This document shows positions 1-64,000 of a stretch of DNA of 64,000 nucleotides, piece by piece. The translations under genes were made by a program, and so were the position numbers. Numbering within the stretch: position 1 is the stretch's first letter; each line of letters opens with the position of its first letter. This stretch comes from Planctomycetota bacterium (GTDB lineage Bacteria > Planctomycetota > Phycisphaerae > Phycisphaerales > UBA1924), in contig JAGWZK010000016.1 in assembly GCA_018968885.1 (NCBI GenBank), forward strand, positions 1-64,000. The letters are read 5' to 3'. Below the pieces are notes generated by a model. That model ran no database searches. It was given only the letters and a program-made list of their open reading frames with translations, and was not told the DNA's origin.

Positions 1-84
1 CTTCACAATCCGCACGATCTCCGGATCACTCCGTTCCTTGACAGGTTGACCGAAAAGGCCACGTTCTGGTTTGCTCTTGCCCAT
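1..84 (-). CDS. 5' fragment of an unidentified gene
   Basis: An ATG on the minus strand at 84 opens a frame that runs without a stop off the left edge (28 codons). The visible residues begin MGKSKPERGLFGQPVKE and are rich in Lys and Arg. There is no strong Shine-Dalgarno sequence (GTAGAGC just upstream). The piece is too short to assign a family; it may be a real gene transcribed away from the DUF4126 gene, or chance. The 284 bases between it and the next gene show no other feature I can support. Confidence 0.3.
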   Translation of the reverse strand, partial: MGKSKPERGLFGQPVKERSDPEIVRIVK

Positions 85-368
85 GCTCTACTATTCGTCG
101 CATATCCACAGCGGTTGCGCTATGTTTTGGACAAAGCAGTTCCACGTCCTAATAACCCCTCCTACTCCTCCCAACGCCCCAATAACCACCATTCCTGCCT
201 CAGAATCACCCCCAATCGACATCCATCCTTCAATCCTGAAACCCTCCCCACCCCTTCCCGAACAAACTGTGGGTCCACCCGTATCACGGGTGACCGGTGC
301 GCGATCGCCGCATCTCAACAGGTACGCCCGTCGCGCACCTCTATAAGAAGCTTTCAGGAGAGAACCAC

Positions 369-1040
369 ATGCACATCGCCATCGCACTCATCGCTGGAAT
401 CTGTCTCGCCGCCGCCTGCGGCTTCCGCGTTTTCGTTCCTCTTCTGGTCGCCAGCATCGGCGTGCATCTCGGCTGGCTGAACGTCGGCCCCGGCTTCAAC
501 TGGCTCGGCTCCGATTGGGCGCTCGCGCTCCTCGGTGTCGCCACCGCCACCGAAGTCGCTGGTTACTACATCCCTTGGGTGGATCACGCCCTCGACACCA
601 TCTCTACTCCCGCCGCGGCAGTCGCTGGCACGCTCATGGCCATGTCGCAAATCTCCGGCATCACTGCACCGGATGGTTCCCCACTCCTCCCTGAATCCGG
701 TTCATTGATTTCCCCCGCTTTCGGCTGGATCATGTCCGCCGTCCTGGGAGGTGGCGCGGCACTCATCGTCCAACTCGGCACCGTCGCCCTTCGCGTCGCT
801 TCAACCGCCACCACTGGTGGCCTCGCCAACCCCATCGTCAGCTCCGTCGAGCACGCGGGCTCGCTCATCCTCGCTGTCGTCGCTGTCGTTGTCCCGGTGG
901 TCGCCCTGATCCTGACCGCGATCGTGATCGCCTTGGCGATTCGCTGGTACTTGAACCGCCGCGAAAAGCAGGCCCGCGTTGAGCCCGCCTACGCCCGGGC
1001 TCGAACTTTCACACGCATGAATCCCCACGCTGCGGCGTAA
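369..1040 (+). CDS. DUF4126 domain integral membrane protein
   Basis: Protein of 223 residues with several hydrophobic segments (residues about 1-30, 45-70, 115-145, 165-195), ending in a basic tail (NRREKQAR). The start at 369 is chosen because AGGAG lies six bases upstream and a hydrophobic segment begins at once (MHIAIALIAGICLAAACGFR); an in-frame extension upstream has no ribosome site. The AACGFRVFVPLL pattern and helix layout fit the DUF4126 family, whose function is unknown. It is seven bases ahead of the DCC-family gene and probably co-transcribed. Family call is from pattern recognition, not a search. Confidence 0.7.
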   Translation: MHIAIALIAGICLAAACGFRVFVPLLVASIGVHLGWLNVGPGFNWLGSDWALALLGVATATEVAGYYIPWVDHALDTISTPAAAVAGTLMAMSQISGITAPDGSPLLPESGSLISPAFGWIMSAVLGGGAALIVQLGTVALRVASTATTGGLANPIVSSVEHAGSLILAVVAVVVPVVALILTAIVIALAIRWYLNRREKQARVEPAYARARTFTRMNPHAAA

Positions 1041-1047
1041 CGAAACG

Positions 1048-1482
1048 ATGAGCATGAGTGACACACCGTCACCATCCTCGCCGCGCCTAACCATACTTGT
1101 CGATGGCCTCTGTCCCCTGTGCCGTATGGAAGGGGACATGCTGCGTAAGTTGGATCGCGGACGGGGATTGCTCAGCGTCGTCGATTTCACCCAGTCGTCC
1201 GTCGATGTCACCCAGTGGGGCCTCACCTTCGATCAGGTCATGGGCCAGATCCACGGAATCCATCATCGCGGCAACCGCGACACCGGCACCATCTCCACCG
1301 GCATGCAGGTCTTTCGCGATGCCTACTCGCTTGTCGGCTGGGGCTGGCTCTGGGCACCTACTGGCTGGCCCATTCTGAAGCCGATTTTCGACCGTTTCTA
1401 CGTCTGGTTTGCCCGTAACCGTCTGCGCCTGACAGGCCGCAAAGATGAGTGCGCCGATGGCCGCTGCATGATCAAGCCCTGA
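1048..1482 (+). CDS. DCC-family thiol-disulfide oxidoreductase-like protein (DUF393)
   Basis: Protein of 144 residues. The motif DGLCPLC near residues 20-26 is the signature (Dx(L/V)CPxC) of the DCC or DUF393 family, a thioredoxin-fold group thought to act in thiol-disulfide chemistry. After the motif come MEGDMLRKLDRG and a segment VGWGWLWAPTGWPILKP typical of the family. The gene follows the DUF4126 gene by seven bases and faces the recombinase gene end to end. Start could also be the Met two codons downstream. Substrate is unknown. Confidence 0.75.
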   Translation: MSMSDTPSPSSPRLTILVDGLCPLCRMEGDMLRKLDRGRGLLSVVDFTQSSVDVTQWGLTFDQVMGQIHGIHHRGNRDTGTISTGMQVFRDAYSLVGWGWLWAPTGWPILKPIFDRFYVWFARNRLRLTGRKDECADGRCMIKP

Positions 1483-1488
1483 ATTGCA

Positions 1489-2538
1489 CTACAGCTTCAT
1501 GCTATTCCGCGGGTGATTCGCCGCGAGCCAGTCTTTCACCTTGTCTTTGTCCACGTGGGTGTAGATCTGCGTCGTCGCAATATCAGCATGACCAAGCAAA
1601 GTCTGCACCACTCGCAGGTCAGCCCCTCCACTGAGGAGATGTGTGGCGAACGAGTGCCGCAACGTGTGCGGATGCACATCCCGCAGGCCCGCCTCTGCCG
1701 CGTACCGCTTCACCACCTGCCACACCGACATGCGTGTGAGCGGGCGGCCGGTGGATGAAAGGAAGATCCGCCCCTTATCACGCCGATCCATAGTCACCAG
1801 TTGCGGTCGTGTCGTGTTCAGATAATCACGTAATGCCGCCCACGCCGGATCACCAACGGGCACCAAGCGCACTTTGCTTCCCTTGCCAAAGACTCGCAGG
1901 CATTGCTGCTCTTGCATCACATCTGAAAGCGAAATCGTGATCGTTTCCGTAGCCCGCAAGCCGCTGCTGTACATCAACTCCAGAATTGCCCGATCGCGAA
2001 TCCGCAGGTCAACATCGCTGCGATCCTGCTCGATGTCATCACCGGTCTTTTTCCTGGCAATGCGCTCACGTCGTGGTGACTCTTCCGGCGCATCGACCAG
2101 ATTGCGCATCTGCCGGGGAGTCAACACATTGGGCAAACGCCGCCACTGATGCGGCCGCTCCAGATGCTCGGTGGGATCACGCTCAATCTTCTTGTTCGCG
2201 ATCAGGTGCTTGAAAAGTGATCTCATCGTTGACAAATGCCGCACGACGCTCCGCGCATCCAACTTCCGTTCGACTCGCATCCACTGCATGTACTCGGCCA
2301 GATCCTGGTACGTCACCGCTTCGAGTTGCGTGGTCCCTCGCTCACCCAGCCACCCCAAGAGCTGCCGCAGATCGCGCCCGTAACTATCCAAAGTGGCCGG
2401 AGACAGCCCGGCCTCCACCCGGTAGTACATCATCACGTCGCCCAAAGCATCGGCCAGTGGCTTGGGCAATGGCGGCTTCTCTCGCGCCGGACGGCCTCGC
2501 CGCAGTGATGAATCTGGAGTTTGCCGCGCAGAGGACAT
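1489..2538 (-). CDS. xerC: Tyrosine recombinase of the XerC/XerD type
   Basis: Protein of 349 residues. The N-terminal SAM-like DNA-binding domain lies at about residues 27-115, the catalytic domain at 135-345. Catalytic residues are all visible: Arg195 (SSGLRATE), Lys222 (GKGSKVR), His291 and Arg294 (HTLRHS), His317 (LLGHAD) and nucleophile Tyr326 (IYTHVD). This set is that of chromosome-dimer resolvases acting at dif. A charged insertion at residues 152-180 lengthens it beyond the usual ~300. No phage or integron genes or att sites are adjacent, so a housekeeping role is more likely than mobility; XerC versus XerD cannot be decided here. Confidence 0.85.
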   Translation of the reverse strand: MSSARQTPDSSLRRGRPAREKPPLPKPLADALGDVMMYYRVEAGLSPATLDSYGRDLRQLLGWLGERGTTQLEAVTYQDLAEYMQWMRVERKLDARSVVRHLSTMRSLFKHLIANKKIERDPTEHLERPHQWRRLPNVLTPRQMRNLVDAPEESPRRERIARKKTGDDIEQDRSDVDLRIRDRAILELMYSSGLRATETITISLSDVMQEQQCLRVFGKGSKVRLVPVGDPAWAALRDYLNTTRPQLVTMDRRDKGRIFLSSTGRPLTRMSVWQVVKRYAAEAGLRDVHPHTLRHSFATHLLSGGADLRVVQTLLGHADIATTQIYTHVDKDKVKDWLAANHPRNSMKL

Positions 2539-2572
2539 ACCCCTATTTCGGCTGCTTTCTCGGCATGCGCGC

Positions 2573-2607
2573 AGAAAAGCGGCCTGAACGAATCTCGCCC
2601 AGGCCGC
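2573..2607 (-). terminator. Rho-independent terminator of flagellin gene 1
   Basis: On the minus strand GCGGCCTG and CAGGCCGC form an eight-base-pair stem (2579-2607) followed by TTTTCTGC. It lies 33 bases past the flagellin 1 stop, so the flagellin message ends before the recombinase gene. Confidence 0.8.
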
Positions 2608-2639
2608 CGGAGGGGGTAGTCAGGTTGGGTTCAGCTTGA

Positions 2640-4157
2640 TTAACCCTGCAGCAAGCTGAGCACGCTCTGCGGCTGCTGGTTGGCCAGGGTCAGAATCTGC
2701 GTCGAGCTCTGCACCAGGATCTGGGCTCGGGTGAGCGAGGCAGTCTCGGTGGCGAAGTCGGCATCACGGATCACCGACTGAGCCGCGGTGGTGTTTTCCA
2801 CCGCGATATTGAGCGAACGAATCGTCGCGCCCACGGTGTTCTGCTGGAAAGCCCCCAGGCGACCGCGAAGAGCCGATATCTGTTTGGTGGATTCTTCAAC
2901 CACGCGCTGGGCCTGAGTCAGGTTACCATCGACGATGTTGTTGGCCTTGCCACTGGCGAGTTCGGAGAGGAAGCCGATGGACGCGGTTCCGAGCTTGCGG
3001 ACAGCGACATCCGCGATACCCAGCGACACCTTGCCACCGATGTCAACCTTGCCAGCAAGCTGGAAGTCAGCACCACCGCCGGTGATGCTGAAGGCGCGGA
3101 AGCTGAACCCGCTGGGTGTCTGTGCTTGAGCGGAAGTCAAAGTCATATCCACATCCAGGAAGTCGGTATTGATCCGGATGCGGCGGCCATCTGTCGTGGC
3201 GGTGATGCCGTTGACCGTGGCGCGGATGTTCTGGCCGGTGTCACGCGTGCCGTTAAGAGCCGCCGAGGAATCTACAGCGACTCGGCTGCTGGCATCGATG
3301 GTGCCGAATGCGGTGGACTGCATCTGATAGATGCCGCCCGTTGCGTTGCCCAAGCCACCATCATCCGCGACGCGGACGCTGACAAACTCGGTCGAGCCAT
3401 ACTCGCCACTGATCATCTTGATCGCAGCACCAGAGACCGTCGCCTGCACGCCGGTGATATCCGCAAACGTGTTGATCGCCGAAACGATCGAACCCACCGA
3501 GGTGTTGTTCGAGAAGGTGAACTCACGGCTGCCCCTGGAGCCGGAGACTTCAATCCGGAAAGACTCATTGGTGCCGATGGAGAGCGCTGTGCCGCCGATG
3601 CTCATGATCAAACCGGCCTGCTGGGCCGACTGCGTGATTTGCACATCAACGTTCAGAGCATTGCCAGCGTACTTGGCTGAGTTGATCTTGAAATCACTCA
3701 CGCCGGTGGAAACGCCGCTGGTCTTGAAGTCAAACGAACCGTTCAAGAGCTTGATCCCCTGAAACGAGGTCGCGCTGGAGATGCGGTCGATGGTCTGCAG
3801 GATCGAATCGATCTGCAACTGATTGGCTTGCTTCTCTTCCTTGGAAAGACCTGCGGTGCTGGCAGAGGTCGTGATCAGACCTTGGAGTTCTTCCAAGAGT
3901 GAAGAGACTTCCTGCAGACCGCTCTCGGCGATGTTGGTCACCTGATCCGCACGCTCGCTGTTGGCAACGGCGGCATTCAGAGCCTTGATCTCGGAGCGGA
4001 GATTCTCGCTGGCGATGAGGCCAGCGGGATCATCCTTGCCGCGGTTGATCCGCAGGCCGGTGGAAAGGCGCTCAAGCGAAGTGTTAAGTGCACCCTTATT
4101 CTGACCCAGGATGCGCTGAGCGATTGAGGCCTGAACGTTGCTGTTGATGCGACTCAT
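2640..4157 (-). CDS. fliC: Flagellin 1
   Basis: Protein of 505 residues forming the flagellar filament. The conserved D0/D1 N terminus is clear (MSRINSNV, LERLSTGLRINRG, DDPAGLIASE near residues 30-50) and so is the C-terminal D1/D0 helix (TETASLTRAQILVQSSTQIL, ending NQQPQSVLSLLQG). The central ~200 residues form D2/D3, a region shared with flagellins 2 and 3. Ribosome site GGAGG eleven bases before the ATG sits in the sequence TCACGGAGGTT. It is the last of four tandem flagellin genes and has its own terminator. Exported by the flagellar type III machine. Confidence 0.95.
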   Translation of the reverse strand: MSRINSNVQASIAQRILGQNKGALNTSLERLSTGLRINRGKDDPAGLIASENLRSEIKALNAAVANSERADQVTNIAESGLQEVSSLLEELQGLITTSASTAGLSKEEKQANQLQIDSILQTIDRISSATSFQGIKLLNGSFDFKTSGVSTGVSDFKINSAKYAGNALNVDVQITQSAQQAGLIMSIGGTALSIGTNESFRIEVSGSRGSREFTFSNNTSVGSIVSAINTFADITGVQATVSGAAIKMISGEYGSTEFVSVRVADDGGLGNATGGIYQMQSTAFGTIDASSRVAVDSSAALNGTRDTGQNIRATVNGITATTDGRRIRINTDFLDVDMTLTSAQAQTPSGFSFRAFSITGGGADFQLAGKVDIGGKVSLGIADVAVRKLGTASIGFLSELASGKANNIVDGNLTQAQRVVEESTKQISALRGRLGAFQQNTVGATIRSLNIAVENTTAAQSVIRDADFATETASLTRAQILVQSSTQILTLANQQPQSVLSLLQG

Positions 4158-4161
4158 AACG

Positions 4162-4172
4162 AACCTCCGTGA
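4162..4172 (-). promoter_or_regulatory. CsrA-like site over the flagellin 1 ribosome site
   Basis: The minus strand reads TCACGGAGGTT just before the flagellin 1 start. The same core occurs before flagellins 3 and 4. ACGGAGG matches the ANGGA core bound by CsrA. No stable local hairpin presents it here, unlike in front of flagellin 4. Function is inferred from the nearby csrA and fliW genes. Confidence 0.4.
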
Positions 4173-4360
4173 AACCCGTGGTCACTGATGTCTCGCAGTC
4201 GGCCCTACCTGGCCACACCACGGGATCCAGTGATTCGCGGCACACCCGAGAACCATCTGGACACTGCTGGCATCGTCGTGACATCTATGCCGGTTAAGCC
4301 GCGAGTGAGGTTTCCACCGATCTTGACGACGAATCCCCTGCGCAGCGGCGCAAAAACGGC

Positions 4361-4396
4361 GCAAGAAGAAGGCCCGAGCATGAGCCCGGGCCTTCT
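4361..4396 (-). terminator. Rho-independent terminator of flagellin gene 2
   Basis: AGAAGGCCCG and CGGGCCTTCT pair over ten bases (4367-4396); on the minus strand the stem is followed by TCTTGC with a modest T-run. It lies 47 bases beyond the flagellin 2 stop. The rest of the 286-base gap to flagellin 1 holds the flagellin 1 leader; I found no convincing sigma-28 promoter in it. Confidence 0.75.
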
Positions 4397-4443
4397 GGAC
4401 CATCACTTTGGGGGATCGATCAGGGGGTAAAACCCCTCGGCGA

Positions 4444-5952
4444 TTAGCCCAGAAGCTGGAGGACGCTCTGAGGCTGCTGGTTGGCCAGGGTCAGAATCTG
4501 GGTCGAGCTCGACACCAGAATCTGTGCACGGGTCAGACCGGCTGTCTCGGTCGCGAAGTTGGCATCGCGAATGGTGGACTGAGCAGCAGCGGTGTTTTCA
4601 GCAGCGACGTTCAAGGAGCGAGTGGTCGCGCCAATGACGTTCTTCTGGAATGCGCCCAGGCGACCGCGGAGAGCGGAAACCTGCTTGGTGGCTTCTTCAA
4701 CAACACGCTGAGCATCGGTGAGGTCGCCATCGACGACGTTGTTGTTCTTGCCGCTGGCCAGATCGCTGAGAAATCCGAGGGTTGCGTTGCCGAGCTTACG
4801 AGCGGCGACATCGGTGATACCCAGTGAGACCTTGCCGCCGATATCCACGCGACCGGCGAGCTGGAAGTCCGCACCGCCACCAGTGACGGTGAGACCAGTA
4901 AAGGTGCCGTTGCTCTGGGCGCGGCTGGTGGTCAAGGTCATATCGACGTCGAGGAAGTCAGTGGAGACCCGAATCCGCTTGCCATCGCTGGTGGCGGCGA
5001 CGCCATTGACCGTGGCGCGAATATTCTGACCTTCATCGCGAATGCCGTTGGTGGCAGCAGAGTCATCCAGAGTGATGCGTGATCCGGCGTTGATGGTGCC
5101 CCAGGCCGTCGACTGCATCTGATAGACGCCGCCGGTGGCTGAGCCAAGGCCGCCATCATCGACGATCTTGACGTTGACGAACTCAGACGAGCCAAACTCG
5201 TCGGAGATGATCTTGATGGCACCACCGGATGTGGTGGCTTCGACGCCGGTGATGTCGGTGTAGGTGTTGATGGCCGACATGATGTTGTTGGCCGTCGCAC
5301 CGTTGGCAAAGCTGAGCTGGCGGCTGCCCTTACTGCCGGTGATTTCGATAACAAATGACTCGCTGGTTCCGATGGCGAGCGTGGTGCCACCCATGCTCAT
5401 GATCAGACCTGCCTGCTGGGCCGACTGGGTCACTTGGACATCAACATTGAGGGAGTCGCCAGCAAACTTGGCGGAGTTGATCTTGTAGTCGCTCACACCG
5501 GTGGAAATGCCGCTGGTCTTGAAATCGAAGTTGCCGTTGAGGAGCTTGATCCCCTGGAACGAGGTGGCGCTGGAAATGCGATCGATGGTCTGGAGGATCG
5601 AGTCAATCTGCAGCTGGTTGGCCTGCTTCTCTTCCTTGGAGAGACCGGCCGAGCTGGCGGTAGCGGTCACGAGGCCCTGAAGTTCTTCGAGAAGACCGGA
5701 GACTTCCTGCAGACCACCTTCGGCGATGCCCACGACCTGATCGGCGCGCTCGCTGTTGGCGATGGCCGAGTTGATGCTGCGGAGTTCGTTGCCCAAGTTG
5801 TTGCTGGCAATGAGGCCAGCAGGATCATCCGAGCCACGGTTGATCCGCAGGCCGGTGGAAAGGCGCTCCAGCGACTTGTTGAGCATCGACTTGTTGGAAT
5901 TGAGCATGCGCTCAGCCGAGATCGAGGTCACGTTGGTATTAATACGACTCAT
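4444..5952 (-). CDS. fliC: Flagellin 2
   Basis: Protein of 502 residues, filament subunit. N terminus MSRINTNVTSISAERML and DDPAGLIASNNL, C terminus TRAQILVSSSTQIL and NQQPQSVLQLLG, are the conserved flagellin helices. By eye it is closest to flagellin 3, with long runs the same through D2/D3. Its leader differs from the other three: ribosome site AAGGAA lies in a GTTC-AAGGAA-GAAC element. A sigma-54-like promoter lies about 75-100 bases upstream. Separate terminator, so likely monocistronic. Confidence 0.95.
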   Translation of the reverse strand: MSRINTNVTSISAERMLNSNKSMLNKSLERLSTGLRINRGSDDPAGLIASNNLGNELRSINSAIANSERADQVVGIAEGGLQEVSGLLEELQGLVTATASSAGLSKEEKQANQLQIDSILQTIDRISSATSFQGIKLLNGNFDFKTSGISTGVSDYKINSAKFAGDSLNVDVQVTQSAQQAGLIMSMGGTTLAIGTSESFVIEITGSKGSRQLSFANGATANNIMSAINTYTDITGVEATTSGGAIKIISDEFGSSEFVNVKIVDDGGLGSATGGVYQMQSTAWGTINAGSRITLDDSAATNGIRDEGQNIRATVNGVAATSDGKRIRVSTDFLDVDMTLTTSRAQSNGTFTGLTVTGGGADFQLAGRVDIGGKVSLGITDVAARKLGNATLGFLSDLASGKNNNVVDGDLTDAQRVVEEATKQVSALRGRLGAFQKNVIGATTRSLNVAAENTAAAQSTIRDANFATETAGLTRAQILVSSSTQILTLANQQPQSVLQLLG

Positions 5953-6167
5953 GGGGTTCTTCCTTGAACGACCGATTCCCTTGGCGCCCCGGGAGGGTCC
6001 AATCTCCGGGGTTCAGACGTGCGTGGTCAACGCGACCTGCACCGACTGTGCCGCCGACACCGTTGGATCGGGTTCAATCACCGGAAACATGTGTGACGGG
6101 GGACCGGAAACCGCGAAAGCCCGTTCCCAAAACGGCGCAGCCCTCACAGACGGAACAGTCGGAAAAG
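5953..6167 (-). other. Leader and upstream region of flagellin 2
   Basis: This stretch between flagellins 2 and 3 has no gene. On the minus strand it carries a ribosome site AAGGAA flanked by GTTC and GAAC (four-base-pair stem, hexaloop with GGA), and further up a GC-rich hairpin near 5986-6011 (CCCCGGAG against CTCCCGGGG with one bulged base). The candidate sigma-54 promoter is listed separately. Long plus-strand frames here are antisense shadows of the flagellin genes. Confidence 0.45.
6038..6053 (-). promoter_or_regulatory. Possible sigma-54 promoter for flagellin 2
   Basis: Minus strand CGGCACAGTCGGTGCA has GG and GC separated by exactly ten bases, with GGCAC at -24 and TGCA at -12, against the consensus TGGCACGNNNNTTGCA. 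Predicted start of transcription near 6027 gives a leader of about 75 bases. Three mismatches make this the weakest of the sigma-54 candidates in the window. Confidence 0.35.
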
Positions 6168-6203
6168 CAAAACACCCTCGCTCGGGGACTCCGGGCGAGG
6201 GTG
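6168..6203 (-). terminator. Rho-independent terminator of flagellin gene 3
   Basis: CACCCTCGC and GCGAGGGTG form a nine-base-pair stem (6173-6203), followed on the minus strand by TTTTGCTTTT. It lies 63 bases beyond the flagellin 3 stop. Confidence 0.8.
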
Positions 6204-6265
6204 CAAGGAAGAACCTTGAGTTATCAGGAACTGGGCCAGTTATCCGGCCCTTTCAACCCTTGGGA

Positions 6266-7774
6266 TTAGCCCAGGAGCTGCAGCACGCCCTGTGGCTGCT
6301 GGTTGGCCAACGAGAGAATCTGCGTCGAGCTGGAGACGAGAATCTGAGCGCGGGTCAGATTCGCGGTTTCAGTCGCGAAGTTGGCGTCGCGGATTGTGGA
6401 CTGAGCCGCGGTGGTGTTCTCAGCAGCGACGTTCAAGGAGCGAGTGGTCGCACCGATGACGTTCTTCTGGAAGGCACCAAGGCGACCACGCAGCGCCGAG
6501 ACCTGCTTGGTGGCCTCTTCGACGACGCGCTGGGCATCGGTCACGTCGCCATCGACGACGTTGTTGTCCTTGCCGCTGGCCAGATCGCTGAGATAACCCA
6601 GGGCGGACGAACCGAGCTTACGCACGGCGACGTCATTGATGCCCAGGGCAACCTTGCCACCGATATCCACCTTACCAGCGAGCTGGAAGGAGGCGCCACC
6701 GCCGGTCACGGTCAGACCGGTGAAGGTGCCGTTGGACTGAGCGCGGGAATCGGTCAGCGTGAGGTCGACATCGAGGAAGTCGGTCGACACGCGGACGCGC
6801 TTACCATCGCTGGTCGCGGCGACACCATTGACAGTGGCGCGGACGTTCTGGCCTTCGTCACGGATGCCGTTGCTGGCAGCCGAGGCGTCGAGAGCGACGC
6901 GTGAAGAGGTGTTGGTGGTACCGAAGGCGTTTGAAGTCATCTGGTAGACGCCGCCCGTGGATGAACCGAGGCCGCCGTCATCGATAATCTTGATGTTGAC
7001 GAACTCAGAGGAGCCAAACTCCTCGGAAACAACCTTGATCGCGCCACCCGAAGTGGTGGCCTCAACGCCAGTGATATCTGAGTAGGTGTTGATGGCCGAC
7101 ATGATGTTGTTGGCCGTGGTGCCGTTGGCGAAGCTGAGCTGACGGCTGCCCTTGCTGCCGGTGATTTCAACGACGAACGACTCGCTGGTTCCGATGGCGA
7201 GGGTTGTACCACCCATGCTCATGACCAGGCCGGCCTGCTGAGCAGACTGGGTGACCTGAACGTCAACGTTGAGCGAATCGGTGTTGAACTTGGCGCTGTT
7301 GATCTTGAAGTCGGAAACGCCGGTCGACACGCCGCTGGTGCGGAAGTCGAAGTTACCGTTCAGCAGCTTGATGCCCTGGAAACTGGTGGCGCTGGCAATG
7401 CGATCGATGGTCTGCAGAATCGAATCGATCTGCAGCTGATTGGCCTGCTTCTCTTCCTTGGAAAGACCGGCATCGCTGGCTGAGGCGGTGACGAGGCCCT
7501 GGAGTTCTTCCAGCATACCCGAGACTTCCTGCAGACCACCCTCGGCGATGCCCACGACCTGATCCGCCCGCTCGCTGTTGGCGATGGCGGCGTTCAAGCC
7601 CTTAAGCTCGTTGGAGAGATTGTTGCTGGCGATCAGACCGGCAGGATCATCACCACCGCGGTTGATGCGCAAGCCGGTGGAGAGACGCTCCAGCGACGTG
7701 TTGAGCATCAACTTGTTGGAGTTGAGCATGCGCTGAGCGCTGATGGCCGTGACGTTGGTATTGATGCGACTCAT
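6266..7774 (-). CDS. fliC: Flagellin 3
   Basis: Protein of 502 residues, filament subunit. Conserved ends MSRINTNVTAISAQRML, RINRGGDDPAGLIASNNL and the C-terminal LTRAQILVSSSTQIL, NQQPQGVLQLLG. Same length as flagellin 2 and visibly its closest relative, differing mostly by scattered substitutions, which points to a recent duplication. Ribosome site lies in TCACGGAGGTT as in flagellin 1. Own terminator downstream, and the terminator of flagellin 4 upstream, so it is transcribed alone. Confidence 0.95.
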   Translation of the reverse strand: MSRINTNVTAISAQRMLNSNKLMLNTSLERLSTGLRINRGGDDPAGLIASNNLSNELKGLNAAIANSERADQVVGIAEGGLQEVSGMLEELQGLVTASASDAGLSKEEKQANQLQIDSILQTIDRIASATSFQGIKLLNGNFDFRTSGVSTGVSDFKINSAKFNTDSLNVDVQVTQSAQQAGLVMSMGGTTLAIGTSESFVVEITGSKGSRQLSFANGTTANNIMSAINTYSDITGVEATTSGGAIKVVSEEFGSSEFVNIKIIDDGGLGSSTGGVYQMTSNAFGTTNTSSRVALDASAASNGIRDEGQNVRATVNGVAATSDGKRVRVSTDFLDVDLTLTDSRAQSNGTFTGLTVTGGGASFQLAGKVDIGGKVALGINDVAVRKLGSSALGYLSDLASGKDNNVVDGDVTDAQRVVEEATKQVSALRGRLGAFQKNVIGATTRSLNVAAENTTAAQSTIRDANFATETANLTRAQILVSSSTQILSLANQQPQGVLQLLG

Positions 7775-8034
7775 GAAACCTCCGTGATCCCAGTGCGAGC
7801 GGGAGGATCCCGCGATCGGTTACCTTGCCACCGCTGGCAAGGCCCCGGTACGAACTCCGGCGAACACCGCAGGAGCCCGCCGCGCAGACTTCCGTGTCCA
7901 CGTGGCATGCCCGCTCGGCTGAGCGTGCGAACACGCTGGGATCGGAGACGTTCTCCCCAGGGTTCAGCATGGCGCACACTGACACCTTTGGCGGTGACGG
8001 ACTTTCCGAGTGCGCCATCCACGCACGGTCCGTA
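7775..8034 (-). other. Leader and upstream region of flagellin 3
   Basis: No gene is supported here. Next to the start the minus strand reads TCACGGAGGTT (7777-7787); GGATC and GTTTC around the hexaloop ACGGAG can pair with one mismatch and one G-U pair, a weaker form of the flagellin 4 hairpin. A five-base-pair GCGGG/CCCGC stem lies just above it near 7800-7814. I looked for a GG-N10-GC (sigma-54) and a TAAA-N15-GCCGATAA (sigma-28) promoter and found neither in good form. Confidence 0.4.
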
Positions 8035-8069
8035 AACACAAAAGGGCTGCCCGACTTAGGGCAGCCCTT
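8035..8069 (-). terminator. Rho-independent terminator of flagellin gene 4
   Basis: AAGGGCTGCCC and GGGCAGCCCTT pair over eleven bases (8042-8069) with a six-base loop; on the minus strand TTTTGTGTTT follows. It is 33 bases beyond the flagellin 4 stop. Confidence 0.85.
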
Positions 8070-8101
8070 GCACTTCGTGATTTGTTATTCAGCCGACGCG
8101 A

Positions 8102-9646
8102 TCAGCCCTGAAGGAGACTCAAGACCTGCTGTGACTGCTGATTGGCCAAGGAGAGCACGCTGGTGCCGGCACTGGAGAGAATCTGGGCACGAGTCAATTT
8201 GCTTGTTTCCGCAGCAAAATCCGCATCTCTGATCTGCGACTGGCTGGCCGAAAGATTCTCGAACGCGGTCTGCAGACTACGTGAGTTGGTCTGGAGAACA
8301 TTCTTCTCGAACGCGCCCAGGCGTCCACGCAGGAGACTGATCTCATCGATGGCTGTGTCGAGAATATCGGACGCGGTGGAGAAATCGCCGCGCCGCACCG
8401 ACTCAGCAATCGAGTTGACCTGACCATCCTTGAGCGAGTTCAGGTACTGCACCTGGTTATTCGCCAGCGTACCGCCGAGCCCGGTCGACGCGATGGACTG
8501 GATGCCGAAGTTGGCCTGCTGAAGAGCGGTGACATCCTGCCCAAGTTGGAAAAGTGCGCCGCCACCAGTGACGTAGAAGGTGGACGTGGTAGCATTGGGA
8601 CGAATCGCAAGAGCCGAGGTCAACTGCAAGTCAAGGCCCAGAGAGGCGGTGTTGGTGCTGAGCTTCAAGCCCCGTCCGGTAGCCAGACTGCCGTTGATGA
8701 GTGCGGCGACATCGCGTCCTTCGTCACGTTCGCCCTGCAACATGTTGACCCAGGTATTGGTGGCATCGGCCTGGTGAGCCGGATCCCACTTGAAGACCTG
8801 ACCGGACCAGAAGTCGCCGGCGGGGTCCTGGGGCTTTTGCAGACGCCGCACACTGACGAAGTTATCTGAGCCGTAGTTTTCACTGAGGAACTTGATGCCG
8901 TTGATGCTGCTGGCGGAGTAATTCTCGGCGGTAACGCCGGTCAAGATGGTGACACGATTGACCGCGTCGATCACACTCTGGATGGTTGCCGATTGGGGCA
9001 AGCTGATAGTTTCCACGCCGCGGGTGCCGGTGATTTCCAGCGTGACGGCGGAAACCATGCGACCGGGGTTGACAGTCTGATCGCGGTAGAAGACCTCGCC
9101 ACGTTGGGCGCTGGTGACGACATCGACATCCACCTGATAGGAGGCGTTACCGACGAATGAAGCGTTGCGGATTCGGGCGGTAGTGATGGCCGAGCCACTG
9201 ATGCCACTGGTGCGGTAGTCCAGGGTGCCGTTGAGCAGTTTCAACCCACCGAACGTGGTGGTGTTGGAGATGCGAGTGATTGATTCGATGGCCGAATCGA
9301 TCTGCAACTGGTTGGCGGCGCGTTCATCGGCACTGGTGGCGCCGGTGTTGGCGGACTCGACAATGAGCGACTTGATGCTGTTCAAGAGATCGCCGACTTC
9401 GGCCAGCGCGGCTTCGCCGGTGGCGATGACGCTGGAGGCACGGTCAGAGTTCTTGACGGCCGTGCTGACACCTTGAATATCCGAGCGGAGACGCTCGGAG
9501 ATGATCAGGCCAGCGGGATCATCGGCACCACGATTGATGCGCAGACCCGTGGAGAGACGCTCGAGGCGAAGGTTCAATTCCTTCGAGGTCTTCTGCAGGT
9601 TGGATTGGGCGATGACGCTAGAAATGTTCGTATTGATGCGGCTCAT
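8102..9646 (-). CDS. fliC: Flagellin 4 (divergent)
   Basis: Protein of 514 residues with conserved ends (MSRINTNISSVIAQSNLQK, RINRGADDPAGLIISERL; C terminus TRAQILSSAGTSVLSLANQQ). The middle differs strongly from flagellins 1-3 (for example RLQKPQDPAGDFWSGQVFKW near residue 265), so the exposed D2/D3 surface should differ; it may be a minor or position-specific filament subunit. The ribosome site lies in the loop of a perfect hairpin. It is nearest to csrA and fliW. Confidence 0.93.
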   Translation of the reverse strand: MSRINTNISSVIAQSNLQKTSKELNLRLERLSTGLRINRGADDPAGLIISERLRSDIQGVSTAVKNSDRASSVIATGEAALAEVGDLLNSIKSLIVESANTGATSADERAANQLQIDSAIESITRISNTTTFGGLKLLNGTLDYRTSGISGSAITTARIRNASFVGNASYQVDVDVVTSAQRGEVFYRDQTVNPGRMVSAVTLEITGTRGVETISLPQSATIQSVIDAVNRVTILTGVTAENYSASSINGIKFLSENYGSDNFVSVRRLQKPQDPAGDFWSGQVFKWDPAHQADATNTWVNMLQGERDEGRDVAALINGSLATGRGLKLSTNTASLGLDLQLTSALAIRPNATTSTFYVTGGGALFQLGQDVTALQQANFGIQSIASTGLGGTLANNQVQYLNSLKDGQVNSIAESVRRGDFSTASDILDTAIDEISLLRGRLGAFEKNVLQTNSRSLQTAFENLSASQSQIRDADFAAETSKLTRAQILSSAGTSVLSLANQQSQQVLSLLQG

Positions 9647-9647
9647 G

Positions 9648-9665
9648 GCAATCCTCCGTGATTGC
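9648..9665 (-). promoter_or_regulatory. Hairpin with ribosome site in its loop (CsrA-type site), flagellin 4 leader
   Basis: Two bases before the ATG the minus strand reads GCAATC-ACGGAG-GATTGC: a perfect six-base-pair stem with the hexaloop ACGGAG. This is the classical shape of a high-affinity CsrA site (GGA in a hairpin loop, overlapping the Shine-Dalgarno). csrA and fliW are the next genes upstream. Repression of flagellin translation by CsrA, relieved by FliW, is the inferred role. Confidence 0.6.
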
Positions 9666-9749
9666 GCCGGGCCAGGCCGGTGGACTGTGATGCACGATCA
9701 GAACGCAACGCTGAAACGACGAGGAGAGACAATGGAAGGGTGAGGAACA

Positions 9750-10190
9750 TCATGATCCTGCCTTCCGTCCTCGGTTGACTCCGGTGGAACTGTTGGTTGA
9801 GGCCCCGGGGACCGGCGTCGCACGGCCAGCATCCCGAACCGCGTGCACACTCTGCGCGAGCTTGAGCTCACGTGCAGGAGCAACATCCGCGCCCGGCACT
9901 CGTGCAGCGATTGCGCGAGTTGCGGACTTGGCCGGGCCAGGCAGTATGCTGCCCATGGGCCCAGTTGCCCCAGCCACGGGGGAAAGCGAGGCAAGGTCGG
10001 TGCGGTCGATCCGCGCGGCCTGCTCATTCTCCCGTCGAATGGCCTCGTAAACCTCTTTGCGGTGAACGGCGATGCGTGTGGGGGCGTTGATCCCCACGCG
10101 CACCTTGTCACCGCGGATATCAACGACCGTGATCTCGATCTCGTCGCCGATCATGATCGTTTCGTCGCGTTGTCTGGACAGAACCAGCAT
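9750..10190 (-). CDS. csrA: CsrA translational regulator with long C-terminal extension
   Basis: Protein of 146 residues. Residues 1-62 are a normal CsrA ([38 protein letters not shown]), an RNA-binding homodimer that blocks ribosome access at GGA motifs. The start at 10190 is set by the invariant MLVLSR. The remaining ~84 residues, rich in Ala, Pro, Ser and Gly, are about twice what CsrA proteins usually carry in total and look disordered. It lies between fliW and the flagellin genes. In Bacillus FliW binds the CsrA C-terminal region; the extension may serve this or another partner (inference). Confidence 0.93.
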
Positions 10191-10330
10191 GTGGGGCTCC
10201 CGAATCCGTTCAGGGCCTTTCTCCCGTGCCACGCACCGACGGTGCGTACAAAGGCAAGAGAGTCTCCTCCGTGAGTGCGTGCTGAGGTAGGTTCATCATG
10301 CGGGCACGCCCGCCGCATGACTAAAGAGCA

Positions 10331-10795
10331 TCAGGCGGGAATGGCCCGCGGCTGCGAGGTCGTCCTGACCTGGGCAGCCACGTTCACCAATGGGTGGCGG
10401 GTGGTCCACTTCTTTTCCGCCAGAACCAATTGCTCGCCCGTGCGGGTGAGCGTGTTGATCACAAGCGGCCCCTGCAGGTTGCCCGTCAGGGTTTCGTCGA
10501 CCTTGTTGACGATGACAAAGACCTGAGCGTCTTCAAGCTTGCCCAGGCAGAGTTCATCCATCTGCTCGGCACGGATGGGCACGGCATATTCGGGCGCGAA
10601 AAGCGATGGATCAGTAATCACAAACGCCAAGGCCGGCTCATCCAGCGATTGCAGCCAGAAGAAGCAGGCATCTTCGCTGGGCTCAAGCAGGCAGAAACGC
10701 CTGTTATTGCCAAAGCCAAGAAGGCCCTTGGGAAACGTGATCACGCGATCTTCTCGAATCTCGATGGTTCCGAACCGAGTCGTACGTACTTCCAT
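10331..10795 (-). CDS. fliW: FliW flagellar assembly factor
   Basis: Protein of 154 residues. FliW is a small cytoplasmic protein that binds flagellin and antagonises CsrA, coupling filament protein synthesis to export. Diagnostic stretches are ITFPKGLLGFGNNRRFCLLE (residues ~16-35), WLQSLDEPALAFVITDP and LQGPLVINTLTRTGEQLVL. The start at 10795 gives the family-typical MEVRTTRFGTIEI and has GGTGGAG upstream; a longer frame to 10861 reads a non-family basic leader. It sits between flgL and csrA; this gene pair next to flagellins is a known arrangement. Confidence 0.93.
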   Translation of the reverse strand: MEVRTTRFGTIEIREDRVITFPKGLLGFGNNRRFCLLEPSEDACFFWLQSLDEPALAFVITDPSLFAPEYAVPIRAEQMDELCLGKLEDAQVFVIVNKVDETLTGNLQGPLVINTLTRTGEQLVLAEKKWTTRHPLVNVAAQVRTTSQPRAIPA

Positions 10796-10933
10796 GACGT
10801 CCGCTCCACCTTTCCGCGGCCTACGCACTCCAGCGATCTTCCCCGTGCGCATCCTGCACACGGGGCGGCATCCTTGCCTTGTGCCACTACCCAGGCCGGC
10901 CGGACAGTGGCGGAAATCAATTCTCCTCAGCGA

Positions 10934-13006
10934 TCAGCCGAGGTAATCCATGAGCGACTGCTGCCTCCCCACTGCCGTCACCTGCAACGCCGCCGAGAGC
11001 TGGCTCTGCAGAAGTGAGAACTGGGTGGCCGCAGCGGTAAAGTCCGTATCCTGCAAGGTGCTGCGCACGCTTTCATCAAGCGTGTCACGGTCCTGCTGGA
11101 AGGCGTCGGCTTGTTCCACCCGCTTGGAGTAGCTGCCGACCAGCCCTCGCGTTTCCGCGAGAGCACCTGCCGCGTCGCCCAACTTCTCTCCCGCAAGTGA
11201 GATGCCAGACGTGTCATTGCGCCTGAGCGCATCGCGCAGATCGATCAATTGTGTGAAAAGATTGTCAACCCGGATCTTGGCTCGATCCTCCCCTAAAAGG
11301 GTGGATGTGGTGACGTCGTACGTGGAGTCGAGCAAGCCCAGATCCTCTGCGGCTTGAGAGTTGTTCAACGAACGAACCGAAAGGGCCGCGGAAAACGCGG
11401 ACTCTTGAATCAATGCGATGCCGTTGCTTGCCGGATTCACCGCCGCAACCAATGCGTCTGGTGCAAGACCGGCAGACACGAGCTGCGGCGCGACTTGTGC
11501 ATTGATTCGATCGATAACGCTCTGCACGGTGAGCATGTCCTGCGGACGCAGATCGATGGTCAATTCGGTCCCGGCAGAATTACCGAGAGTGATCACCATG
11601 TCGGTGTTGAGACTCGCATCGATCTGACCGGATGTCGGATTCGTGCGGCCATCCACGATGTGAACACCGCGACCATCATTCAGATCCGTAATTCGGGTTG
11701 CGCCGGTGAAAGTGCGGATTCCGAGGGCCTGTGCGGTGGTGTCGGTCGAGGAGACGTTCTCAATGCTCAAGGCCTGGGCGGCACTGCCAGCGACTTCGTT
11801 GAAGATGTCTATTCCGTTGCCCGCCTGATTGATGCGGACACGCAACCCAAGATTGGTGGACTCGATGAGATTTCTCACATCCTCGATGGTCGATGCACCG
11901 CTCAGATCCACAACGGCGCTGTACCCCATGCTCTTGACGCGAATACTGCCCAACGCTTCGGACAGCCCCCCTAAAGAGGTGATAGGCGTAGTCATCGTCA
12001 GGCGAGGTGAGAGACTCAATCCGTCTGAAACCGACTGAGAGAAGGTGAGAGGACCCGTTGAGCTCGTCAAGCCAAGATCCGCGGCAGTCGTCACCCCGAT
12101 AAGGTCAAAAAACTCGATTGTCGCGCCAGCCGCGGCATCAATCGACAGGGATTCACCTGATACCCCCACCCCACCAGCATCAAGCACGACCGTTCCTTGG
12201 CGAGTGGCTTCAGCTTCGATGGCGGCCTGCAGGCGACGCGCGACGGCGTCAACGGTGTCAACGCCAGTCAGATCAACTGACACGCTAGCTTGCCCATTCA
12301 CGCTGAATTCCAGCGTGCCCAGTGAAACGCCAAGTCCGCGCGCACCGTTGACGTCGCTGAGACGAGTCGCAGTAGTCAGCCCGGGATCGAGATCCACAAG
12401 TCCTTGCATGCGGCCTGAGACCCCACCCAGCATGGTCCCCCCACCAAGGGTGATCGGCACGGAGCTGGCTGATCCGAGCTCTGCGAGCATGCCGTCACCT
12501 TGACCCTGATATCGATATCCACCGAGGAATTCCCGAACGGGCGGGGAAGAGATGATGCCACCACCCAGCACGTAACCAGTTTCACTCGTGCGCTGCGAAA
12601 TGGAAAGCAAGGATGCAATCATCTGATCCACGACTGTGGCCTGCTGTTCACGCTCGGCTGCGGACGACCCAACATTCACCTGGGTCGAAGCAATGTCACG
12701 AGCTTCGATAGCCAGATCCCCCGCGTCTTTGAAGCTGGAATCGAGGACCGCCAGCGAAGCTGAGGCATTCTCCATGTTTCGCTTCAGCTGCGTGCTGGCA
12801 TTCAGTCGTCCGTTGATGGCGCTGATCAGTGCCGCCTTCACCGAGTCGTCGCTGAAGCGTGTGACCGTTCGCCCTGTGGACAACTGTTCCTGCACACGGC
12901 CGATCGCAGACTGCGACCTGGTGATATGCGACAGCGACACCTGACTTTGCCAGAGATCGGGCGAACGAGTGATGCCAAAGGAGGGAATACTCATAGTTAG
13001 ACTCAC
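10934..13006 (-). CDS. flgL: Flagellar hook-filament junction protein FlgL
   Basis: Protein of 690 residues, much longer than enterobacterial FlgL (about 320). The N terminus (SLSHITRSQSAIGRVQEQLS, GRTVTRFSDDS) and C terminus (DTDFTAAATQFSLLQSQLSA) are the conserved junction-protein helices; an inserted region at about residues 170-590 contains repeated beta-rich blocks with the LGVSLGTLEFSVNG and DLTGVDTVDAV type pattern (flagellin hook IN-like). The frame opens with GTG at 13006 overlapping the flgK stop (GTGA); ATG at 12994 is an alternative start. It probably adds an exposed domain to the hook-filament junction. Confidence 0.85.
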   Translation of the reverse strand: MSLTMSIPSFGITRSPDLWQSQVSLSHITRSQSAIGRVQEQLSTGRTVTRFSDDSVKAALISAINGRLNASTQLKRNMENASASLAVLDSSFKDAGDLAIEARDIASTQVNVGSSAAEREQQATVVDQMIASLLSISQRTSETGYVLGGGIISSPPVREFLGGYRYQGQGDGMLAELGSASSVPITLGGGTMLGGVSGRMQGLVDLDPGLTTATRLSDVNGARGLGVSLGTLEFSVNGQASVSVDLTGVDTVDAVARRLQAAIEAEATRQGTVVLDAGGVGVSGESLSIDAAAGATIEFFDLIGVTTAADLGLTSSTGPLTFSQSVSDGLSLSPRLTMTTPITSLGGLSEALGSIRVKSMGYSAVVDLSGASTIEDVRNLIESTNLGLRVRINQAGNGIDIFNEVAGSAAQALSIENVSSTDTTAQALGIRTFTGATRITDLNDGRGVHIVDGRTNPTSGQIDASLNTDMVITLGNSAGTELTIDLRPQDMLTVQSVIDRINAQVAPQLVSAGLAPDALVAAVNPASNGIALIQESAFSAALSVRSLNNSQAAEDLGLLDSTYDVTTSTLLGEDRAKIRVDNLFTQLIDLRDALRRNDTSGISLAGEKLGDAAGALAETRGLVGSYSKRVEQADAFQQDRDTLDESVRSTLQDTDFTAAATQFSLLQSQLSAALQVTAVGRQQSLMDYLG

Positions 13007-14745
13007 ACCAGCTGCATGAGGGTTTGCATCAATTCATCGCACACACTGATCAACCGTGCCGCACCCTGATACTGCCTCTGGTACTGCATCAGGTTCAACG
13101 ACTCCTCGTCCGTCGATACGCCGCTGACGTTGGCGCGTTGTCCTTCAAGATTTGCTCGCACCGTTGTCGATGCCTCGGCGTCAATCCGGGCCGTCGCCGC
13201 GCGATCGCCAACTCGCTGCGCGGTATCGCTCCATGAAGACACGATTGAGGCCCCTCCCAATGCAGAGTTGGGCTCATCGCGTAGGCGGGCAATCGCAAGT
13301 GCCGTTCCGTTCTCAACCAAGTTGCCCGATGCATCCCAACGGCCAGCGACCAGACTGGATGGAGACGTCACCAGATCACTTCTGACGGAAAGTGATGACG
13401 CTGTCGTGCCAGTGAAATACGAATTGACCTGCAACGCCGCGAGCACGTTGGATGAATCATCCTGAAATGCAAAGGCATAACCTGAATCAGAGGTGATGGT
13501 CAGCTTCCCTTCACTGGAAAATCCGGCATTCAAGCCCGGAACGGCATTCAGTGCAAAGACAATGTCCTGCGCTGTCGTATCGTCGTCGGTTCCGGGCAAG
13601 CCGGCATCGGTCAAGCCGTCAAGATCGACGCGAATCTGAACAGTGCGAGTTTCGCCAGTCGCCGTGTTCTTCATCTGCACCTTGAATGAGCCGTCCTGCG
13701 GCACGTATGGCAAAGCTGCCATGGTCTGGTTTGAGGCACTATTCAAGGCCAAAGCTCGGTCCGCAGTGGCAAATGCGACCTGGCTTGAAGTGCCGGTCAG
13801 GCCCTGAGCATTGGTTCCCGTCGAGTGATACCGATTGACATTGAACGCAAGCTGAGACGCAATGCGATCTAATGATGCCAGCGTGTCGCCCAAGCCATTC
13901 ACACGCTGCTCAACTAGTGCGCCGATTGACCCGCCCAGCATGTCGATTCTCTCAGCGCTATTGCGCGTGACGATGCGCGCCTCACTGCTTCCGTCGTCTC
14001 CGCTTGTGAAGGACAACTCCAACCCTCTTGACCGACCACCGAGGATGACCGGAGTGCTTCCCACCAGTACATCGATCGCTCCATTCTCATGCTCGACGGT
14101 GGAAACGCGCATCAGCGACGACAGCTCAGTCAGCGCGATGTCCCGCTGATCGCGCAGCGCACTGGCCTCGTTACCACCCTGCTCGTTCCCAGCAATCGCC
14201 GTGTTCAGATCGGCGATCTGTCCCAAAATCGTGTTTGCGCGACTGACTGAGGCCGAGAGTTGACCATCAATCTGCGATGTCTGACTGCGCAGATCCGAGC
14301 GCAGACGCGAAAGATAGTTGGAGAGTTGCTGCCCCTGCTGAACCACCGAAGCACTGGTTCGTGTGCCGTTGGCTCGTTCACTCCAGGTATTGAAGAACTG
14401 GCTCAACTGATTGGAAAGATCACCATCGCCGATGGTGCCGAGAACACTTTCAATCTGCCCCATCAGCAGCGAATTCTGATTCGCGCTCGCCTCATCGCTG
14501 ATCGCTCCCCGGAGTCGATGTTCGATCGCCTGATCGACCTGACGACGCACCTGACTGATCCTGACACCCCGTCCAGCCGCACCCGCGGCATCAGCGCCTG
14601 CACCCTGAATGGGTTCCATGCGTGCGATCTGTCGCGCGTAACCCGCAGTCCCCGCGTTGGCAATGTTGTTGCTGGTGACAGAGATCCCGGCCTGGCTGAC
14701 AGCCAGAGCCGACCGACCAATCTGCATTGCATTGGACAGACTCAT
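13003..14745 (-). CDS. flgK: Flagellar hook-associated protein FlgK
   Basis: Protein of 580 residues, first junction protein between hook and filament. The N terminus MSLSNAMQIGRSALAVSQAG and SNNIANAGTAGYARQ (residues ~27-42) is the rod/hook family signature; the C terminus (SGVSTDEESLNLMQYQRQYQ, then AARLISVCDELMQTLMQLV) is typical of FlgK. The start at 14745 follows GAGAGGAAAT at good spacing. The stop overlaps the flgL start. Upstream is its likely export chaperone FlgN. Confidence 0.93.
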   Translation of the reverse strand: MSLSNAMQIGRSALAVSQAGISVTSNNIANAGTAGYARQIARMEPIQGAGADAAGAAGRGVRISQVRRQVDQAIEHRLRGAISDEASANQNSLLMGQIESVLGTIGDGDLSNQLSQFFNTWSERANGTRTSASVVQQGQQLSNYLSRLRSDLRSQTSQIDGQLSASVSRANTILGQIADLNTAIAGNEQGGNEASALRDQRDIALTELSSLMRVSTVEHENGAIDVLVGSTPVILGGRSRGLELSFTSGDDGSSEARIVTRNSAERIDMLGGSIGALVEQRVNGLGDTLASLDRIASQLAFNVNRYHSTGTNAQGLTGTSSQVAFATADRALALNSASNQTMAALPYVPQDGSFKVQMKNTATGETRTVQIRVDLDGLTDAGLPGTDDDTTAQDIVFALNAVPGLNAGFSSEGKLTITSDSGYAFAFQDDSSNVLAALQVNSYFTGTTASSLSVRSDLVTSPSSLVAGRWDASGNLVENGTALAIARLRDEPNSALGGASIVSSWSDTAQRVGDRAATARIDAEASTTVRANLEGQRANVSGVSTDEESLNLMQYQRQYQGAARLISVCDELMQTLMQLV

Positions 14746-14755
14746 CGATTTCCTC

Positions 14756-15316
14756 TCAGCTTCGCATATCCACAGCCAACGCAGCGCGATGAGCATCCAC
14801 GCGCCCCGTGCGCCCATACACGCCTGCGGTCGACAACTTCTGAACCACTAGCCGCATCAAACTGTCGACGTGCGTCGCCAGCTGCATCGCTGCCTGCCCG
14901 AGGGCAGACTGCTCGGTGCGAACTCTCGTCATGACGATGCGCAGTTCCGATACTTGTGCCAGCAGAAAGTCTCTGGCGTCCGATTCCAGCGGCTCAACCG
15001 CCTTTGCCATATCAGAAAGAGTAATCGGCCCGCTCCGCAAGGTGTTTCCGGCGCAGACCTTCGCGAGCGCTGTTCGTGTCGCTTCCAACGCCGCAATCTC
15101 TTCCATCAATGCCTGCTGAGCATTCAGCGCCTGGGCCATGTCATCGAGACTTGCTCGCCGCACAGCGTCACGATGTGCTTGTACGGCCAGCAGCATGCGC
15201 TGATGCGCATGCAGGAAATCAGCGATGAGCTTACTCACCTGCGCAGCCATGTCTCGAGACGGCACGTTCGCCGAATTCGTTGATGCCTGATGCTTGGCTT
15301 TGAGTTGAGTGGTCAC
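14756..15316 (-). CDS. flgN: FlgN-family export chaperone
   Basis: Protein of 186 residues, mostly helical, with the FlgN-like pattern of an N-terminal helix pair (VSKLIADFLHAHQRMLLAVQ; MAQALNAQQALMEEIAALEA) and a C-terminal amphipathic segment (QLATHVDSLMRLVVQKL). FlgN keeps FlgK and FlgL unfolded and delivers them to the export gate. Identification rests on position directly ahead of flgK and the helix pattern; sequence conservation in this family is low. Start is GTG overlapping the flgJ stop (GTGA), indicating coupling. Confidence 0.7.
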   Translation of the reverse strand: MTTQLKAKHQASTNSANVPSRDMAAQVSKLIADFLHAHQRMLLAVQAHRDAVRRASLDDMAQALNAQQALMEEIAALEATRTALAKVCAGNTLRSGPITLSDMAKAVEPLESDARDFLLAQVSELRIVMTRVRTEQSALGQAAMQLATHVDSLMRLVVQKLSTAGVYGRTGRVDAHRAALAVDMRS

Positions 15317-15771
15317 GATTGGATCTCCGTCATTCCCCTGTTAACCTCGGTCGGCTGCTGCTGCTGCGACAGACCAGCAGCCTTGAGAAGACGCCGCTCC
15401 ACACTTTCCACGATTCCCCAACGACCCCGACTCACCATGTCCAGGGCCGTTCGTTCATCCATCAACGCTCCAAACTGCTTCTCTGCCTGAGTCGCACCAA
15501 AAGGTGGCGTGTCGTCACGCATCTCTCTCGCCTGCTTGAGCAATGGCTGCACCAGAGATTGGGCGATGTACTGCACCGATACGTCGCGAATGCGCGAACG
15601 TAACTGGCTCACCTTCTCCGACTCTGGCTGATACTGGAGCAGGTTCTGCTGGCGGCTCAATACGGCTGCAAAGCTGCCTTGGTCCCGGCCTGGCGCACTT
15701 GCCTGACGAACAGGCAACGTGGCGTCGGCCGAATCGGAGAACCCTGAGGAGATGGATGCAGTGAAACTCAT
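15313..15771 (-). CDS. flgJ: Rod-binding protein, FlgJ N-terminal domain type
   Basis: Protein of 152 residues. Residues ~60-140 (YIAQSLVQPLLKQAREMRDD, FGALMDERTALDMVSRG) match the rod-cap domain of FlgJ. The muramidase domain of gammaproteobacterial FlgJ is absent, as in many phyla. A rod cap guides FlgB, FlgC, FlgF and FlgG assembly in the periplasm. ATG at 15771 is preferred; a TTG at 15780 would overlap the flgI stop. Located between flgI and flgN as expected. Confidence 0.82.
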   Translation of the reverse strand: MSFTASISSGFSDSADATLPVRQASAPGRDQGSFAAVLSRQQNLLQYQPESEKVSQLRSRIRDVSVQYIAQSLVQPLLKQAREMRDDTPPFGATQAEKQFGALMDERTALDMVSRGRWGIVESVERRLLKAAGLSQQQQPTEVNRGMTEIQS

Positions 15772-15776
15772 GGCGT

Positions 15777-16889
15777 TCAATCTATCACGATCCGTGCCTT
15801 CAATGACCCGGTCTTGTGCAGCATCTGCAGAATTTCGATCTGATCAGAGACTGAGATATCAAGTTGCTTGAACGCCGCAGTCAGGTCGCTCAATCGAAGG
15901 GAATCGGCGGGGTTTGTAATCGGAATTTCTGCCCTAGCCCAACGATCTCGAAGCACGAGAGGGTTGTCCTGCGTAGGTGTCGGGGCAGGCGTTGTTGAGG
16001 TGATCACCAGAGATTTGTGAGTGATGGCAACAGGACCGATGGTGACGTTGCCGGTCAGAATGATGGCTCCATTGCGTTGATTCACCACCACAGTGGCCGG
16101 CATCGCATTGGTGTTCACCGGCGCTTTAAGCACATCGCGCATGAAGTTCGCCCGCTGCACTCGTTCTGATTGCGGCACCATCACCCGCACACTGCGATCA
16201 TCAACGGCAACGGCGATTCGCCGGCCTTCGCGAACTTGAGACGGGTCGCCGGACTCGGCGTTGATCGCCTCAGCAATCGCTGCGGTGGTTCCCCAGCCGA
16301 CAAAGTGGGGCTCAACGACCAGCTCAAACTCGTCCCCCACCGGCTCCATCTTGATGTCCGTCACCAGCTGCGCACCGGTGCGAACTCGACCGCTGGTCGT
16401 GATGGTGGGATCGTCCAGTTCAATCTGGCCCTCGGCAAAGGCATAGATCTCCGGATCGTTCTTGAATGGACCCCGCAACGCAGTGAGATACAGACGCCCG
16501 CCTCGCAGACTCGAACAACTGCCCAAGGTGGACACAGACACGTCGTAGGTATCGTTGGTCAAGGCGCCGGTCTCGGGCAGCCGGCACATGACCTGCACAA
16601 GGGCAACCGACTTCCCCTTCTCCAAGTCGGACATCTTCCCGATCGGAACGCCCTGGTTCTGCAGCATCGCAGCAAGAGGCCGGGCCATGGCAAGCTCCTT
16701 GCCATCATCGCCGGTCTTGTTCAGACCCACCACCAACCCGACGCCCTGCAGCACGCTGCGACCCTGCCCGCTCAACCGCGCAAAGTCCTGCACAGTCTGA
16801 GCGCTCGCGGGCGCGGCACACTCCGTCAGCATTGCGCACATCAGCAGGATCTGCGCACATCCTCGGGCTAGTTGCTCACGTCGAATCAT
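15777..16889 (-). CDS. flgI: Flagellar P-ring protein FlgI
   Basis: Protein of 370 residues, forming the ring in the peptidoglycan layer around the rod. Signal peptide at residues 1-31 ending PASAQ. Family motifs: LQGVGLVVGLNKTGDDGKEL, LRGGRLYLTAL, VVVNQRNGAIILTGNVTIGP and the C-terminal VSDQIEILQMLHKTGSLKA. GGAG before the ATG at 16889 supports this start. The presence of P- and L-ring genes shows an outer membrane is crossed. Confidence 0.96.
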   Translation of the reverse strand: MIRREQLARGCAQILLMCAMLTECAAPASAQTVQDFARLSGQGRSVLQGVGLVVGLNKTGDDGKELAMARPLAAMLQNQGVPIGKMSDLEKGKSVALVQVMCRLPETGALTNDTYDVSVSTLGSCSSLRGGRLYLTALRGPFKNDPEIYAFAEGQIELDDPTITTSGRVRTGAQLVTDIKMEPVGDEFELVVEPHFVGWGTTAAIAEAINAESGDPSQVREGRRIAVAVDDRSVRVMVPQSERVQRANFMRDVLKAPVNTNAMPATVVVNQRNGAIILTGNVTIGPVAITHKSLVITSTTPAPTPTQDNPLVLRDRWARAEIPITNPADSLRLSDLTAAFKQLDISVSDQIEILQMLHKTGSLKARIVID

Positions 16890-16974
16890 GTTGCGTGTCT
16901 CCGCCACGGAGCTGAGGCCATCGAGGCCCGCTCACCTGAACGAGAACGCAATCAGCGTGCCGAATCCTCGGAAT

Positions 16975-17670
16975 TCAGAATGCAAACAGGGCTTCAATGA
17001 TCCGCGGAATCCAACCCTTGGTTGCCGCGTCCTTGACCTGCCCTTCCTGCTGCGAAATCAAAGTCAATTCTGCCAACTGGCTGGAGAGCACCGTGTTGGC
17101 GTTTGAAACATCCTCGGTGCGACATTGCCCACTCATCACAATGCTCTGGTGCTCTTCGTTCTTCTGAATGGTCTTGCGAGCTTCCAGCACCAGGATGCCG
17201 TTGGGCTTGACATCGATGACTTTGGCGGTGATGCGAGCACTGAACCGATCGCTGCGGTCGTACGTGCCCTCCCCTTTGAACTTCTGCTTGCTGTCGATCC
17301 CGAGTTCCGCCGAATTGTCATTTCCACCACCCTGCAATTGCAGGTCCAATAGCGCTTCAAGACTGGGGAACTTGCTCAACCCAGCAGAATTGTCATAGTC
17401 CTTTTTGGTATCGAGGGTCTGCTTGCTGCTTTCGCGGCTGGTTTCATCCACGATAATCGTGACCTGATCGTGAATCTTGAATGTCTTGGGCTTGGGCGGA
17501 TCGATGTAAGTCATGCTCACTTCTTTGAGCATTGCCCCGGGATCCACCTCGCCTCGCTCGTTGACAGCCACTTTGGGCTTGCGCAGATACAAACTCTGGC
17601 CACAGGCAAGCGAAGCCGGCCCACCCAGAATACACGCAATCAACAACATCTGAGCGACTGGCTTCTTCAT
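16975..17670 (-). CDS. flgH: Flagellar L-ring protein FlgH
   Basis: Protein of 231 residues forming the outer-membrane bushing of the rod. Signal sequence residues 1-24 with a Cys at 23 (SLACG), a weak lipobox because the -3 residue is Ser, so lipid attachment is uncertain. Core motifs: HDQVTIIVDETSRESSKQT, FKGEGTYDRSDRFSARITA, VLEARKTIQKNEEHQSIVMS and the C-terminal ISQQEGQVKDAATKGWIPRI. Start ATG overlaps the flgA stop (ATGA). An 85-base gap without feature separates it from flgI. Confidence 0.94.
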   Translation of the reverse strand: MKKPVAQMLLIACILGGPASLACGQSLYLRKPKVAVNERGEVDPGAMLKEVSMTYIDPPKPKTFKIHDQVTIIVDETSRESSKQTLDTKKDYDNSAGLSKFPSLEALLDLQLQGGGNDNSAELGIDSKQKFKGEGTYDRSDRFSARITAKVIDVKPNGILVLEARKTIQKNEEHQSIVMSGQCRTEDVSNANTVLSSQLAELTLISQQEGQVKDAATKGWIPRIIEALFAF

Positions 17671-18773
17671 GGTTCACTCCCGGAATCTGCGGCAGCATCG
17701 CCGACTGTCATCATGGCTCGACCTGATGTCTCGACTCTGGCCAGAAAGCTCCGCGTGTCCTTGCGATCGCGTACATCCAACGGGGCAAATTTGATCACCT
17801 GACCAACTTTCCCCGTCTCCAGGGCACGGGCCTGCATTTTGACGACAAATTGACCGGAAATGCAGTGCACTGTGACAACCTGACCCTTGCGCACCGCTAT
17901 GGCGGGCTCAACATCACCTTTCAGCAGGGTGGCTCCACCGGCGATCTTGGAAAGTTTGACAGCAGATCCAGTCGCATCGGCGACATCCAGAGGTTGTTTG
18001 GTGAGTGCCAGCCACTCGGTCCGCGCCGTGAACATGGCTGGTTCGAGCACGTCTCCTCGCCGCAACGGTGCAATGGTCGCGACAACCGTCCTCTCCACCT
18101 CAACCCCGATTCGAATCGTCATGCTGTTGCCAAGCAGGTACTCGCCGTCCGGTTGCTTGCGATACACCGTCACCTGCACGGGCACCCGATCCGCGATCGC
18201 CAGCACCTTGATATCGATCTTGGCTTCATGAGCATTGGTCGCCAGCACACGACGATCGGCCTCGTCAAAGGTGAGCCGCGTCTGGGCTGCGTTGATCCCA
18301 AGCAACCCAGGCAATCGCTCAATCACGACTGATTGAATACTCCCCTGATTCGGTGACTCCGGAACTGGTGGGAGCGCGGCTTCCACGATGGGCGATGCAG
18401 GCGGCTCGACTTCCGATGCCACTGTCAACGTGCATGCCGAGCCGTGAAAGGCAACTCTGCCTGCGTTCAACGTGCCACGACGCGCCGCACCAGCAGCGTG
18501 AACTAGTTCCATCACGCTGTCCAAGGTGAACCGTGGTCCCGGGACCTGCGAAATCGACTCCGCCAGAACCACCTTTAAGAGCTCTTCCTTCTGGGGTCCA
18601 TCGACTGAGGCAACCATGCCAAGCGTGATTCTTCCTGGCATCACTCTGGCCGCCGACAGCAGACGAACAGAATCCACTTCGGATTCAGGTGCAACCGCTC
18701 GAATCGATTCCGCTGAAGCGCAGCAGATCGAACCCAACAACACACCGTACAGAATGAATAGTGCTCGAATCAT
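17667..18773 (-). CDS. flgA: P-ring assembly chaperone FlgA
   Basis: Protein of 368 residues, periplasmic chaperone for FlgI polymerisation. Signal peptide residues 1-22 (ending CCASAES). The C-terminal SAF/ChapFlgA domain is clear at about residues 220-345: APLRRGDVLEPAMFTARTEW, GGATLLKGDVEPAIAVRKGQ, VTVHCISGQFVVKMQARALE. The N-terminal ~150 residues are longer than in enterobacteria. Sits between flgG and flgH, with four-base overlap to flgH. Confidence 0.88.
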   Translation of the reverse strand: MIRALFILYGVLLGSICCASAESIRAVAPESEVDSVRLLSAARVMPGRITLGMVASVDGPQKEELLKVVLAESISQVPGPRFTLDSVMELVHAAGAARRGTLNAGRVAFHGSACTLTVASEVEPPASPIVEAALPPVPESPNQGSIQSVVIERLPGLLGINAAQTRLTFDEADRRVLATNAHEAKIDIKVLAIADRVPVQVTVYRKQPDGEYLLGNSMTIRIGVEVERTVVATIAPLRRGDVLEPAMFTARTEWLALTKQPLDVADATGSAVKLSKIAGGATLLKGDVEPAIAVRKGQVVTVHCISGQFVVKMQARALETGKVGQVIKFAPLDVRDRKDTRSFLARVETSGRAMMTVGDAAADSGSEP

Positions 18774-18806
18774 CGCTCATGCGCTCCCATCATTCATCCA
18801 AATCCA

Positions 18807-19610
18807 TCAGTTACGGAGCTGCGAAACAGAGCGAAGTGCCTCATCAGCGGCTTTGATGCTCTGACTGTTGAACTCAAACGCCCGCTGTGTGCGAATCAAC
18901 TCAATCAGTTCGCGTGTCGGATCGACGTTGGATGACTCAAGCATGCCTTGCTTGATTCCGCCGCGGCTGTCAGTGCCGGGAACCCCGACCAGCGGATTCC
19001 CGCTGGCCTTGGACTCGATGAACAGGTTCTCGCCGATCGAAGTGAGGCCCGCCACGTTCACGAAATTGGCGGTCTCGATGGCACCAATCTCCTGCGGCTC
19101 AGTCTCGCCGGGAAGCGTGGCAAAGATCTTTCCGTCGGTTGAGATGGTTACCCTTGTCGCATTCTCTGGAATGGTCGTCACTGGAAGCAATCGCCGCCCC
19201 TGATCGTTTGCCAGAACGATTTCACGATCACTGTTCAGTGTGAAGTTGCCCGCTCGCGTGTACGCCGTGTTGCCCAGTTCGGGCTCCACAGAAACCTGAA
19301 AGAAGCCCTTTCCCTGAATCAGGATGTCCAGTTCATTGCCAGTCACCTGCGGAGCACCTTCAACGAAGGACTTCTGCGTGCCGCTCACCTTGACACCCAG
19401 ACCGACATACAGCCCGGTGGGTCGCTGATCGCCATTGGCGTTTTCCGCACCCGGCTGCCCCTTTTCGAGGTACAGAAGGTCTTGAAAGTTGGTTCGGTCA
19501 CCCTTGAATCCGACCGTGTTGATGTTGGCCAGATTGTTGGCGGTTACGTCCAGCGCGGTGTTGAGTGCGCTGAGGGCACTCGAAGCGGATTGAAGTGCAT
19601 TGATTGCCAT
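18807..19610 (-). CDS. flgG: Flagellar distal rod protein FlgG
   Basis: Protein of 267 residues. N terminus NTALDVTANNLANINTVGFK is the rod-family signature; ILIQGKGFFQVSVE and YTRAGNFTLNSD at residues ~95-125 are the FlgG core; the C terminus ELIRTQRAFEFNSQSIKAAD is the paired rod helix. Builds the distal rod through the P- and L-rings. 33 bases ahead of flgA, 45 after flgF, in one transcription unit starting at the sigma-54-like promoter before flgF. Confidence 0.95.
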   Translation of the reverse strand: MAINALQSASSALSALNTALDVTANNLANINTVGFKGDRTNFQDLLYLEKGQPGAENANGDQRPTGLYVGLGVKVSGTQKSFVEGAPQVTGNELDILIQGKGFFQVSVEPELGNTAYTRAGNFTLNSDREIVLANDQGRRLLPVTTIPENATRVTISTDGKIFATLPGETEPQEIGAIETANFVNVAGLTSIGENLFIESKASGNPLVGVPGTDSRGGIKQGMLESSNVDPTRELIELIRTQRAFEFNSQSIKAADEALRSVSQLRN

Positions 19611-19655
19611 GTCTCGTCGTCTCCATCAGATTGCTTCGCGCGGCGGTGCCCGCGA

Positions 19656-20435
19656 TCAGCTCAACCGTCCGAACACATTGATGGCCCGATCCATGGTGCG
19701 GTCATGCGCCTGGATCATTCCCGCATTGCCAGAAACATCGCGAGCGGCTGATTGCATGCTCAGCAGCGCCTTGACCTCGTCCACTGAACTTTGCTCGATC
19801 GCACCCTGAACCAGCTTTCCACTCGCAGGCCGCTTGGAACTCATGGTCACGCTGTCTGCCCCGAAAAGACCCTCACCCCTCTTGATCAATCGGTCCTTGT
19901 TGGGAAACTCGACAAATGCCAGCCGGGCGATCCGCTCATTGTTCTGAATGATCGTTCCATCCGGTTGGATCTTTACCGTTGCCTCATCGGAAATGGTGAT
20001 AGGACGATTCTGCTCATCAAGCACCGGCAACCCGCTGGTGGCCTGAACCAGCACGCCTTGCGCGTTGCGCAAGAAACGCCCGTCTCGCGTCACTCCAATG
20101 ATGTCCGAGCGGCTGTCGCCTGATTCCTTGACCAGAAAGAATCCGTCCCCTTCGACACCCACATGGAACGGGTCACCAGTCGTTTCAAGTGATCCTTGGG
20201 AAAAGTCGAGTCGATTTCGATCTAGCAGCAGGCCGCCACCGAGCCGCTCAAGCAGCTGATTGGAAGGCATTTGCATGAGCCCGTCTTCCGTCCGCACAGC
20301 ATCGCGCTGCCGGGTGAGCGGGTAATCCGCTTTGAAGCCAGCCGTCCCCACATTCGCGAGATTGTTGCTCCAGACATCCTGGCGATACATGGATGTCAGC
20401 AGTCCAGAGGCCGAGATTTGCAACCCGTAATTCAC
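19656..20435 (-). CDS. flgF: Flagellar proximal rod protein FlgF
   Basis: Protein of 259 residues. N terminus MNYGLQISASG, SNNLANVGTAGFK and the core FHVGVEGDGFFLV, VTRDGRFLRNAQGVLV identify a FlgF/FlgG-type rod protein; position next to flgG favours FlgF. Start is GTG at 20435. A close sigma-54-like element 14 bases upstream would place the transcript start only 1-3 bases before this GTG, so it may be translated from a nearly leaderless message. Confidence 0.88.
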   Translation of the reverse strand: MNYGLQISASGLLTSMYRQDVWSNNLANVGTAGFKADYPLTRQRDAVRTEDGLMQMPSNQLLERLGGGLLLDRNRLDFSQGSLETTGDPFHVGVEGDGFFLVKESGDSRSDIIGVTRDGRFLRNAQGVLVQATSGLPVLDEQNRPITISDEATVKIQPDGTIIQNNERIARLAFVEFPNKDRLIKRGEGLFGADSVTMSSKRPASGKLVQGAIEQSSVDEVKALLSMQSAARDVSGNAGMIQAHDRTMDRAINVFGRLS

Positions 20436-20448
20436 ACCTTCGCTTTAC

Positions 20449-20463
20449 GCGAAAGGCGTGCCA
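20449..20463 (-). promoter_or_regulatory. Sigma-54-type promoter before flgF
   Basis: Minus strand TGGCACGCCTTTCGC matches TGGCACG-N4-TTGC at all but one defined base (TCGC for TTGC), with the required ten bases between GG and GC. It fills the 41-base gap between the paralogous unknown gene and flgF. The sigma-54 activator encoded at 34420-35898 would be its natural regulator. Confidence 0.65.
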
Positions 20464-20476
20464 CCTCGATGCAGTT

Positions 20477-21577
20477 TCATCGGGGCAGCGTCGCCCCCCC
20501 GGAAGCGGGGGGAGCGGCGTTCGGCCGCAAAGCCGCTTTCGGGGCGATCTTCAAACGCCGCACGGTCAGCGCCGTCAATTCACGACCATCTTCGATCGCC
20601 TTGCCGCTCATCCGCAGGTCTTCCTGAAACTCAAAGTTCTTCAACATACCAGACGCTGATTCAACCTCAATGAGCCCCTGTCGACGGCTGCCCACCACCT
20701 TGACGGGCGCATCAGCCTTTTCCGGAGTGATCTTTCCTTCCATCGTCACCACGGCCACACCGTCCATCAGGCGAGTCAGAGAATACTCGTCTCCAATCAC
20801 TACTTTCCCGGTGCTCAGCGAAACTGGTTCCTCAACGCGCCATCGTTCGGCGAGTTGAACCGGTCGATTGGGGACTCGCGCGGTCGTCAGGACCGGCCCC
20901 AGCAGTTCTCGCAACGCACCGACATTGAAAATGGCACTGCTGAGGGGGTTGCCCTGAGCCGCCTCAAATGCCTGCCCCCCCACCGCTCGCACCAGATTGC
21001 CCTTGCTATCCACAAGAATCGTGAAAGACGTGCCGATCAGCGGTTTGATTGCCGATTTGATCGGGGTTTCCTCAGCCAGACGCTTGTTTGTCTCTTCGTT
21101 GTACACCGGGCTCGGAGCCAGTGTGCTGTCGAAGAAAACATTTGCCCCACGCCCGTTCAGGTCCAACTTCACTTCATCTATCCGCACTTCAAAGCTGCAT
21201 TCGCCGGTCGGATCCGCCGTCAGACACGTCAGCGTCAGGACCAGCTGCTGTTGTGTGCGCAATTCGCCGGACTCATTCGGACGCTTGCTGTCTTGCTTGT
21301 TCTCCCTGACGTCCATGCCAAACCACAACTCCTGCGTCCACCCCTTCACAAACCGCGGCGTCAGAACCACAGGCGGCGGCGGCATTTCCGGACCAAAACT
21401 CAGCGGTCCGATTGCTGGTTCCGGGGGCTGAACGATGGGTTGAGGTGGGGTTGCCTCAGGCCGATCCTCTGGATTCTTCCACTGGGCGGTGGCTCCCGAT
21501 GTCAGGCACGCCACAACCAGGCACGCGTGAAACCCCGACCACACTCCGCTCAATTCTCGCCGTTTCTCTCGCTGCAT
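20477..21577 (-). CDS. Secreted protein of unknown function (paralogue A in the flagellar cluster)
   Basis: Protein of 366 residues with a signal peptide (residues ~10-31, ending GATAQ), a Pro-rich linker to ~60 and a beta-rich domain. It is a paralogue of the next gene: both share a block of the type KPLIGTSFTILVDSKGNLV, a later LLGPVLTT/LLSPITTP segment and a C-terminal GLIEVESASGMLKNFEFQ-like end. The layout resembles DUF6263-type secreted proteins, an uncharacterised family; I am not certain of that name. C terminus is Ala/Pro-rich. Located between flgE and flgF, so a periplasmic flagellar role is possible but unproven. Confidence 0.6.
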   Translation of the reverse strand: MQREKRRELSGVWSGFHACLVVACLTSGATAQWKNPEDRPEATPPQPIVQPPEPAIGPLSFGPEMPPPPVVLTPRFVKGWTQELWFGMDVRENKQDSKRPNESGELRTQQQLVLTLTCLTADPTGECSFEVRIDEVKLDLNGRGANVFFDSTLAPSPVYNEETNKRLAEETPIKSAIKPLIGTSFTILVDSKGNLVRAVGGQAFEAAQGNPLSSAIFNVGALRELLGPVLTTARVPNRPVQLAERWRVEEPVSLSTGKVVIGDEYSLTRLMDGVAVVTMEGKITPEKADAPVKVVGSRRQGLIEVESASGMLKNFEFQEDLRMSGKAIEDGRELTALTVRRLKIAPKAALRPNAAPPASGGATLPR

Positions 21578-21591
21578 ATCTGAACTTTATG

Positions 21592-22563
21592 TCACTTGCT
21601 CCCGGCGGTCAGCCGGGTGATCTTTGTGTTGTTCGTTTGCGTGAAACTGACGGATTGCCCGCCCGGTGAGGCCTCCAGCACGATCGACTGATTCACTTCC
21701 ATGGTCTGAATCATGCCACGATCGGTATCCCACTTCATGCGGCCGGAATAATCACTCTTCTTCAGTTTCACCCCCAGCGACTGCCCCATCTCTCCGGATT
21801 CAGAATCCAGCACCAGCTTGCCCTGGATGGGCACATCCGCCACATTTCCAACGTGGGAGGCCAGCTTGTAGTCCGTCGTCATGTTCAGGCGTCCAAACGG
21901 CGAATCAATCACGTCCCGAGTCGTCCAAGTCTGCCCCACCGTGGCTTCGCCGCTGGATTTGCCAGGGGTCGTGATCGGACTCAGGAGCATCTGCACCCCC
22001 GAGACGGATCCCAGTTGCCCGGCAACCCCTCCCATCGCACTGTCTCCAACCTTTTCGGTTCCCTTCACCGAGGTGATGTTCCCATTAGCATCAAAGACAA
22101 GAGTAAATGACTGCCCAACCAGCGGCCTCAAGGCACCAGCCAGCGGATTCTGAGCGTCCTTGCTTGCGGGGGATGTGCTATCAAACGTCCCATCAGCACC
22201 ATCAATCCCAGCACCCTTCAACGAGGCCTTCAGACTCTCGATCTTCATTTCAACGATTGAGTTCTTCTCTTCCTTACCCGTGCACCGCAGCGAAATCACC
22301 ATCTCGCGACTGCTCGAACTGTCCTGATTCAGTCCCGATTCACCAGCCAGAGACGTCTTGGTCATTTCTTGGGTGGAAAGGCGCAGCCGGACATCCTCGC
22401 CCACCTTGAATCGGGGCCGAAGGTCAACTTTGGCACTTCGTCCCCGCTCTGGCTGATGAGCCGCGACTCGTTCATGCATCGAAACGGAAGCTGCTGATGT
22501 CGGAGCCACCACAAGCAAACTCATTCCGATTCCAAGCATGATTCGTGCAACAGTTCGCTTCAT
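21592..22563 (-). CDS. Secreted protein of unknown function (paralogue B in the flagellar cluster)
   Basis: Protein of 323 residues, signal peptide at 1-24 (ending PTSAA), start supported by AGGAG seven bases upstream. Shares domain layout with paralogue A: PLVGQSFTLVFDANGNITSV near residue 150, GEATVGQTWTTRDVIDSPFG near 215, and SGRMKWDTDRGMIQTMEVNQ near 290. Fourteen bases separate the two genes, so they are co-transcribed. The 130-base gap upstream to flgE has no clear promoter. A GGCAC...TTGC pair there has the wrong spacing (12) for sigma-54. Confidence 0.6.
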   Translation of the reverse strand: MKRTVARIMLGIGMSLLVVAPTSAASVSMHERVAAHQPERGRSAKVDLRPRFKVGEDVRLRLSTQEMTKTSLAGESGLNQDSSSSREMVISLRCTGKEEKNSIVEMKIESLKASLKGAGIDGADGTFDSTSPASKDAQNPLAGALRPLVGQSFTLVFDANGNITSVKGTEKVGDSAMGGVAGQLGSVSGVQMLLSPITTPGKSSGEATVGQTWTTRDVIDSPFGRLNMTTDYKLASHVGNVADVPIQGKLVLDSESGEMGQSLGVKLKKSDYSGRMKWDTDRGMIQTMEVNQSIVLEASPGGQSVSFTQTNNTKITRLTAGSK

Positions 22564-22693
22564 CGCAGGTCTCCTGAATTGCCGCCTATGAAGGTGATAC
22601 CGGCCAGCACGGTGGCGGTTCCAGACATTCGTCAGACTCGCCCGTTGTTCGAAAATGACTGTACAACAGGCAACTTTGACGTGCCGGCATCAA

Positions 22694-24451
22694 TCATCGT
22701 CCGATGACCAGCAACTGCTGCATGAGTTCATCCACAGTTCGAATGACCCGCGAATTGGCCGAAAATCCCGTTGACGCCTGCACCATCTTGATGAACTCGT
22801 TCGAAAGGTCCACATTCGACAGTTCCAGCGAGCCGGACACGATTGTGCCCGCGCCCAGTGAACCGGGATTCAGAATCTGAGCGTTGCCGCTGTCGGCCCC
22901 GACTCGATACGTGTTGTTGCCATCATCCACCAGCCCTTCATTACTTGAGAACTTCGCAACGACCACTCGTCCGAGGGTTCGCGTCAGGCCGTTGGAGTAG
23001 CTTCCGGTAATCGTTCCATCTGCGCCGATTCCGAATCCGGAAAGTGAGCCAATCGGTGAACCATTACGAAAGACCGCAGCCAACTGGGAAGTGTCATCCG
23101 CCAGCGCCGTCACGTTTCCATCTGATGACGAGAACGAAAGCTCGAATGTGAGAGGCGTTCCCGCGCCTGTTCCATCCAGATCCACATTGACCGTAACAGG
23201 ATCTGTCGTGAGTAATTGCCCGGCGGTGTCAAAGGAAACCGTTCCAGTCGTCAGTTGACGACTGGGGTCCGTGTCATTCCCAGATTCCAGGAAGTATCGC
23301 CACGTCGTCCCCGCATTCGAGCGGCTCTCCGCGACCAGCGTGACATCCACCACAACTTCGGAACCCAGAGAGTCAAATGTCACAAAGCTGGTTCGAACGC
23401 TTTCACCGTCCGCCGCGACGGCCTTGTTCGGCACAAATGGTGAACGGACCAGAGTCCCGTTCGTGTCCAGCAATCGAAAGTCCGAGGCATCCACACGTAG
23501 GTCATTGGCCGATCCCGTGTTCCCGACAATGGTGATGTTGCCCGTCGCCGGATCAACCGTCACTCCAGGAGTTCGACCATCCGGATTCGCCCCCGTTGTC
23601 GAATCGATGCCCAGCGAATCAGCAAGGAACTGATTGAGATCCGCAACGGTCGTTGTCGACGTGATCAGTAATGATCGTGCCGGCAATACCTTGCTTCCCT
23701 TCTCTGCATTCTGCACCTGCAACGACTGGCCTGCGGAAAAGAGGGCGGTATCAGAACCCGGCTGAGACGGGTCCTCCAGATCGACCAATCGAGTCGTCGC
23801 TTCCACACGATTGCCCGTCCCCGGTGCCGGGTTTGCCGTCGTGATCGCCACGAATCCCGTGGTTTCCGTGCCTGAGAGTGTGATCCGTGCGCCACGCGTG
23901 GGGAGGTCACCAGATGCATTCAGGTTTCCGCTCATGTGCACCTGAGTGGTTGCAATCGCCACCGAATCGCGACCAAGAGGGATCGAAATCGGTTGCAGCT
24001 GACCATCAATGATGTTGTACTCGCTGTCAACGCCGTAACCCAGAACGCGTGCGCCACCAATAGTGACCAATTCATCCGCTGCATTCTTGCCGAAACTTCC
24101 ATCACGCGTGTACTTTTGAACTCCGCCATCACTGATGACAAAGAAACCATCCCCATCAATCGCCAGATCGTTGGAGTTTCCTGTCGCCGAGATTGTTCCT
24201 CCCACGTGTTGCTTCTGTATGCCACCGACCTGCACACCCAGGCCGATCTGACTCGGATTCGTGCCACCTGAATTTTCCGTGGGTGCCGTCCCCTCCGAAA
24301 GATTGCGGCTGAACATGTTGGAGAATAGCGTCCGGCTCCCCTTGAACGCCGTGGTGTTCACGTTCGCAACATTGTTGCCGATCACGTCCAGTGAACGCGA
24401 ATTGGCGTTCATCCCGGAAAGCGCGGCGTACAGAGCAGTTGTCGATGCCAT
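22694..24451 (-). CDS. flgE: Flagellar hook protein FlgE
   Basis: Protein of 585 residues, hook subunit. N terminus ALSGMNANSRSLDVIGNNVA and NVNTTAFKGSRTLFSNMFS; core NDLAIDGDGFFVISDGGVQK and YTRDGSFGKNAADELVTIGG; C terminus LSNVDLSNEFIKMVQASTGF and VDELMQQLLVIGR. Longer than the ~400-residue enteric hook protein because of an inserted domain at about 180-480. It follows flgD and the flgD-flgE spacer protein, the usual order. Confidence 0.95.
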   Translation of the reverse strand: MASTTALYAALSGMNANSRSLDVIGNNVANVNTTAFKGSRTLFSNMFSRNLSEGTAPTENSGGTNPSQIGLGVQVGGIQKQHVGGTISATGNSNDLAIDGDGFFVISDGGVQKYTRDGSFGKNAADELVTIGGARVLGYGVDSEYNIIDGQLQPISIPLGRDSVAIATTQVHMSGNLNASGDLPTRGARITLSGTETTGFVAITTANPAPGTGNRVEATTRLVDLEDPSQPGSDTALFSAGQSLQVQNAEKGSKVLPARSLLITSTTTVADLNQFLADSLGIDSTTGANPDGRTPGVTVDPATGNITIVGNTGSANDLRVDASDFRLLDTNGTLVRSPFVPNKAVAADGESVRTSFVTFDSLGSEVVVDVTLVAESRSNAGTTWRYFLESGNDTDPSRQLTTGTVSFDTAGQLLTTDPVTVNVDLDGTGAGTPLTFELSFSSSDGNVTALADDTSQLAAVFRNGSPIGSLSGFGIGADGTITGSYSNGLTRTLGRVVVAKFSSNEGLVDDGNNTYRVGADSGNAQILNPGSLGAGTIVSGSLELSNVDLSNEFIKMVQASTGFSANSRVIRTVDELMQQLLVIGR

Positions 24452-24496
24452 AAGAGATCTCCGAGTACAAATGGAGCAACCGCCGGATCTTCCCGA

Positions 24497-24982
24497 CTAC
24501 GCCGCAGACTTCATCGCCGTCAGAATGGTCCGCAAAGTCTGATTCAGGCCGTGCTGAGATCGAAGCGGATCACTGCCAATCGCCGGTGCCTGAGCAGCCC
24601 CGGCCGCTGCTGCATCCAGATCAATCAGTGCATCGATTCCAAGCAGCGGCTCGTGGTTGGCCGGTTGAACTGATGTGACCTGACGCACACCTATATCGAC
24701 AGTGTACATCATCCCCTGCATCCGCACCGCCACCTGCGTTGCGCCGCGTGACTCCGCAAGGTCAGCGGCCTTTGACAACGTGGCAATCTCACCGCTCGAA
24801 AGCTCGTGTGCGAGCCCCCGCGCTGATGTCACCTGAGTGCCGCTGGAAATCTGACCTTGCTCCACTTTTGATAAGAGTGAGGCAAAGTCCATCCCCTGCG
24901 CCGGCGTCGCGCTCACGCGCACAGATCCAGCAGGTGATGCAAGACCAGCCAGCCGCTGCAACAGAGCAGCCGAAAGACTCAT
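24497..24982 (-). CDS. Flagellar operon protein between flgD and flgE (TIGR02530-like)
   Basis: Protein of 161 residues. Residues ~55-105 (ELSSGEIATLSKAADLAESR, GATQVAVRMQGMMYTVDIG) match the pattern of the small flagellar operon protein found between flgD and flgE in Firmicutes and others (TIGR02530), whose role is not established. The N-terminal start overlaps the flgD stop (ATGA). The Ala-rich C terminus is not conserved. Assignment rests on pattern plus synteny. Confidence 0.6.
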   Translation of the reverse strand: MSLSAALLQRLAGLASPAGSVRVSATPAQGMDFASLLSKVEQGQISSGTQVTSARGLAHELSSGEIATLSKAADLAESRGATQVAVRMQGMMYTVDIGVRQVTSVQPANHEPLLGIDALIDLDAAAAGAAQAPAIGSDPLRSQHGLNQTLRTILTAMKSAA

Positions 24983-25398
24983 GCCACACCTTCAGGGTTG
25001 ATCGTGTCAACATTCGACATGCGAATTCGGGCTCCTCCGAGCATATTGAGAACCGTTCCCTCATTCGTGCGGCTGACACTCTTCACGATATCTGTCACCC
25101 GCGCATTCTCCATGCTGACACCACTCACACTCAGCCCGATCAGACCCGAAGCGCTCGCCATCTCATTCTGACTGACCAGCGATTTCAGATTGGTCGAAAG
25201 ATCCAGATCAGATTGAATGCCCCGGATCATCGACACTTGCTGCAGCAGTGCGTTGGTGTCAGTCGGATTGCTCGGATCCTGCCGCGCAAGCTCGGCAAAG
25301 ATCAGCTTGGTGAAATCTTCCGCGGTCATCGCTGAATAACCCGTCGCCTTTGTAGAGGATGTGCCCGACGAGTTGGTCAGTGCATCAACAGTCGCCAT
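24979..25398 (-). CDS. flgD: Flagellar hook-capping scaffold FlgD
   Basis: Protein of 139 residues. The conserved N-terminal region MTAEDFTKLIFAELARQDPS and NALLQQVSMIRGIQSDLDL (residues ~24-75) is diagnostic. Only a short C-terminal part (FlgD Ig/tudor domains reduced), compared with ~230 residues in Salmonella. Caps the growing hook. AAGGAAG precedes the ATG. Ten bases after fliK. Confidence 0.9.
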   Translation of the reverse strand: MATVDALTNSSGTSSTKATGYSAMTAEDFTKLIFAELARQDPSNPTDTNALLQQVSMIRGIQSDLDLSTNLKSLVSQNEMASASGLIGLSVSGVSMENARVTDIVKSVSRTNEGTVLNMLGGARIRMSNVDTINPEGVA

Positions 25399-25408
25399 AT
25401 CGCTTCCT

Positions 25409-26683
25409 TTACGCCAAAGTGCTTAACGCGAGCCGCGAGCCATCCCAGCAGAATGCCGGGTCGTGCAAGATCAGGACCGTCTGGTCTTGATCTGACAAAT
25501 CGGTATCCGCAACATGCTCGTGATCCTGACGACCACCGCCTGCATGAGAGGTGTCCCGCTGTTCTGAAGCTCGGCCGTCCTCCCGCCCTCCGGCGGCTGA
25601 CCCCGTTCCAGGGTCCGGGTCGATTCTGGGATCGTGCACGACTTCCAGTCGTTCCACCACGATCCCACGCGCTTCCAGCGCGTGCTGCAGCCCATCCACC
25701 TGCCGCTTCAGCAAGTCGCATGCCGAATCGGTCGAGCACGTCAGCATCCCGCGCACGCCGCTGGCTCCAAATCGCAAATCCACGCGTACTTTGCCCAGTG
25801 CTTCAGGGCGCAGCACAACCGTGACCGCATCACCCTTATTGCGCAGCGCCGCAATCACCCCGCGCAACGCTTGCGCCTGAACCCTCTCAGAACCAGCACC
25901 ACCTTCAACTGGCTTTCCTTGCACACGCACGTCGCGGCCCTGCAGTCGGTCCCCCGCAAGCGCGGTCTCAGGCACCGCCGAAATCGCACTGGCCGTCGCT
26001 GTGCTCGCGGCACCCGATCCTCCGCCAATCGCTATTGCTGTCACTGCGGATGAAGTCGTTGCCACAGGTCGCACGATCGACGCCAAACCCGCAGAGGCGG
26101 CCGTGATCGCCGTCCCCTGACCGGCTCGTACCGCATGATCAGATAGTCGAACGACATCAAAACCTCTGGGAGCCGCTTCAGGCACACTCCGAGGCGACCT
26201 GGTCGCCGACTCCGCACCGCTTGTGCTCTGCCAGTCACCTTCATCCATTTCAATGGAATGTGGTGTTCCCGAGGGTTCACTTCGACGCGACTCAGGTTTG
26301 ACCTCACTCCGCACATCCACTTCACCCGCTTCGGCCTGCTCAACTTCGGCCTCGTGCACACCCGCCGAATGCAGATCGTGCTCGACCTCCGCCATCATCC
26401 CCAAGGGATCCTGACCCCGGGGCGGACTCGACATCATCTTCAGGATTGCCTGCTGAGATGGACTGAGATCCGCAATCGAATCCAAGTCGCCATCCTTCTT
26501 GGGTGCCAATTGCGCCTGCGGCGCATCTTCTCCGGAGTCCGTGAACACGACGAACGAACTGACCGCTGGCACACTCACCGCCGCGCTCATCATCGAATCA
26601 AACGCGATCGTCGCCTCATCACGTGCGACATCGCGATTCTGACTTGCGCGAGGTGGATTGTGAACAGATTGAACACTCGCCAT
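25409..26683 (-). CDS. fliK: Flagellar hook-length control protein FliK
   Basis: Protein of 424 residues. The C-terminal Flg_hook domain lies at ~285-360: DAVTVVLRPEALGKVRVDLR, VRGMLTCSTDSACDLLKRQV, LQHALEARGIVVERLEV. The N-terminal ~270 residues are polar, low in structure and Glu/Ser-rich, as expected of the molecular ruler part. FliK is exported and switches the export gate from hook to filament substrates. GGAG precedes the ATG at 26683. Confidence 0.9.
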   Translation of the reverse strand: MASVQSVHNPPRASQNRDVARDEATIAFDSMMSAAVSVPAVSSFVVFTDSGEDAPQAQLAPKKDGDLDSIADLSPSQQAILKMMSSPPRGQDPLGMMAEVEHDLHSAGVHEAEVEQAEAGEVDVRSEVKPESRRSEPSGTPHSIEMDEGDWQSTSGAESATRSPRSVPEAAPRGFDVVRLSDHAVRAGQGTAITAASAGLASIVRPVATTSSAVTAIAIGGGSGAASTATASAISAVPETALAGDRLQGRDVRVQGKPVEGGAGSERVQAQALRGVIAALRNKGDAVTVVLRPEALGKVRVDLRFGASGVRGMLTCSTDSACDLLKRQVDGLQHALEARGIVVERLEVVHDPRIDPDPGTGSAAGGREDGRASEQRDTSHAGGGRQDHEHVADTDLSDQDQTVLILHDPAFCWDGSRLALSTLA

Positions 26684-26704
26684 ACCCGTCTCCGGGCCAT
26701 GGCA

Positions 26705-27487
26705 TCATCCGCCTGCACGCGCAGAATCCCCTGAAACAGGGAGTGCCGTACCTCGCGGCTGAGATCCTCGTGCGTTGGGAAGCACGACGGTGCCAAAGGC
26801 CCGCAACCGTTCAAGCAAATCTGCTGCCAGAGCGGGATCTTCCTTCTGAAACTCCGAAATCACTTTGGCCCTGGAACGATCTTGCATCGCGTTCAGATAC
26901 CCCACCACCCGCTTCAACCCGCTTTCGGTGGGTCTGGGCGCAGAACCCGCCGCAGTTGAAGCACCGGCATCCACCAGCATCTGCGCAAGAATGTTGCGTG
27001 CCTCCGCAGGTTTGACAGCTTCCAGCACGCCAACCGTCTTCTTGAACTGCGGACTGCTTTCACCCGCTTCCAGCCCAGCCCTCGCCTCCGCTCGCTCCTT
27101 GTCAATCTCCGCCTTTGCAGCCAGAAACTGCGATTTGGCCTGATCCAAAGCAGTCGTCAGGTCAGCGACTTCGCGCTCCAGTCGGCGCACTTTCTGACGC
27201 TCCAATTCGGCCGCCTGATCGCGAATCGTCAACGCGGCTTCCGCAGTCAAAGGCGGTGCCTCACGACGCGATCTTTCCTTCGCTTCAGCAAGCGCCACAG
27301 TCGCCGCAGCTTCGTCGGCCTTCTTCTTGGCCGCCTCATCGGCCAAAGTCGGCGAAAGCACCTCCCGCACCGCACGAACTCGATCCATGTTCAGCCGATC
27401 AGACACGCGCAACCATCCCGCAAAGCACACAAGTGCAATCAGGTTTGCCACCGCAATGACGCTCAAAATGGTCCAGATCGATTTCAT
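26705..27487 (-). CDS. MotE/YlxF-like membrane-anchored coiled-coil protein
   Basis: Protein of 260 residues: one N-terminal transmembrane helix (residues 2-25), a long charged coiled coil (about 60-150) and a C-terminal MgtE_N-like helical domain (LEAVKPAEARNILAQMLVDA; VISEFQKEDPALAADLLERL). This layout is that of MotE/YlxF proteins encoded between fliJ and fliK; MotE stabilises MotC in alphaproteobacteria. Start at 27487 is chosen because it overlaps the fliJ stop (ATGA). Role here is inferred from position. Confidence 0.72.
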   Translation of the reverse strand: MKSIWTILSVIAVANLIALVCFAGWLRVSDRLNMDRVRAVREVLSPTLADEAAKKKADEAAATVALAEAKERSRREAPPLTAEAALTIRDQAAELERQKVRRLEREVADLTTALDQAKSQFLAAKAEIDKERAEARAGLEAGESSPQFKKTVGVLEAVKPAEARNILAQMLVDAGASTAAGSAPRPTESGLKRVVGYLNAMQDRSRAKVISEFQKEDPALAADLLERLRAFGTVVLPNARGSQPRGTALPVSGDSARAGG

Positions 27488-28017
27488 GTCAAATCCTTCC
27501 CGAACTCGCACTCATGTATCGGCATGATCTGGTTCAACTCCCCATCGCCCCCGACGCATCCCTCTTCCTCACCTTGTGCACTTCGAATCGCTCCAAAAGT
27601 TCCAACGTCATCCAGCATGCGGTCTTCCTGACGATTCAGAGATGCTTTCCATTCCGCATGTCTGCGTTCTTTCAGCAGTTCCAGCGCCTTCCTGGCTGCA
27701 ATCGCTTCCACCAGCTTTGCCCGAGCGGCCTTGATCCTCTGAAGCAATCCAGCCAGACGAAAAACCAGCTTCTGGGCCTCGGCAACCGCATGCAGCGAAG
27801 TTGCTGCCTGCATCCGGATCGCCGCGATCTGAACGGTCGCATCCAGACCTGATCGCAACTCGCTTCGCTCAAATTCAATTCGCCCTTGCAACACCCGAAT
27901 CTGATCTTCGATCTCGATGCGCTGCCGTTCCAATTCTGCCACAGCGACCAGACGTTCCTCTTCGGTGCGCTGTCGCTGGTTGAGAACGGGTTGCAATGCG
28001 AATCGGAATGCCGCCAT
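27484..28017 (-). CDS. fliJ: Flagellar export protein FliJ
   Basis: Protein of 177 residues, helical throughout with an N-terminal FRFALQPVLNQRQRTEEERL, the typical FliJ opening, and a long coiled coil to ~residue 140. FliJ is the stalk that links the FliI ATPase ring to FlhA in the export apparatus. Lies directly after fliI (23-base gap) and overlaps the MotE-like gene. The extreme C terminus is acidic and not family-typical. Confidence 0.85.
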   Translation of the reverse strand: MAAFRFALQPVLNQRQRTEEERLVAVAELERQRIEIEDQIRVLQGRIEFERSELRSGLDATVQIAAIRMQAATSLHAVAEAQKLVFRLAGLLQRIKAARAKLVEAIAARKALELLKERRHAEWKASLNRQEDRMLDDVGTFGAIRSAQGEEEGCVGGDGELNQIMPIHECEFGKDLT

Positions 28018-28040
28018 ACCAAGTCAATCCTGTTTGCCTT

Positions 28041-29414
28041 TCACGCTGATTTCTTCTTCTGCCGCTGTGCCAGAAGTTCTCCCCCCTGACGCGCCGCTTG
28101 TGCCAATTTCGCCCGGGACGCCTCTATGGTCTCCGACTCGTCCTGCTCCTGACGAAGAATGCTGTTGATCAATGGTGACAGCTCGATTGCCGCATCCGCC
28201 TCGGCATTGCTCCCTCTCGCATACGCCCCGATCTGCACCAGTTCCTCCACCTCGCGATAGGCAGCAAGCAGGCGCAGTGCCATCTGCCGCTGCTGCTGCT
28301 GCTCACGCGCTGTAATGTCAGTCGCCACGCGGCTGATCGAATCCAACACGTCAATCGCCGGATAATGCCCCTTGTGCGCGAGCTTCCGGCTCAGAATCAC
28401 GTGACCATCCAGAATGCCGCGCGCCGCATCCGCCACCGGCTCCGTCATGTCGTCACCTTCCACCAGAATCGTGTAAAGCCCGGTGATTGATCCAGCTCGG
28501 CGATTGGCCGATGCCTCCACCGCGCCCGCTCTCTCCAGCAGCACCGGCAGCGCGGCAAAGACGCTCGGTGTATATCCCTTCGTCGCCGGCGGTTCACCAA
28601 CGCTCAGCCCCACTTGCCTCTGCGCGTGCGCAAATCGTGTCACCGAGTCCATCATCAGAAGCACATCTCGCCCCTGATCTCGAAACCATTCCGCAACAAC
28701 CGCAGCCACCCGCGCCGCTCTCAGTCGCATCAGCGGTGATTCATCACCCGTCGCCACCACCACCACCGATCGCCGCATCCCCTCATCACCCAGCGTGTGC
28801 TCAATGAAATCTCGAACCTCGCGGCCACGTTCACCGATCAGCGCAATCACATTCACCGACGCCTCAGTTCCCTTGGCGATCTGGCCCAATAGAGTGCTCT
28901 TACCCACGCCAGGACCCGCAAACAGTCCCAGTCGCTGCCCCCTTCCAAGCGGCGTCATCAGATCAATCGCACGCACACCAGTCAGCAACTGCTGCGTAAT
29001 CCGCCGACGTTCCATGGCTCCAATCGGTGCAGGATCCAGCAATCGCGGCACCCTCCCGTGAATTGGCCCCTTGCCGTCGATCGGTTCGCCAAGCCCGTTG
29101 ATCACGCGGCCGCACATGCCGTCACTCACCCCCACCGTCTGCGCGACCTGCAAACCCACCACAGCGTCACCAGCGCGAACACCAACGCTCGATGCCAAAG
29201 CCATGATGATCGCCTGATCCTTGCTGAATCCCACCACCTCACCCAGTCCACGCGTGCCATCCCCTTTGGCGCTTCCGAATGCAACCAGTGAACCCACAGG
29301 CAGCGGCAGCCCATCTGCAAGAATCGTCATCCCGCGCAACACCGCCGCCCTGCCGGTGATCTGCACCGGCTCAAGATGCCCAAGCGTCTCTCTCGCCGCG
29401 GCAATCGCGTTCAC
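28041..29414 (-). CDS. fliI: Flagellum-specific export ATPase FliI
   Basis: Protein of 457 residues. Walker A GLFAGPGVGKSTLL near residue 160, GERGREVRDFIE near 195, Walker B DVLLMMDSVTRFAHAQRQVG near 250, and the C-terminal DGHVILSRKLAHKGHYPAID are all as in FliI/SctN ATPases related to F1-beta. Provides ATP hydrolysis to unload chaperones and feed the gate. GTG start overlaps the fliH stop. Confidence 0.97.
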   Translation of the reverse strand: MNAIAAARETLGHLEPVQITGRAAVLRGMTILADGLPLPVGSLVAFGSAKGDGTRGLGEVVGFSKDQAIIMALASSVGVRAGDAVVGLQVAQTVGVSDGMCGRVINGLGEPIDGKGPIHGRVPRLLDPAPIGAMERRRITQQLLTGVRAIDLMTPLGRGQRLGLFAGPGVGKSTLLGQIAKGTEASVNVIALIGERGREVRDFIEHTLGDEGMRRSVVVVATGDESPLMRLRAARVAAVVAEWFRDQGRDVLLMMDSVTRFAHAQRQVGLSVGEPPATKGYTPSVFAALPVLLERAGAVEASANRRAGSITGLYTILVEGDDMTEPVADAARGILDGHVILSRKLAHKGHYPAIDVLDSISRVATDITAREQQQQRQMALRLLAAYREVEELVQIGAYARGSNAEADAAIELSPLINSILRQEQDESETIEASRAKLAQAARQGGELLAQRQKKKSA

Positions 29415-30130
29415 GATGACGCCCTTCCTGGAACAATCGCCTCCGCGATGCGGCTGATCTGTCGCTGCACATCCGCGTCAAAAACGCTCGCACACTCGGC
29501 ACCGGCTTCCGCAATCACCGTCGAACCGCGAGCCAGCGTCGGATCATCCACAAGCTCCGCATGCTTGACAGAGCTGAACTTTGCCACAACCTCCGGAAGG
29601 ACTTCCTGTACCAATGCTCGATCAGCCGGATTCACCCGGACGACGAGTCTCGAAGGTCGCGAAACCATCTGAAGCACGTGTTCAATCTGTTGCACGACCA
29701 GAGAGGGGTCCGCTTCAATCGATCGCTTGATCACCAACTCTGCGATCTGCAGCGCCAGCGCGAGCACATCAGCTCCCGCTCGATCAATCAGCTCCTGCCG
29801 CTGGTCAAGAAACTCGCGCAGAGTTCCTTCCCACCCCGCTGCGAGCGCTGCAGTGCTTCGTTTGGCTTCCAGAACCGATTCTGCATGTCCTTTTTCAAAC
29901 CCGTCCTTGTATCCGGCACTCAAGCCCTCCGCCCGTCCCGCCTCAAACCCCTTCTCCTGTGCGCCCTCAAGAATGCGTTGCCTCTCCGCATGCGCTTTGT
30001 CGATGATTGACTGTGCCCGGCGATGCGCCTCTTCGCGCATCGCCTTACCACGTGCCATCAGATCACCAAGGTGCAATGCGATCGCATCGCGTGCGATCTC
30101 GTGTCGGTCTGATTGGCGAATCATCGGCAT
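29411..30130 (-). CDS. fliH: Flagellar export regulator FliH
   Basis: Protein of 239 residues. N-terminal Ala/Glu-rich coiled coil with GxxxG-like repeats (GFEAGRAEGLSAGYKDGFEKG, trimmed here to its core GRAEGLSAGYKDG at ~65-78) is the FliH hallmark; C-terminal half (LALALQIAELVIKRSIEADP; VVRVNPADRALVQEVLPE) resembles F/V-ATPase stator subunits. It binds FliI as a dimer. Start ATG at 30130 with GGGAAG upstream; twelve bases after fliG. Confidence 0.88.
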   Translation of the reverse strand: MPMIRQSDRHEIARDAIALHLGDLMARGKAMREEAHRRAQSIIDKAHAERQRILEGAQEKGFEAGRAEGLSAGYKDGFEKGHAESVLEAKRSTAALAAGWEGTLREFLDQRQELIDRAGADVLALALQIAELVIKRSIEADPSLVVQQIEHVLQMVSRPSRLVVRVNPADRALVQEVLPEVVAKFSSVKHAELVDDPTLARGSTVIAEAGAECASVFDADVQRQISRIAEAIVPGRASS

Positions 30131-30142
30131 CAGACTTCCCTA

Positions 30143-31183
30143 TCACACGAGCAGATCTTCTTCGCCGCCGCGACCCTGCACCACGACCTCGCCCGCCTCT
30201 TCCAGGCGGCGCACGATGTCCACGATCCGCTGCTGGCTGGCTTCCACATCGCTCACCTTCACCGGGCCCATGAATTGCATCTCTTCCTTGATCAGCTGTC
30301 CCGCCCGCTCCGACATGTTCTTGAAGATCTTGTTCTTCAGGTCTTCGCTCGCCGTCTTCAGTGCCAGCGCAAGCTCTTCATTGTCCACTTCCTTCAGGAC
30401 CGCCTGAATGCCCTTGTCATTCACCATCTTGATGTCCTCAAACACGAACATCAACCGTCGAATCTGCTCCACCAGATCCGGATCATCGGATTCCAGCCCC
30501 TCCAGAATCGCCTTCTCCGTCGCTCGATCCGCTAGGTTCAGAATCTCCGACACCGTCGGCACCCCGCCTGCTTTCTCCATGCTCTGCGTCAGCATGTTCG
30601 CCAGGCGCGATTCCAGCCCCTTCTCCACCTCGCGAATGATCTCCGGGTTGGTTTGCTCCATGTTCGCAACCCGCTTGATCACTTCGATCTGCTTCTGAAT
30701 CGGCAGCCCGGCCAGAATCTCAGCCGCCTTGTGATGCGCCAGATGGCACAAAATCAACGCAATCGTCTGCGGGTGCTCATCCTGAATAAAGGTCAGCAGG
30801 TTCTCGCTCTCGGCCCGCTGCAGAAAGGCGAATGGAGTCTTCTGCACCTGCGTTTGAATTTGCGACAGCACTTTGTCCGCCTGCTTGGGGTCCATCGTCC
30901 CCACCAGCAGCGATTTCGCATAGTCCAGATTGCCCTCATTGATGTAACTGCTCGCCATCGTCAGAGAGTAAAACTCGCTGACCACCGCCTCTTGCAGACG
31001 TGCAGGCACGCGACCCAGCGATGCCAGTTCGCGCGTCACTTCCTCGACCTCTTCTTGCTCCAGTGCCTTCAGAACCAGCGATGCCGAGTCGCTCCCAATC
31101 GCCAAAAGCAGAATCGCCGCCTTGGTCGTCCCCTCCAGGGCACCCGGATCGTCGGGAAGTTTTTCATGCGGTTTCCGCGGCAT
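30143..31183 (-). CDS. fliG: Flagellar motor switch protein FliG
   Basis: Protein of 346 residues. All three FliG domains are visible: N domain (TTKAAILLLAIGSDSASLVL), middle domain with the EHPQTIALILCHL motif at ~135-147, and C-terminal charged torque helix (KTASEDLKNKIFKNMSERAG) ending RIVDIVRRLEEAGEVVV. It sits on the MS-ring FliF and contacts the stator. FliM and FliN are not in this window. AGGAG precedes the ATG. Confidence 0.97.
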   Translation of the reverse strand: MPRKPHEKLPDDPGALEGTTKAAILLLAIGSDSASLVLKALEQEEVEEVTRELASLGRVPARLQEAVVSEFYSLTMASSYINEGNLDYAKSLLVGTMDPKQADKVLSQIQTQVQKTPFAFLQRAESENLLTFIQDEHPQTIALILCHLAHHKAAEILAGLPIQKQIEVIKRVANMEQTNPEIIREVEKGLESRLANMLTQSMEKAGGVPTVSEILNLADRATEKAILEGLESDDPDLVEQIRRLMFVFEDIKMVNDKGIQAVLKEVDNEELALALKTASEDLKNKIFKNMSERAGQLIKEEMQFMGPVKVSDVEASQQRIVDIVRRLEEAGEVVVQGRGGEEDLLV

Positions 31184-31202
31184 CCCTGCTCCTCAATCAC
31201 AC

Positions 31203-32933
31203 TCAATCCTCACGAACCAACCAACGCTTCACCAGTCGAGCCGCACCATCCGGCTGCGTCTTCACAAACTCTCCCACCGACTCCAGCATCTTCTGCTGCT
31301 GAATCGCCCCCTCATCAATCTCAATACCCGTCATCACCGTCTCACCCTCATCCGCCTCACCGACCAGATCGTTCTTGATCTCAAGCTGAGGCGGGATTCC
31401 AACCAGCTCTTCCGCAGAAGGCAATTCCACCTTCTTCCCCTGCTTCTTCACCATCATCACCATCATCCCCAGCGCCACCACCGCCAAAAGCGAAATCAGC
31501 GCCTTGTCCAGCAATCCTCCCAGCGAGAATCCCGCGCCGCCGCCAGCCGGAGTGACCAGCCCCAACGAACTCAGCATGCCCGAACTCGCCGCCGCACCGC
31601 TCGATTCGCTCGCAAACTCCCCTGGCACCAGCGACACCACCACCTCGCCATCCACAGTCTTGCCATCGCTTCCACGTGATCGAAGATGCGGCTTCACCAG
31701 TGATTCAATCCGTGCTTGCTCCAGCTTGAATCGGTCATCAATGTCTTTGTCGCTCGGTTCGGCCGCCTTCGCATCAGTCTTGGCATCCGCGTTGGCAGGA
31801 TCCGCCTTCGGAGTAAGCAACTTGACGATGTATCCTCGTGGCACGTTGATACTCGCCGCCAGCGCAGTGGGCATGCCGCGCGGATCCACAATCTGTTCAT
31901 CACGCGTTCCCACGTGATTCTCCATCTCCGCGACGCCGGACTCCATCTCGCTCTTGGCCCCTTGCTTCCCACTTCCCCGATTGATGTCCGCCGTCTGATT
32001 CGATCGCGGCCCTGGCTCAGCACCCCGAGTCGGCTCACTCTGCACCGTCTTCTGATCATCCGATTTCTTCAAGAGCGAAACCGTTCCCTCACCCGTCGGC
32101 AGATTCTTCCGCACCCGCGCATTCACACTCGTCACATCCACCTGCGCCGTCACCGCAATCCGCACTCCGGGGATTCCAGCCAGCAAGTCACCCAGCTTCT
32201 CAACCATCTGCCGCTCCACCGCTGAAGCGTGCTCCATGTAGGTGCTCGTCGCCGCCTGGTCCGGGCTCGTCGCTCGCCTCTCCCTCCCGGCCACCGTATC
32301 AATCACCTTGACCTGTAACACATCCAACCCGGCCTTGGCTCCCGCCACCAGATTCGCAATCGCATCCACCTGCTGCTGCGTTAATGGTCGCCCAGTCCCC
32401 GTCGTCACACTCGCCGTCGCCGAGGGCTTTCGCACCGCCGCGCCCAATCCATTCGGCTCGGGCGCACTGACAACGACTGTTGCCCCCTTCACACCCGTAA
32501 ACCCGCTGATCATCTTCCCAAGCGCGCTCTGCAGGTCCAGGTTGTACAACTGCTCACTCTGATAACGCGACGTATGCCACGTCTGCTTCTCAAGAATATT
32601 CTTGAACAACTGGCTCACATCCGAAGGCATCTTTCCTGCCTCAGATAACGCCGCCCGCGCCGCCCACTCATCGCCAGGAGCAACCATCAGCTTGTTGCCT
32701 TCGGTCTGATACCCGATGCCCTGAATTTTCAGCGTCGCAATCGCCTGCTGCTGCTCTGTCACCGGCGCACCCGGCAGGAGTTCAACCCACGCTGGCTTGG
32801 ATGCCACCTGACTGACAACCAACAACACCAACGCCGCAATCACCACGACCAGTCCGATGATCAGCTTGCCACTCGCTGGGAGCTGCCCCAGATACGTCTG
32901 AATATTGGCGATGACCCTGCGTAAGGCGTCCAC
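31203..32933 (-). CDS. fliF: Flagellar MS-ring protein FliF
   Basis: Protein of 576 residues with a transmembrane helix near 24-45 (LIIGLVVVIAALVLLVVSQV), the ring-building motifs (LNPDLQ-type LDLQSALGKMISGFTGVKGA; TQQQVDAIANLVAGAKAGL), a charged disordered middle (~285-350), a second transmembrane helix near 500-520, and a C-terminal FliG-binding tail. Start is GTG at 32933 with GGAGG upstream. The 174-base gap before it holds a CsrA-like element but no gene. Confidence 0.95.
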   Translation of the reverse strand: MDALRRVIANIQTYLGQLPASGKLIIGLVVVIAALVLLVVSQVASKPAWVELLPGAPVTEQQQAIATLKIQGIGYQTEGNKLMVAPGDEWAARAALSEAGKMPSDVSQLFKNILEKQTWHTSRYQSEQLYNLDLQSALGKMISGFTGVKGATVVVSAPEPNGLGAAVRKPSATASVTTGTGRPLTQQQVDAIANLVAGAKAGLDVLQVKVIDTVAGRERRATSPDQAATSTYMEHASAVERQMVEKLGDLLAGIPGVRIAVTAQVDVTSVNARVRKNLPTGEGTVSLLKKSDDQKTVQSEPTRGAEPGPRSNQTADINRGSGKQGAKSEMESGVAEMENHVGTRDEQIVDPRGMPTALAASINVPRGYIVKLLTPKADPANADAKTDAKAAEPSDKDIDDRFKLEQARIESLVKPHLRSRGSDGKTVDGEVVVSLVPGEFASESSGAAASSGMLSSLGLVTPAGGGAGFSLGGLLDKALISLLAVVALGMMVMMVKKQGKKVELPSAEELVGIPPQLEIKNDLVGEADEGETVMTGIEIDEGAIQQQKMLESVGEFVKTQPDGAARLVKRWLVRED

Positions 32934-32939
32934 CGGTGC

Positions 32940-32951
32940 GGCCTCCGTGCC
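32940..32951 (-). promoter_or_regulatory. Ribosome site of fliF in an ACGGAG hexaloop
   Basis: The minus strand reads GGC-ACGGAG-GCC six bases before the fliF GTG: a three-base-pair stem presenting the same hexaloop found before flagellin 4. The short stem makes this a weak candidate for CsrA binding. Confidence 0.35.
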
Positions 32952-33107
32952 TCATGATCCGGACCATCCCAGTCCGGGTCGGAAACGACAGACCGCCGCT
33001 CCCGATCGTCACCTTTCGGCAATCGGGCGCACTTTCCTCCACATTGCTCACTTCTTGCGCTCTCCCCCACCGCCCCACGCGCAAACCCTGCCCATACCCC
33101 TCACCAA

Positions 33108-33422
33108 TCAAACCCGGATCTGCTTCACCTCGTCATACGCATCTACGACCTTGTTCCGCAGCGATTGCAGCATGCGAAACGCCGTATCCGCCTTCTGCGT
33201 CGCCAGAATCACACCTTCCAGATCCTCACGCTTGCCAGTCTGCAGATCCTCAATCGCCTTGCTCGCATCCTGCTGTAACTGGTTGACCTCATTGAGGTTC
33301 TGCATCAAAACATCACGAAAGCCCGGACCGCTCCCTGGTCCCGCGGCCGCACGATTCTGCTGCCCGATCTGGGATGGGCTCCGCCCCGCAGCATTCGAAA
33401 TCAATCCCAGTGGATCTGACAT
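33108..33422 (-). CDS. fliE: Flagellar hook-basal body protein FliE
   Basis: Protein of 104 residues. C-terminal half (DLEGVILATQKADTAFRMLQ, SLRNKVVDAYDEVKQIRV) is diagnostic of FliE, the junction between MS-ring/export gate and rod. The ATG at 33422 is favoured over one two codons upstream because GAGGG is then seven bases away. Order flgB-flgC-fliE-fliF is standard. Confidence 0.93.
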   Translation of the reverse strand: MSDPLGLISNAAGRSPSQIGQQNRAAAGPGSGPGFRDVLMQNLNEVNQLQQDASKAIEDLQTGKREDLEGVILATQKADTAFRMLQSLRNKVVDAYDEVKQIRV

Positions 33423-33457
33423 GAACATCCCTCATCAATCACTGCGCGTCAACGCAG

Positions 33458-33886
33458 CTACGCCAGCATACGCAAACTCTGGGCCACCATGCTCTTGGTC
33501 GCCTCCGCCGCCGCCACGTTCGCCTCGTACGCCCTCGATGCCTCCAGCATGTTGATCTGCTCAATCACCGGATTCACATTCGGTTGCGGCACATAGTCCC
33601 GCATCGGCCCATCCTTGATCGCCAACGGATGCCCAGGATCCCACTTGTAGCTGATCGGCGATTCATCAATCGCGATCTCCGACACATGCACGCCCATCCC
33701 CCGCCCCGCCACCGAGGTTGCTGTCGGGTCCCCCGGCGAAAACATCACATGCCGCGCCCGATACGGCTCCGGATTGCCATTCGCATCCAGAATCACGTCC
33801 TTATTCGCATAATTCGCGGCAATCGCCGCCTGCCGCGTCCGCTGCGCCACCATCCCGCTCACCGAAATATCCAGAATCCCGAACAT
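33458..33886 (-). CDS. flgC: Flagellar proximal rod protein FlgC
   Basis: Protein of 142 residues. The C terminus YVPQPNVNPVIEQINMLEAS and RAYEANVAAAEATKSMVAQS is the FlgC signature. The N terminus lacks the usual NIAN motif in exact form (IAANYANKDVILDANGNP), a visible departure from the family. GAGGTG precedes the ATG at 33886. Between flgB and fliE. Confidence 0.93.
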   Translation of the reverse strand: MFGILDISVSGMVAQRTRQAAIAANYANKDVILDANGNPEPYRARHVMFSPGDPTATSVAGRGMGVHVSEIAIDESPISYKWDPGHPLAIKDGPMRDYVPQPNVNPVIEQINMLEASRAYEANVAAAEATKSMVAQSLRMLA

Positions 33887-33911
33887 CAATCACCTCAATT
33901 CCCATCGATCA

Positions 33912-34358
33912 TCACACCCGCTGCGAAATCGCTGTCCGCAGGATGTCATACCTGCTCCTCAGCAAATCCGAAGCCACGCGAAACGTCAGCGCATTCTCCA
34001 CATTCGCCTGCATCAACCTCTCCAGATCCCGATTATTCCGATCGTGAAACAGCACGTTATCCGCCGGCCGCGTCGGCCTCAGCCGTAACTCCCCCCGCTG
34101 ATCCCGCACAAACGCCCCCCCCTCCGCCCACGGCAAGCCCGCTGACTCCGCCTTCCCCGCGGCACTCCCCGCATCCCGCTTCTCAATCGCATCCGCCAGT
34201 AACCTCTGAAACTCCCTGGGCGAAGCATCCAGGGGCACATAGTCCGGCGTATCGATATTCGCAATGTTGTTGGCGATCAGCCGCTGACGCTGACCCGCAA
34301 ACCGCATGGTCAGTTCCAACGCCGGAATCGCCCCCGAATTGGTCAGTTCACTGATCAT
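33912..34358 (-). CDS. flgB: Flagellar proximal rod protein FlgB
   Basis: Protein of 148 residues. N-terminal rod motif RLIANNIANIDTPDYVPLDA at ~30-50, C-terminal NRDLERLMQANVENALTFRV. First gene of the rod/MS-ring/export unit. ATG at 34358 is chosen over a GTG one codon earlier. GGGTGG lies upstream, but if the sigma-54-like element before the gene is the promoter the leader would be only about seven bases. Confidence 0.93.
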   Translation of the reverse strand: MISELTNSGAIPALELTMRFAGQRQRLIANNIANIDTPDYVPLDASPREFQRLLADAIEKRDAGSAAGKAESAGLPWAEGGAFVRDQRGELRLRPTRPADNVLFHDRNNRDLERLMQANVENALTFRVASDLLRSRYDILRTAISQRV

Positions 34359-34375
34359 CACACCACCCGTTTCTC

Positions 34376-34391
34376 AGCAAGACCCGCGCCA
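34376..34391 (-). promoter_or_regulatory. Sigma-54-type promoter before flgB
   Basis: Minus strand TGGCGCGGGTCTTGCT matches TGGCACG-N4-TTGCT with one mismatch and ten bases between GG and GC. It lies in the 61-base gap between the sigma-54 activator gene and flgB and would drive the flgB-to-flgE unit. Predicted start of transcription is near 34365. Confidence 0.62.
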
Positions 34392-34419
34392 ATCGACCGC
34401 CAAACCACTACCGGACCAC

Positions 34420-35898
34420 TCACAACGTCTGCTCGATCAACTGCTCTTCCTTCCACTTCTTCAGTTTCAGCCCCAACGTCCGCACCCCGATCCCCAACGC
34501 CTGCGCCGTCCGCTGGCGATGCCGCCCCATCTTCATCAATGTCCGCACAATTGCCTCGCGCTCAATCTCATCCAACGTCCGAATCAGATCCGACGCCGCC
34601 GCCGCCACCACCTGATTCGATGGCGCCGCAGGCACCGGCTTGGCCTCCAATTCCGCACGATTCGTCAATGGCTCGGCCTTCACCCTGATCCACGGCTCAA
34701 TCAGCGATGCCGGAATCACGATCTCATTTTCCGACTTCTCCAGATTGGCTCCCAGCACCACCGCCCGTTCGCAGATGTTCTGCAATTCCCGCACATTCCC
34801 CGCCCACTCATACGCCTGCAATCTCCTCAGCGCATCATCCGAGAATCGCATCCCGCACCGCCCCTCGCGCCGGCAAATCTCCCTCACAAACGATGCCGCC
34901 AGCGCAGGCACATCACTCAAACGCTCCCGCAATGGCGGCAGCGTGATCGGCAGCACATTCAACCTGAAAAACAGATCCTCTCTGAACCCACCCTCCGCCG
35001 CCATCTTGGGCAGATCGCGATTGCTCGTCGCAATCACCCGCACATCAATCCCCATCGTCACGCTCGAACCCACTCGCTCAAACGCCCGCTCCTGCAACAC
35101 GCGCAGCAGCTTCGCCTGGATCGACGGGCTCACTTCCGAAATCTCATCCAAGAGCAGCGTTCCTCCATCCGCCAATTCAAACCGCCCCTTTCTCAACTTA
35201 TCCGCGCCCGTAAACGCGCCCCGCTCATGTCCAAACAACTCCGACTCCAGCAGCGACTCGCTCAACGCAGCACAGTTCACCGCCAGGAAAGGCCCACTCG
35301 CCCGCGGGCTCATTTCATGAATCGCCCGCGCCACCACTTCTTTGCCCGCGCCCGATGGCCCAGTCACCAGCACGTTGCCGTGGCTTTGCGCAATCGTCTT
35401 GAGCTGGTCCTTGATCCCCTTCATCGCCGCCGATTCACCGATCAAGCGATCAATTCCCTTGCCACTGTTATCCGTCGGCAAACGCCGCACCGGCACATCC
35501 GCCGCCGCTTTCAACACGCCATTCTCGCGCGTCAGCTTGGCGTGTGACACCGCTCGCTTGGCTGCGATGATGAGTTCATCCCCCTCAAACGGCTTGGTCA
35601 GGTAGTCAAACGCGCCACTCTTCATGGCCCGCACCGCCGTCTCAATCGTCCCGAACGCCGTCATCAGAATCACCGGCAGATCCTCATCGATCTTCTTCAC
35701 CGCCTCCAGCAGCTCCACACCCGTCTGCCCCGGCATGCGCAGATCGGTAATCACCACATCCGGCCGGCGCTTCGCCATGCTCTCGAGCGCTGCCCCCGCA
35801 TCCGTTGCAGTGCTCACCTCAAAACCAGCCCGCGACAACGTCGCCGCCACGCTGTCACGCATCATTTCCTTGTCATCCACGATCAAAACAAGACTCAT
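34420..35898 (-). CDS. Sigma-54-dependent flagellar response regulator (FlrC/FleR type)
   Basis: Protein of 492 residues. Receiver domain 1-120 with acceptor Asp52 (VVITDLRMPG); AAA+ domain ~150-385 with Walker A GPSGAGKE at 180-187, the sigma-54 contact loop GAFTGA at 227-232, and LLLDEISE at 248-255; C-terminal Fis-type helix-turn-helix ~450-485 (TAQALGIGVRTLGLKLKKW). It would activate flagellar promoters with sigma-54 RNA polymerase. Its start overlaps the kinase gene (ATGA) and flgB follows, so FlrC/FleR is the best functional analogue. Confidence 0.9.
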   Translation of the reverse strand: MSLVLIVDDKEMMRDSVAATLSRAGFEVSTATDAGAALESMAKRRPDVVITDLRMPGQTGVELLEAVKKIDEDLPVILMTAFGTIETAVRAMKSGAFDYLTKPFEGDELIIAAKRAVSHAKLTRENGVLKAAADVPVRRLPTDNSGKGIDRLIGESAAMKGIKDQLKTIAQSHGNVLVTGPSGAGKEVVARAIHEMSPRASGPFLAVNCAALSESLLESELFGHERGAFTGADKLRKGRFELADGGTLLLDEISEVSPSIQAKLLRVLQERAFERVGSSVTMGIDVRVIATSNRDLPKMAAEGGFREDLFFRLNVLPITLPPLRERLSDVPALAASFVREICRREGRCGMRFSDDALRRLQAYEWAGNVRELQNICERAVVLGANLEKSENEIVIPASLIEPWIRVKAEPLTNRAELEAKPVPAAPSNQVVAAAASDLIRTLDEIEREAIVRTLMKMGRHRQRTAQALGIGVRTLGLKLKKWKEEQLIEQTL

Positions 35899-36875
35899 GA
35901 CCCGACCTCGCTTTCAGCACACACCCGGCGTGGTAGCGCCACAACCGGCTCCAGTTCACCAGGGCGATCCTCCCCGGCAAACCCACTCTCCCCATGCTCG
36001 GGAAGCACGATCTCAAATTCCGTCCCCTGCCCCGGCTCACTCTGCACCGCGATCCGTCCCCCATGCGCATCCACAATCCGATGCACAATCGCCAGTCCCA
36101 GCCCCGTACCCGACGCCCGCGTCGTAAAGAACGGATTGAACATCCGCTCAATCACATCCGCCGTCACCCCGCACCCCGTATCCGCAACGCTCAGCACCGT
36201 GCACGTCTCCACACTGGCGCGCGACCGTGCCACTCGCCGCGACTGCGCTCGCAGTGTCAATGTGTGATCTCTCCCCGGCACCTCTCCCATCGCCTCCACC
36301 GCATTCCGCACCAGATTCACCAACGCCTGCATCAACAGCGTCGCATCCCCGCGCACTTCCAGTTCCCCCTCAATCACCACACTCATCCCCGGCACTTTCC
36401 CCATCTCCGCGCGGCACTGATCCACCGCATGTTCAAACAACTCCCTCGCCTCATGCCGCTCCATCTGCAAGCGAATCTCTCTCGCAAACGTCAGCACATC
36501 CCCCACCACCGCCTCCAGAGCCCTTGCCGATCCACCAATCTTCCGCGCCAGCGTCTGCTGCTCCGGCAACGCAGCCAGGTCCTCATCCAGCAGCCGCGCA
36601 TACAACCGAATGCTCCCCAGTGGGTTCCGCACCTCATGCGCGATTCCCGCCGCCATCTCTCCAAGCGCTGCCAATCGCTTGCTCCGCGCCACTTGCTCAT
36701 TGGCAGCCTGCAGTTCACCCGTCAGTCGCTTCACCTCGGCCCGCAGCGTCTCATGCGTCGCCTCCAGCCGCAGCGTCACCTCATTAAACGCCTTCATGAG
36801 CTCGGCCAGATCGCCAGCGCTCATCGGCTGACTTCCACCCGTCGCACCGCCCTGATTCACCTTTGCAGAGCTCAT
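35895..36875 (-). CDS. Soluble sensor histidine kinase (FlrB/FleS type)
   Basis: Protein of 326 residues without transmembrane helices. Coiled coil ~25-65, HisKA with phospho-acceptor His80 (GIAHEVRNPLGSIRLYARLL), and HATPase with VADTGCGVTADV and ASGTGLGLAIVHRIVDAHGG. No PAS domain is evident, unlike FleS. It overlaps both the response regulator and the FlgN-like gene, so the three are co-translated. It probably phosphorylates the adjacent regulator in response to an assembly cue inside the cell. Confidence 0.88.
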   Translation of the reverse strand: MSSAKVNQGGATGGSQPMSAGDLAELMKAFNEVTLRLEATHETLRAEVKRLTGELQAANEQVARSKRLAALGEMAAGIAHEVRNPLGSIRLYARLLDEDLAALPEQQTLARKIGGSARALEAVVGDVLTFAREIRLQMERHEARELFEHAVDQCRAEMGKVPGMSVVIEGELEVRGDATLLMQALVNLVRNAVEAMGEVPGRDHTLTLRAQSRRVARSRASVETCTVLSVADTGCGVTADVIERMFNPFFTTRASGTGLGLAIVHRIVDAHGGRIAVQSEPGQGTEFEIVLPEHGESGFAGEDRPGELEPVVALPRRVCAESEVGS

Positions 36876-37345
36876 GCCGTCACCCCCTTGGATGTACGCG
36901 CATCGCTCGACTCCACCCGGCCATAACTTCCCGTCGCCTGCTTCTGCGCATTCAGGGCGTGCAACTCCGCCACCACCGCATCGCGCCGCTGCTCCAGCGC
37001 GCTCCGATCCGCCGCATCCCGTTCAGAAATCGCCCCGATCAATCCCGCCAGCGCATCGATCCGCCCCGACACATCATCGCGCTGCTCTTTGCTCGCCGTC
37101 CCCGCGACCGAATCCCACACCCGCCGCAATGGCTCAATCCGCGCATTGCACCGCGACAAATCCTCAATCACACGCTCACGCTCAGCCAACACAGCCAGAA
37201 TCGCGGGCGCTTCCCCATGCGCCACAATCTGACCCTGACGCTGACTGATTGCATCCAACTCCCCGCACAGCGCGGCATGCTCCTCCAACTGCTCAACCAG
37301 TTGGCGATGAATCGATTGCTGAGATGGAGAGAGTTCGCCTTGCAT
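36872..37345 (-). CDS. FlgN-like helical protein ahead of the flagellar two-component pair
   Basis: Protein of 157 residues predicted all-helical: VEQLEEHAALCGELDAISQR, VLAERERVIEDLSRCNARIE, ending with a polar tail. Length and pattern resemble FlgN/FliT-type export chaperones, but similarity is weak. Its stop overlaps the kinase start (ATGA). A chaperone that reports export state to the kinase is an attractive but untested idea. Alternative: an unrelated coiled-coil protein. Confidence 0.55.
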   Translation of the reverse strand: MQGELSPSQQSIHRQLVEQLEEHAALCGELDAISQRQGQIVAHGEAPAILAVLAERERVIEDLSRCNARIEPLRRVWDSVAGTASKEQRDDVSGRIDALAGLIGAISERDAADRSALEQRRDAVVAELHALNAQKQATGSYGRVESSDARTSKGVTA

Positions 37346-37393
37346 GTCATCCTGACGTGTTCATCGCGGCATCCTGCCACGAAGCCAGAGCGT

Positions 37394-39820
37394 TTACCGC
37401 CCCGGGGGTTCATTCTCCTTCTCACTTCCCGCGACCGCGCTCACGCGCATCAATTCCTCCGCCGCGTCCAGCCACCGCTCCCAATCCTTCCGCGTCATCG
37501 GCAGATTCGGGTCTTCCCATGCCGATTCCGGCAAGCTCTTGTAAAAGCTCTTGGCCCGGTTGTTCACTGTCGCCGCCCGCGCCACATCACCCAGTTTCAG
37601 ATAGCAGCTCACGATCTGCGTCATCGCCACCAGCGCTGCCGGCTCCTTGCCATATCGCTCCCGCGCACTGTCATAACGCCGTATCGCCTGCTCATAATCA
37701 CCCAGGTCATACGCCACATCACCCAGATAGAACCACGTATTGCGCAGCGTGAGCTCTTCCAGACCGCTCCGCCGCCGCGAATCACGCCCTTCCAGCGCGG
37801 CCAGCACCTGGTCATACTCCGCCAACGCGCGCGTCAAGTGATCGCGCTTCCGCGCCTCAGCCAGCTGCCGATCCGATTCCGGCATCGGATGACTCAGCAG
37901 TTCCTGCTCTCCCCGCGCGCTCAAGCGGTGACTGTCTGCCAGTCGGAATCGCGCGATATCAATCCGCGGATCATCCGCATACCGCTCATCCGCCTCGCTC
38001 AATCGCTCAATCGCCTTGGCATATTGATTCGATCGATAATAAAAGGTCCCCAATTCAAAGATCGCATCGCGGAAAATCGGTGTCAGAGGCCCGCCCACCG
38101 TCCCCGAGCACGCCGCCAGCAGATTCGCTTCCGCCTCCGCGTCATTCTTCTCATCTCCATCCGCAAGCAGTGCCTGCGCCAATGGAACATGGCTCATGTC
38201 ACCAAACACGCCGCTATTGGGCTGACCCGCCGGAGGTACGCGGCTGTCAATCAACTCTCTGAAAATCTTCGCCGCTGTCTCGTAATCGCCACGCGATTGC
38301 AACGCCCGCGCCAAGCGATACTTCGCTTCCGCCGACTTGGGGTCGCCTGCAAAGCTCTGCAGGTGCTCCTTGAACAATTCAATCGCCGACTCCTGATCCC
38401 CTGCACGATCCAGAGAATCCGCCGCCATCCACAGCGACTCCCCATACTGCTTCACATCCGTCAGCACCACCCGATCCCGATGCTCTTTGTAGTACTGCCC
38501 CGAGGCCAGGTGATGCGCTTGCGCTTCGCGCATCGTCGCCATATCCAGAGACAATTCCAGCGCCAGGGGATCACTCCCCGCACCCTTGATCGCCTCATCC
38601 GCCAGTGCCCGATGCGATGTCGCCAGCGCCAGCAGCACCTGCTGAGGCAATTCCGTCCGAGGAAACAGCAGTTCCGCTGTCGAGGCGTAGTTCAACGCAG
38701 ATGACAACTCTCCCGCCTCACGCCGCTCCTGCACTCGCGCGAGCAGACTCTCGCTGATCTGATCGCGGGTGATCTGCGCACCCACTGACTTCCTGTCCGC
38801 ACGCGTCACGCGTCTCGCCAGACGCTCATAACTCTCAATCGACCTCGCCGTCTCGCCTCGCGTCGCTTCCACCTCACCCAGACCCAAGAGCGCAAACTCA
38901 GCCGATGCCGAATCCTCATACTTGGCAACCACAAGTTCAAACCGGTCCCGTGCATCCGCCAGATCGCCCTTGAGCGCCGCGATCCTTCCCAGCATCAACT
39001 GCACTTCCGCCGCTCGCTCATCTGATTCCGCAATCCGCTCCACCGCCCGCGCAAACTGCTTGTCCGCCTCGGGAATGTTGTCCGTGTCGAAATACGCCTT
39101 CCCCAGCAGCAGATACACCTCGCCAAGATCCACCGAAGGTGTATTCGTCAATCGCGGCATCTCTTTCAAGATCCGCATGATCGCGATGTCCGGAAACCCC
39201 TCGCGAATCTGCACCTGCGCCTGACGCGTCACCGCCCACAACCGATCCTCTGTCGCCAGCTCCCCATCCGCCAGCAATCGCGACAACAGATCCATCACCT
39301 TCGAGAGATCACTCCCCGACGCTTTCAGACTCCGATCAATCATGCGCCGGTAGAGTTCCACCCGCTGCTTGGCCGCGTCCGCTGGCAGGCGATCTGCCCG
39401 CTCCAGCGCCGCCTCGGTCTGCCCGATCCCCGCCAGTGCCTCAGCCAGTGCCACCTGATCCGTCACTTCCAGCGTCGCTTTGGCCTTCTCCGCCTCGGCA
39501 TATTGCGTCACCACCGTCTGGTAGTTCTCGCTCCGTTCGATCCCCTTGGCCTGCTGCCCGACAAACACGGCCCGCCCCACCAATTGGTGAAACCGGCCGC
39601 GATCCTGTTGCGTCAGCTTCCCTTTCGCCACGTACGGCAGCACCTTGGAGTTCAACAGCTCCAGCGCCGGCTCCGCCTCTCCCTTGTTGATCAACTTCGT
39701 CGCCGAATCCAGATGCGGGGCAAACTCCTGCTTCGGAGTCCGCATGATCACCACTGCCAAACCCGCGGCAAGCAATAACCCACCCACCGCCAGCGTCGGC
39801 AATTGCCATAACTGCCGCAC
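37394..39820 (-). CDS. Membrane-anchored tetratricopeptide-repeat protein
   Basis: Protein of 808 residues: a transmembrane helix at ~9-27 followed by a long array of TPR-like helix pairs to the C terminus (e.g. GEVYLLLGKAYFDTDNIPEA, FELGTFYYRSNQYAKAIERL, NTWFYLGDVAYDLGDYEQAI). TPR arrays act as protein-binding scaffolds, here facing the periplasm. The frame starts with GTG at 39820; AAGGAG further up precedes a possible CTG start at 39874, so the N terminus is uncertain. No specific function can be assigned. It is 48 bases ahead of the FlgN-like gene. Confidence 0.75.
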   Translation of the reverse strand: MRQLWQLPTLAVGGLLLAAGLAVVIMRTPKQEFAPHLDSATKLINKGEAEPALELLNSKVLPYVAKGKLTQQDRGRFHQLVGRAVFVGQQAKGIERSENYQTVVTQYAEAEKAKATLEVTDQVALAEALAGIGQTEAALERADRLPADAAKQRVELYRRMIDRSLKASGSDLSKVMDLLSRLLADGELATEDRLWAVTRQAQVQIREGFPDIAIMRILKEMPRLTNTPSVDLGEVYLLLGKAYFDTDNIPEADKQFARAVERIAESDERAAEVQLMLGRIAALKGDLADARDRFELVVAKYEDSASAEFALLGLGEVEATRGETARSIESYERLARRVTRADRKSVGAQITRDQISESLLARVQERREAGELSSALNYASTAELLFPRTELPQQVLLALATSHRALADEAIKGAGSDPLALELSLDMATMREAQAHHLASGQYYKEHRDRVVLTDVKQYGESLWMAADSLDRAGDQESAIELFKEHLQSFAGDPKSAEAKYRLARALQSRGDYETAAKIFRELIDSRVPPAGQPNSGVFGDMSHVPLAQALLADGDEKNDAEAEANLLAACSGTVGGPLTPIFRDAIFELGTFYYRSNQYAKAIERLSEADERYADDPRIDIARFRLADSHRLSARGEQELLSHPMPESDRQLAEARKRDHLTRALAEYDQVLAALEGRDSRRRSGLEELTLRNTWFYLGDVAYDLGDYEQAIRRYDSARERYGKEPAALVAMTQIVSCYLKLGDVARAATVNNRAKSFYKSLPESAWEDPNLPMTRKDWERWLDAAEELMRVSAVAGSEKENEPPGR

Positions 39821-40033
39821 CGATGGCTGGGGCTTCCCCGCCTCCGCACCAGATTGCTTCGCTGCGCCTGCCAGAACGCACTCCTTGGCTGTCGAACGCG
39901 AGCACTACACCCGGCTCAGGGTGGTTATCGGGACAAAGCGTGCCTGTTCTTCAATCAGAGTCGGCAATTCCCGCGCGATCCCGCGGCATTCCTTACCTGC
40001 CCCACTCAGCACTCCGTACTTCATTCTCTGCAC

Positions 40034-40063
40034 CAAAAGAAACACCCCCTGATTCAGGGGGTG
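40034..40063 (-). terminator. Rho-independent terminator of clpX
   Basis: CACCCCCTG and CAGGGGGTG form a nine-base-pair stem with a three-base loop (40043-40063); the minus strand continues TTTCTTTTGG. It lies 38 bases beyond the clpX stop and separates clpX from the TPR gene. Confidence 0.85.
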
Positions 40064-40101
40064 GCGTTCACTTTGAACTTTCGACTTTCCTCTTTCAGCT
40101 T

Positions 40102-41490
40102 CTACGCAGTGATCTTGCGTTTCGTCGCAATCTCACTCAGCGTCGAACGCTTCGTGATCGCGTCCTCATCGATCACAAACTCAGCCCCGCGCCACTGGCC
40201 ACCGGGCAGTTCAAACATCAGTTCAATCATCACTTCTTCAACGACCGCACGCAGAGCGCGAGCACCAGTCTCACGCTTCACAGCGCGGCGAGCGAGTTCG
40301 CGCATCGCGCCTTCTGTGAATTCGAGCTTCGCCCCTTCCAGGGCAAAGAGGTGTTGATACTGCTTCACGATCGCGTTCTTGGGCTGCGTCAGCACCGTCA
40401 CCAGCGTGTCCACCGTCAACGGCATCAGCGGCGCCAACACCGGCAGACGACCGATGAATTCAGGGATCATCCCGAACTCGATCAGGTCTTCAGCCGTGAT
40501 CTGCTGCAGAATCCACTCGCGGTCATCGCGGATGTTGTTCACATCCGTCGAGTTCTTGAAGCCGATCTTGGTCTTGCCCACGCGGCGGCGGATGATCTCT
40601 TCCACACCCACAAACGTTCCGCCGCAGATGAACAGGATGTTTGAGGTATCCACCTGGATGTACTGTTGCTCCGGGTGCTTTCTGCCACCCTGTGGCGGCA
40701 CATTGCTGATCGTGCCTTCCAGCATCTTCAGCAAGCTCTGCTGCACACCCTCGCCCGACACGTCGCGCGTGATGCTCACATTGCCGCCGGTCTTGCCGAC
40801 CTTGTCGATTTCGTCAATATAGATGATGCCGCGCTGTGCGGACTCCAGATCGAAATCCGCCGACTGCAGCAGACGCAGGATCAGGTTCTCAACGTCCTCA
40901 CCCACGTATCCCGCCTCAGTCAGCGTCGTCGCATCACCGATGGCAAAGGGCACCTTCAACATGCGTGCCAGCGTCTTGGCCAGCAATGTCTTACCTGAGC
41001 CCGTGGGCCCGATCATCAGAATGTTGGACTTGTCAAGCTCCAGGTCCGCCGCGCCACCCTGCTCAATGTGCAGCAGTCGCTTGTAGTGGTTATGCACCGC
41101 CACAGACAAAGCCCGCTTGGCAAAATCCTGCCCGATGATGTATTGATCCAAGTGCGCCTTGATCTCACGCGGAGCGGGAATATCCCGCAGCGTGCTCGAC
41201 ACCGTCGTCACACGCTTGCGCTCCTGACGGAAAATATTCTGACACAGGTCCGTGCACAGATTGCAGATGTACACCTCGCTGGGGCCTTCCACCATCGGCC
41301 CGACTTCGCGGCTCGTCTTTCCGCAGAATGAGCACGTCGTCACCCGACGACCGCGGAAATTGTCATTCCCGCCCCCGCCACCATTTCCACTTCCGCCACC
41401 GCTCGCGCCACCTGACCCACCATTGGAATCAGCCCCCGGACGAGCAGGTGCAGAAGGGGGAGGAACATCATCATTACGGTTCTTGGCCAT
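40102..41490 (-). CDS. clpX: ClpX ATPase subunit of the Clp protease
   Basis: Protein of 462 residues. N-terminal zinc-binding domain with Cys53, Cys56, Cys76, Cys79 (CSFC...CNLC); AAA+ unfoldase with Walker A GPTGSGKT at 161-168, pore loop GYVG at 194-197, Walker B IIYIDEID at 222-229; KTKIGF-type ClpP-binding loop further on. The start at 41490 follows GAGGGTG and excludes a non-conserved upstream frame. Residues ~20-45 are an unusual Gly/Ser-rich linker before the zinc finger. No clpP is next to it. It unfolds tagged proteins for ClpP. Confidence 0.96.
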
Positions 41491-41684
41491 ACACCCTCGC
41501 GGATTCCCAAACGAAAGCCACAGCGCAGCACGACCCGCCGCGGCACGGGGCTCCATCATCGACACAGTATCGACGCGACGTGCAAACGTCTCAACCCAAC
41601 TCGCGACACTCGCCTCTGAACGCTCCAGCATCTTCCCCACAGTCACACACTTCTCGGACCTCACCCCAAAAGTCAAGCCCTTCT

Positions 41685-42005
41685 TCACACTTTGCCCTTG
41701 CTGGCCCCCTGATTCCGGTTGCTCTTGCTGTTCATCAGCCCTTCCTTCAACTTCGCATGCATGGATGCCTTGGCCTGATCAAACTCCTGCTGAGACATTT
41801 CACCCCGATCGCGCATGGCCCGCAATTGATCCAGCAGCGACCCCTGATCCGATGCCGCGTGATCCGGCGCCAGCAGCTTCTTCCGCGCGATCAGAATCGC
41901 CACCCCGGCCACAAGACACAACCCGATCAGCGCACCCACCGCGATCACCACGCGGCTCCGCGCCTCGTCAGAACTCGCCATCAGGATGAAATGATCAATG
42001 CTCAC
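41685..42005 (-). CDS. Small membrane protein with C-terminal SHOCT-like motif
   Basis: Protein of 106 residues with one transmembrane helix (about 19-40, [20 protein letters not shown]) and a cytoplasmic [20 protein letters not shown] segment that matches the SHOCT pattern (short C-terminal domain, xLxxLxxLxxxGxIxxxEF). Start is GTG at 42005; an ATG at 41981 is equally possible as neither has a clear ribosome site. Function unknown. The 194 bases to clpX hold only the clpX leader. Confidence 0.65.
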
Positions 42006-42030
42006 GGAGAGAGCATACCGCTCGATCTGG

Positions 42031-42786
42031 TCAGGCGTTGCCGCTGGCGATCGCCTCGCGCAGAGGCACGATCATCCGCGGGATCAGCCGATGCTCGATG
42101 ATCTCCTGACCGATCCGCGTCACTTCATCAAAGACGCGCTGCAGTTCATCAATCGTCGCCACCGACCCAAACCGCCGCAGGGTCAGATACACGCTGATCG
42201 GCTCTCCCGGCTCTCCATCCGACGGGGGCACAAAGTTGCGCGAACGCGTCTTGACCTCAAAGAACGCTTCCAACTCCCGCGCCGACTTGCCGGGAATCGT
42301 CAGCCCGATCGTCGGCTGGCAGTCCACCAGTTTGGTGTTGCCCATCTCCAGCACGTTGGCCATTGGCGAACCACCATACAGCGCATCAAAGACGATCTGG
42401 TCATGGCTCCCTGTGGCCAGCATGTCAAAGCCAAAGAGCACTTCAAGGCAATCAACATCGAGCGGGCTGATTGACAGGTACATCGGTGCCAGTTCCAGCA
42501 CTGCCCGATGCAGTTGATACGCCTCGTCCAATGTCGCTGCATTCACCGTGCCGCTGCGCAGGTGATTGGTCCGCAGGGCACACCACCTGTGCGGCACATC
42601 CGACTGCACACTCTCCAGCGCCAACTCTTCCTTGTAGCGACGGAAGTTGGACATGTGGGGAAACTGCTTGCGAATCCGCTCAAACATCTCCAGCGCAGAG
42701 CCACGGTCCTTCGGAAGGTCCAGTTTCACCTGGAGCTTCTGATTGACGTAAAAGTCGTTGCACAATGCCCGGTACGAATCACCCAT
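42031..42786 (-). CDS. Conserved-looking protein of unknown function
   Basis: Soluble protein of 251 residues that I do not recognise. Codon use and composition are like the neighbours. Visible features: a DVDCLEVLFGFDMLATGSHD stretch mid-protein and an alternating beta pattern near residues 195-210 (ISVYLTLRRFGSVATIDELQ) that suggests an alpha/beta fold. No membrane segment or signal peptide. Gene lies 25 bases ahead of the SHOCT-like gene, possibly co-transcribed. Confidence 0.6.
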   Translation of the reverse strand: MGDSYRALCNDFYVNQKLQVKLDLPKDRGSALEMFERIRKQFPHMSNFRRYKEELALESVQSDVPHRWCALRTNHLRSGTVNAATLDEAYQLHRAVLELAPMYLSISPLDVDCLEVLFGFDMLATGSHDQIVFDALYGGSPMANVLEMGNTKLVDCQPTIGLTIPGKSARELEAFFEVKTRSRNFVPPSDGEPGEPISVYLTLRRFGSVATIDELQRVFDEVTRIGQEIIEHRLIPRMIVPLREAIASGNA

Positions 42787-42946
42787 TGGCCGCGTTCGCT
42801 CCTGCTGCTTTCCGTGTCAGAGTGTAGAGCGCGATTCCCACTCACCCAGCCGATTTTCTGCAAACTCACCGGTTTTCCACAAAGTTATCGGGGCCACACT
42901 CCGCAATTCCATCCCCGCTCCTCACATCCGCCCCATTTCTCAGACC

Positions 42947-43651
42947 TCATTCTGCTGGCGTTGTCAACCATTTCACGACGGCCTCCTCATCCGCCAGCGA
43001 GGCCACCGCATGATCCGCGCCCGCATTCATCAACTGCTCCGGCGTGAACAACCCGGTCCCCACTCCCAGCGCGCGGCAGCCGTGCGCCTTGGCACAATGC
43101 ACATCGTGAGGCGTGTCACCGATCACCACCACGTTGCCCCTCGCCACCTGGCGCCCGGTGCGCTGCGTGTATCGATGCATTGCCACCGGAGGCAGATGCT
43201 CGCGCGCAGGTGGATGATGTGGCGACTCATCACCCCAAACCGCGAGTGGGAACATGTCGGGATCAATTCCCGCCGAGCGCAACTTGAACTTTCCTGTTTC
43301 GGGCCAGTTTCCGGTGAGCAGACCCAGCACCACATCGGAGCGCTTGGCAAGCGTCGGGATGATTCCGTGCACGCCCGGGAGGGCCTGGGTGCGATCGGTC
43401 TCGTGGGTCAGAAGGTGCATGAGGTACCTGCGATATCCATCGCGAAAGGCATTCAGGTGTTCTGCAGTCTGCGCCACTGAGTTGCGTTTGAGCACATCGA
43501 TGGAGATGAGGGGATCGAGACGTCCGGCGAACTCCACTCCTTCCACTGTGAAATCCGGGCGAAAGAGCTCGCGTCCAGCGAGTTCCATCGCGATGATTCC
43601 ACCCCGCCGCGTGATGAGCAGGGTGCCGTCGATATCGAACAACAAGAGCAT
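42947..43651 (-). CDS. HAD-superfamily phosphatase (phosphoglycolate phosphatase-like)
   Basis: Protein of 234 residues. Motif I LLFDIDGTLL at residues 3-12, cap domain with ~90 residues, motif II LLTGN near 110, motif IV VVIGDTPHDVHCAKAHGCRA near 175-195. The set is that of a HAD hydrolase with a helical cap; the substrate is uncertain. ATG at 43651 places motif I at the N terminus. It is 32 bases after the acylphosphatase gene, same strand. Confidence 0.82.
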   Translation of the reverse strand: MLLLFDIDGTLLITRRGGIIAMELAGRELFRPDFTVEGVEFAGRLDPLISIDVLKRNSVAQTAEHLNAFRDGYRRYLMHLLTHETDRTQALPGVHGIIPTLAKRSDVVLGLLTGNWPETGKFKLRSAGIDPDMFPLAVWGDESPHHPPAREHLPPVAMHRYTQRTGRQVARGNVVVIGDTPHDVHCAKAHGCRALGVGTGLFTPEQLMNAGADHAVASLADEEAVVKWLTTPAE

Positions 43652-43683
43652 TGTCGATGGTACGCGCGGGGTCACTTGTAGAG

Positions 43684-43980
43684 TCAGCGTCGAATCGAGA
43701 AGTCGGGCTCGTCGCTCACTGCAGCGATCTCTGCACTGGCCGAGGTCTTGATGAACTTGGCCATGTCGCGGTTCAGTTCCTGCACGAACGCTTCGACGAC
43801 CGCGGGCTCACCTTGCACCTCCAGCAGCACGGTGCCGTTGTCCTCATTGCGTACCCACCCTGTCACGGTGTGGTTTCGCGCGATGGCTTTGGCAGTGGCA
43901 CGAAAGCCGACGCCCTGCACCCGACCTGCGAAGATGATCCTTTGACGAATCACATTGGATGGTAGTCGGTTGACGTGCAC
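43684..43980 (-). CDS. acyP: Acylphosphatase
   Basis: Protein of 98 residues. Contains GRVQGVGFRATAKAIA with the phosphate-binding loop and catalytic Arg, and VTGWVRNEDNGTVLLEVQG with the catalytic Asn. Hydrolyses acyl phosphates such as 1,3-bisphosphoglycerate or acetyl phosphate in the cytoplasm. Length matches the family. Next to the HAD phosphatase, probably one transcript. Confidence 0.9.
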   Translation of the reverse strand: MHVNRLPSNVIRQRIIFAGRVQGVGFRATAKAIARNHTVTGWVRNEDNGTVLLEVQGEPAVVEAFVQELNRDMAKFIKTSASAEIAAVSDEPDFSIRR

Positions 43981-44066
43981 CTCCAGTCACAACCTTGCCT
44001 GGCCTGATCTTGCTCCTTGTCTGGTCATGTGTATGGCAGATCAACCTGCCTTTCGCGGCGAAGCGA

Positions 44067-45524
44067 TCAGCACCCGGCGCTGAACGCAGCGACAAAGTCG
44101 AGGTAATCAAAGAAATCGATCACGGTGTCGCCGTTGAAGTCCGCCGTGTTTGCGTTGGCGCTGAAGGCGGCGACGAAGTCGAGATAGTCAAAGAAGTCCA
44201 CGACGGTGTCGGCATTGAAATCTGCCGTGCAACGGTTGGAGCGATACGCCCGAACTCCGGCCCGATCAGACACTATGAGCGAACCATCGTGCGCCAGGGT
44301 CGGCCCACCCTGATTCTGCCGATCCAGATTCAAAGTGAAGAGCGTTGAAGAAAGATCCGCAGGAAATGCCCACAGTCGCCCATCCGTCGCCGGGTTCGAT
44401 GCCCAGCCATTCGACAGATACACGATTCCCGAGCGATCTACGGCCACGCGCGGACTCAGATTGCTGCTGCGCAATGGATTCAGGGCTGGTGCCGAGGCCA
44501 TGATTGATCCATCGGTGGGATTCAATCGCACAAACTGATCCGTGACGCCATCGTCGGCTGGAATGAACGTGTAGATAGACCCATCCGGGCCCACGCCATG
44601 CTCATGGCTGGTGGTCCATTTTACGGGCCTGCTCCACAGCAGAGTCATTGCGCTGCCACTGTCGGCAAACGCAAAGAAGTTGTCCACCGGTTGATTGTTC
44701 TGCGAGCGGGCAAAGTAGACGGTCTGTCCATCGTGCGACAAGAACGGGCTGTTCTGCGAAGTGAATCCAGCCATCACCGGTGACTGATACTGCAATGCAC
44801 CCGTTGCCAGATTCAACTTCTTGACCACATGCCCACCTGACACGGCATCGACAATAAACACGGCCGAATCCGATGCAGCCCCGCCGCAATTGCCACTGAC
44901 CGAGCCGGTGCGACCGACTCGCCAGACGGTGGCGCCGTCGGTGGAATTAATGCGAGTGACGTTACGAAAGTCGGCGACGATCAGATCACCATCCGGCGCA
45001 AAGACCACGCCGTCGTACGCACCTGCGCTGGTCACATCGGCACTTTGCCACACCACGGCCCCCGTAGCGGCATCGAGCGCATACATCCGCTGCGACACGC
45101 TGGAACCGTTTCCTGATCGCGAGGCATACACACGTCCATCACGAGCCCCGGCGATCCAAGCGATCCAATCCTGAGAAGTGTTGCCACTGAAGGGCAGCGT
45201 GAAGCGCCACAACTGCTGGCCATTGGTGAGTGAATACGCAACGCAGGCATCATTGGCGGCGCCACCGTTGGTGGGGAAGCCCTGTTCCTTGACCACAAAA
45301 ACGCGGTCGCCCATCGTCACTGGAGCCCAGGCGATGATGGAGAACTCTGGCGTGGACCACGCCTGGGTCGCTGCGATGGGTCCGAGTACATCGTTGTATC
45401 CGTTCCGGCGCGGCCCACCACCGGTGTTGGACCAATCGCCGGCCAAGGCCTGACCGGCTCCAGCACAAAACGCTGCACCCAGGATCAAACCTGCCCTGGC
45501 ATTTGTCAGTAGCTTCGCACGCAT
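44067..45524 (-). CDS. Secreted beta-propeller (PQQ-like) protein with double dockerin-like tail
   Basis: Protein of 485 residues. Signal peptide 1-28 (ending QALAG), then repeated blades of the PQQ/WD type (LTNGQQLWRF, DAATGAVVWQSADV, NSTDGATVWRVGRTG). The last ~55 residues hold two EF-hand-like repeats framed by Cys: CTADFNADTVVDFFDYLDFV and TADFNGDTVIDFFDYLDFV, ending FSAGC. This is the GC-type dockerin-like domain of planctomycete exoproteins, thought to anchor or dock them at the surface. ATGATG with GGAGGTGG before it sets the start. Ligand of the propeller unknown. Confidence 0.78.
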   Translation of the reverse strand: MRAKLLTNARAGLILGAAFCAGAGQALAGDWSNTGGGPRRNGYNDVLGPIAATQAWSTPEFSIIAWAPVTMGDRVFVVKEQGFPTNGGAANDACVAYSLTNGQQLWRFTLPFSGNTSQDWIAWIAGARDGRVYASRSGNGSSVSQRMYALDAATGAVVWQSADVTSAGAYDGVVFAPDGDLIVADFRNVTRINSTDGATVWRVGRTGSVSGNCGGAASDSAVFIVDAVSGGHVVKKLNLATGALQYQSPVMAGFTSQNSPFLSHDGQTVYFARSQNNQPVDNFFAFADSGSAMTLLWSRPVKWTTSHEHGVGPDGSIYTFIPADDGVTDQFVRLNPTDGSIMASAPALNPLRSSNLSPRVAVDRSGIVYLSNGWASNPATDGRLWAFPADLSSTLFTLNLDRQNQGGPTLAHDGSLIVSDRAGVRAYRSNRCTADFNADTVVDFFDYLDFVAAFSANANTADFNGDTVIDFFDYLDFVAAFSAGC

Positions 45525-45643
45525 CATCCACCTCCGGAAAGGACACACGCCCCAATTCCTCCTGAGCATACCCCACGATGCAAGTGGCACCCATACCTAC
45601 CGTTTCAACACAAAACACACGCTTTCAGTCAAGGATTCCCACC

Positions 45644-46210
45644 ATGGCCAAGTTTGTTCCATTCATGACGGTCGCCGTGATCACCCCTGTCTTCTTCCTC
45701 TCCACACTCAGTGGGTGCGCGAGTTCATCCAAGACCGCAGCCAACCCATCACTTGAGCTTCCCGCGAGCGCCAACCCTGATCCCGCCCTCGAGCCCCTGG
45801 CTTTCATGGCCGGACGCTGGATCGGTGTCAATCCCAACAAGACCGTGAACGAGGAACACTGGACGGCACCTCGCGGCAACCACATGCTCGGCACGTTTCA
45901 CCAGATCCGGCGCGATGGCAAACCCGCTTTTGTCGAAATCTCGCTGGTGACGGTGGAGAAAGATGGCGTCATGCTCAAGCTGCGGCACCTGCACGGCGCT
46001 CTTGAAGTTCCGGCCACCCGCAAAGAACCCAACGTCTTTCGCCTCAAGTCCGCATCCGGCAATCGCGCTGAGTTCACCGGCACCGGCGATGCCGAAGAGG
46101 TGACCAGTGTGGTCTACCGCTTAGTGAATCCCAACACGCTTGCCGTGGATGTCGGGTTTGCACCGACATCGAAGGAGAAGCCGTTCACCTCGACGTATAC
46201 GCGTGAGTGA
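45644..46210 (+). CDS. Lipoprotein of the DUF6265 type
   Basis: Protein of 188 residues. Signal sequence with lipobox LSGC at ~22-25. The body (LEPLAFMAGRWIGVNPNKTV, EHWTAPRGNHMLGTFHQIRR, GVMLKLRHLHGALEV) follows the small beta-barrel pattern of DUF6265, often annotated as a hypothetical lipoprotein. Start 45644 has AAGGA upstream. Divergent from the dockerin-bearing propeller gene, sharing its promoter region. Confidence 0.75.
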   Translation: MAKFVPFMTVAVITPVFFLSTLSGCASSSKTAANPSLELPASANPDPALEPLAFMAGRWIGVNPNKTVNEEHWTAPRGNHMLGTFHQIRRDGKPAFVEISLVTVEKDGVMLKLRHLHGALEVPATRKEPNVFRLKSASGNRAEFTGTGDAEEVTSVVYRLVNPNTLAVDVGFAPTSKEKPFTSTYTRE

Positions 46211-46390
46211 TGGACGAGCAGGTGAGATTTCCAAGTGTTGAGGTGAAGAGGTGATGAAGTTTCGAGTTAGAGAATCGGCGCGGTGAGAGGAAGCAGAACG
46301 AGTGACAGCACGCGCCTGGTTCACAGAAGAGACCATGATGCGCGGGAATGGTGTAACACTCGGGGTGTGATCGGCAGCGCACAAATGCAG

Positions 46391-47086
46391 TTATGTGGAA
46401 TTGGCCAAACCGGCAGCGCTCGCGAGGAGCGCGGCGGTTGATGTTGATGATTCTTGTGCTGGGGCACTGAGATGTTTGGTGAGTGATGCGTTCAGGGATA
46501 TGTGTAGAGGATTGGGTGAGGTGGGTGAGGAGTCGCTTGTGTCGGATTTGGGCGCGGTGTGGTGAGAGGATGTGGGCGCATCGGAAGTCCTCGCGGCATC
46601 GGATTCGTTCATGATGGAATTAGCGAGGGGTTCGACGGGGGCGGGTGCCTTTGGGGTTGTGGGTTTTTCTTTGCTGCCGCGAGTTGTGTTGGTGGAGGTA
46701 GGAGAGATGAGCGCGCGGGCGAGGAGGCGGAGTTCGCGGATGAGGCGATGGGCCAGGTCGTTGGATTCCTTCTGATCTTTTTTCATGCACGCACGGGCGA
46801 GTGCATCGCGGGCGATGTAGATGGCGTAGTCGAGGGCATCGCGAGCGCGCTCCTGCCTGCCGCGCTCCGCGCGGAGTGCATTTTCGGCGGCTTTGGCTTG
46901 CAGGTATTCGAAGGCGGGACGGATGGGGTCGGATTCGACCCAAAGGAGGAGAGACGTGTAGGAATCGCAGGCAGGGTGCTGCCCTTGAAGGGATGGGGCC
47001 AGAGAGGCTAGATCGAAGGAGTTGCGGGCAATGAGGTTGAGGAGATTGAGATCGACGGTTTCGAGATGTGTGAGGGGATTGTTCAT
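46391..47086 (-). CDS. Hypothetical protein with helical N-terminal half
   Basis: Protein of 231 residues. Residues ~1-125 are helical and charged (YLQAKAAENALRAERGRQER, ALDYAIYIARDALARACMKK), the rest is a Ser/Thr/Pro-rich low-complexity tail. No signal or membrane segment. Not recognised. A plus-strand frame at 46559-47011 overlaps it but has a less plausible composition. The 180-base gap to its left shows nothing I can name. Confidence 0.55.
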   Translation of the reverse strand: MNNPLTHLETVDLNLLNLIARNSFDLASLAPSLQGQHPACDSYTSLLLWVESDPIRPAFEYLQAKAAENALRAERGRQERARDALDYAIYIARDALARACMKKDQKESNDLAHRLIRELRLLARALISPTSTNTTRGSKEKPTTPKAPAPVEPLANSIMNESDAARTSDAPTSSHHTAPKSDTSDSSPTSPNPLHISLNASLTKHLSAPAQESSTSTAALLASAAGLANST

Positions 47087-47230
47087 GTAGATCAGGATAC
47101 TGTTTGGGTGCAGGGGCGCGAAGAGTGAATTTCGAATTTTTGTTGTAAGTTACTTATTTGCAATGACTTGCGCACGTGTCACGCAAGCGCGTGACGAGCG
47201 CAGCAGGTTTTTGCGTTTCGCGAGGGAATG

Positions 47231-47253
47231 AAAAAACCCTCGCCGGGCGAGGG
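47231..47253 (-). terminator. Rho-independent terminator of tRNA-Ala
   Basis: CCCTCGCC and GGCGAGGG form an eight-base-pair stem (47237-47253); the minus strand continues TTTTTT. It starts eight bases after the tRNA 3' end. Confidence 0.85.
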
Positions 47254-47260
47254 TGAAAAG

Positions 47261-47333
47261 TGGAGCGGATGAGATTCGAACTCACGGCCTCATCATTGCG
47301 AACGATGCGCTCTACCAACTGAGCTACCGCCCC
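47261..47333 (-). tRNA. tRNA-Ala (anticodon CGC)
   Basis: A 73-base cloverleaf reads on the minus strand: acceptor GGGGCGG/CCGCTCC (one G-U), D arm GCTC...GAGC, anticodon stem CATCG/TGATG with loop TTCGCAA giving anticodon CGC (reads GCG, alanine), variable loop of five, T arm GTGAG/CTCAT with TTCGAAT, discriminator A. CCA is not encoded. Confidence 0.95.
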
Positions 47334-47640
47334 AGAAAAACAGGTTGTTTTCGCTTCACTTTGATGGCGGGCTTGGCCTGCTATGGAGTGGGCGAAGGGT
47401 CGATTGTACGAGGCCGCGGGGGATTTGCCAGCGGAGGAGATGAGAACCTGAGGGGATTTGATAGCGTATTCTCATTTAGAAGGCACTAGGCATCAGGCAT
47501 CAGGCAAAAGGCAGAAGGCAAAAAGGACGCGGAGGATTTGAGATGTCACATTTGAAAGCGGGGAAGCAGAGCAGAATGGCAGGGTCGGGTTTTGGAAGTT
47601 GAAAGTGGCGAGCGGAGAGTCTTGAGCGGAGTGTGTGCAG
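47334..47640. other. Intergenic region between tRNA-Ala and znuA
   Basis: About 300 bases without a gene. It holds the tRNA promoter side, a run of six heptamers (listed separately) and the znuA ribosome site (GGAG, nine bases from the ATG). I looked for a Zur- or Fur-like inverted repeat near the znuA start and saw none. Confidence 0.5.
47481..47522 (+). repeat. Six tandem AGGCNNN heptamers
   Basis: Six consecutive seven-base units: AGGCACT, AGGCATC, AGGCATC, AGGCAAA, AGGCAGA, AGGCAAA, then AAGG. All begin AGGCA. This resembles the short tandem heptamer repeats seen scattered in some bacterial genomes. Length may vary between strains. Confidence 0.8.
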
Positions 47641-48666
47641 ATGAAGCGTGTGATGTGCGTGGGATTGGCCGCAGCGATGTTGAGCGGGTGTGAGCGGCCG
47701 AACGCGGGCGCGGGGCCCCCTCCTGCTGCCGCGAACACATCGGGATCAGGTGCGGGGCAGGTCGCGGCGGCGAAGCGGGCGATGCGAGTAGTGGTGACGA
47801 TCGCGCCGCTCAAGGGGTTGGTTGCAGAACTCGCGCCAGCGGGGACAGAGATCACGATGCTGATGCAACCGGGGCGGAGTGAACATGGGTACGAATTCAC
47901 TCCGGCGGATATTCAGACGATTTCACAAGCGGATGCGGTGGTGTATGTGGGGCTGGGGTTGGAGCCGACGGTGGCGGCGTTTGTCGAGAAGCGTGTGAGT
48001 GCCACGCGCGAGGCGATGTCGCTGGGCAGAATTTTGAAGTTGGAAGAAGGGGCGAAACCGCACGAGCACAAGCCAGATGAGCCGGGACATTCCCATGGTG
48101 GGAACGAGCTTGGGCATGATGGGCATCATCATGGGCCGATTGACGTGCATGTGTGGCTGGACCCGGTATTGATGAAGGAAGCTGTGCCGGGTTTGAATGA
48201 GATGCTGATGACGGCGATGAAGCGATGTGGGGCAACGTCGGCGGAGATCGAAGCGCAGAAAGGAAAGGGTGCGGCGCTGGTGGAGAAGCTTGCCGCGCTG
48301 GATGGAGAGATCAAGGAAGCGCTGAAGCCGTTTGCGGGTCGGTCGATCGTGACGCATCACGCGGCGTTTGGCAGGTTGGCCGAGCGGTATGGATTGAAGG
48401 TGGCTGAGGTGTTGCGGCCGATTGAAACGAGTGAACCGACACCGGCGCAGATGGCGGCGGTGGCAGAGGCGATTCGTAAGGAAGGGATCAAGACGATTTT
48501 CATTGAGCCGCAATTTGATGCGACGGCGGCGAAGCGCGTGGCGGAGTTGGCTGGGGTGCAGGTGATGACGCTGGACCCCTTGGGGAGGGGTGACTATTTC
48601 GCGCTCTTGCGGGAGAATGTGGATGCGCTGGTGAAGGGGTTCGCGGCGAGCGGGAACTCACGCTGA
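47641..48666 (+). CDS. znuA: Zinc/manganese ABC transporter substrate-binding lipoprotein (ZnuA type)
   Basis: Protein of 341 residues. Signal with lipobox LSGC at ~15-18. Cluster A-I features: VVVTIAPLKGLVAELAP near 45, SEHGYEFTPADIQTI (metal His) near 80, a His-rich loop HEHKPDEPGHSHGGNELGHD at ~140-160, HVWLDP near 170, HHAAFGRLAERYGL near 240, and a C-terminal acidic metal ligand. The His-rich loop favours zinc over manganese. Binds metal in the periplasm and hands it to ZnuB. First gene of a three-gene unit. Confidence 0.9.
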   Translation: MKRVMCVGLAAAMLSGCERPNAGAGPPPAAANTSGSGAGQVAAAKRAMRVVVTIAPLKGLVAELAPAGTEITMLMQPGRSEHGYEFTPADIQTISQADAVVYVGLGLEPTVAAFVEKRVSATREAMSLGRILKLEEGAKPHEHKPDEPGHSHGGNELGHDGHHHGPIDVHVWLDPVLMKEAVPGLNEMLMTAMKRCGATSAEIEAQKGKGAALVEKLAALDGEIKEALKPFAGRSIVTHHAAFGRLAERYGLKVAEVLRPIETSEPTPAQMAAVAEAIRKEGIKTIFIEPQFDATAAKRVAELAGVQVMTLDPLGRGDYFALLRENVDALVKGFAASGNSR

Positions 48667-48705
48667 GGATTTTGCGGCTTGATTCGGTGTAGACTGGCGC
48701 ACGTG

Positions 48706-49587
48706 ATGATGCAGGCAACGGCAACACCGGCGGTTTCGATTCGCGGGGTGACGCTGCGCTATCCGGGAGCGGAAGAAACGGCGCTGGCGGATGTGTCACT
48801 GGATGTGGTGCCGGGAGAGAAACTGGGAATCTTGGGTCCTAATGGCGGTGGAAAATCGACACTGGTGAAATTGGTGCTGGGATTGCTCGCGCCGGATGCG
48901 GGGAGTGTGCGGATTTTCGGGGCATCGCCACGAGAGGCGCGGCGCGAGGGAATCGTGGGATATGTGCCGCAGAGAGTGGAGGCGGAACTGGGTTTTCCGC
49001 TGAGTGGTCGAGATGTGGTGACGATGGCGGCGGGTTTGAGGTTGGGATGGTGGCAGCGAGCGGGAAGCGTGGTGAAGGATCGCGTGGATGGAGCGCTCTT
49101 GACTGTGAACGCGATGGGGTTCAGCGAGCAGCCGGTGGGGACGTTGTCAGGCGGACAATTTCAGCGGATCATGATCGCGCGAGCGATTGTGACGCAGCCC
49201 AAGGTGCTGGTTCTGGATGAGCCGACGGTGGGGATTGATGTGGCGGGACAGAAACAGTTTGCGGAATTGATTGAGCGGCTGTCGCGAGAATTGGGAATGA
49301 CGCTTTTGGTGGTGAGTCATGATCTGCGGACGATTGCGAGCGGGTGTGACCGCGTGGCGTGCCTGTCGCGGACGCTGCACTCTCATGGTGCGCCGGAAGG
49401 TTTGACGCCGCGTGTGCTGGCGGAGGTTTTTCGGCACGATATGGCGAGCATTTTCGGGGATGTGCATGTTGATGCGCATGCGGCGGCGGGGTGCAGTGAT
49501 CCGAGTCATGGTCATGACCATGGGCAGGCGGATGCGGCGCCGGTGCAGTTGCGGATTGAGAAGAAGTCTGCGGAGGATCAGCGATGA
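48706..49587 (+). CDS. znuC: Zinc ABC transporter ATP-binding protein (ZnuC type)
   Basis: Protein of 293 residues. Walker A GPNGGGKSTLVK near 45, Q-loop YVPQ, signature LSGGQFQRIMIARAI near 150, Walker B VLVLDEPTVGID, H-loop VVSHDLRT. The C terminus has a His-rich tail (DPSHGHDHGQ), unusual for the ATPase. Start ATGATG at 48706 is preferred to a TTG nine codons upstream. Overlaps znuB by four bases. Confidence 0.9.
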   Translation: MMQATATPAVSIRGVTLRYPGAEETALADVSLDVVPGEKLGILGPNGGGKSTLVKLVLGLLAPDAGSVRIFGASPREARREGIVGYVPQRVEAELGFPLSGRDVVTMAAGLRLGWWQRAGSVVKDRVDGALLTVNAMGFSEQPVGTLSGGQFQRIMIARAIVTQPKVLVLDEPTVGIDVAGQKQFAELIERLSRELGMTLLVVSHDLRTIASGCDRVACLSRTLHSHGAPEGLTPRVLAEVFRHDMASIFGDVHVDAHAAAGCSDPSHGHDHGQADAAPVQLRIEKKSAEDQR

Positions 49588-50471
49588 TGACTCTGCGGAC
49601 GTGGGAGTATTTGTCGGGGCCGAGTGCGTGGCTATTTTGGCCGGCGATTGTGACGGGCGTGGTGGTCGCGGGGATGTGCGCGTGGCTGAGCGTGATTGTG
49701 GTGCTGAAGCGATTGGCGTTCATCGGGCAGGGGGTGAGTCACGCGGCGTTTGGAGGCGTGGGCGTGGCGGCGATGCTGGGGTTGTTTGCCAGCACGACGG
49801 CGACGACGAGCGTGTCGATGGGGCAGTTTGCGGTGATTGCCGGATTCTGCCTGGCGTCGGCGTTGCTAATCGGGAAATTGAGTGAGAAGAGTGGAGAGAG
49901 AGCGACGACGGATCATGCGGATACGGCGATCGGAGTGATTCTGGTGGGGAGCATGGCGCTGGGGGCGGTGCTGCTGCATGTGGCACAGACGCGACGGATG
50001 GCGGCGGGAGTGAGCTGGGAGAGTGTGCTGTTTGGACAGTTGCTGGCCGTGACATGGACGGATGCGGCGATCGCGGCTGGAGTGACGGCGGTGGTGAGTG
50101 TGGCACTGGTGGTGTGGCGCAGGCCATTGATGCTGACGCTGTTTGATCGGCCGGTGGCGGAAGCGCTGGGTGTGCGGGTGAAGGTGATGAACCTGGTGCT
50201 GCTGGCACTGCTTGCGGTGGCGACGGTGAGCGCGATGAAACTGGCGGGTGTGGTGTTGGCGACGGCGATGCTGACGCTGCCTGGTGCTGCCGCGCTGCGG
50301 TGGTCGCGGCGGATGAGCGCGGTGATGATGCTGGCGCTGGTGATCGGTGTGATGTGCGTGCTGGGCGGAGTGGTGTTGAGCTTTGAATTGGATTGGCCGC
50401 CCGGGCCAGCGATTGTGCTGGTGATGGTGACGGTGTATTTTGGGGCGCGGGGCACCGGAGCGCGGCGCTAG
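49584..50471 (+). CDS. znuB: Zinc ABC transporter permease (ZnuB type)
   Basis: Protein of 295 residues with about eight hydrophobic segments. Family stretches: VVLKRLAFIGQGVSHAAFGG near 45-65, PVAEALGVRVKVMNLVLLAL near 190, MKLAGVVLATAMLTLPGAAA near 220. Forms the membrane channel for the metal. ATG overlaps the znuC stop. It ends twelve bases from the convergent acetyltransferase gene. Confidence 0.92.
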   Translation: MMTLRTWEYLSGPSAWLFWPAIVTGVVVAGMCAWLSVIVVLKRLAFIGQGVSHAAFGGVGVAAMLGLFASTTATTSVSMGQFAVIAGFCLASALLIGKLSEKSGERATTDHADTAIGVILVGSMALGAVLLHVAQTRRMAAGVSWESVLFGQLLAVTWTDAAIAAGVTAVVSVALVVWRRPLMLTLFDRPVAEALGVRVKVMNLVLLALLAVATVSAMKLAGVVLATAMLTLPGAAALRWSRRMSAVMMLALVIGVMCVLGGVVLSFELDWPPGPAIVLVMVTVYFGARGTGARR

Positions 50472-50483
50472 TTGGGAGAGGGT

Positions 50484-51002
50484 TCAGTCAGCGGAACCGA
50501 CGCGAGCGAGGGCATCACCGTCGAGGCGGCAGATGGTCCAATCGGTGAGGCGGCGGGCGCCGAGCTTTTCATAGAAGTCGATGGCGGGTGTGTTCCAATC
50601 GAGGACAGCCCATTCCATGCGAGGACATTGGCGCTGCACGGCGACGCGGGCGACGGCGCGGAGAAGGGCGAGGCCGAGTCCTTTGCCGCGAGAATGGGGT
50701 GTGACGTAGAGGTCTTCGAGGTAGAGGCCAGCACGGCCCTTCCAAGTGCTGAAATTGTGGAAGTAGACGGCAAAGCCGTGCGGAACATCGTCGATCAGGC
50801 CGATCAGGCACTCTGCGATGGGGCCACCCAACGGGTTGGCGATGTGGCTGCAGGGAATGGCGCGGCCGAAGAGGGCGTCGTGAATAAGAGATTCGGTGGC
50901 GATGACGGCCTGGGGCTCGCGCTCGTATTCGGCGAGCTCGCGGATGAAGCGGAGGATGAGTGGGATGTCGGCGGGCGTGGCGGGGCGGATGGTGATGGCC
51001 AT
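50484..51002 (-). CDS. GNAT-family N-acetyltransferase
   Basis: Protein of 172 residues. N terminus ITIRPATPADIPLILRFIRE, acetyl-CoA loop VTPHSRGKGLGLALLRAVAR near 100-118 (R/Q-x-x-G-x-G/A), and DWNTPAIDFYEKLGARRL near 140. The pattern is nearest diamine N-acetyltransferases. No ribosome site is visible; it starts 33 bases from the divergent small gene. Substrate unknown. Confidence 0.88.
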   Translation of the reverse strand: MAITIRPATPADIPLILRFIRELAEYEREPQAVIATESLIHDALFGRAIPCSHIANPLGGPIAECLIGLIDDVPHGFAVYFHNFSTWKGRAGLYLEDLYVTPHSRGKGLGLALLRAVARVAVQRQCPRMEWAVLDWNTPAIDFYEKLGARRLTDWTICRLDGDALARVGSAD

Positions 51003-51035
51003 GAGGGGATCGTTACCCGGTCATACGATGGGGGC

Positions 51036-51233
51036 ATGGCTGACAAAGTGAAAGCGGAGTTGTTTCTGGCGGAACTGAACCGGCTGCGCAAGGACCTTGG
51101 TGAAGACAAGAGCGACCTGGAATGGGTGACTCTGCACCACGCGTTCTGCTTTATCTCTTACAAGATGGGGGAATTTCAGAAGTATGTGGATGAGCAGGCG
51201 GCGAAGGGTGAGTTTGATGAGTTGGAGAGGTGA
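51036..51233 (+). CDS. Small hypothetical protein
   Basis: Protein of 65 residues, helical and charged (VKAELFLAELNRLRKDLGED; SYKMGEFQKYVDEQAAKGEF). The start at 51036 is preceded by GGGGG. The longer in-frame stretch upstream is antisense to the acetyltransferase and not coding. Not recognised; composition is that of a real cytoplasmic protein. Confidence 0.55.
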   Translation: MADKVKAELFLAELNRLRKDLGEDKSDLEWVTLHHAFCFISYKMGEFQKYVDEQAAKGEFDELER

Positions 51234-51235
51234 GT

Positions 51236-51274
51236 GAAAAAGCCAGAAGCCCGCACGAGATGCGCGGGCTTCTG
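51236..51274 (-). terminator. Terminator of the PEP-CTERM-like gene, possibly bidirectional
   Basis: CAGAAGCCCGC and GCGGGCTTCTG pair over eleven bases (51244-51274); the minus strand continues GGCTTTTT. It also lies at the end of the small plus-strand gene. Confidence 0.82.
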
Positions 51275-51304
51275 AAAGGGGTTGGAGACTGAGGCGGGGA
51301 TTGC

Positions 51305-51961
51305 TCAGCGGCGGCGACGGGTGGCCGCGAGGGCGGCGAGTGCGAATGCCGCGGAAGCTGAGGGGGCGGGGACGAGGGTGAGAGAGGCATCGTCCCAAGC
51401 AACGGAAGTATCGGCAGGAGAGCCGTTGTTGGTGAAGCTCTGGACGGCAAAGACGACCTTGGCGATGGCGGCGTTGGCAGGTGCGAACTCGGAGTAGCTG
51501 AACTGCTGATATTGGTTGGTCAGCGAGCCCTGGATGGCCTGATTGTTGGTGGCGATGAAGTTGTTGCCAGCATCGAACCACTCGACTCGATACTCAGCGC
51601 CGTTGTTGACGCCGGGATTGGAGCGAGCGAAGACAGAGAGGGCATACTGAGCGCCGCCGGTGATACCGAAGACGGTCTGCACGTGGCCGGTGAAACCGTC
51701 GTAGCCGTTGTTGGTGCTGGAGCCGACGCGAATGGTGGTGACGAGTGCTTTATCGCCGGAATTGGGAGTGGCGCCCGTCCAGTTGAAGGCCTCGAGGAAG
51801 GTGCCGGGTGAGCCACCGAAGAAGCCGTTCCAATTGGTGACGTTGGAGAAGTCGAAGCCGAGGTCGGACTCAAAGCTTGCGTTGTTGAGAAGGTTTTGCG
51901 CGCCGGCTGCGGAGGCGAGGAGTGCGACGGCGGCGATGCTGATCGAACGTGCGTTGTTCAT
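51305..51961 (-). CDS. Secreted protein with PEP-CTERM-like sorting tail
   Basis: Protein of 218 residues. Signal peptide 1-21 (ending AAGAQ), a beta-rich domain like a carbohydrate-binding module (LLNNASFESDLGFDFSNVTN at the start, VAWDDASLTLVPAPSAS at the end), then a short hydrophobic stretch and RRRR. The tail PAPSASAAFALAALAATRRR is a PEP-CTERM variant common in planctomycetes, normally processed by exosortase. It heads a separate transcript whose promoter region has a strong palindrome. Confidence 0.7.
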   Translation of the reverse strand: MNNARSISIAAVALLASAAGAQNLLNNASFESDLGFDFSNVTNWNGFFGGSPGTFLEAFNWTGATPNSGDKALVTTIRVGSSTNNGYDGFTGHVQTVFGITGGAQYALSVFARSNPGVNNGAEYRVEWFDAGNNFIATNNQAIQGSLTNQYQQFSYSEFAPANAAIAKVVFAVQSFTNNGSPADTSVAWDDASLTLVPAPSASAAFALAALAATRRRR

Positions 51962-52085
51962 GGGTGCTTCTCTCTTTCCGGGAACTGATGAGCGGAATGC
52001 CGCGAGGGAGTGGGACTCGGCGCGACACTTTCAGCCCACAAGGACTGAACGATTTGAGATTACCATGAGGCGGCGAGTCGTTGCA

Positions 52086-52108
52086 ACTGTTTCATGTATT
52101 GAAACAGT
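52086..52108. promoter_or_regulatory. Inverted repeat ACTGTTTCA-N5-TGAAACAGT (candidate operator)
   Basis: Perfect nine-base arms with a five-base centre, directly abutting the -35-like TTGCAA of the PEP-CTERM-like gene. The left part TTGCAACTGTT recurs at the lacI promoter (54268-54278). Binding by the LacI-type protein at 54297 is inferred. Confidence 0.55.
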
Positions 52109-52246
52109 GAAATTCATGGAATTCCCTGAGAAGTGAGAGGGAGGGGGAACAGTGCCGATTTGGCGTAAAAATCGGGGTTCTTGACGATTCAACGGAGGTT
52201 TGCACTCTGTAGCGATAACCATCGGGCGGGCGATGGGACGCAGTGC

Positions 52247-52266
52247 TCATGCAACATGTTTCATGA
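52247..52266. promoter_or_regulatory. 20-base palindrome around AACATGTT (candidate operator)
   Basis: TCATGCAACATGTTTCATGA matches its reverse complement at 18 of 20 positions. It contains TGAAACATGTTGCA, the TGAAAC/GTTTCA-like half-sites seen elsewhere in the locus. It lies 15 bases past the end of the glycoside hydrolase gene; it could also act as a transcript end structure, but no T-run follows. Confidence 0.45.
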
Positions 52267-52280
52267 AAGAGGAGGAAGGG

Positions 52281-54167
52281 TCACTTTTCAAGGGTGAAAC
52301 TGTAGAGTTTGGCTTGGCCTTGGGAGGGGCCACCTTTGAATTGGAGGCCGACGATGCCGAGGGAGGACATATCGATGGCTTTGCTGCCGCTCTGGCTGCC
52401 GTGGAAGAGGTTGAGTTTGAAATCGGTGAGTGAGATGCGGTAGGTCTGGCGGCCGGCTTTGGCGATGATGGGATCGGAGAGGAAGGCCTCACCATCATCG
52501 AGCTTGCTGCTGCCGGGCTTGACGCAATTGGCTTCGGCGAGAACGAAGTTGAGTTCCACTCCGGCGGGGGCTTCGGCCTCGAGAACGACCTGGGTGTAGC
52601 CATCGGCATCGGCGACGATGGTGGCGGGATCGCCGACGTTGGTGGAGCGGGAGGATGTGGGCAGATAGAAGCTGATGCCTGCGCCGTAGCTGAGGCCGGG
52701 CGTGTAGGTGATGTGGCACACTTTGTTGCTCATCACGTACGAAAGAGAAGCATCGGATGCGCCCCAGACATCGGGATTCTGGATCCAATCTGCGAGGAGA
52801 CTGACCTGCGGTGGGCGACCGGGCTGCTGACCACTTTTGAGGGTGATGGATTCGGGGGGAAGGATCTGTGTGGGCGCGGGGCGGGTGGATTTGGCGTGGA
52901 GATCGTGGAGCTTGGCATTTGTGGCGGCCATGGCGGTGAGGAGCGCTTCGTAGCGGCCGTGACGGATATCGACGACTCCGTAGTTGGAGTCTTCACCATC
53001 GAAGCGACCTTGAGGAGACTGGTCGGCCCATTCGAACCAGCAGGTGCCGATGACCATGGGATATTGGGCGAGATCTTCGACGAATTCGGAGTAGTGAGCT
53101 GCGCGCTCGGCCTGTGTGAGAAGCACTGCACCTGCGCCGCGGGAATTGGGATTGCCGGACTGGTTCTCTTTGGCGCGCCAGGAGAACTCGGTGATCATGA
53201 GGGGTTTGCCGGTGGTGACGTGGAATTTTGCAAGAACGCGGGCAGGAACCTTGGCACCGCTGTAGTAATTAACGCTGACGACATCACTGACTTTGCCACA
53301 GGCGGTGATGACAGAGAGAGGAGCATCGCCAGCGAAACGCGAGCCGAGGATGAGAAGCTCGGGAGCGATGCGGCGCACTTCGGCAGCGGCGACGGTGTAG
53401 AAACGCTCGGCGGCGATACCGACGAAGGCCTCGCGATCAGCGAGAGATGCGGCGTTGGTGGATGTGCGGAGATGATCGGCGGAAAGCTTGGACCAATCGG
53501 GCGCGGTGATGCCCCACGCGGCGTTGAGACCCTCGATGGTTTTGTGCTTGGATTTGAGGAACTCGATGGCGGCGAGGCGAGCAGGATCTGCATCGGGAAG
53601 GGTGAATGCGCGTTCGAGGACGGTGTAGTTGAGGGGAGCATCCCAGGCGTTGATGCCGAACCAAGGCATTTCGTTATCGAGGAAGACGCCGAGAATGTCG
53701 GAGCGATCGGGGTACTTGGCGAGCATGGCTTCGACGTTGGTGCGAACGCGTGACTCGAAGCCGGGGCGGAAGGTGTCGAGGCAGCGGTCAGATTCGGTGC
53801 CGGCGGCATACAGAACGGGAGTGCGATAGATGCCGGGTGAGGCGGCGACAGCAGGATCGCTCCAGGCACCGACGGTGTTGAAGTGGGCGGCCGTGAGGAT
53901 GGAGCGAACGGAGGTGCTCCAAGCGGCGAAGTCATTGGGGAACGTGGAGACAAGAGGTTGATAGAACTGGGTGCCTTCCCTAGGTCGGAATGGGAGGGAG
54001 GCGATGTTATTGATCCCTGCGGAGAAGAGGCGCTTGCCATCTGGCGACTGGAACCAATATCGGCCATCCTGGTCTTTGGTGACGGAATATGAGGGGGCGG
54101 CACATGCCGCGGCGGCGAGGAAAGGGAGGAGGCAGAGGGTCTGCAACGCGGTTTGAAACAGTTTCAT
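52281..54167 (-). CDS. Secreted glycoside hydrolase of clan GH-A with C-terminal CBM-like domain
   Basis: Protein of 628 residues. Signal peptide 1-23 (ending ACAAP). A TIM-barrel catalytic domain runs to ~430: SPDGKRLFSAGINNIASLPF, ILGVFLDNEMPWFGINAWD with likely acid/base Glu166, and KPLMITEFSWRAKEN with likely nucleophile Glu327. The layout resembles agarase/GH42/GH158-like enzymes; the exact family is not decided. The C-terminal ~170 residues are beta-rich like a carbohydrate-binding module. Start at 54167 lacks a ribosome site; a promoter 7 bases upstream suggests a leaderless message. In a beta-glucan locus, a beta-1,3-glucanase role is plausible. Confidence 0.72.
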   Translation of the reverse strand: MKLFQTALQTLCLLPFLAAAACAAPSYSVTKDQDGRYWFQSPDGKRLFSAGINNIASLPFRPREGTQFYQPLVSTFPNDFAAWSTSVRSILTAAHFNTVGAWSDPAVAASPGIYRTPVLYAAGTESDRCLDTFRPGFESRVRTNVEAMLAKYPDRSDILGVFLDNEMPWFGINAWDAPLNYTVLERAFTLPDADPARLAAIEFLKSKHKTIEGLNAAWGITAPDWSKLSADHLRTSTNAASLADREAFVGIAAERFYTVAAAEVRRIAPELLILGSRFAGDAPLSVITACGKVSDVVSVNYYSGAKVPARVLAKFHVTTGKPLMITEFSWRAKENQSGNPNSRGAGAVLLTQAERAAHYSEFVEDLAQYPMVIGTCWFEWADQSPQGRFDGEDSNYGVVDIRHGRYEALLTAMAATNAKLHDLHAKSTRPAPTQILPPESITLKSGQQPGRPPQVSLLADWIQNPDVWGASDASLSYVMSNKVCHITYTPGLSYGAGISFYLPTSSRSTNVGDPATIVADADGYTQVVLEAEAPAGVELNFVLAEANCVKPGSSKLDDGEAFLSDPIIAKAGRQTYRISLTDFKLNLFHGSQSGSKAIDMSSLGIVGLQFKGGPSQGQAKLYSFTLEK

Positions 54168-54174
54168 GGACAGA

Positions 54175-54203
54175 ACGATACCGAAAACCGGTTGCGATAT
54201 CAA
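54175..54203 (-). promoter_or_regulatory. Promoter of the glycoside hydrolase with CG-centred palindrome
   Basis: Minus strand TTGATA (54198-54203), 17 bases, TATCGT (54175-54180). The spacer carries AACCGGTT (54186-54193) within CGCAACCGGTTTTCG, the CG-centred shape of LacI-family operators, in the ideal position to block polymerase. Predicted start near 54168 is next to the ATG. Confidence 0.55.
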
Positions 54204-54240
54204 CGGGATTGTGGATTGTGGAGAAAATGTGCAGTTTGGC

Positions 54241-54278
54241 TTGACAGGGGTTGCAGGGTTCGGTAGCTTGCAACTGTT
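54241..54278 (+). promoter_or_regulatory. Promoter and operator-like element of the lacI-type gene
   Basis: TTGACA (54241), 17 bases, TAGCTT (54264). TTGCAACTGTTCCA (54268-54281) overlaps the predicted start and shares eleven bases with the element at 52081. This suggests self-control. A half-site TGTTTCA follows at 54287. Confidence 0.5.
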
Positions 54279-54296
54279 CCACGGAGTGTTTCAGGC

Positions 54297-55466
54297 ATGA
54301 GCTCTGTACGCGAAATCGCCCGACGACTTGGACTTTCGCCCGCCACGGTGTCGCGAGCGCTGAATAACAGCGTGAACGTGGACCCGGACACTCGGGCACG
54401 TGTGATCGCGGCGGCAAATACCGCTCGCTATATGCCATCGGTTTCCAAAGCCCCGCAGAATGTGATTGGGCTTGTTTATCCGGGAGAGCCGGTGGAGCCG
54501 GATTACGGCGGATTCGAATCGGCACTGTTGGCGGGCATTCTGCGTGGACTGAATGAACTGCGGTTTGACCTGAAGATCGTTTCGGTGTCGCGTGACAAGC
54601 TGCCCAATGAGAACTACTCACAGTTTTTCCTGCGGAAGGGCATTCGCGGCGTGATTCTGCGGACGTTCCTGGATACTCGCTCGATGTGTGTCTCCATCGC
54701 GGAAGAGGGATTTCCCGCGATCGTGGTTGCAGATCGGTTTGAGAACAGCAAAGTGAATTTCATCTCGTGCAACTCGCGGGATGATTCGGCGCGAGCGATT
54801 TGCCACCTCTTGGACCTGGGACATCGGAGGATTGCGCTGGCGGTGCACCGTTATCCGGACACGGACCATGTGGATCGTCGCGAGGGGTATCTGGATGCGT
54901 TTCGGTCGAGGGAGATTGAAGTGGATCCCTCGCTGATGATCGAGACGATCGGTGAGATGGTTGGTGGCGAGACGTCGATTCTGCGGCTGATGAGCATGCC
55001 AGAACCACCGACGGCGGTGTATTTCACGAACCCGCTGTCGACGATCGGAGCGTTGAAGAAGTGTCATGAACTGGGCATTCGCGTGCCGCAGGACCTGTCG
55101 ATCGTTGGATTTGATGATGGCGACATCCGTTATCACACGTTTCCGACGTGCACGGCAGTGTGCCAAGACGCGACGATGATCGGATTTGAATCGGCTCGGT
55201 GGTTGACACGAATGCTGTGTGGGATGGCTGATACGCGTTTGCAGGCAGCAAAGCAGACGCGATTTGAAATCAATATGACAACGGCAGCGGCTCCTGTTGA
55301 GCCGGTGCGTGTATTGCCGGACGGCACGAGACTCGCAGTGCAGGTCGGCCCAGCTCTGACGGCAAAGACCCGCCGCAAACAGAGCGTTTTCGAGGGCGTG
55401 ACGGTGGATTCGGGTGTGTCTGAGCCCAAACGGGGCAAGCCAGTCGGATCGAAAAGGAGTCAATGA
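54297..55466 (+). CDS. LacI-family transcriptional regulator
   Basis: Protein of 389 residues. N-terminal helix-turn-helix with [20 protein letters not shown] at residues 4-23 and hinge [12 protein letters not shown]; periplasmic-binding-like effector domain ~58-340 ([60 protein letters not shown]). A ~45-residue basic tail is extra. Between the glycoside hydrolase and the sugar uptake genes, it is the likely local regulator; the effector would be a beta-glucan oligosaccharide or glucose (inference). Overlaps the prepilin gene. Confidence 0.92.
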
Positions 55467-56410
55467 TGAAACAGGGTGTGAACGTTGGTGTTAAGGGTCG
55501 ACAATGGGCGGCATTTACGCTGATTGAACTGTTGGTCGTGATTGCGATTATCGCGCTTTTGATTGCGATTCTGCTGCCGGCGCTGGGTAAGGCACGTGAG
55601 GCGGGCCGGGACACGATCTGTAAATCGAATATTCGTCAGTTGGTGACGGCGATGCTGGTGTACACAACGGATTACAAGGACAAGTTTCCGCCCAATCTGG
55701 TGGATGCGGTTGATCCGGTGTCGAACACATTCAGCATGATGTGGTATGACGTGAACCGCATCGGGGCGTATCTGCCTCAGATGGATGATTCGAATATCTC
55801 TGAGACGAATACGCGAACGCGCACGGTCGGTGGCGGATCGATGCGCTGTCCGAATCATCCGGATGCGGGACGCTCGTACACAATGAACTACTGGGCCTCT
55901 TCGGCGGGTAAGTGGACACCGGGTGGAACGGGGATCATCACATACAAGCCCGGTGGATTTGGAACCGAATCGCAGCGCGGGCGCGGGTTTGACTCAACCG
56001 TCGGTGAATCCTCGGCAACAATGCTAATGACAGAAGGTTGGGGGTTGTACTTCTCGGAGACGATCACGCCTCGCCGGTGGTTTACGGGTGCGCAGGTGGG
56101 CGAATCGGGCATGCCGGGTGCACGCTTTGGAGGCGGTGCTGGCGTGAGTGATTTCCCCGGTCAGTGGCCCACCAACGCGCTGGAGATGGGCCCGGCCCCG
56201 GCGGGATCGCTGAAGTCGTACATCCCGTGGTATCGGCACCCCAAGCGGACGAGCGGTGTGCGCGAGATTCGCGGCGCGGCGAATTTCGGCATGGCGGATG
56301 GGCACGTTGAGCAGTACACGGTGGATGTGCTGATTGATCGAGCGACCGGCAGAAGCACCGGTAAGGTGCTGTGGTCGCCGATCGACCGACAGATCGAACC
56401 GTTCCCCTGA
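55466..56410 (+). CDS. Prepilin-type secreted protein (DUF1559-like)
   Basis: Protein of 314 residues. Prepilin leader and methylation motif [20 protein letters not shown] at ~15-35, processed before Phe by a prepilin peptidase; C-terminal [16 protein letters not shown], the H-X9-DG-type end of planctomycete pseudopilin-like proteins. TGATG overlap with the regulator gene and GGAG six bases before the ATG. Such genes beside sugar regulators are frequent in planctomycetes; their role is unknown, possibly cell-surface binding or type II-like export. Confidence 0.82.
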
Positions 56411-56508
56411 TGTGAACTGAAGTGTTTTCAGGTCTGGCGGCGGCGTCGCGGCCAGGCACTTTGTTTGGAATGTGAGTGAGAATGAAACGTCTTGTGAAGG
56501 AGAAAGAT

Positions 56509-57129
56509 ATGAAGAAGCAGTTGATGGCAGTGGCGGCTTTGGGTGTGTGCGCGGGTGCTGCGTTTGGCCAGGTGGCCAATCCCAGCTTTGAAGACAACGG
56601 CGGCGGCTTCAGCGGATGGAGCACGTTTGAGCAAGCGTTTGTGGATACGACGATCGCGCGTACCGGCACGTTTGCCGCGAAGTTCTTTGGCAATTTCTCC
56701 CAGCAATACGCGGCTTCGGGCGCGTACCAGGACTTCCCCACGACTCCGGGAACGACCTGGACGGGCACCGGCTGGTTTGCGCACACCGCCGGTGACCCTC
56801 TGGTGGGTCAGAACATCGGCCTGATCAACATCGAGTGGCGCCGCGCGGATGGCACGTTGATTTCATATCTGACCACGACGACGGTGACGTCGACAAGCGC
56901 TCTAGACACATGGCAGCAGTACACGGTGTCGGGCGTGGCTCCGGCCGAGACGGCGACTGCTCGCCTCGTGGTGCTGATCCTGCAACCCAATTTTGAGGGT
57001 GGCAGCGTGTGGGTGGATGATGTGGCCTTCTCTTCGCAGGTGAACTGCTCGGCCGACTTCAACAACGACGGCGTGGTGGACTTCTTTGACTATCTTGACT
57101 TTGTGGCTGCCTTCTCATCCGGGTGCTGA
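56509..57129 (+). CDS. Secreted CBM-like protein with a single dockerin-like repeat
   Basis: Protein of 206 residues. Signal peptide 1-21 (ending AAFGQ). A CBM4/9-like domain (VANPSFEDNGGGFSGWSTFE, YQDFPTTPGTTWTGTGWFAH, VWVDDVAF) and a tail with one EF-hand-like repeat framed by Cys (CSADFNNDGVVDFFDYLDFV, ending FSSGC). The other two dockerin-bearing proteins here have two repeats. The CBM-like part is related to the C-terminal domain of the GH16 enzyme at 61910. Ends at a strong terminator. Confidence 0.75.
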   Translation: MKKQLMAVAALGVCAGAAFGQVANPSFEDNGGGFSGWSTFEQAFVDTTIARTGTFAAKFFGNFSQQYAASGAYQDFPTTPGTTWTGTGWFAHTAGDPLVGQNIGLINIEWRRADGTLISYLTTTTVTSTSALDTWQQYTVSGVAPAETATARLVVLILQPNFEGGSVWVDDVAFSSQVNCSADFNNDGVVDFFDYLDFVAAFSSGC

Positions 57130-57151
57130 ATCCCTCATCCGGTGACTGACT

Positions 57152-57185
57152 GCGCAGCGCCCCTTTGCCGGGGCGTTGCGCTTTT
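57152..57185 (+). terminator. Rho-independent terminator
   Basis: GCGCAGCGCCCC and GGGGCGTTGCGC form a twelve-base-pair stem with one G-U pair, then TTTT. It ends the lacI-prepilin-CBM transcript, so the sugar transporter genes need their own promoter. Confidence 0.88.
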
Positions 57186-57199
57186 GCGGAGATGTGTAA

Positions 57200-57207
57200 A
57201 AACGTTT
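57200..57207. promoter_or_regulatory. CG-centred palindrome AAACGTTT before the sugar-binding protein gene
   Basis: AAACGTTT within TGTAAAAACGTTTGATTG has the central CG typical of LacI-family operators. It lies just past the terminator and before the transporter genes. Only eight bases are symmetric, so the support is modest. Confidence 0.35.
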
Positions 57208-57229
57208 GATTGTGGAGCACGATTCGCGA

Positions 57230-58717
57230 GTGAGCAAGTCGACGTCGACATCATGGATGCCGCAGGGACTGCCTGGGGGGATGCGTGGGAGCATGCTCTC
57301 TCTGGGACCATTCTCTCCTGGGGCGTGGCTGATCATCGCCAGCGCGGTGGTGAGTGCGGTGTTGCTGGCGATGGCCAAACCACCGGCGAAATCTGAAGCG
57401 ACGATGTGGACGTTTGCGCGGATGCACGCGCTGATGTATGAACCGCTGGTGGCGGACTGGAACAAGCACAATTCGCCGAAGGTCGAGATGCTGCAACTTG
57501 GATTGCCGGCGATTGAGCGGCGGATGCTGGCGAGCTTTTTCTCAGGAACTCCGTGTGCGGACCTGATGGAAGTGGAGCGACGGGCAGTGGCTCGCGCTTT
57601 TGCAGGACCGATTGAGTCAGTGGGGTTTGTAGACCTGACAGATCGATTGAATCGCGACGGGCTTCTGGAGAAAATCAACGGGCCGAGTTTCAGCCCGTGG
57701 AGCAGCCGCGGCAGGGTTTTTGGTCTGCCCCATGATGTGCATCCGGTGATGCTGGGATATCGGGCAGACATTGTGGAAGCAGCGGGGATTGATGTCGCAA
57801 AGATTGAAACGTGGGATGATTTTGAAAGGGTGATGAGACCGCTGCAGGAGATGGGTGGTAAGGGTGAGCGGTTTGCGCTTTCGATGTGGGAGACGCATGG
57901 CGATCATCTGGAAGTGCTGATCCTGCAGGCGGGGGGAACGCTGATCGATGAGCAGGGGGCAGTAACGATTGACTCTGAAATCAACCGGCGGGTGCTGGTG
58001 AGAGTGAGTGATTGGTGTGCGGGGCCAGATCGGATCGCGATGGATGCGCCGAACTTCACGGCGAGCGGGAATCAGTTGAAGGTGGCGGGAAAGGTGATCT
58101 GCGCATTCATGCCGGATTGGATGGGGGATGTCTGGAAGCATGAAATGCCGGAACTGGCGGGAAAGGTCAAATTGATGCCGCTGCCAGCGTGGGAAAAGGG
58201 TGGGAGAAGAACGAGTGTGTGGGGCGGGACGATGCTGGGCATTCCCAAGGCGGCAGCAACAAGCCCAGAGAGATTTGAACAGCTGTACGCGTTTGCCTCG
58301 CACTTGTATCTGTCGCAGGAAGTGGCGAGGGAGCTGTATCGCAAGGGTGGAATCATCACGCCAGTAAAGACTTTCTGGAATGATCCAATCTACGACCAGC
58401 CCGATGAATACTTCTGCGGTCAGGCACCGGGGCGGTCATACATCAATCTGGCAGGAGATGTGCCGCTGAGGTCGAGTTCGCCATTCAATGCGCGGGCGCT
58501 GGATCACATCACCAGCGCGCTGGTGAGACTGTGCGAAGAGAGACGTTCGGGAGCGCTGGCTCAGGATGCCGCGAAGATTGAGACGCGGGCAGCGGAACTG
58601 CTGAAGTTGGCGCAGGCGCAGATGCAATCGAAGGCGGAGAGGAATGTCTTTTTGAGTCATGCGGCGGAAGCTTCGGCTGGTCATTCGGCGGGTGTTTCAG
58701 AAGGGGGTGGGCGATGA
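57230..58717 (+). CDS. Sugar ABC transporter substrate-binding protein, membrane-anchored
   Basis: Protein of ~495 residues. A transmembrane or signal anchor lies at ~25-45 (GAWLIIASAVVSAVLLAMA); no lipobox Cys follows. The mature part is a family-1 extracellular solute-binding protein (GLPHDVHPVMLGYRADIVEA; WDDFERVMRPLQEMGGKGER; SVWGGTMLGIPKAAATSPER). Start is uncertain: the open frame extends to 57206, GTG at 57230 has GGAG twelve bases upstream, and ATGs at 57257, 57281 and 57293 are alternatives. It overlaps the first permease gene. Likely ligand: beta-glucan oligosaccharides (inference). Confidence 0.8.
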   Translation: MSKSTSTSWMPQGLPGGMRGSMLSLGPFSPGAWLIIASAVVSAVLLAMAKPPAKSEATMWTFARMHALMYEPLVADWNKHNSPKVEMLQLGLPAIERRMLASFFSGTPCADLMEVERRAVARAFAGPIESVGFVDLTDRLNRDGLLEKINGPSFSPWSSRGRVFGLPHDVHPVMLGYRADIVEAAGIDVAKIETWDDFERVMRPLQEMGGKGERFALSMWETHGDHLEVLILQAGGTLIDEQGAVTIDSEINRRVLVRVSDWCAGPDRIAMDAPNFTASGNQLKVAGKVICAFMPDWMGDVWKHEMPELAGKVKLMPLPAWEKGGRRTSVWGGTMLGIPKAAATSPERFEQLYAFASHLYLSQEVARELYRKGGIITPVKTFWNDPIYDQPDEYFCGQAPGRSYINLAGDVPLRSSSPFNARALDHITSALVRLCEERRSGALAQDAAKIETRAAELLKLAQAQMQSKAERNVFLSHAAEASAGHSAGVSEGGGR

Positions 58718-59613
58718 GCGCGGCCCAGCCAATGCACAATCGCGTGCGAGCATCGCTGGCGCCGTATGGGCTTCTGCTCCCATTTGCGGTTTTGTTTGGA
58801 CTATTCACTCTGTATCCATTGGCGCGCTCGCTGGTGCTGGCCTTTCAGCAGACGTTTGGACCAGAGGCGACGCGGTACGTGGGGCTGGCGAACTTTGCCG
58901 CGCTATTGAAGGATTCGCTGTTCTGGGTGGCGGTGCGAAACACCGTGCTGTACACGTTGGGAAGCGTGCTGATTCAGTTGCCTTTGGCGATGATTCTGGC
59001 ACTAGCGTTGCAATCTAAAGGCGTGCGGGGGAAGAGTTTTTTCCGCATGTTGCTGTTTGCGCCGGCGACGGTGGGTGTGGCGTACGCCGCGATCATGTTC
59101 GGAGTGATGTTTGAAAAGCAGACTGGGCTCATCAATCAGTTGCTTCAGAGCGTGACGGGGAGGGGACTGGACTTTCCCTGGCAGCAGGAACACGTGCTCT
59201 GGATGCTGATCTTGGCGTCGCTGTGGATGTTCACGGGTTTCAACATGATCTTTTTCTCGGCAGCCCTCGCGAATGTGCGAGAGGAACTGGTGGAGGCATC
59301 GACGCTGGACGGGGCCTCAGCGTGGCAGCGGTTTGTGCATGTGATTGTGCCAGAGATCCGGCCGGTGGCGGGGTTTGTGGTGCTGATGTCGGTGATCGGG
59401 AGTTTGCAGTTGTTTGAACTGCCTTACCTGATTCTGAACAACAGCGGCGGGCCGGACAACCGTGGCCTGACGATCATCACGTATCTGTATCAGAATGGTT
59501 TTGAGAATGGCGACCTGGGGTATGCCAGCGCAGTGGGTTGGATGCTGGCGACGGTGTTGATCCTGATCGCGGCGGCTCAGCGGGTGATTGCAGCGCGAAG
59601 GAGCGTTGCATGA
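58714..59613 (+). CDS. Sugar ABC transporter permease (MalF/UgpA type)
   Basis: Protein of 299 residues with six hydrophobic segments. N terminus LLPFAVLFGLFTLYPLARSL; EAA loop EELVEASTLDGASAWQRFVH near 190-210, which docks the ATPase; LQLFELPYLILNNSGGPDNR near 230. ATG overlaps the binding-protein stop and its stop overlaps the next permease start. Confidence 0.92.
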   Translation: MSAAQPMHNRVRASLAPYGLLLPFAVLFGLFTLYPLARSLVLAFQQTFGPEATRYVGLANFAALLKDSLFWVAVRNTVLYTLGSVLIQLPLAMILALALQSKGVRGKSFFRMLLFAPATVGVAYAAIMFGVMFEKQTGLINQLLQSVTGRGLDFPWQQEHVLWMLILASLWMFTGFNMIFFSAALANVREELVEASTLDGASAWQRFVHVIVPEIRPVAGFVVLMSVIGSLQLFELPYLILNNSGGPDNRGLTIITYLYQNGFENGDLGYASAVGWMLATVLILIAAAQRVIAARRSVA

Positions 59614-60464
59614 AACACATCTTGCTGAAAGGTCGGACGAATTGGCCGGCGATGATCGTGTTGATCATTGCGGGGGTGGTGACGTTGGTGCCTTTTGTGT
59701 GGCTGGTGCTGGCGAGCATGAAGACGAGCGGAGACTTTTTCACTTCAACGTTCCTGCCGCGATTTGAAGGGAAGATAGACCCTTCGCGCTTGACGCTGGA
59801 GCACTACCGCACGCTGTTCACATCGCTGGATCTTGGACGGGCGCTGCTCAACTCTCTTTGCATCGCATCGGTCGGCGGGGTTCTGTCGACACTGGTGAGC
59901 GCGATGGCGGGGGTGGCGCTGGCGTGTTATGAGTTCAAAGGCAAGCGGCTCGCGACATCGGTGGTGCTGGCGTCGGTATTGATCCCCGCCCCACTATTGC
60001 TGGCACCGGGGTATGTGCTGCTGCACCAATTGCACTTGCTGGATTCGCTGGCAGGGTTGATCCTGCCGATGGTGGCGAGCGCGTTTGGTGTGTACCTGTT
60101 CAGACAGGCGGCCAAGAGCAGCTTGAGCAAGGAAATGCTGGAGGCAGCGCGTATCGATGGATGCTCGGAGTGGCGGATGTTCTGGATTATCGCGTTGCCA
60201 CTGTTGCGCCCGATGATCGGTGCATTCATGATGGTGACGTTTCTGGGGGCGTGGAACAACTACATTCAGCCGCAGGTGGTGCTGCAAAGTCCGGAGCAGT
60301 TTCCACTTTCTGTCGCGGTGACGCAACTCAAGGGTCAGTTTTATCAAGACTACGGTTTGCAGATGGCGGGTACGGTGGTGTCGATCATTCCGGTTCTGAT
60401 TCTGTTGTCATTACTTCGTCGCGAGTTTGTCGCCGGGCTGACTGCCGGCGCAGTGAAGGGCTAA
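59610..60464 (+). CDS. Sugar ABC transporter permease (MalG/UgpE type)
   Basis: Protein of 284 residues, six membrane segments. WLVLASMKTSGDFF near 33, EAA loop EMLEAARIDGCSEWRMFWII near 175-195, TFLGAWNNYIQPQVVLQSPE near 213. GAAGGAG before the ATG at 59610. No ATP-binding subunit gene is present in the locus, so a shared MsmK/UgpC-like ATPase elsewhere must serve it. Confidence 0.92.
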   Translation: MKHILLKGRTNWPAMIVLIIAGVVTLVPFVWLVLASMKTSGDFFTSTFLPRFEGKIDPSRLTLEHYRTLFTSLDLGRALLNSLCIASVGGVLSTLVSAMAGVALACYEFKGKRLATSVVLASVLIPAPLLLAPGYVLLHQLHLLDSLAGLILPMVASAFGVYLFRQAAKSSLSKEMLEAARIDGCSEWRMFWIIALPLLRPMIGAFMMVTFLGAWNNYIQPQVVLQSPEQFPLSVAVTQLKGQFYQDYGLQMAGTVVSIIPVLILLSLLRREFVAGLTAGAVKG

Positions 60465-60491
60465 ATCAAAGTCATACTCAAGGATTGAACT

Positions 60492-61913
60492 ATGTTTCCT
60501 GAAGGATTCAAATGGGGAGCGGCATCAAGTGCGTATCAGATCGAAGGCGCTGCGCGCACGGATGGTCGCGGAGAATCCGTGTGGGATGCGTTCTGCCAGG
60601 TGCCGGGGAAAGTGCACCGTGGAAGCAACGGTGATGTGGCGTGCGACCATTATCACCGGATGTATGAAGATGTGCAGATGATGAAGTGGATGGGGCTGAA
60701 GGCGTATCGCTTTTCGACATCCTGGAGCCGCGTGCTGCCGTCAGGAACGGGAACAATCAACGAAAAGGGATTGTCGTTTTATGATGTGCTCGTCGATGCG
60801 CTGCTCGAGGCGGGGATTGAGCCGTGGCTGACGCTGTATCACTGGGATATGCCCCTGGATCTGCAGAATCGGGGCGGGTGGATGAACCCGGAGAGCCCCA
60901 AGTGGTTTGCCGACTATGCCGCGATCATGACGGAGAGGTTGTCTGATCGCGTGAAGCACTGGATCACGATCAATGAGCCGCAGATATTCATAGGTCTGGG
61001 GCATCGGGAAGGAACGCACGCGCCGGGCTTGAAACTGCCAACGCGGGATTGGCTGCTGGCCGGGCATCACGCGTTGATGGCGCACGGGGCGACGGTGCAG
61101 GCGATTCGAGCCAAGGCCAAGCGGCCTTTGCAGGTGGGATGGGCACCCTGCGCGCGAGTTGATCTGCCGGCGAGCATGAGCCCGGCGGATATCGAGGCGG
61201 CGCGGCAGCGCTTTGCCAGCGTCACCAGCACCGATTGCTGGAACAACACCTGGTGGGCTGATCCGGTGATGCTGGGGCACTATCCGGCGGATGGCTTGGC
61301 GCACTTTGGGGCGGACGTGCCAGCGTTCAAGTCGTCCGACTTTGACCTGATCAAGCAGCCGATCGACTTCTACGGAGTGAACATCTATTCCGGTGAGCGC
61401 TACGCAGCGGATGCGCTGGGGCGGCCGGTGCATGTGCCGTGGCCGGATGGGCACCCGGTGACGACATTCCGCTGGCCGGTGGTGCCAGAGTCGCTCTATT
61501 GGGGGCCGAAGTTCTTGCATGATCGATACAAGTTGCCGATCGTGATCACAGAGAATGGCTTGTCGAACGCGGATTGGGTGGCGGCGGATGGCACTGTGCC
61601 GGACCCGCAGCGGATCGATTTCAAAGCCAAATACCTGGGATGCCTGTTGCAGGCAGCACGCGATGGCGTGGCCGTGCAGGGGTACTTCCACTGGTCGATC
61701 TTTGATAACTTTGAATGGGCAGAAGGGTATGAAAAGCGGTTTGGGTTGATTTTTGTGGATTATCGAACAGGGCAACGTATTCCCAAAGCGTCGGCACATT
61801 GGTATCGTGATGTGATCGCGGCAAAGGGGAAGAACATCATTCCCGCAGCGCAGTTGACGCACGGTCCGATCGGTCTCAAGTCGGGGGCGGCCTCGACCAA
61901 GGAGCTGGTATGA
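60492..61913 (+). CDS. bglA: GH1 beta-glucosidase
   Basis: Protein of 473 residues without signal peptide, so cytoplasmic. N-terminal GFKWGAASSAYQIEGAARTD; acid/base Glu162 in TINEP; nucleophile Glu354 in ITENG; FSTSWSRVLPSG and DNFEWAEGYEKRFGLIFVDY. Cleaves terminal beta-linked glucose from imported oligosaccharides. AAGGA precedes the ATG. Follows the permease by 27 bases and overlaps the GH16 gene, showing coordinated expression. Confidence 0.95.
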   Translation: MFPEGFKWGAASSAYQIEGAARTDGRGESVWDAFCQVPGKVHRGSNGDVACDHYHRMYEDVQMMKWMGLKAYRFSTSWSRVLPSGTGTINEKGLSFYDVLVDALLEAGIEPWLTLYHWDMPLDLQNRGGWMNPESPKWFADYAAIMTERLSDRVKHWITINEPQIFIGLGHREGTHAPGLKLPTRDWLLAGHHALMAHGATVQAIRAKAKRPLQVGWAPCARVDLPASMSPADIEAARQRFASVTSTDCWNNTWWADPVMLGHYPADGLAHFGADVPAFKSSDFDLIKQPIDFYGVNIYSGERYAADALGRPVHVPWPDGHPVTTFRWPVVPESLYWGPKFLHDRYKLPIVITENGLSNADWVAADGTVPDPQRIDFKAKYLGCLLQAARDGVAVQGYFHWSIFDNFEWAEGYEKRFGLIFVDYRTGQRIPKASAHWYRDVIAAKGKNIIPAAQLTHGPIGLKSGAASTKELV

Positions 61914-63304
61914 AGAAGATGCACACCATGGCGATGATGAGCGTGCTGGCGGCATGTGCTGGCGCAGCGCAAGCGCAACAGGCGGGGACATTTGACAAGT
62001 GGATTCGCACGTGGTCGGATGAATTTCCCGGCACGGCGATCGACACCACCAAGTGGAACGTGAGCAATTACGCCCCCAATAAGAATAATGAGCAGGAGTA
62101 CTACCGGCCGCTCGCTGTGACGGTGGGGAGTGGCGAAGCGGTGATTACATCGACCTTCCAGCCCTGGGGTGGCAGGCCCTATACCAGTGGTGAGATCACC
62201 ACGCGGGGAAAGTTCACGCAGCAGTACGGGCGATTTGAGGCGCGGGCCAAACTGCCGCGCACGCGGGGGTTGTGGCCGGCATTCTGGATGTTGCCGGCGT
62301 CAGATGCGTGGCCACCGGAAATCGACATCATGGAACTGCTCGGGCATGATCCCACGCGCGTGCACATGACGCACCACTGGGGGACATGGCCAAACGTGCA
62401 GAGCTACACATCCAGCTGGGTGGGGCCGGATTTCACGACGAGTTATCACGAGTTCAGAGTGGATTGGTACCCCGATGCGCTGGTGTGGTATGTGGATGGT
62501 GTGCAGCGGAGTTCGCACAATGCCGCGATCCCGCAGGAACCCTTCTACATGATTCTGAATACGGCGGTGGGTGGCGATTGGCCAGGAATGCCGGATGCGA
62601 CGACGGTTTTTCCGCAGCGGTACCACATCGAGTATGTTCGTGCGTACAAGTGCCTGATCAACAGCAGCTTTGACCAACTGGGTCCGACAGGAAACGTGCA
62701 GGCGTGGCAGTGGACCAAGTCAGGGAATGTGTATGCAGAGACGCTGATTCCACGCACGGGGACGCGCTCTCTGAAACTGTTTGGCCCATTCACCGGCACG
62801 CCCAACAGCAGCACAGCGCACCAGGACTTTCCGGCGGTGGCGGGTGAACGATTCCGCGGCAGTGCGTGGTTCCTTAATCGCAGCACAGACCCGATGGCCG
62901 GGGCCAATGTGGCGAGCATCGACATCGAGTTTCGCTCGTCGACGGGAACGGTGCTGAGCACAGTGACCACGGTGGGCTTGACTGCCGCGAGCCCTCGCAA
63001 CGTGTACAACAAGGTCGTCGTTGATGGCCAAGCGCCTGCTGGAACAGCAACTGCTCGCTTCATGCTCAAGTTCTATCAGCCCGCCGCCGCGGCCGGTGCG
63101 GCATTCATTGACGATGCGGAGTTCGGCTACTTCGCCCCATGCTTTGCTGACTTCAACGCCGATGGCACTGCTGATTTCTTTGACTACCTTGATTTTGTCG
63201 CCGCGTTCAGCACAAATGCACCGGGTGCGGACTTCAATGCGGATACGAGCATTGATTTCTTTGACTATCTGGACTTTGTGGCGGCGTTTTCGGTTGGGTG
63301 CTGA
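61910..63304 (+). CDS. Secreted GH16 endo-beta-glucanase with CBM-like domain and double dockerin-like tail
   Basis: Protein of 464 residues. Signal peptide 1-23 (ending AQAQQ). GH16 domain ~30-245 with catalytic EIDIME at 137-142 (nucleophile Glu137, acid/base Glu142), preceded by GRFEARAKLPRTRGLWPAFW and followed by LLGHDPTRVHMTHHWG, a layout typical of laminarinase-like beta-1,3(4)-glucanases. Residues ~250-405 are a CBM4/9-like domain related to the protein at 56509. The tail has two Cys-framed repeats (CFADFNADGTADFFDYLDFV; GADFNADTSIDFFDYLDFV), ending FSVGC. Would act outside the cell on laminarin or mixed-linkage glucan. Confidence 0.92.
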   Translation: MKKMHTMAMMSVLAACAGAAQAQQAGTFDKWIRTWSDEFPGTAIDTTKWNVSNYAPNKNNEQEYYRPLAVTVGSGEAVITSTFQPWGGRPYTSGEITTRGKFTQQYGRFEARAKLPRTRGLWPAFWMLPASDAWPPEIDIMELLGHDPTRVHMTHHWGTWPNVQSYTSSWVGPDFTTSYHEFRVDWYPDALVWYVDGVQRSSHNAAIPQEPFYMILNTAVGGDWPGMPDATTVFPQRYHIEYVRAYKCLINSSFDQLGPTGNVQAWQWTKSGNVYAETLIPRTGTRSLKLFGPFTGTPNSSTAHQDFPAVAGERFRGSAWFLNRSTDPMAGANVASIDIEFRSSTGTVLSTVTTVGLTAASPRNVYNKVVVDGQAPAGTATARFMLKFYQPAAAAGAAFIDDAEFGYFAPCFADFNADGTADFFDYLDFVAAFSTNAPGADFNADTSIDFFDYLDFVAAFSVGC

Positions 63305-63328
63305 GGAAGGCGTCGAAGTGTCTATTCG

Positions 63329-64000
63329 TTAAGACTCCGGCTTGAGTTGAGCCGCGCCACACTCCGGGCAAGGCGCGTCGGCAGCAAGGCCGTCGCGGTC
63401 ATAGCGACACTTGTGACAGAGGCCTTTGCGAAAGCGGGATATGCGACGATCATGTGCGAACGCGAACGGGGTAGAGACGATGGCAATCAAGAGCGATATG
63501 AGCGAAACGATGTTGTGCAACCAACCGATCCAACGCGTCTCCACGATCTGCGCCTGACCTTTATCGATGAGATCTTTGGCGAAGCGTGAGACGAAAGGAT
63601 GCGGAGAGGCGAGGTAATCGACGTACGCGCGGCGAAACTCTGCAGTGCTCGCGCCGGGTGGCAGTTCGTCAAGGGATTCGATCCTGATTTCCTGGTCGGT
63701 CGTTGTGGCAGCCCACCAGCCAAATGTGGGGTCATTAAACCGGCACATGCCGCGCACATAGACGCGTTTCTCGTCTATCCGCACCTGCCAGCTGTCGGGT
63801 TTGACGAACGTGAACATCCCGTTCACGAATTCGAATACCGACCTATCCAAGCGAGCAGGACTCGTCAGAACAAGGCCGGGACGCCACTTGTCATACAGCC
63901 ACTGGCCAACATGCGATGAGCTGTAGTCTTTGATAGGAAGCAACAGGAACGAAACGAGAAAGACCAGCGCGGAGAGCGCGAGGGTGGTTTGCGAAGAGAG
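63329..64000 (-). CDS. Membrane protein with C-terminal zinc ribbon (5' end beyond the window)
   Basis: Frame open to the right edge, at least 223 codons; the true start is outside. The visible N terminus is a membrane helix (LALSALVFLVSFLLLPIK), a second helix lies at ~170-190 (ISLLIAIVSTPFAF), and the C terminus has CHKCRYDRDG...CPECG, a zinc ribbon of two CxxC motifs. This architecture is common in uncharacterised planctomycete membrane proteins. It faces the GH16 gene end to end. Function unknown. Confidence 0.65.
   Translation of the reverse strand, partial: LSSQTTLALSALVFLVSFLLLPIKDYSSSHVGQWLYDKWRPGLVLTSPARLDRSVFEFVNGMFTFVKPDSWQVRIDEKRVYVRGMCRFNDPTFGWWAATTTDQEIRIESLDELPPGASTAEFRRAYVDYLASPHPFVSRFAKDLIDKGQAQIVETRWIGWLHNIVSLISLLIAIVSTPFAFAHDRRISRFRKGLCHKCRYDRDGLAADAPCPECGAAQLKPES

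Follow-up and report, generated by a model that had tools for sequence, protein, structure and literature searches.

The window, i.e. the whole 64-kb stretch of DNA that was analyzed, comes from a planctomycete of the order Phycisphaerales, and its closest named genomes, judged by FliW, are metagenome-assembled genomes (MAGs) of the same order. On the minus strand we identified genes for four flagellins, CsrA and FliW, together with leader elements built around the core ANGGA at or near the Shine-Dalgarno (SD) sequences:

2640..4157, minus strand: flagellin 1 (F1), by Pfam
4164..4172, minus strand: F1 SD core TCACGGAGG, almost stemless
4444..5952, minus strand: flagellin 2 (F2), by Pfam
5956..5969, minus strand: F2 SD hairpin GTTC-AAGGAA-GAAC, GGA in a hexaloop, 4 bp
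6266..7774, minus strand: flagellin 3 (F3), by Pfam
7774..7792, minus strand: F3 SD site TGGGATC-ACGGA-GGTTTCA, 7 pairs including three G-U, loop of 5 nt
7883..7902, minus strand: F3 upstream hairpin CGTGGAC-ACGGAA-GTCTGCG, loop beginning 121 nt before the ATG
8102..9646, minus strand: flagellin 4 (F4), the csrA-adjacent flagellin, by Pfam Flagellin_N and Flagellin_C
9665..9648, minus strand: F4 SD hairpin GCAATC-ACGGAG-GATTGC, loop 9659..9654 comprising ANGGA and most of the SD GGAGG
9750..10190, minus strand: csrA (CsrA1, 146 aa, with a C-terminal extension, I51 and N55), by Pfam and a match to the CsrA of 5dmb
10195..10217, minus strand: csrA leader hairpin GGC-CCTGA-ACGGAT-TCGGG-A-GCC, loop 10209..10204, the 3' arm containing the csrA SD GGGAG
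10264..10275, minus strand: second, weak ANGGA site of the csrA leader, CTC-ACGGAG-GAG
10331..10795, minus strand: fliW, by Pfam FliW and a match to the FliW of 5dmb
32940..32951, minus strand: weak fliF SD candidate GGC-ACGGAG-GCC, three pairs

As an earlier note on this DNA had stated, csrA and fliW are the upstream neighbors of F4, and the gene order fliW-csrA-flagellin is kept in nearly all relatives, FliW itself being found in 60 of 61. A hairpin resembling a terminator lies 3' of F4 and a weaker one 3' of F2, while inspection of the sequence reveals a similar GC-rich inverted repeat 3' of F3; hence, each flagellin gene probably has its own leader. The sigma-54 promoter pattern was not found upstream of the window flagellins, and occurs upstream of flagellins in some relatives (e.g. 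loci L088, L101 and L106). Directly upstream of fliW lies a gene (10934-13006, minus strand) for an FlgL/hook-associated-like protein with weak Flagellin_N and Flagellin_C matches.

The perfect six-pair stem claimed before F4 is present, covers the F4 ribosome site and stops one base short of the ATG, and the SD sequence said to be shared, TCACGGAGG, is common to F1 (4172..4164), F3 (7787..7779) and F4 (9661..9653), all on the minus strand. The supposed absence of a CsrA-type core from F2 was not borne out, as its SD hairpin displays AAGGA, a form of ANGGA, in its hexaloop. The three-pair version proposed before fliF does exist, but three pairs are barely above chance and the site scores a non-significant E = 2 with the covariance model used below; fliF was accordingly set aside as a CsrA target. 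The heptamer ACGGAGG occurs in the window no more often than expected (7 observed versus 9 expected), so the argument has to come from position and structure. An exhaustive scan of the 64 kb for ANGGA in loops of 5-6 nt closed by at least 5 bp recovered seven hairpins, with none on the plus strand, and four of the seven are the F4 SD hairpin, the F3 SD site, the F3 upstream hairpin and the csrA leader hairpin. With the loop fixed and the flanks shuffled, an equally good hairpin arises with p of 0.016 for F4, 0.04 for F3, 0.058 for F2 and 0.078 for F1, and given such chances of 1.6-8% the window taken alone is only suggestive. Folding energy is no argument here because the free-energy z-scores of the 100-nt leaders show no stability excess. 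The minimum-energy fold of the 100-nt F4 leader lacks the hairpin, whose pairing probability in a 70-nt context is 0.63 (the order-wide median is 0.82 in 70 nt and 0.58 in 160 nt); we regard the local hairpin in its sequence context as a likely, not a certain, fold. An Rfam search returned no noteworthy match to any family.

Across the order, the leaders of csrA-adjacent flagellins share an invariant C-ANGGAG-G, with N being C, A, T or G, in 51 of 51 sequences. Most of the genomes used throughout are MAGs, and the leaders come from two overlapping collections with identical sequences removed and near-identical ones kept. Stem pairs 1-5 form in 51, 51, 49, 48 and 47 of these leaders, and nothing upstream of the hairpin is equally conserved. 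The covariation score of the stem is 0.171 versus 0.101 for shuffled alignments, a value that none of 500 shuffles reaches; four of the six pairs are altered on both sides, and slid controls stay at or below 0.065. At locus L119, for instance, CAAUC/GAUUG is replaced by CAAAC/GUUUG, and the sixth pair occurs as G-C, A-U or C-G. The check proposed in the earlier note, namely stem covariation and motif conservation in orthologous flagellin leaders, thus came out positive. A covariance model of the hairpin finds a single significant place in the genome of the window, F4 (31.7 bits, E 2.4e-4); the next-best match (E 0.3) lies within a reading frame, as do most of the other weak matches there. Phylum-wide, the matches L216, L220, L223 and L228 from outside the order are also flagellin leaders.

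We observed that the flagellin paralogs of the order display two layouts. A strong SD hairpin precedes 82 of the 104 csrA-adjacent flagellins, and an upstream hairpin 4 of them; for the other 136 flagellins, the counts are 19 with a strong SD hairpin, 43 with an upstream hexaloop hairpin and 17 without any site. The upstream hairpins are located 66-161 nt from the start, most frequently with the loop ACGGAT, as against a hairpin in 1.8% of random 170-nt segments, and the two layouts avoid each other (Fisher p 0.0016). Within the window, F4 has a single SD hairpin, F3 combines its upstream hairpin (7902..7883) with an SD site, F2 has the 4-bp SD hexaloop and F1 the core only. The claim that hairpin quality sets the strength of control for each flagellin is therefore too simple, because the layouts themselves differ, a single SD hairpin in one and a weak SD site with an upstream hairpin in the other. 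A single CsrA dimer could bridge the weak SD site and the stronger upstream hairpin of the latter.

The csrA leader hairpin, missing from the earlier reading of the window, has a free energy of -10.8 kcal/mol when folded alone and is also present in the computed fold of the leader. An ANGGAN hexaloop closed by 5 bp or more is found in 49 of 108 distinct csrA leaders of the order, as compared with 1.2% of random segments and none on the antisense strand, and about 59 of the 108 have no hairpin of 5 bp; the stems differ between genera and are unrelated in sequence. A sister family within the class also possesses such a hairpin (genome G116), and it was seen in 2 of 14 FliW-containing genomes compared as lying outside the class, one of the two being of the same class. 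As most other FliW-containing lineages are devoid of it, csrA autoregulation is predicted mainly for this class. Given that the csrA leader bears hairpins like those of the flagellin leaders, with one of the CsrA-type sites at the SD in the window, CsrA probably restrains its own synthesis as well. It is unlikely, though a possibility deserving some weight, that the csrA-leader hairpins instead serve fliW regulation or transcript processing, for example as a CsrA sponge in a fliW-csrA-flagellin transcript. Many of them do occupy the fliW-csrA intergenic region at 40-100 nt before csrA, off its SD, and the Campylobacter flaA mRNA has been described as a CsrA sponge (PMC4894983); however, the hairpin overlaps the csrA SD in the window and in some relatives, and a sponge and autoregulation are not mutually exclusive.

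CsrA1 matches the CsrA of the CsrA-FliW complex 5dmb, and its I51 and N55 are found in 100% of the aligned members of the order. Residues V/I51 and N55 of CsrA are required for FliW binding in Campylobacter jejuni, and N55 in Bacillus subtilis too (PMC7829508). About 55 of 61 relatives additionally encode a second, divergent CsrA (CsrA2) away from fliW (here L002, G000:C18:9429-9593), which by eye keeps the RNA-contact residue R44 and has a proline at the position of the FliW-contact residue N55; on account of this proline, CsrA2 is probably FliW-independent. The near-ubiquity of CsrA2 in the relatives and the apparent retention of its R44 raise the alternative that the hairpins are bound by CsrA2, or by another ANGGA-binding protein, with FliW and CsrA1 uninvolved. 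We consider this highly improbable, since the CsrA1 gene lies between fliW and a flagellin gene in almost every genome with its FliW-contact residues kept, and most genomes of family f5 have a single CsrA and yet perfect flagellin hairpins (G040, G044 and G060).

Among 294 planctomycete genomes, FliW is almost always accompanied by CsrA. Outside the order, strong flagellin-leader hairpins were recovered in 18/38 cases with both FliW and CsrA, 0/6 with only CsrA and 1/36 where both are missing; the contrast of 18/38 with 1/42 for genomes lacking FliW or both (Fisher p 1.6e-6) is confounded by class and lineage, the FliW-minus genomes belonging to other lineages, and concerns genes picked from the top of the match list rather than at random. 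The hairpins are also specific within genomes. When GGAG-preceded starts were compared in the contigs around fliW and the flagellins, which also supplied the background genes, an A-N-GGAG loop on a stem of 4 bp or more was present at 69/109 flagellin starts versus 5/643 others; two of these five are themselves flagellins, leaving about 3/641. ANGGAN hexaloops on stems of 6 bp or more amount to 131 hairpins in 3.84 Mb (both strands counted), and 112 of them fall in the flagellin/csrA leader zone (at most 220 nt from a flagellin start or 200 nt from a csrA start), which covers 2.3% of the bases, versus 19 elsewhere, a ratio of 251. The thresholds were set after seeing examples, and under identical thresholds sixteen other loop cores gave 0-3 hairpins in the zone. 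Another highly improbable explanation is that the motif is simply a good SD, the hairpins being fortuitous or tuning ribosome access without CsrA: CACGGAGG indeed contains the SD GGAGG, ACGGAGG shows no excess in the window and the F4 fold in context is not clear-cut, but only about 3/641 other SDs of the same contigs lie in such a loop, strong hairpins are found 66-161 nt upstream as well, away from any start codon, the core is specifically ANGGA, and flagellins of genomes without FliW/CsrA lack such hairpins (1/42).

Some of the strong hairpins outside the leader zone precede other flagellar genes, namely flgI (four genomes), a weak FlgN match (two) and fliW (one). The first is a perfect 8-bp hairpin, GGCACGAC-ACGGAG-GTCGTGCC, 14 nt before flgI (P-ring) at L123, L126, L127 and L130 in related genomes; those before the weak FlgN match are at L077 and L146.

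Conservation, covariation, loop-core specificity, the FliW-contact residues and the phylum contrast together lend strong support to the FliW-CsrA-flagellin switch that the earlier note had proposed to act via the hairpin. ANGGA with its GGA in a loop of 5-6 nt recurs in the window at F4, F3, F2 and the csrA leader; across the order, the stem of the csrA-adjacent flagellin leaders shows compensatory changes and the csrA-leader stems are unrelated. FliW is present alongside, CsrA has the extension and the contact residues, and a candidate CsrA site lies over a flagellin SD. With considerable confidence, we posit that the leader hairpins are CsrA sites within a flagellin-FliW-CsrA switch in which CsrA probably limits itself. 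From the comparative picture we infer that CsrA binds and represses these messages, that FliW switches this repression, that a CsrA dimer can bridge two sites and that CsrA regulates itself. The steps of repression and release are proposed by analogy to B. subtilis and C. jejuni (PMC7652899, PMC4894983). A CsrA dimer would grip the ANGGA loops of the flagellin leaders and cover the ribosome site, thereby stopping flagellin translation, until the messages are released by FliW binding to the C-terminal helix of CsrA. Accumulating unsecreted flagellin would then sequester FliW and CsrA would repress again, a feedback that would keep flagellin synthesis matched to export. The csrA-adjacent flagellin would be held by one hairpin right on its SD and the other flagellins often by the weaker SD site and the stronger hairpin 66-161 nt upstream, perhaps by one dimer, while the csrA leader hairpins would allow CsrA to restrict its own production. 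More tentatively, and with our doubts slightly outweighing our belief, CsrA may act throughout the order as a near-dedicated flagellin regulator that is self-controlled via the fliW-csrA leader, with the paralogs split into two repression layouts. In the contigs surrounding fliW and the flagellins, about 1.9 Mb in all, flagellin or csrA messages account for more than 80% of the strong hairpin sites. If this proposal is true, the two layouts could set the order of flagellin production as FliW frees messages from CsrA.

In their ACGGAN hexaloop closed by C-G, the Phycisphaerales hairpins resemble the RsmE-hcnA type of Pseudomonas, which has an ACGGAU hexaloop, different targets and antagonism by sRNAs instead of FliW (RsmE structures 2jpp and 2mf0). 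The kind of switch is already known from Bacillus and Campylobacter, and the planctomycete circuit is a variant of it. The C. jejuni flaA leader has two ANGGA stem-loops, of which the second covers the ribosome site. They are conserved across the genus with compensatory changes, and FliW antagonizes CsrA there (PMC4894983); the Phycisphaerales flagellin leaders are alike in the ANGGA loops, the ribosome-site hairpin and the compensatory changes. However, C. jejuni has fliW apart from csrA and both loops close together in a 45-nt leader, whereas in Phycisphaerales fliW, csrA and flagellin are adjacent, with the upstream hairpin at a distance of 66-161 nt; the four window paralogs with their differing layouts are also unlike flaA. 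The B. subtilis hag leader has two CsrA sites, one of them on the SD, in a Hag-FliW-CsrA partner switch (reviewed in PMC7652899). That organism has a single flagellin with two leader sites, as opposed to the single strong SD hairpin of the csrA-adjacent flagellin here, and a csrA leader hairpin such as is predicted here was not found described for it in the literature examined. CsrA of Escherichia coli represses translation of its own message (PMC7652899), in a system that uses CsrB/C sRNAs and lacks FliW; the self-binding site predicted here belongs to a FliW-type system and lies between fliW and csrA.

What is new is the predicted csrA self-control hairpin and the two flagellin leader layouts in a planctomycete FliW-CsrA-flagellin circuit. 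Among papers naming CsrA with Planctomycetes, none appeared to treat such a circuit by titles, abstracts and term counts, in a search that many subscription papers lay outside. The comparative evidence extends the switch to Planctomycetota beyond mere gene presence, supports the view that flagellar control is an ancient role of CsrA and adds a predicted csrA feedback loop to a FliW-type system. It also offers a concrete hypothesis of how multi-flagellin bacteria might handle each flagellin message separately.

Family f32 (e.g. G107, G128 and G250) displays a large csrA expansion, with about 9-17 CsrA copies per genome and FliW absent. G050 and G058 (family f2), G048 (f5), G042 and G054, which are 96-98% complete, encode FliW and CsrA with no flagellin match; as FlhA is likewise absent from G050, G058 and G048, FliW-CsrA seems to be retained there without flagella. 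In G048, the covariance model matches GGTCGATCACGGAGGATCGCC at L218 (G048:C44:35045-35064; E 0.002), directly over the SD of a gene probably encoding alanine racemase, a possible non-flagellar target of CsrA.
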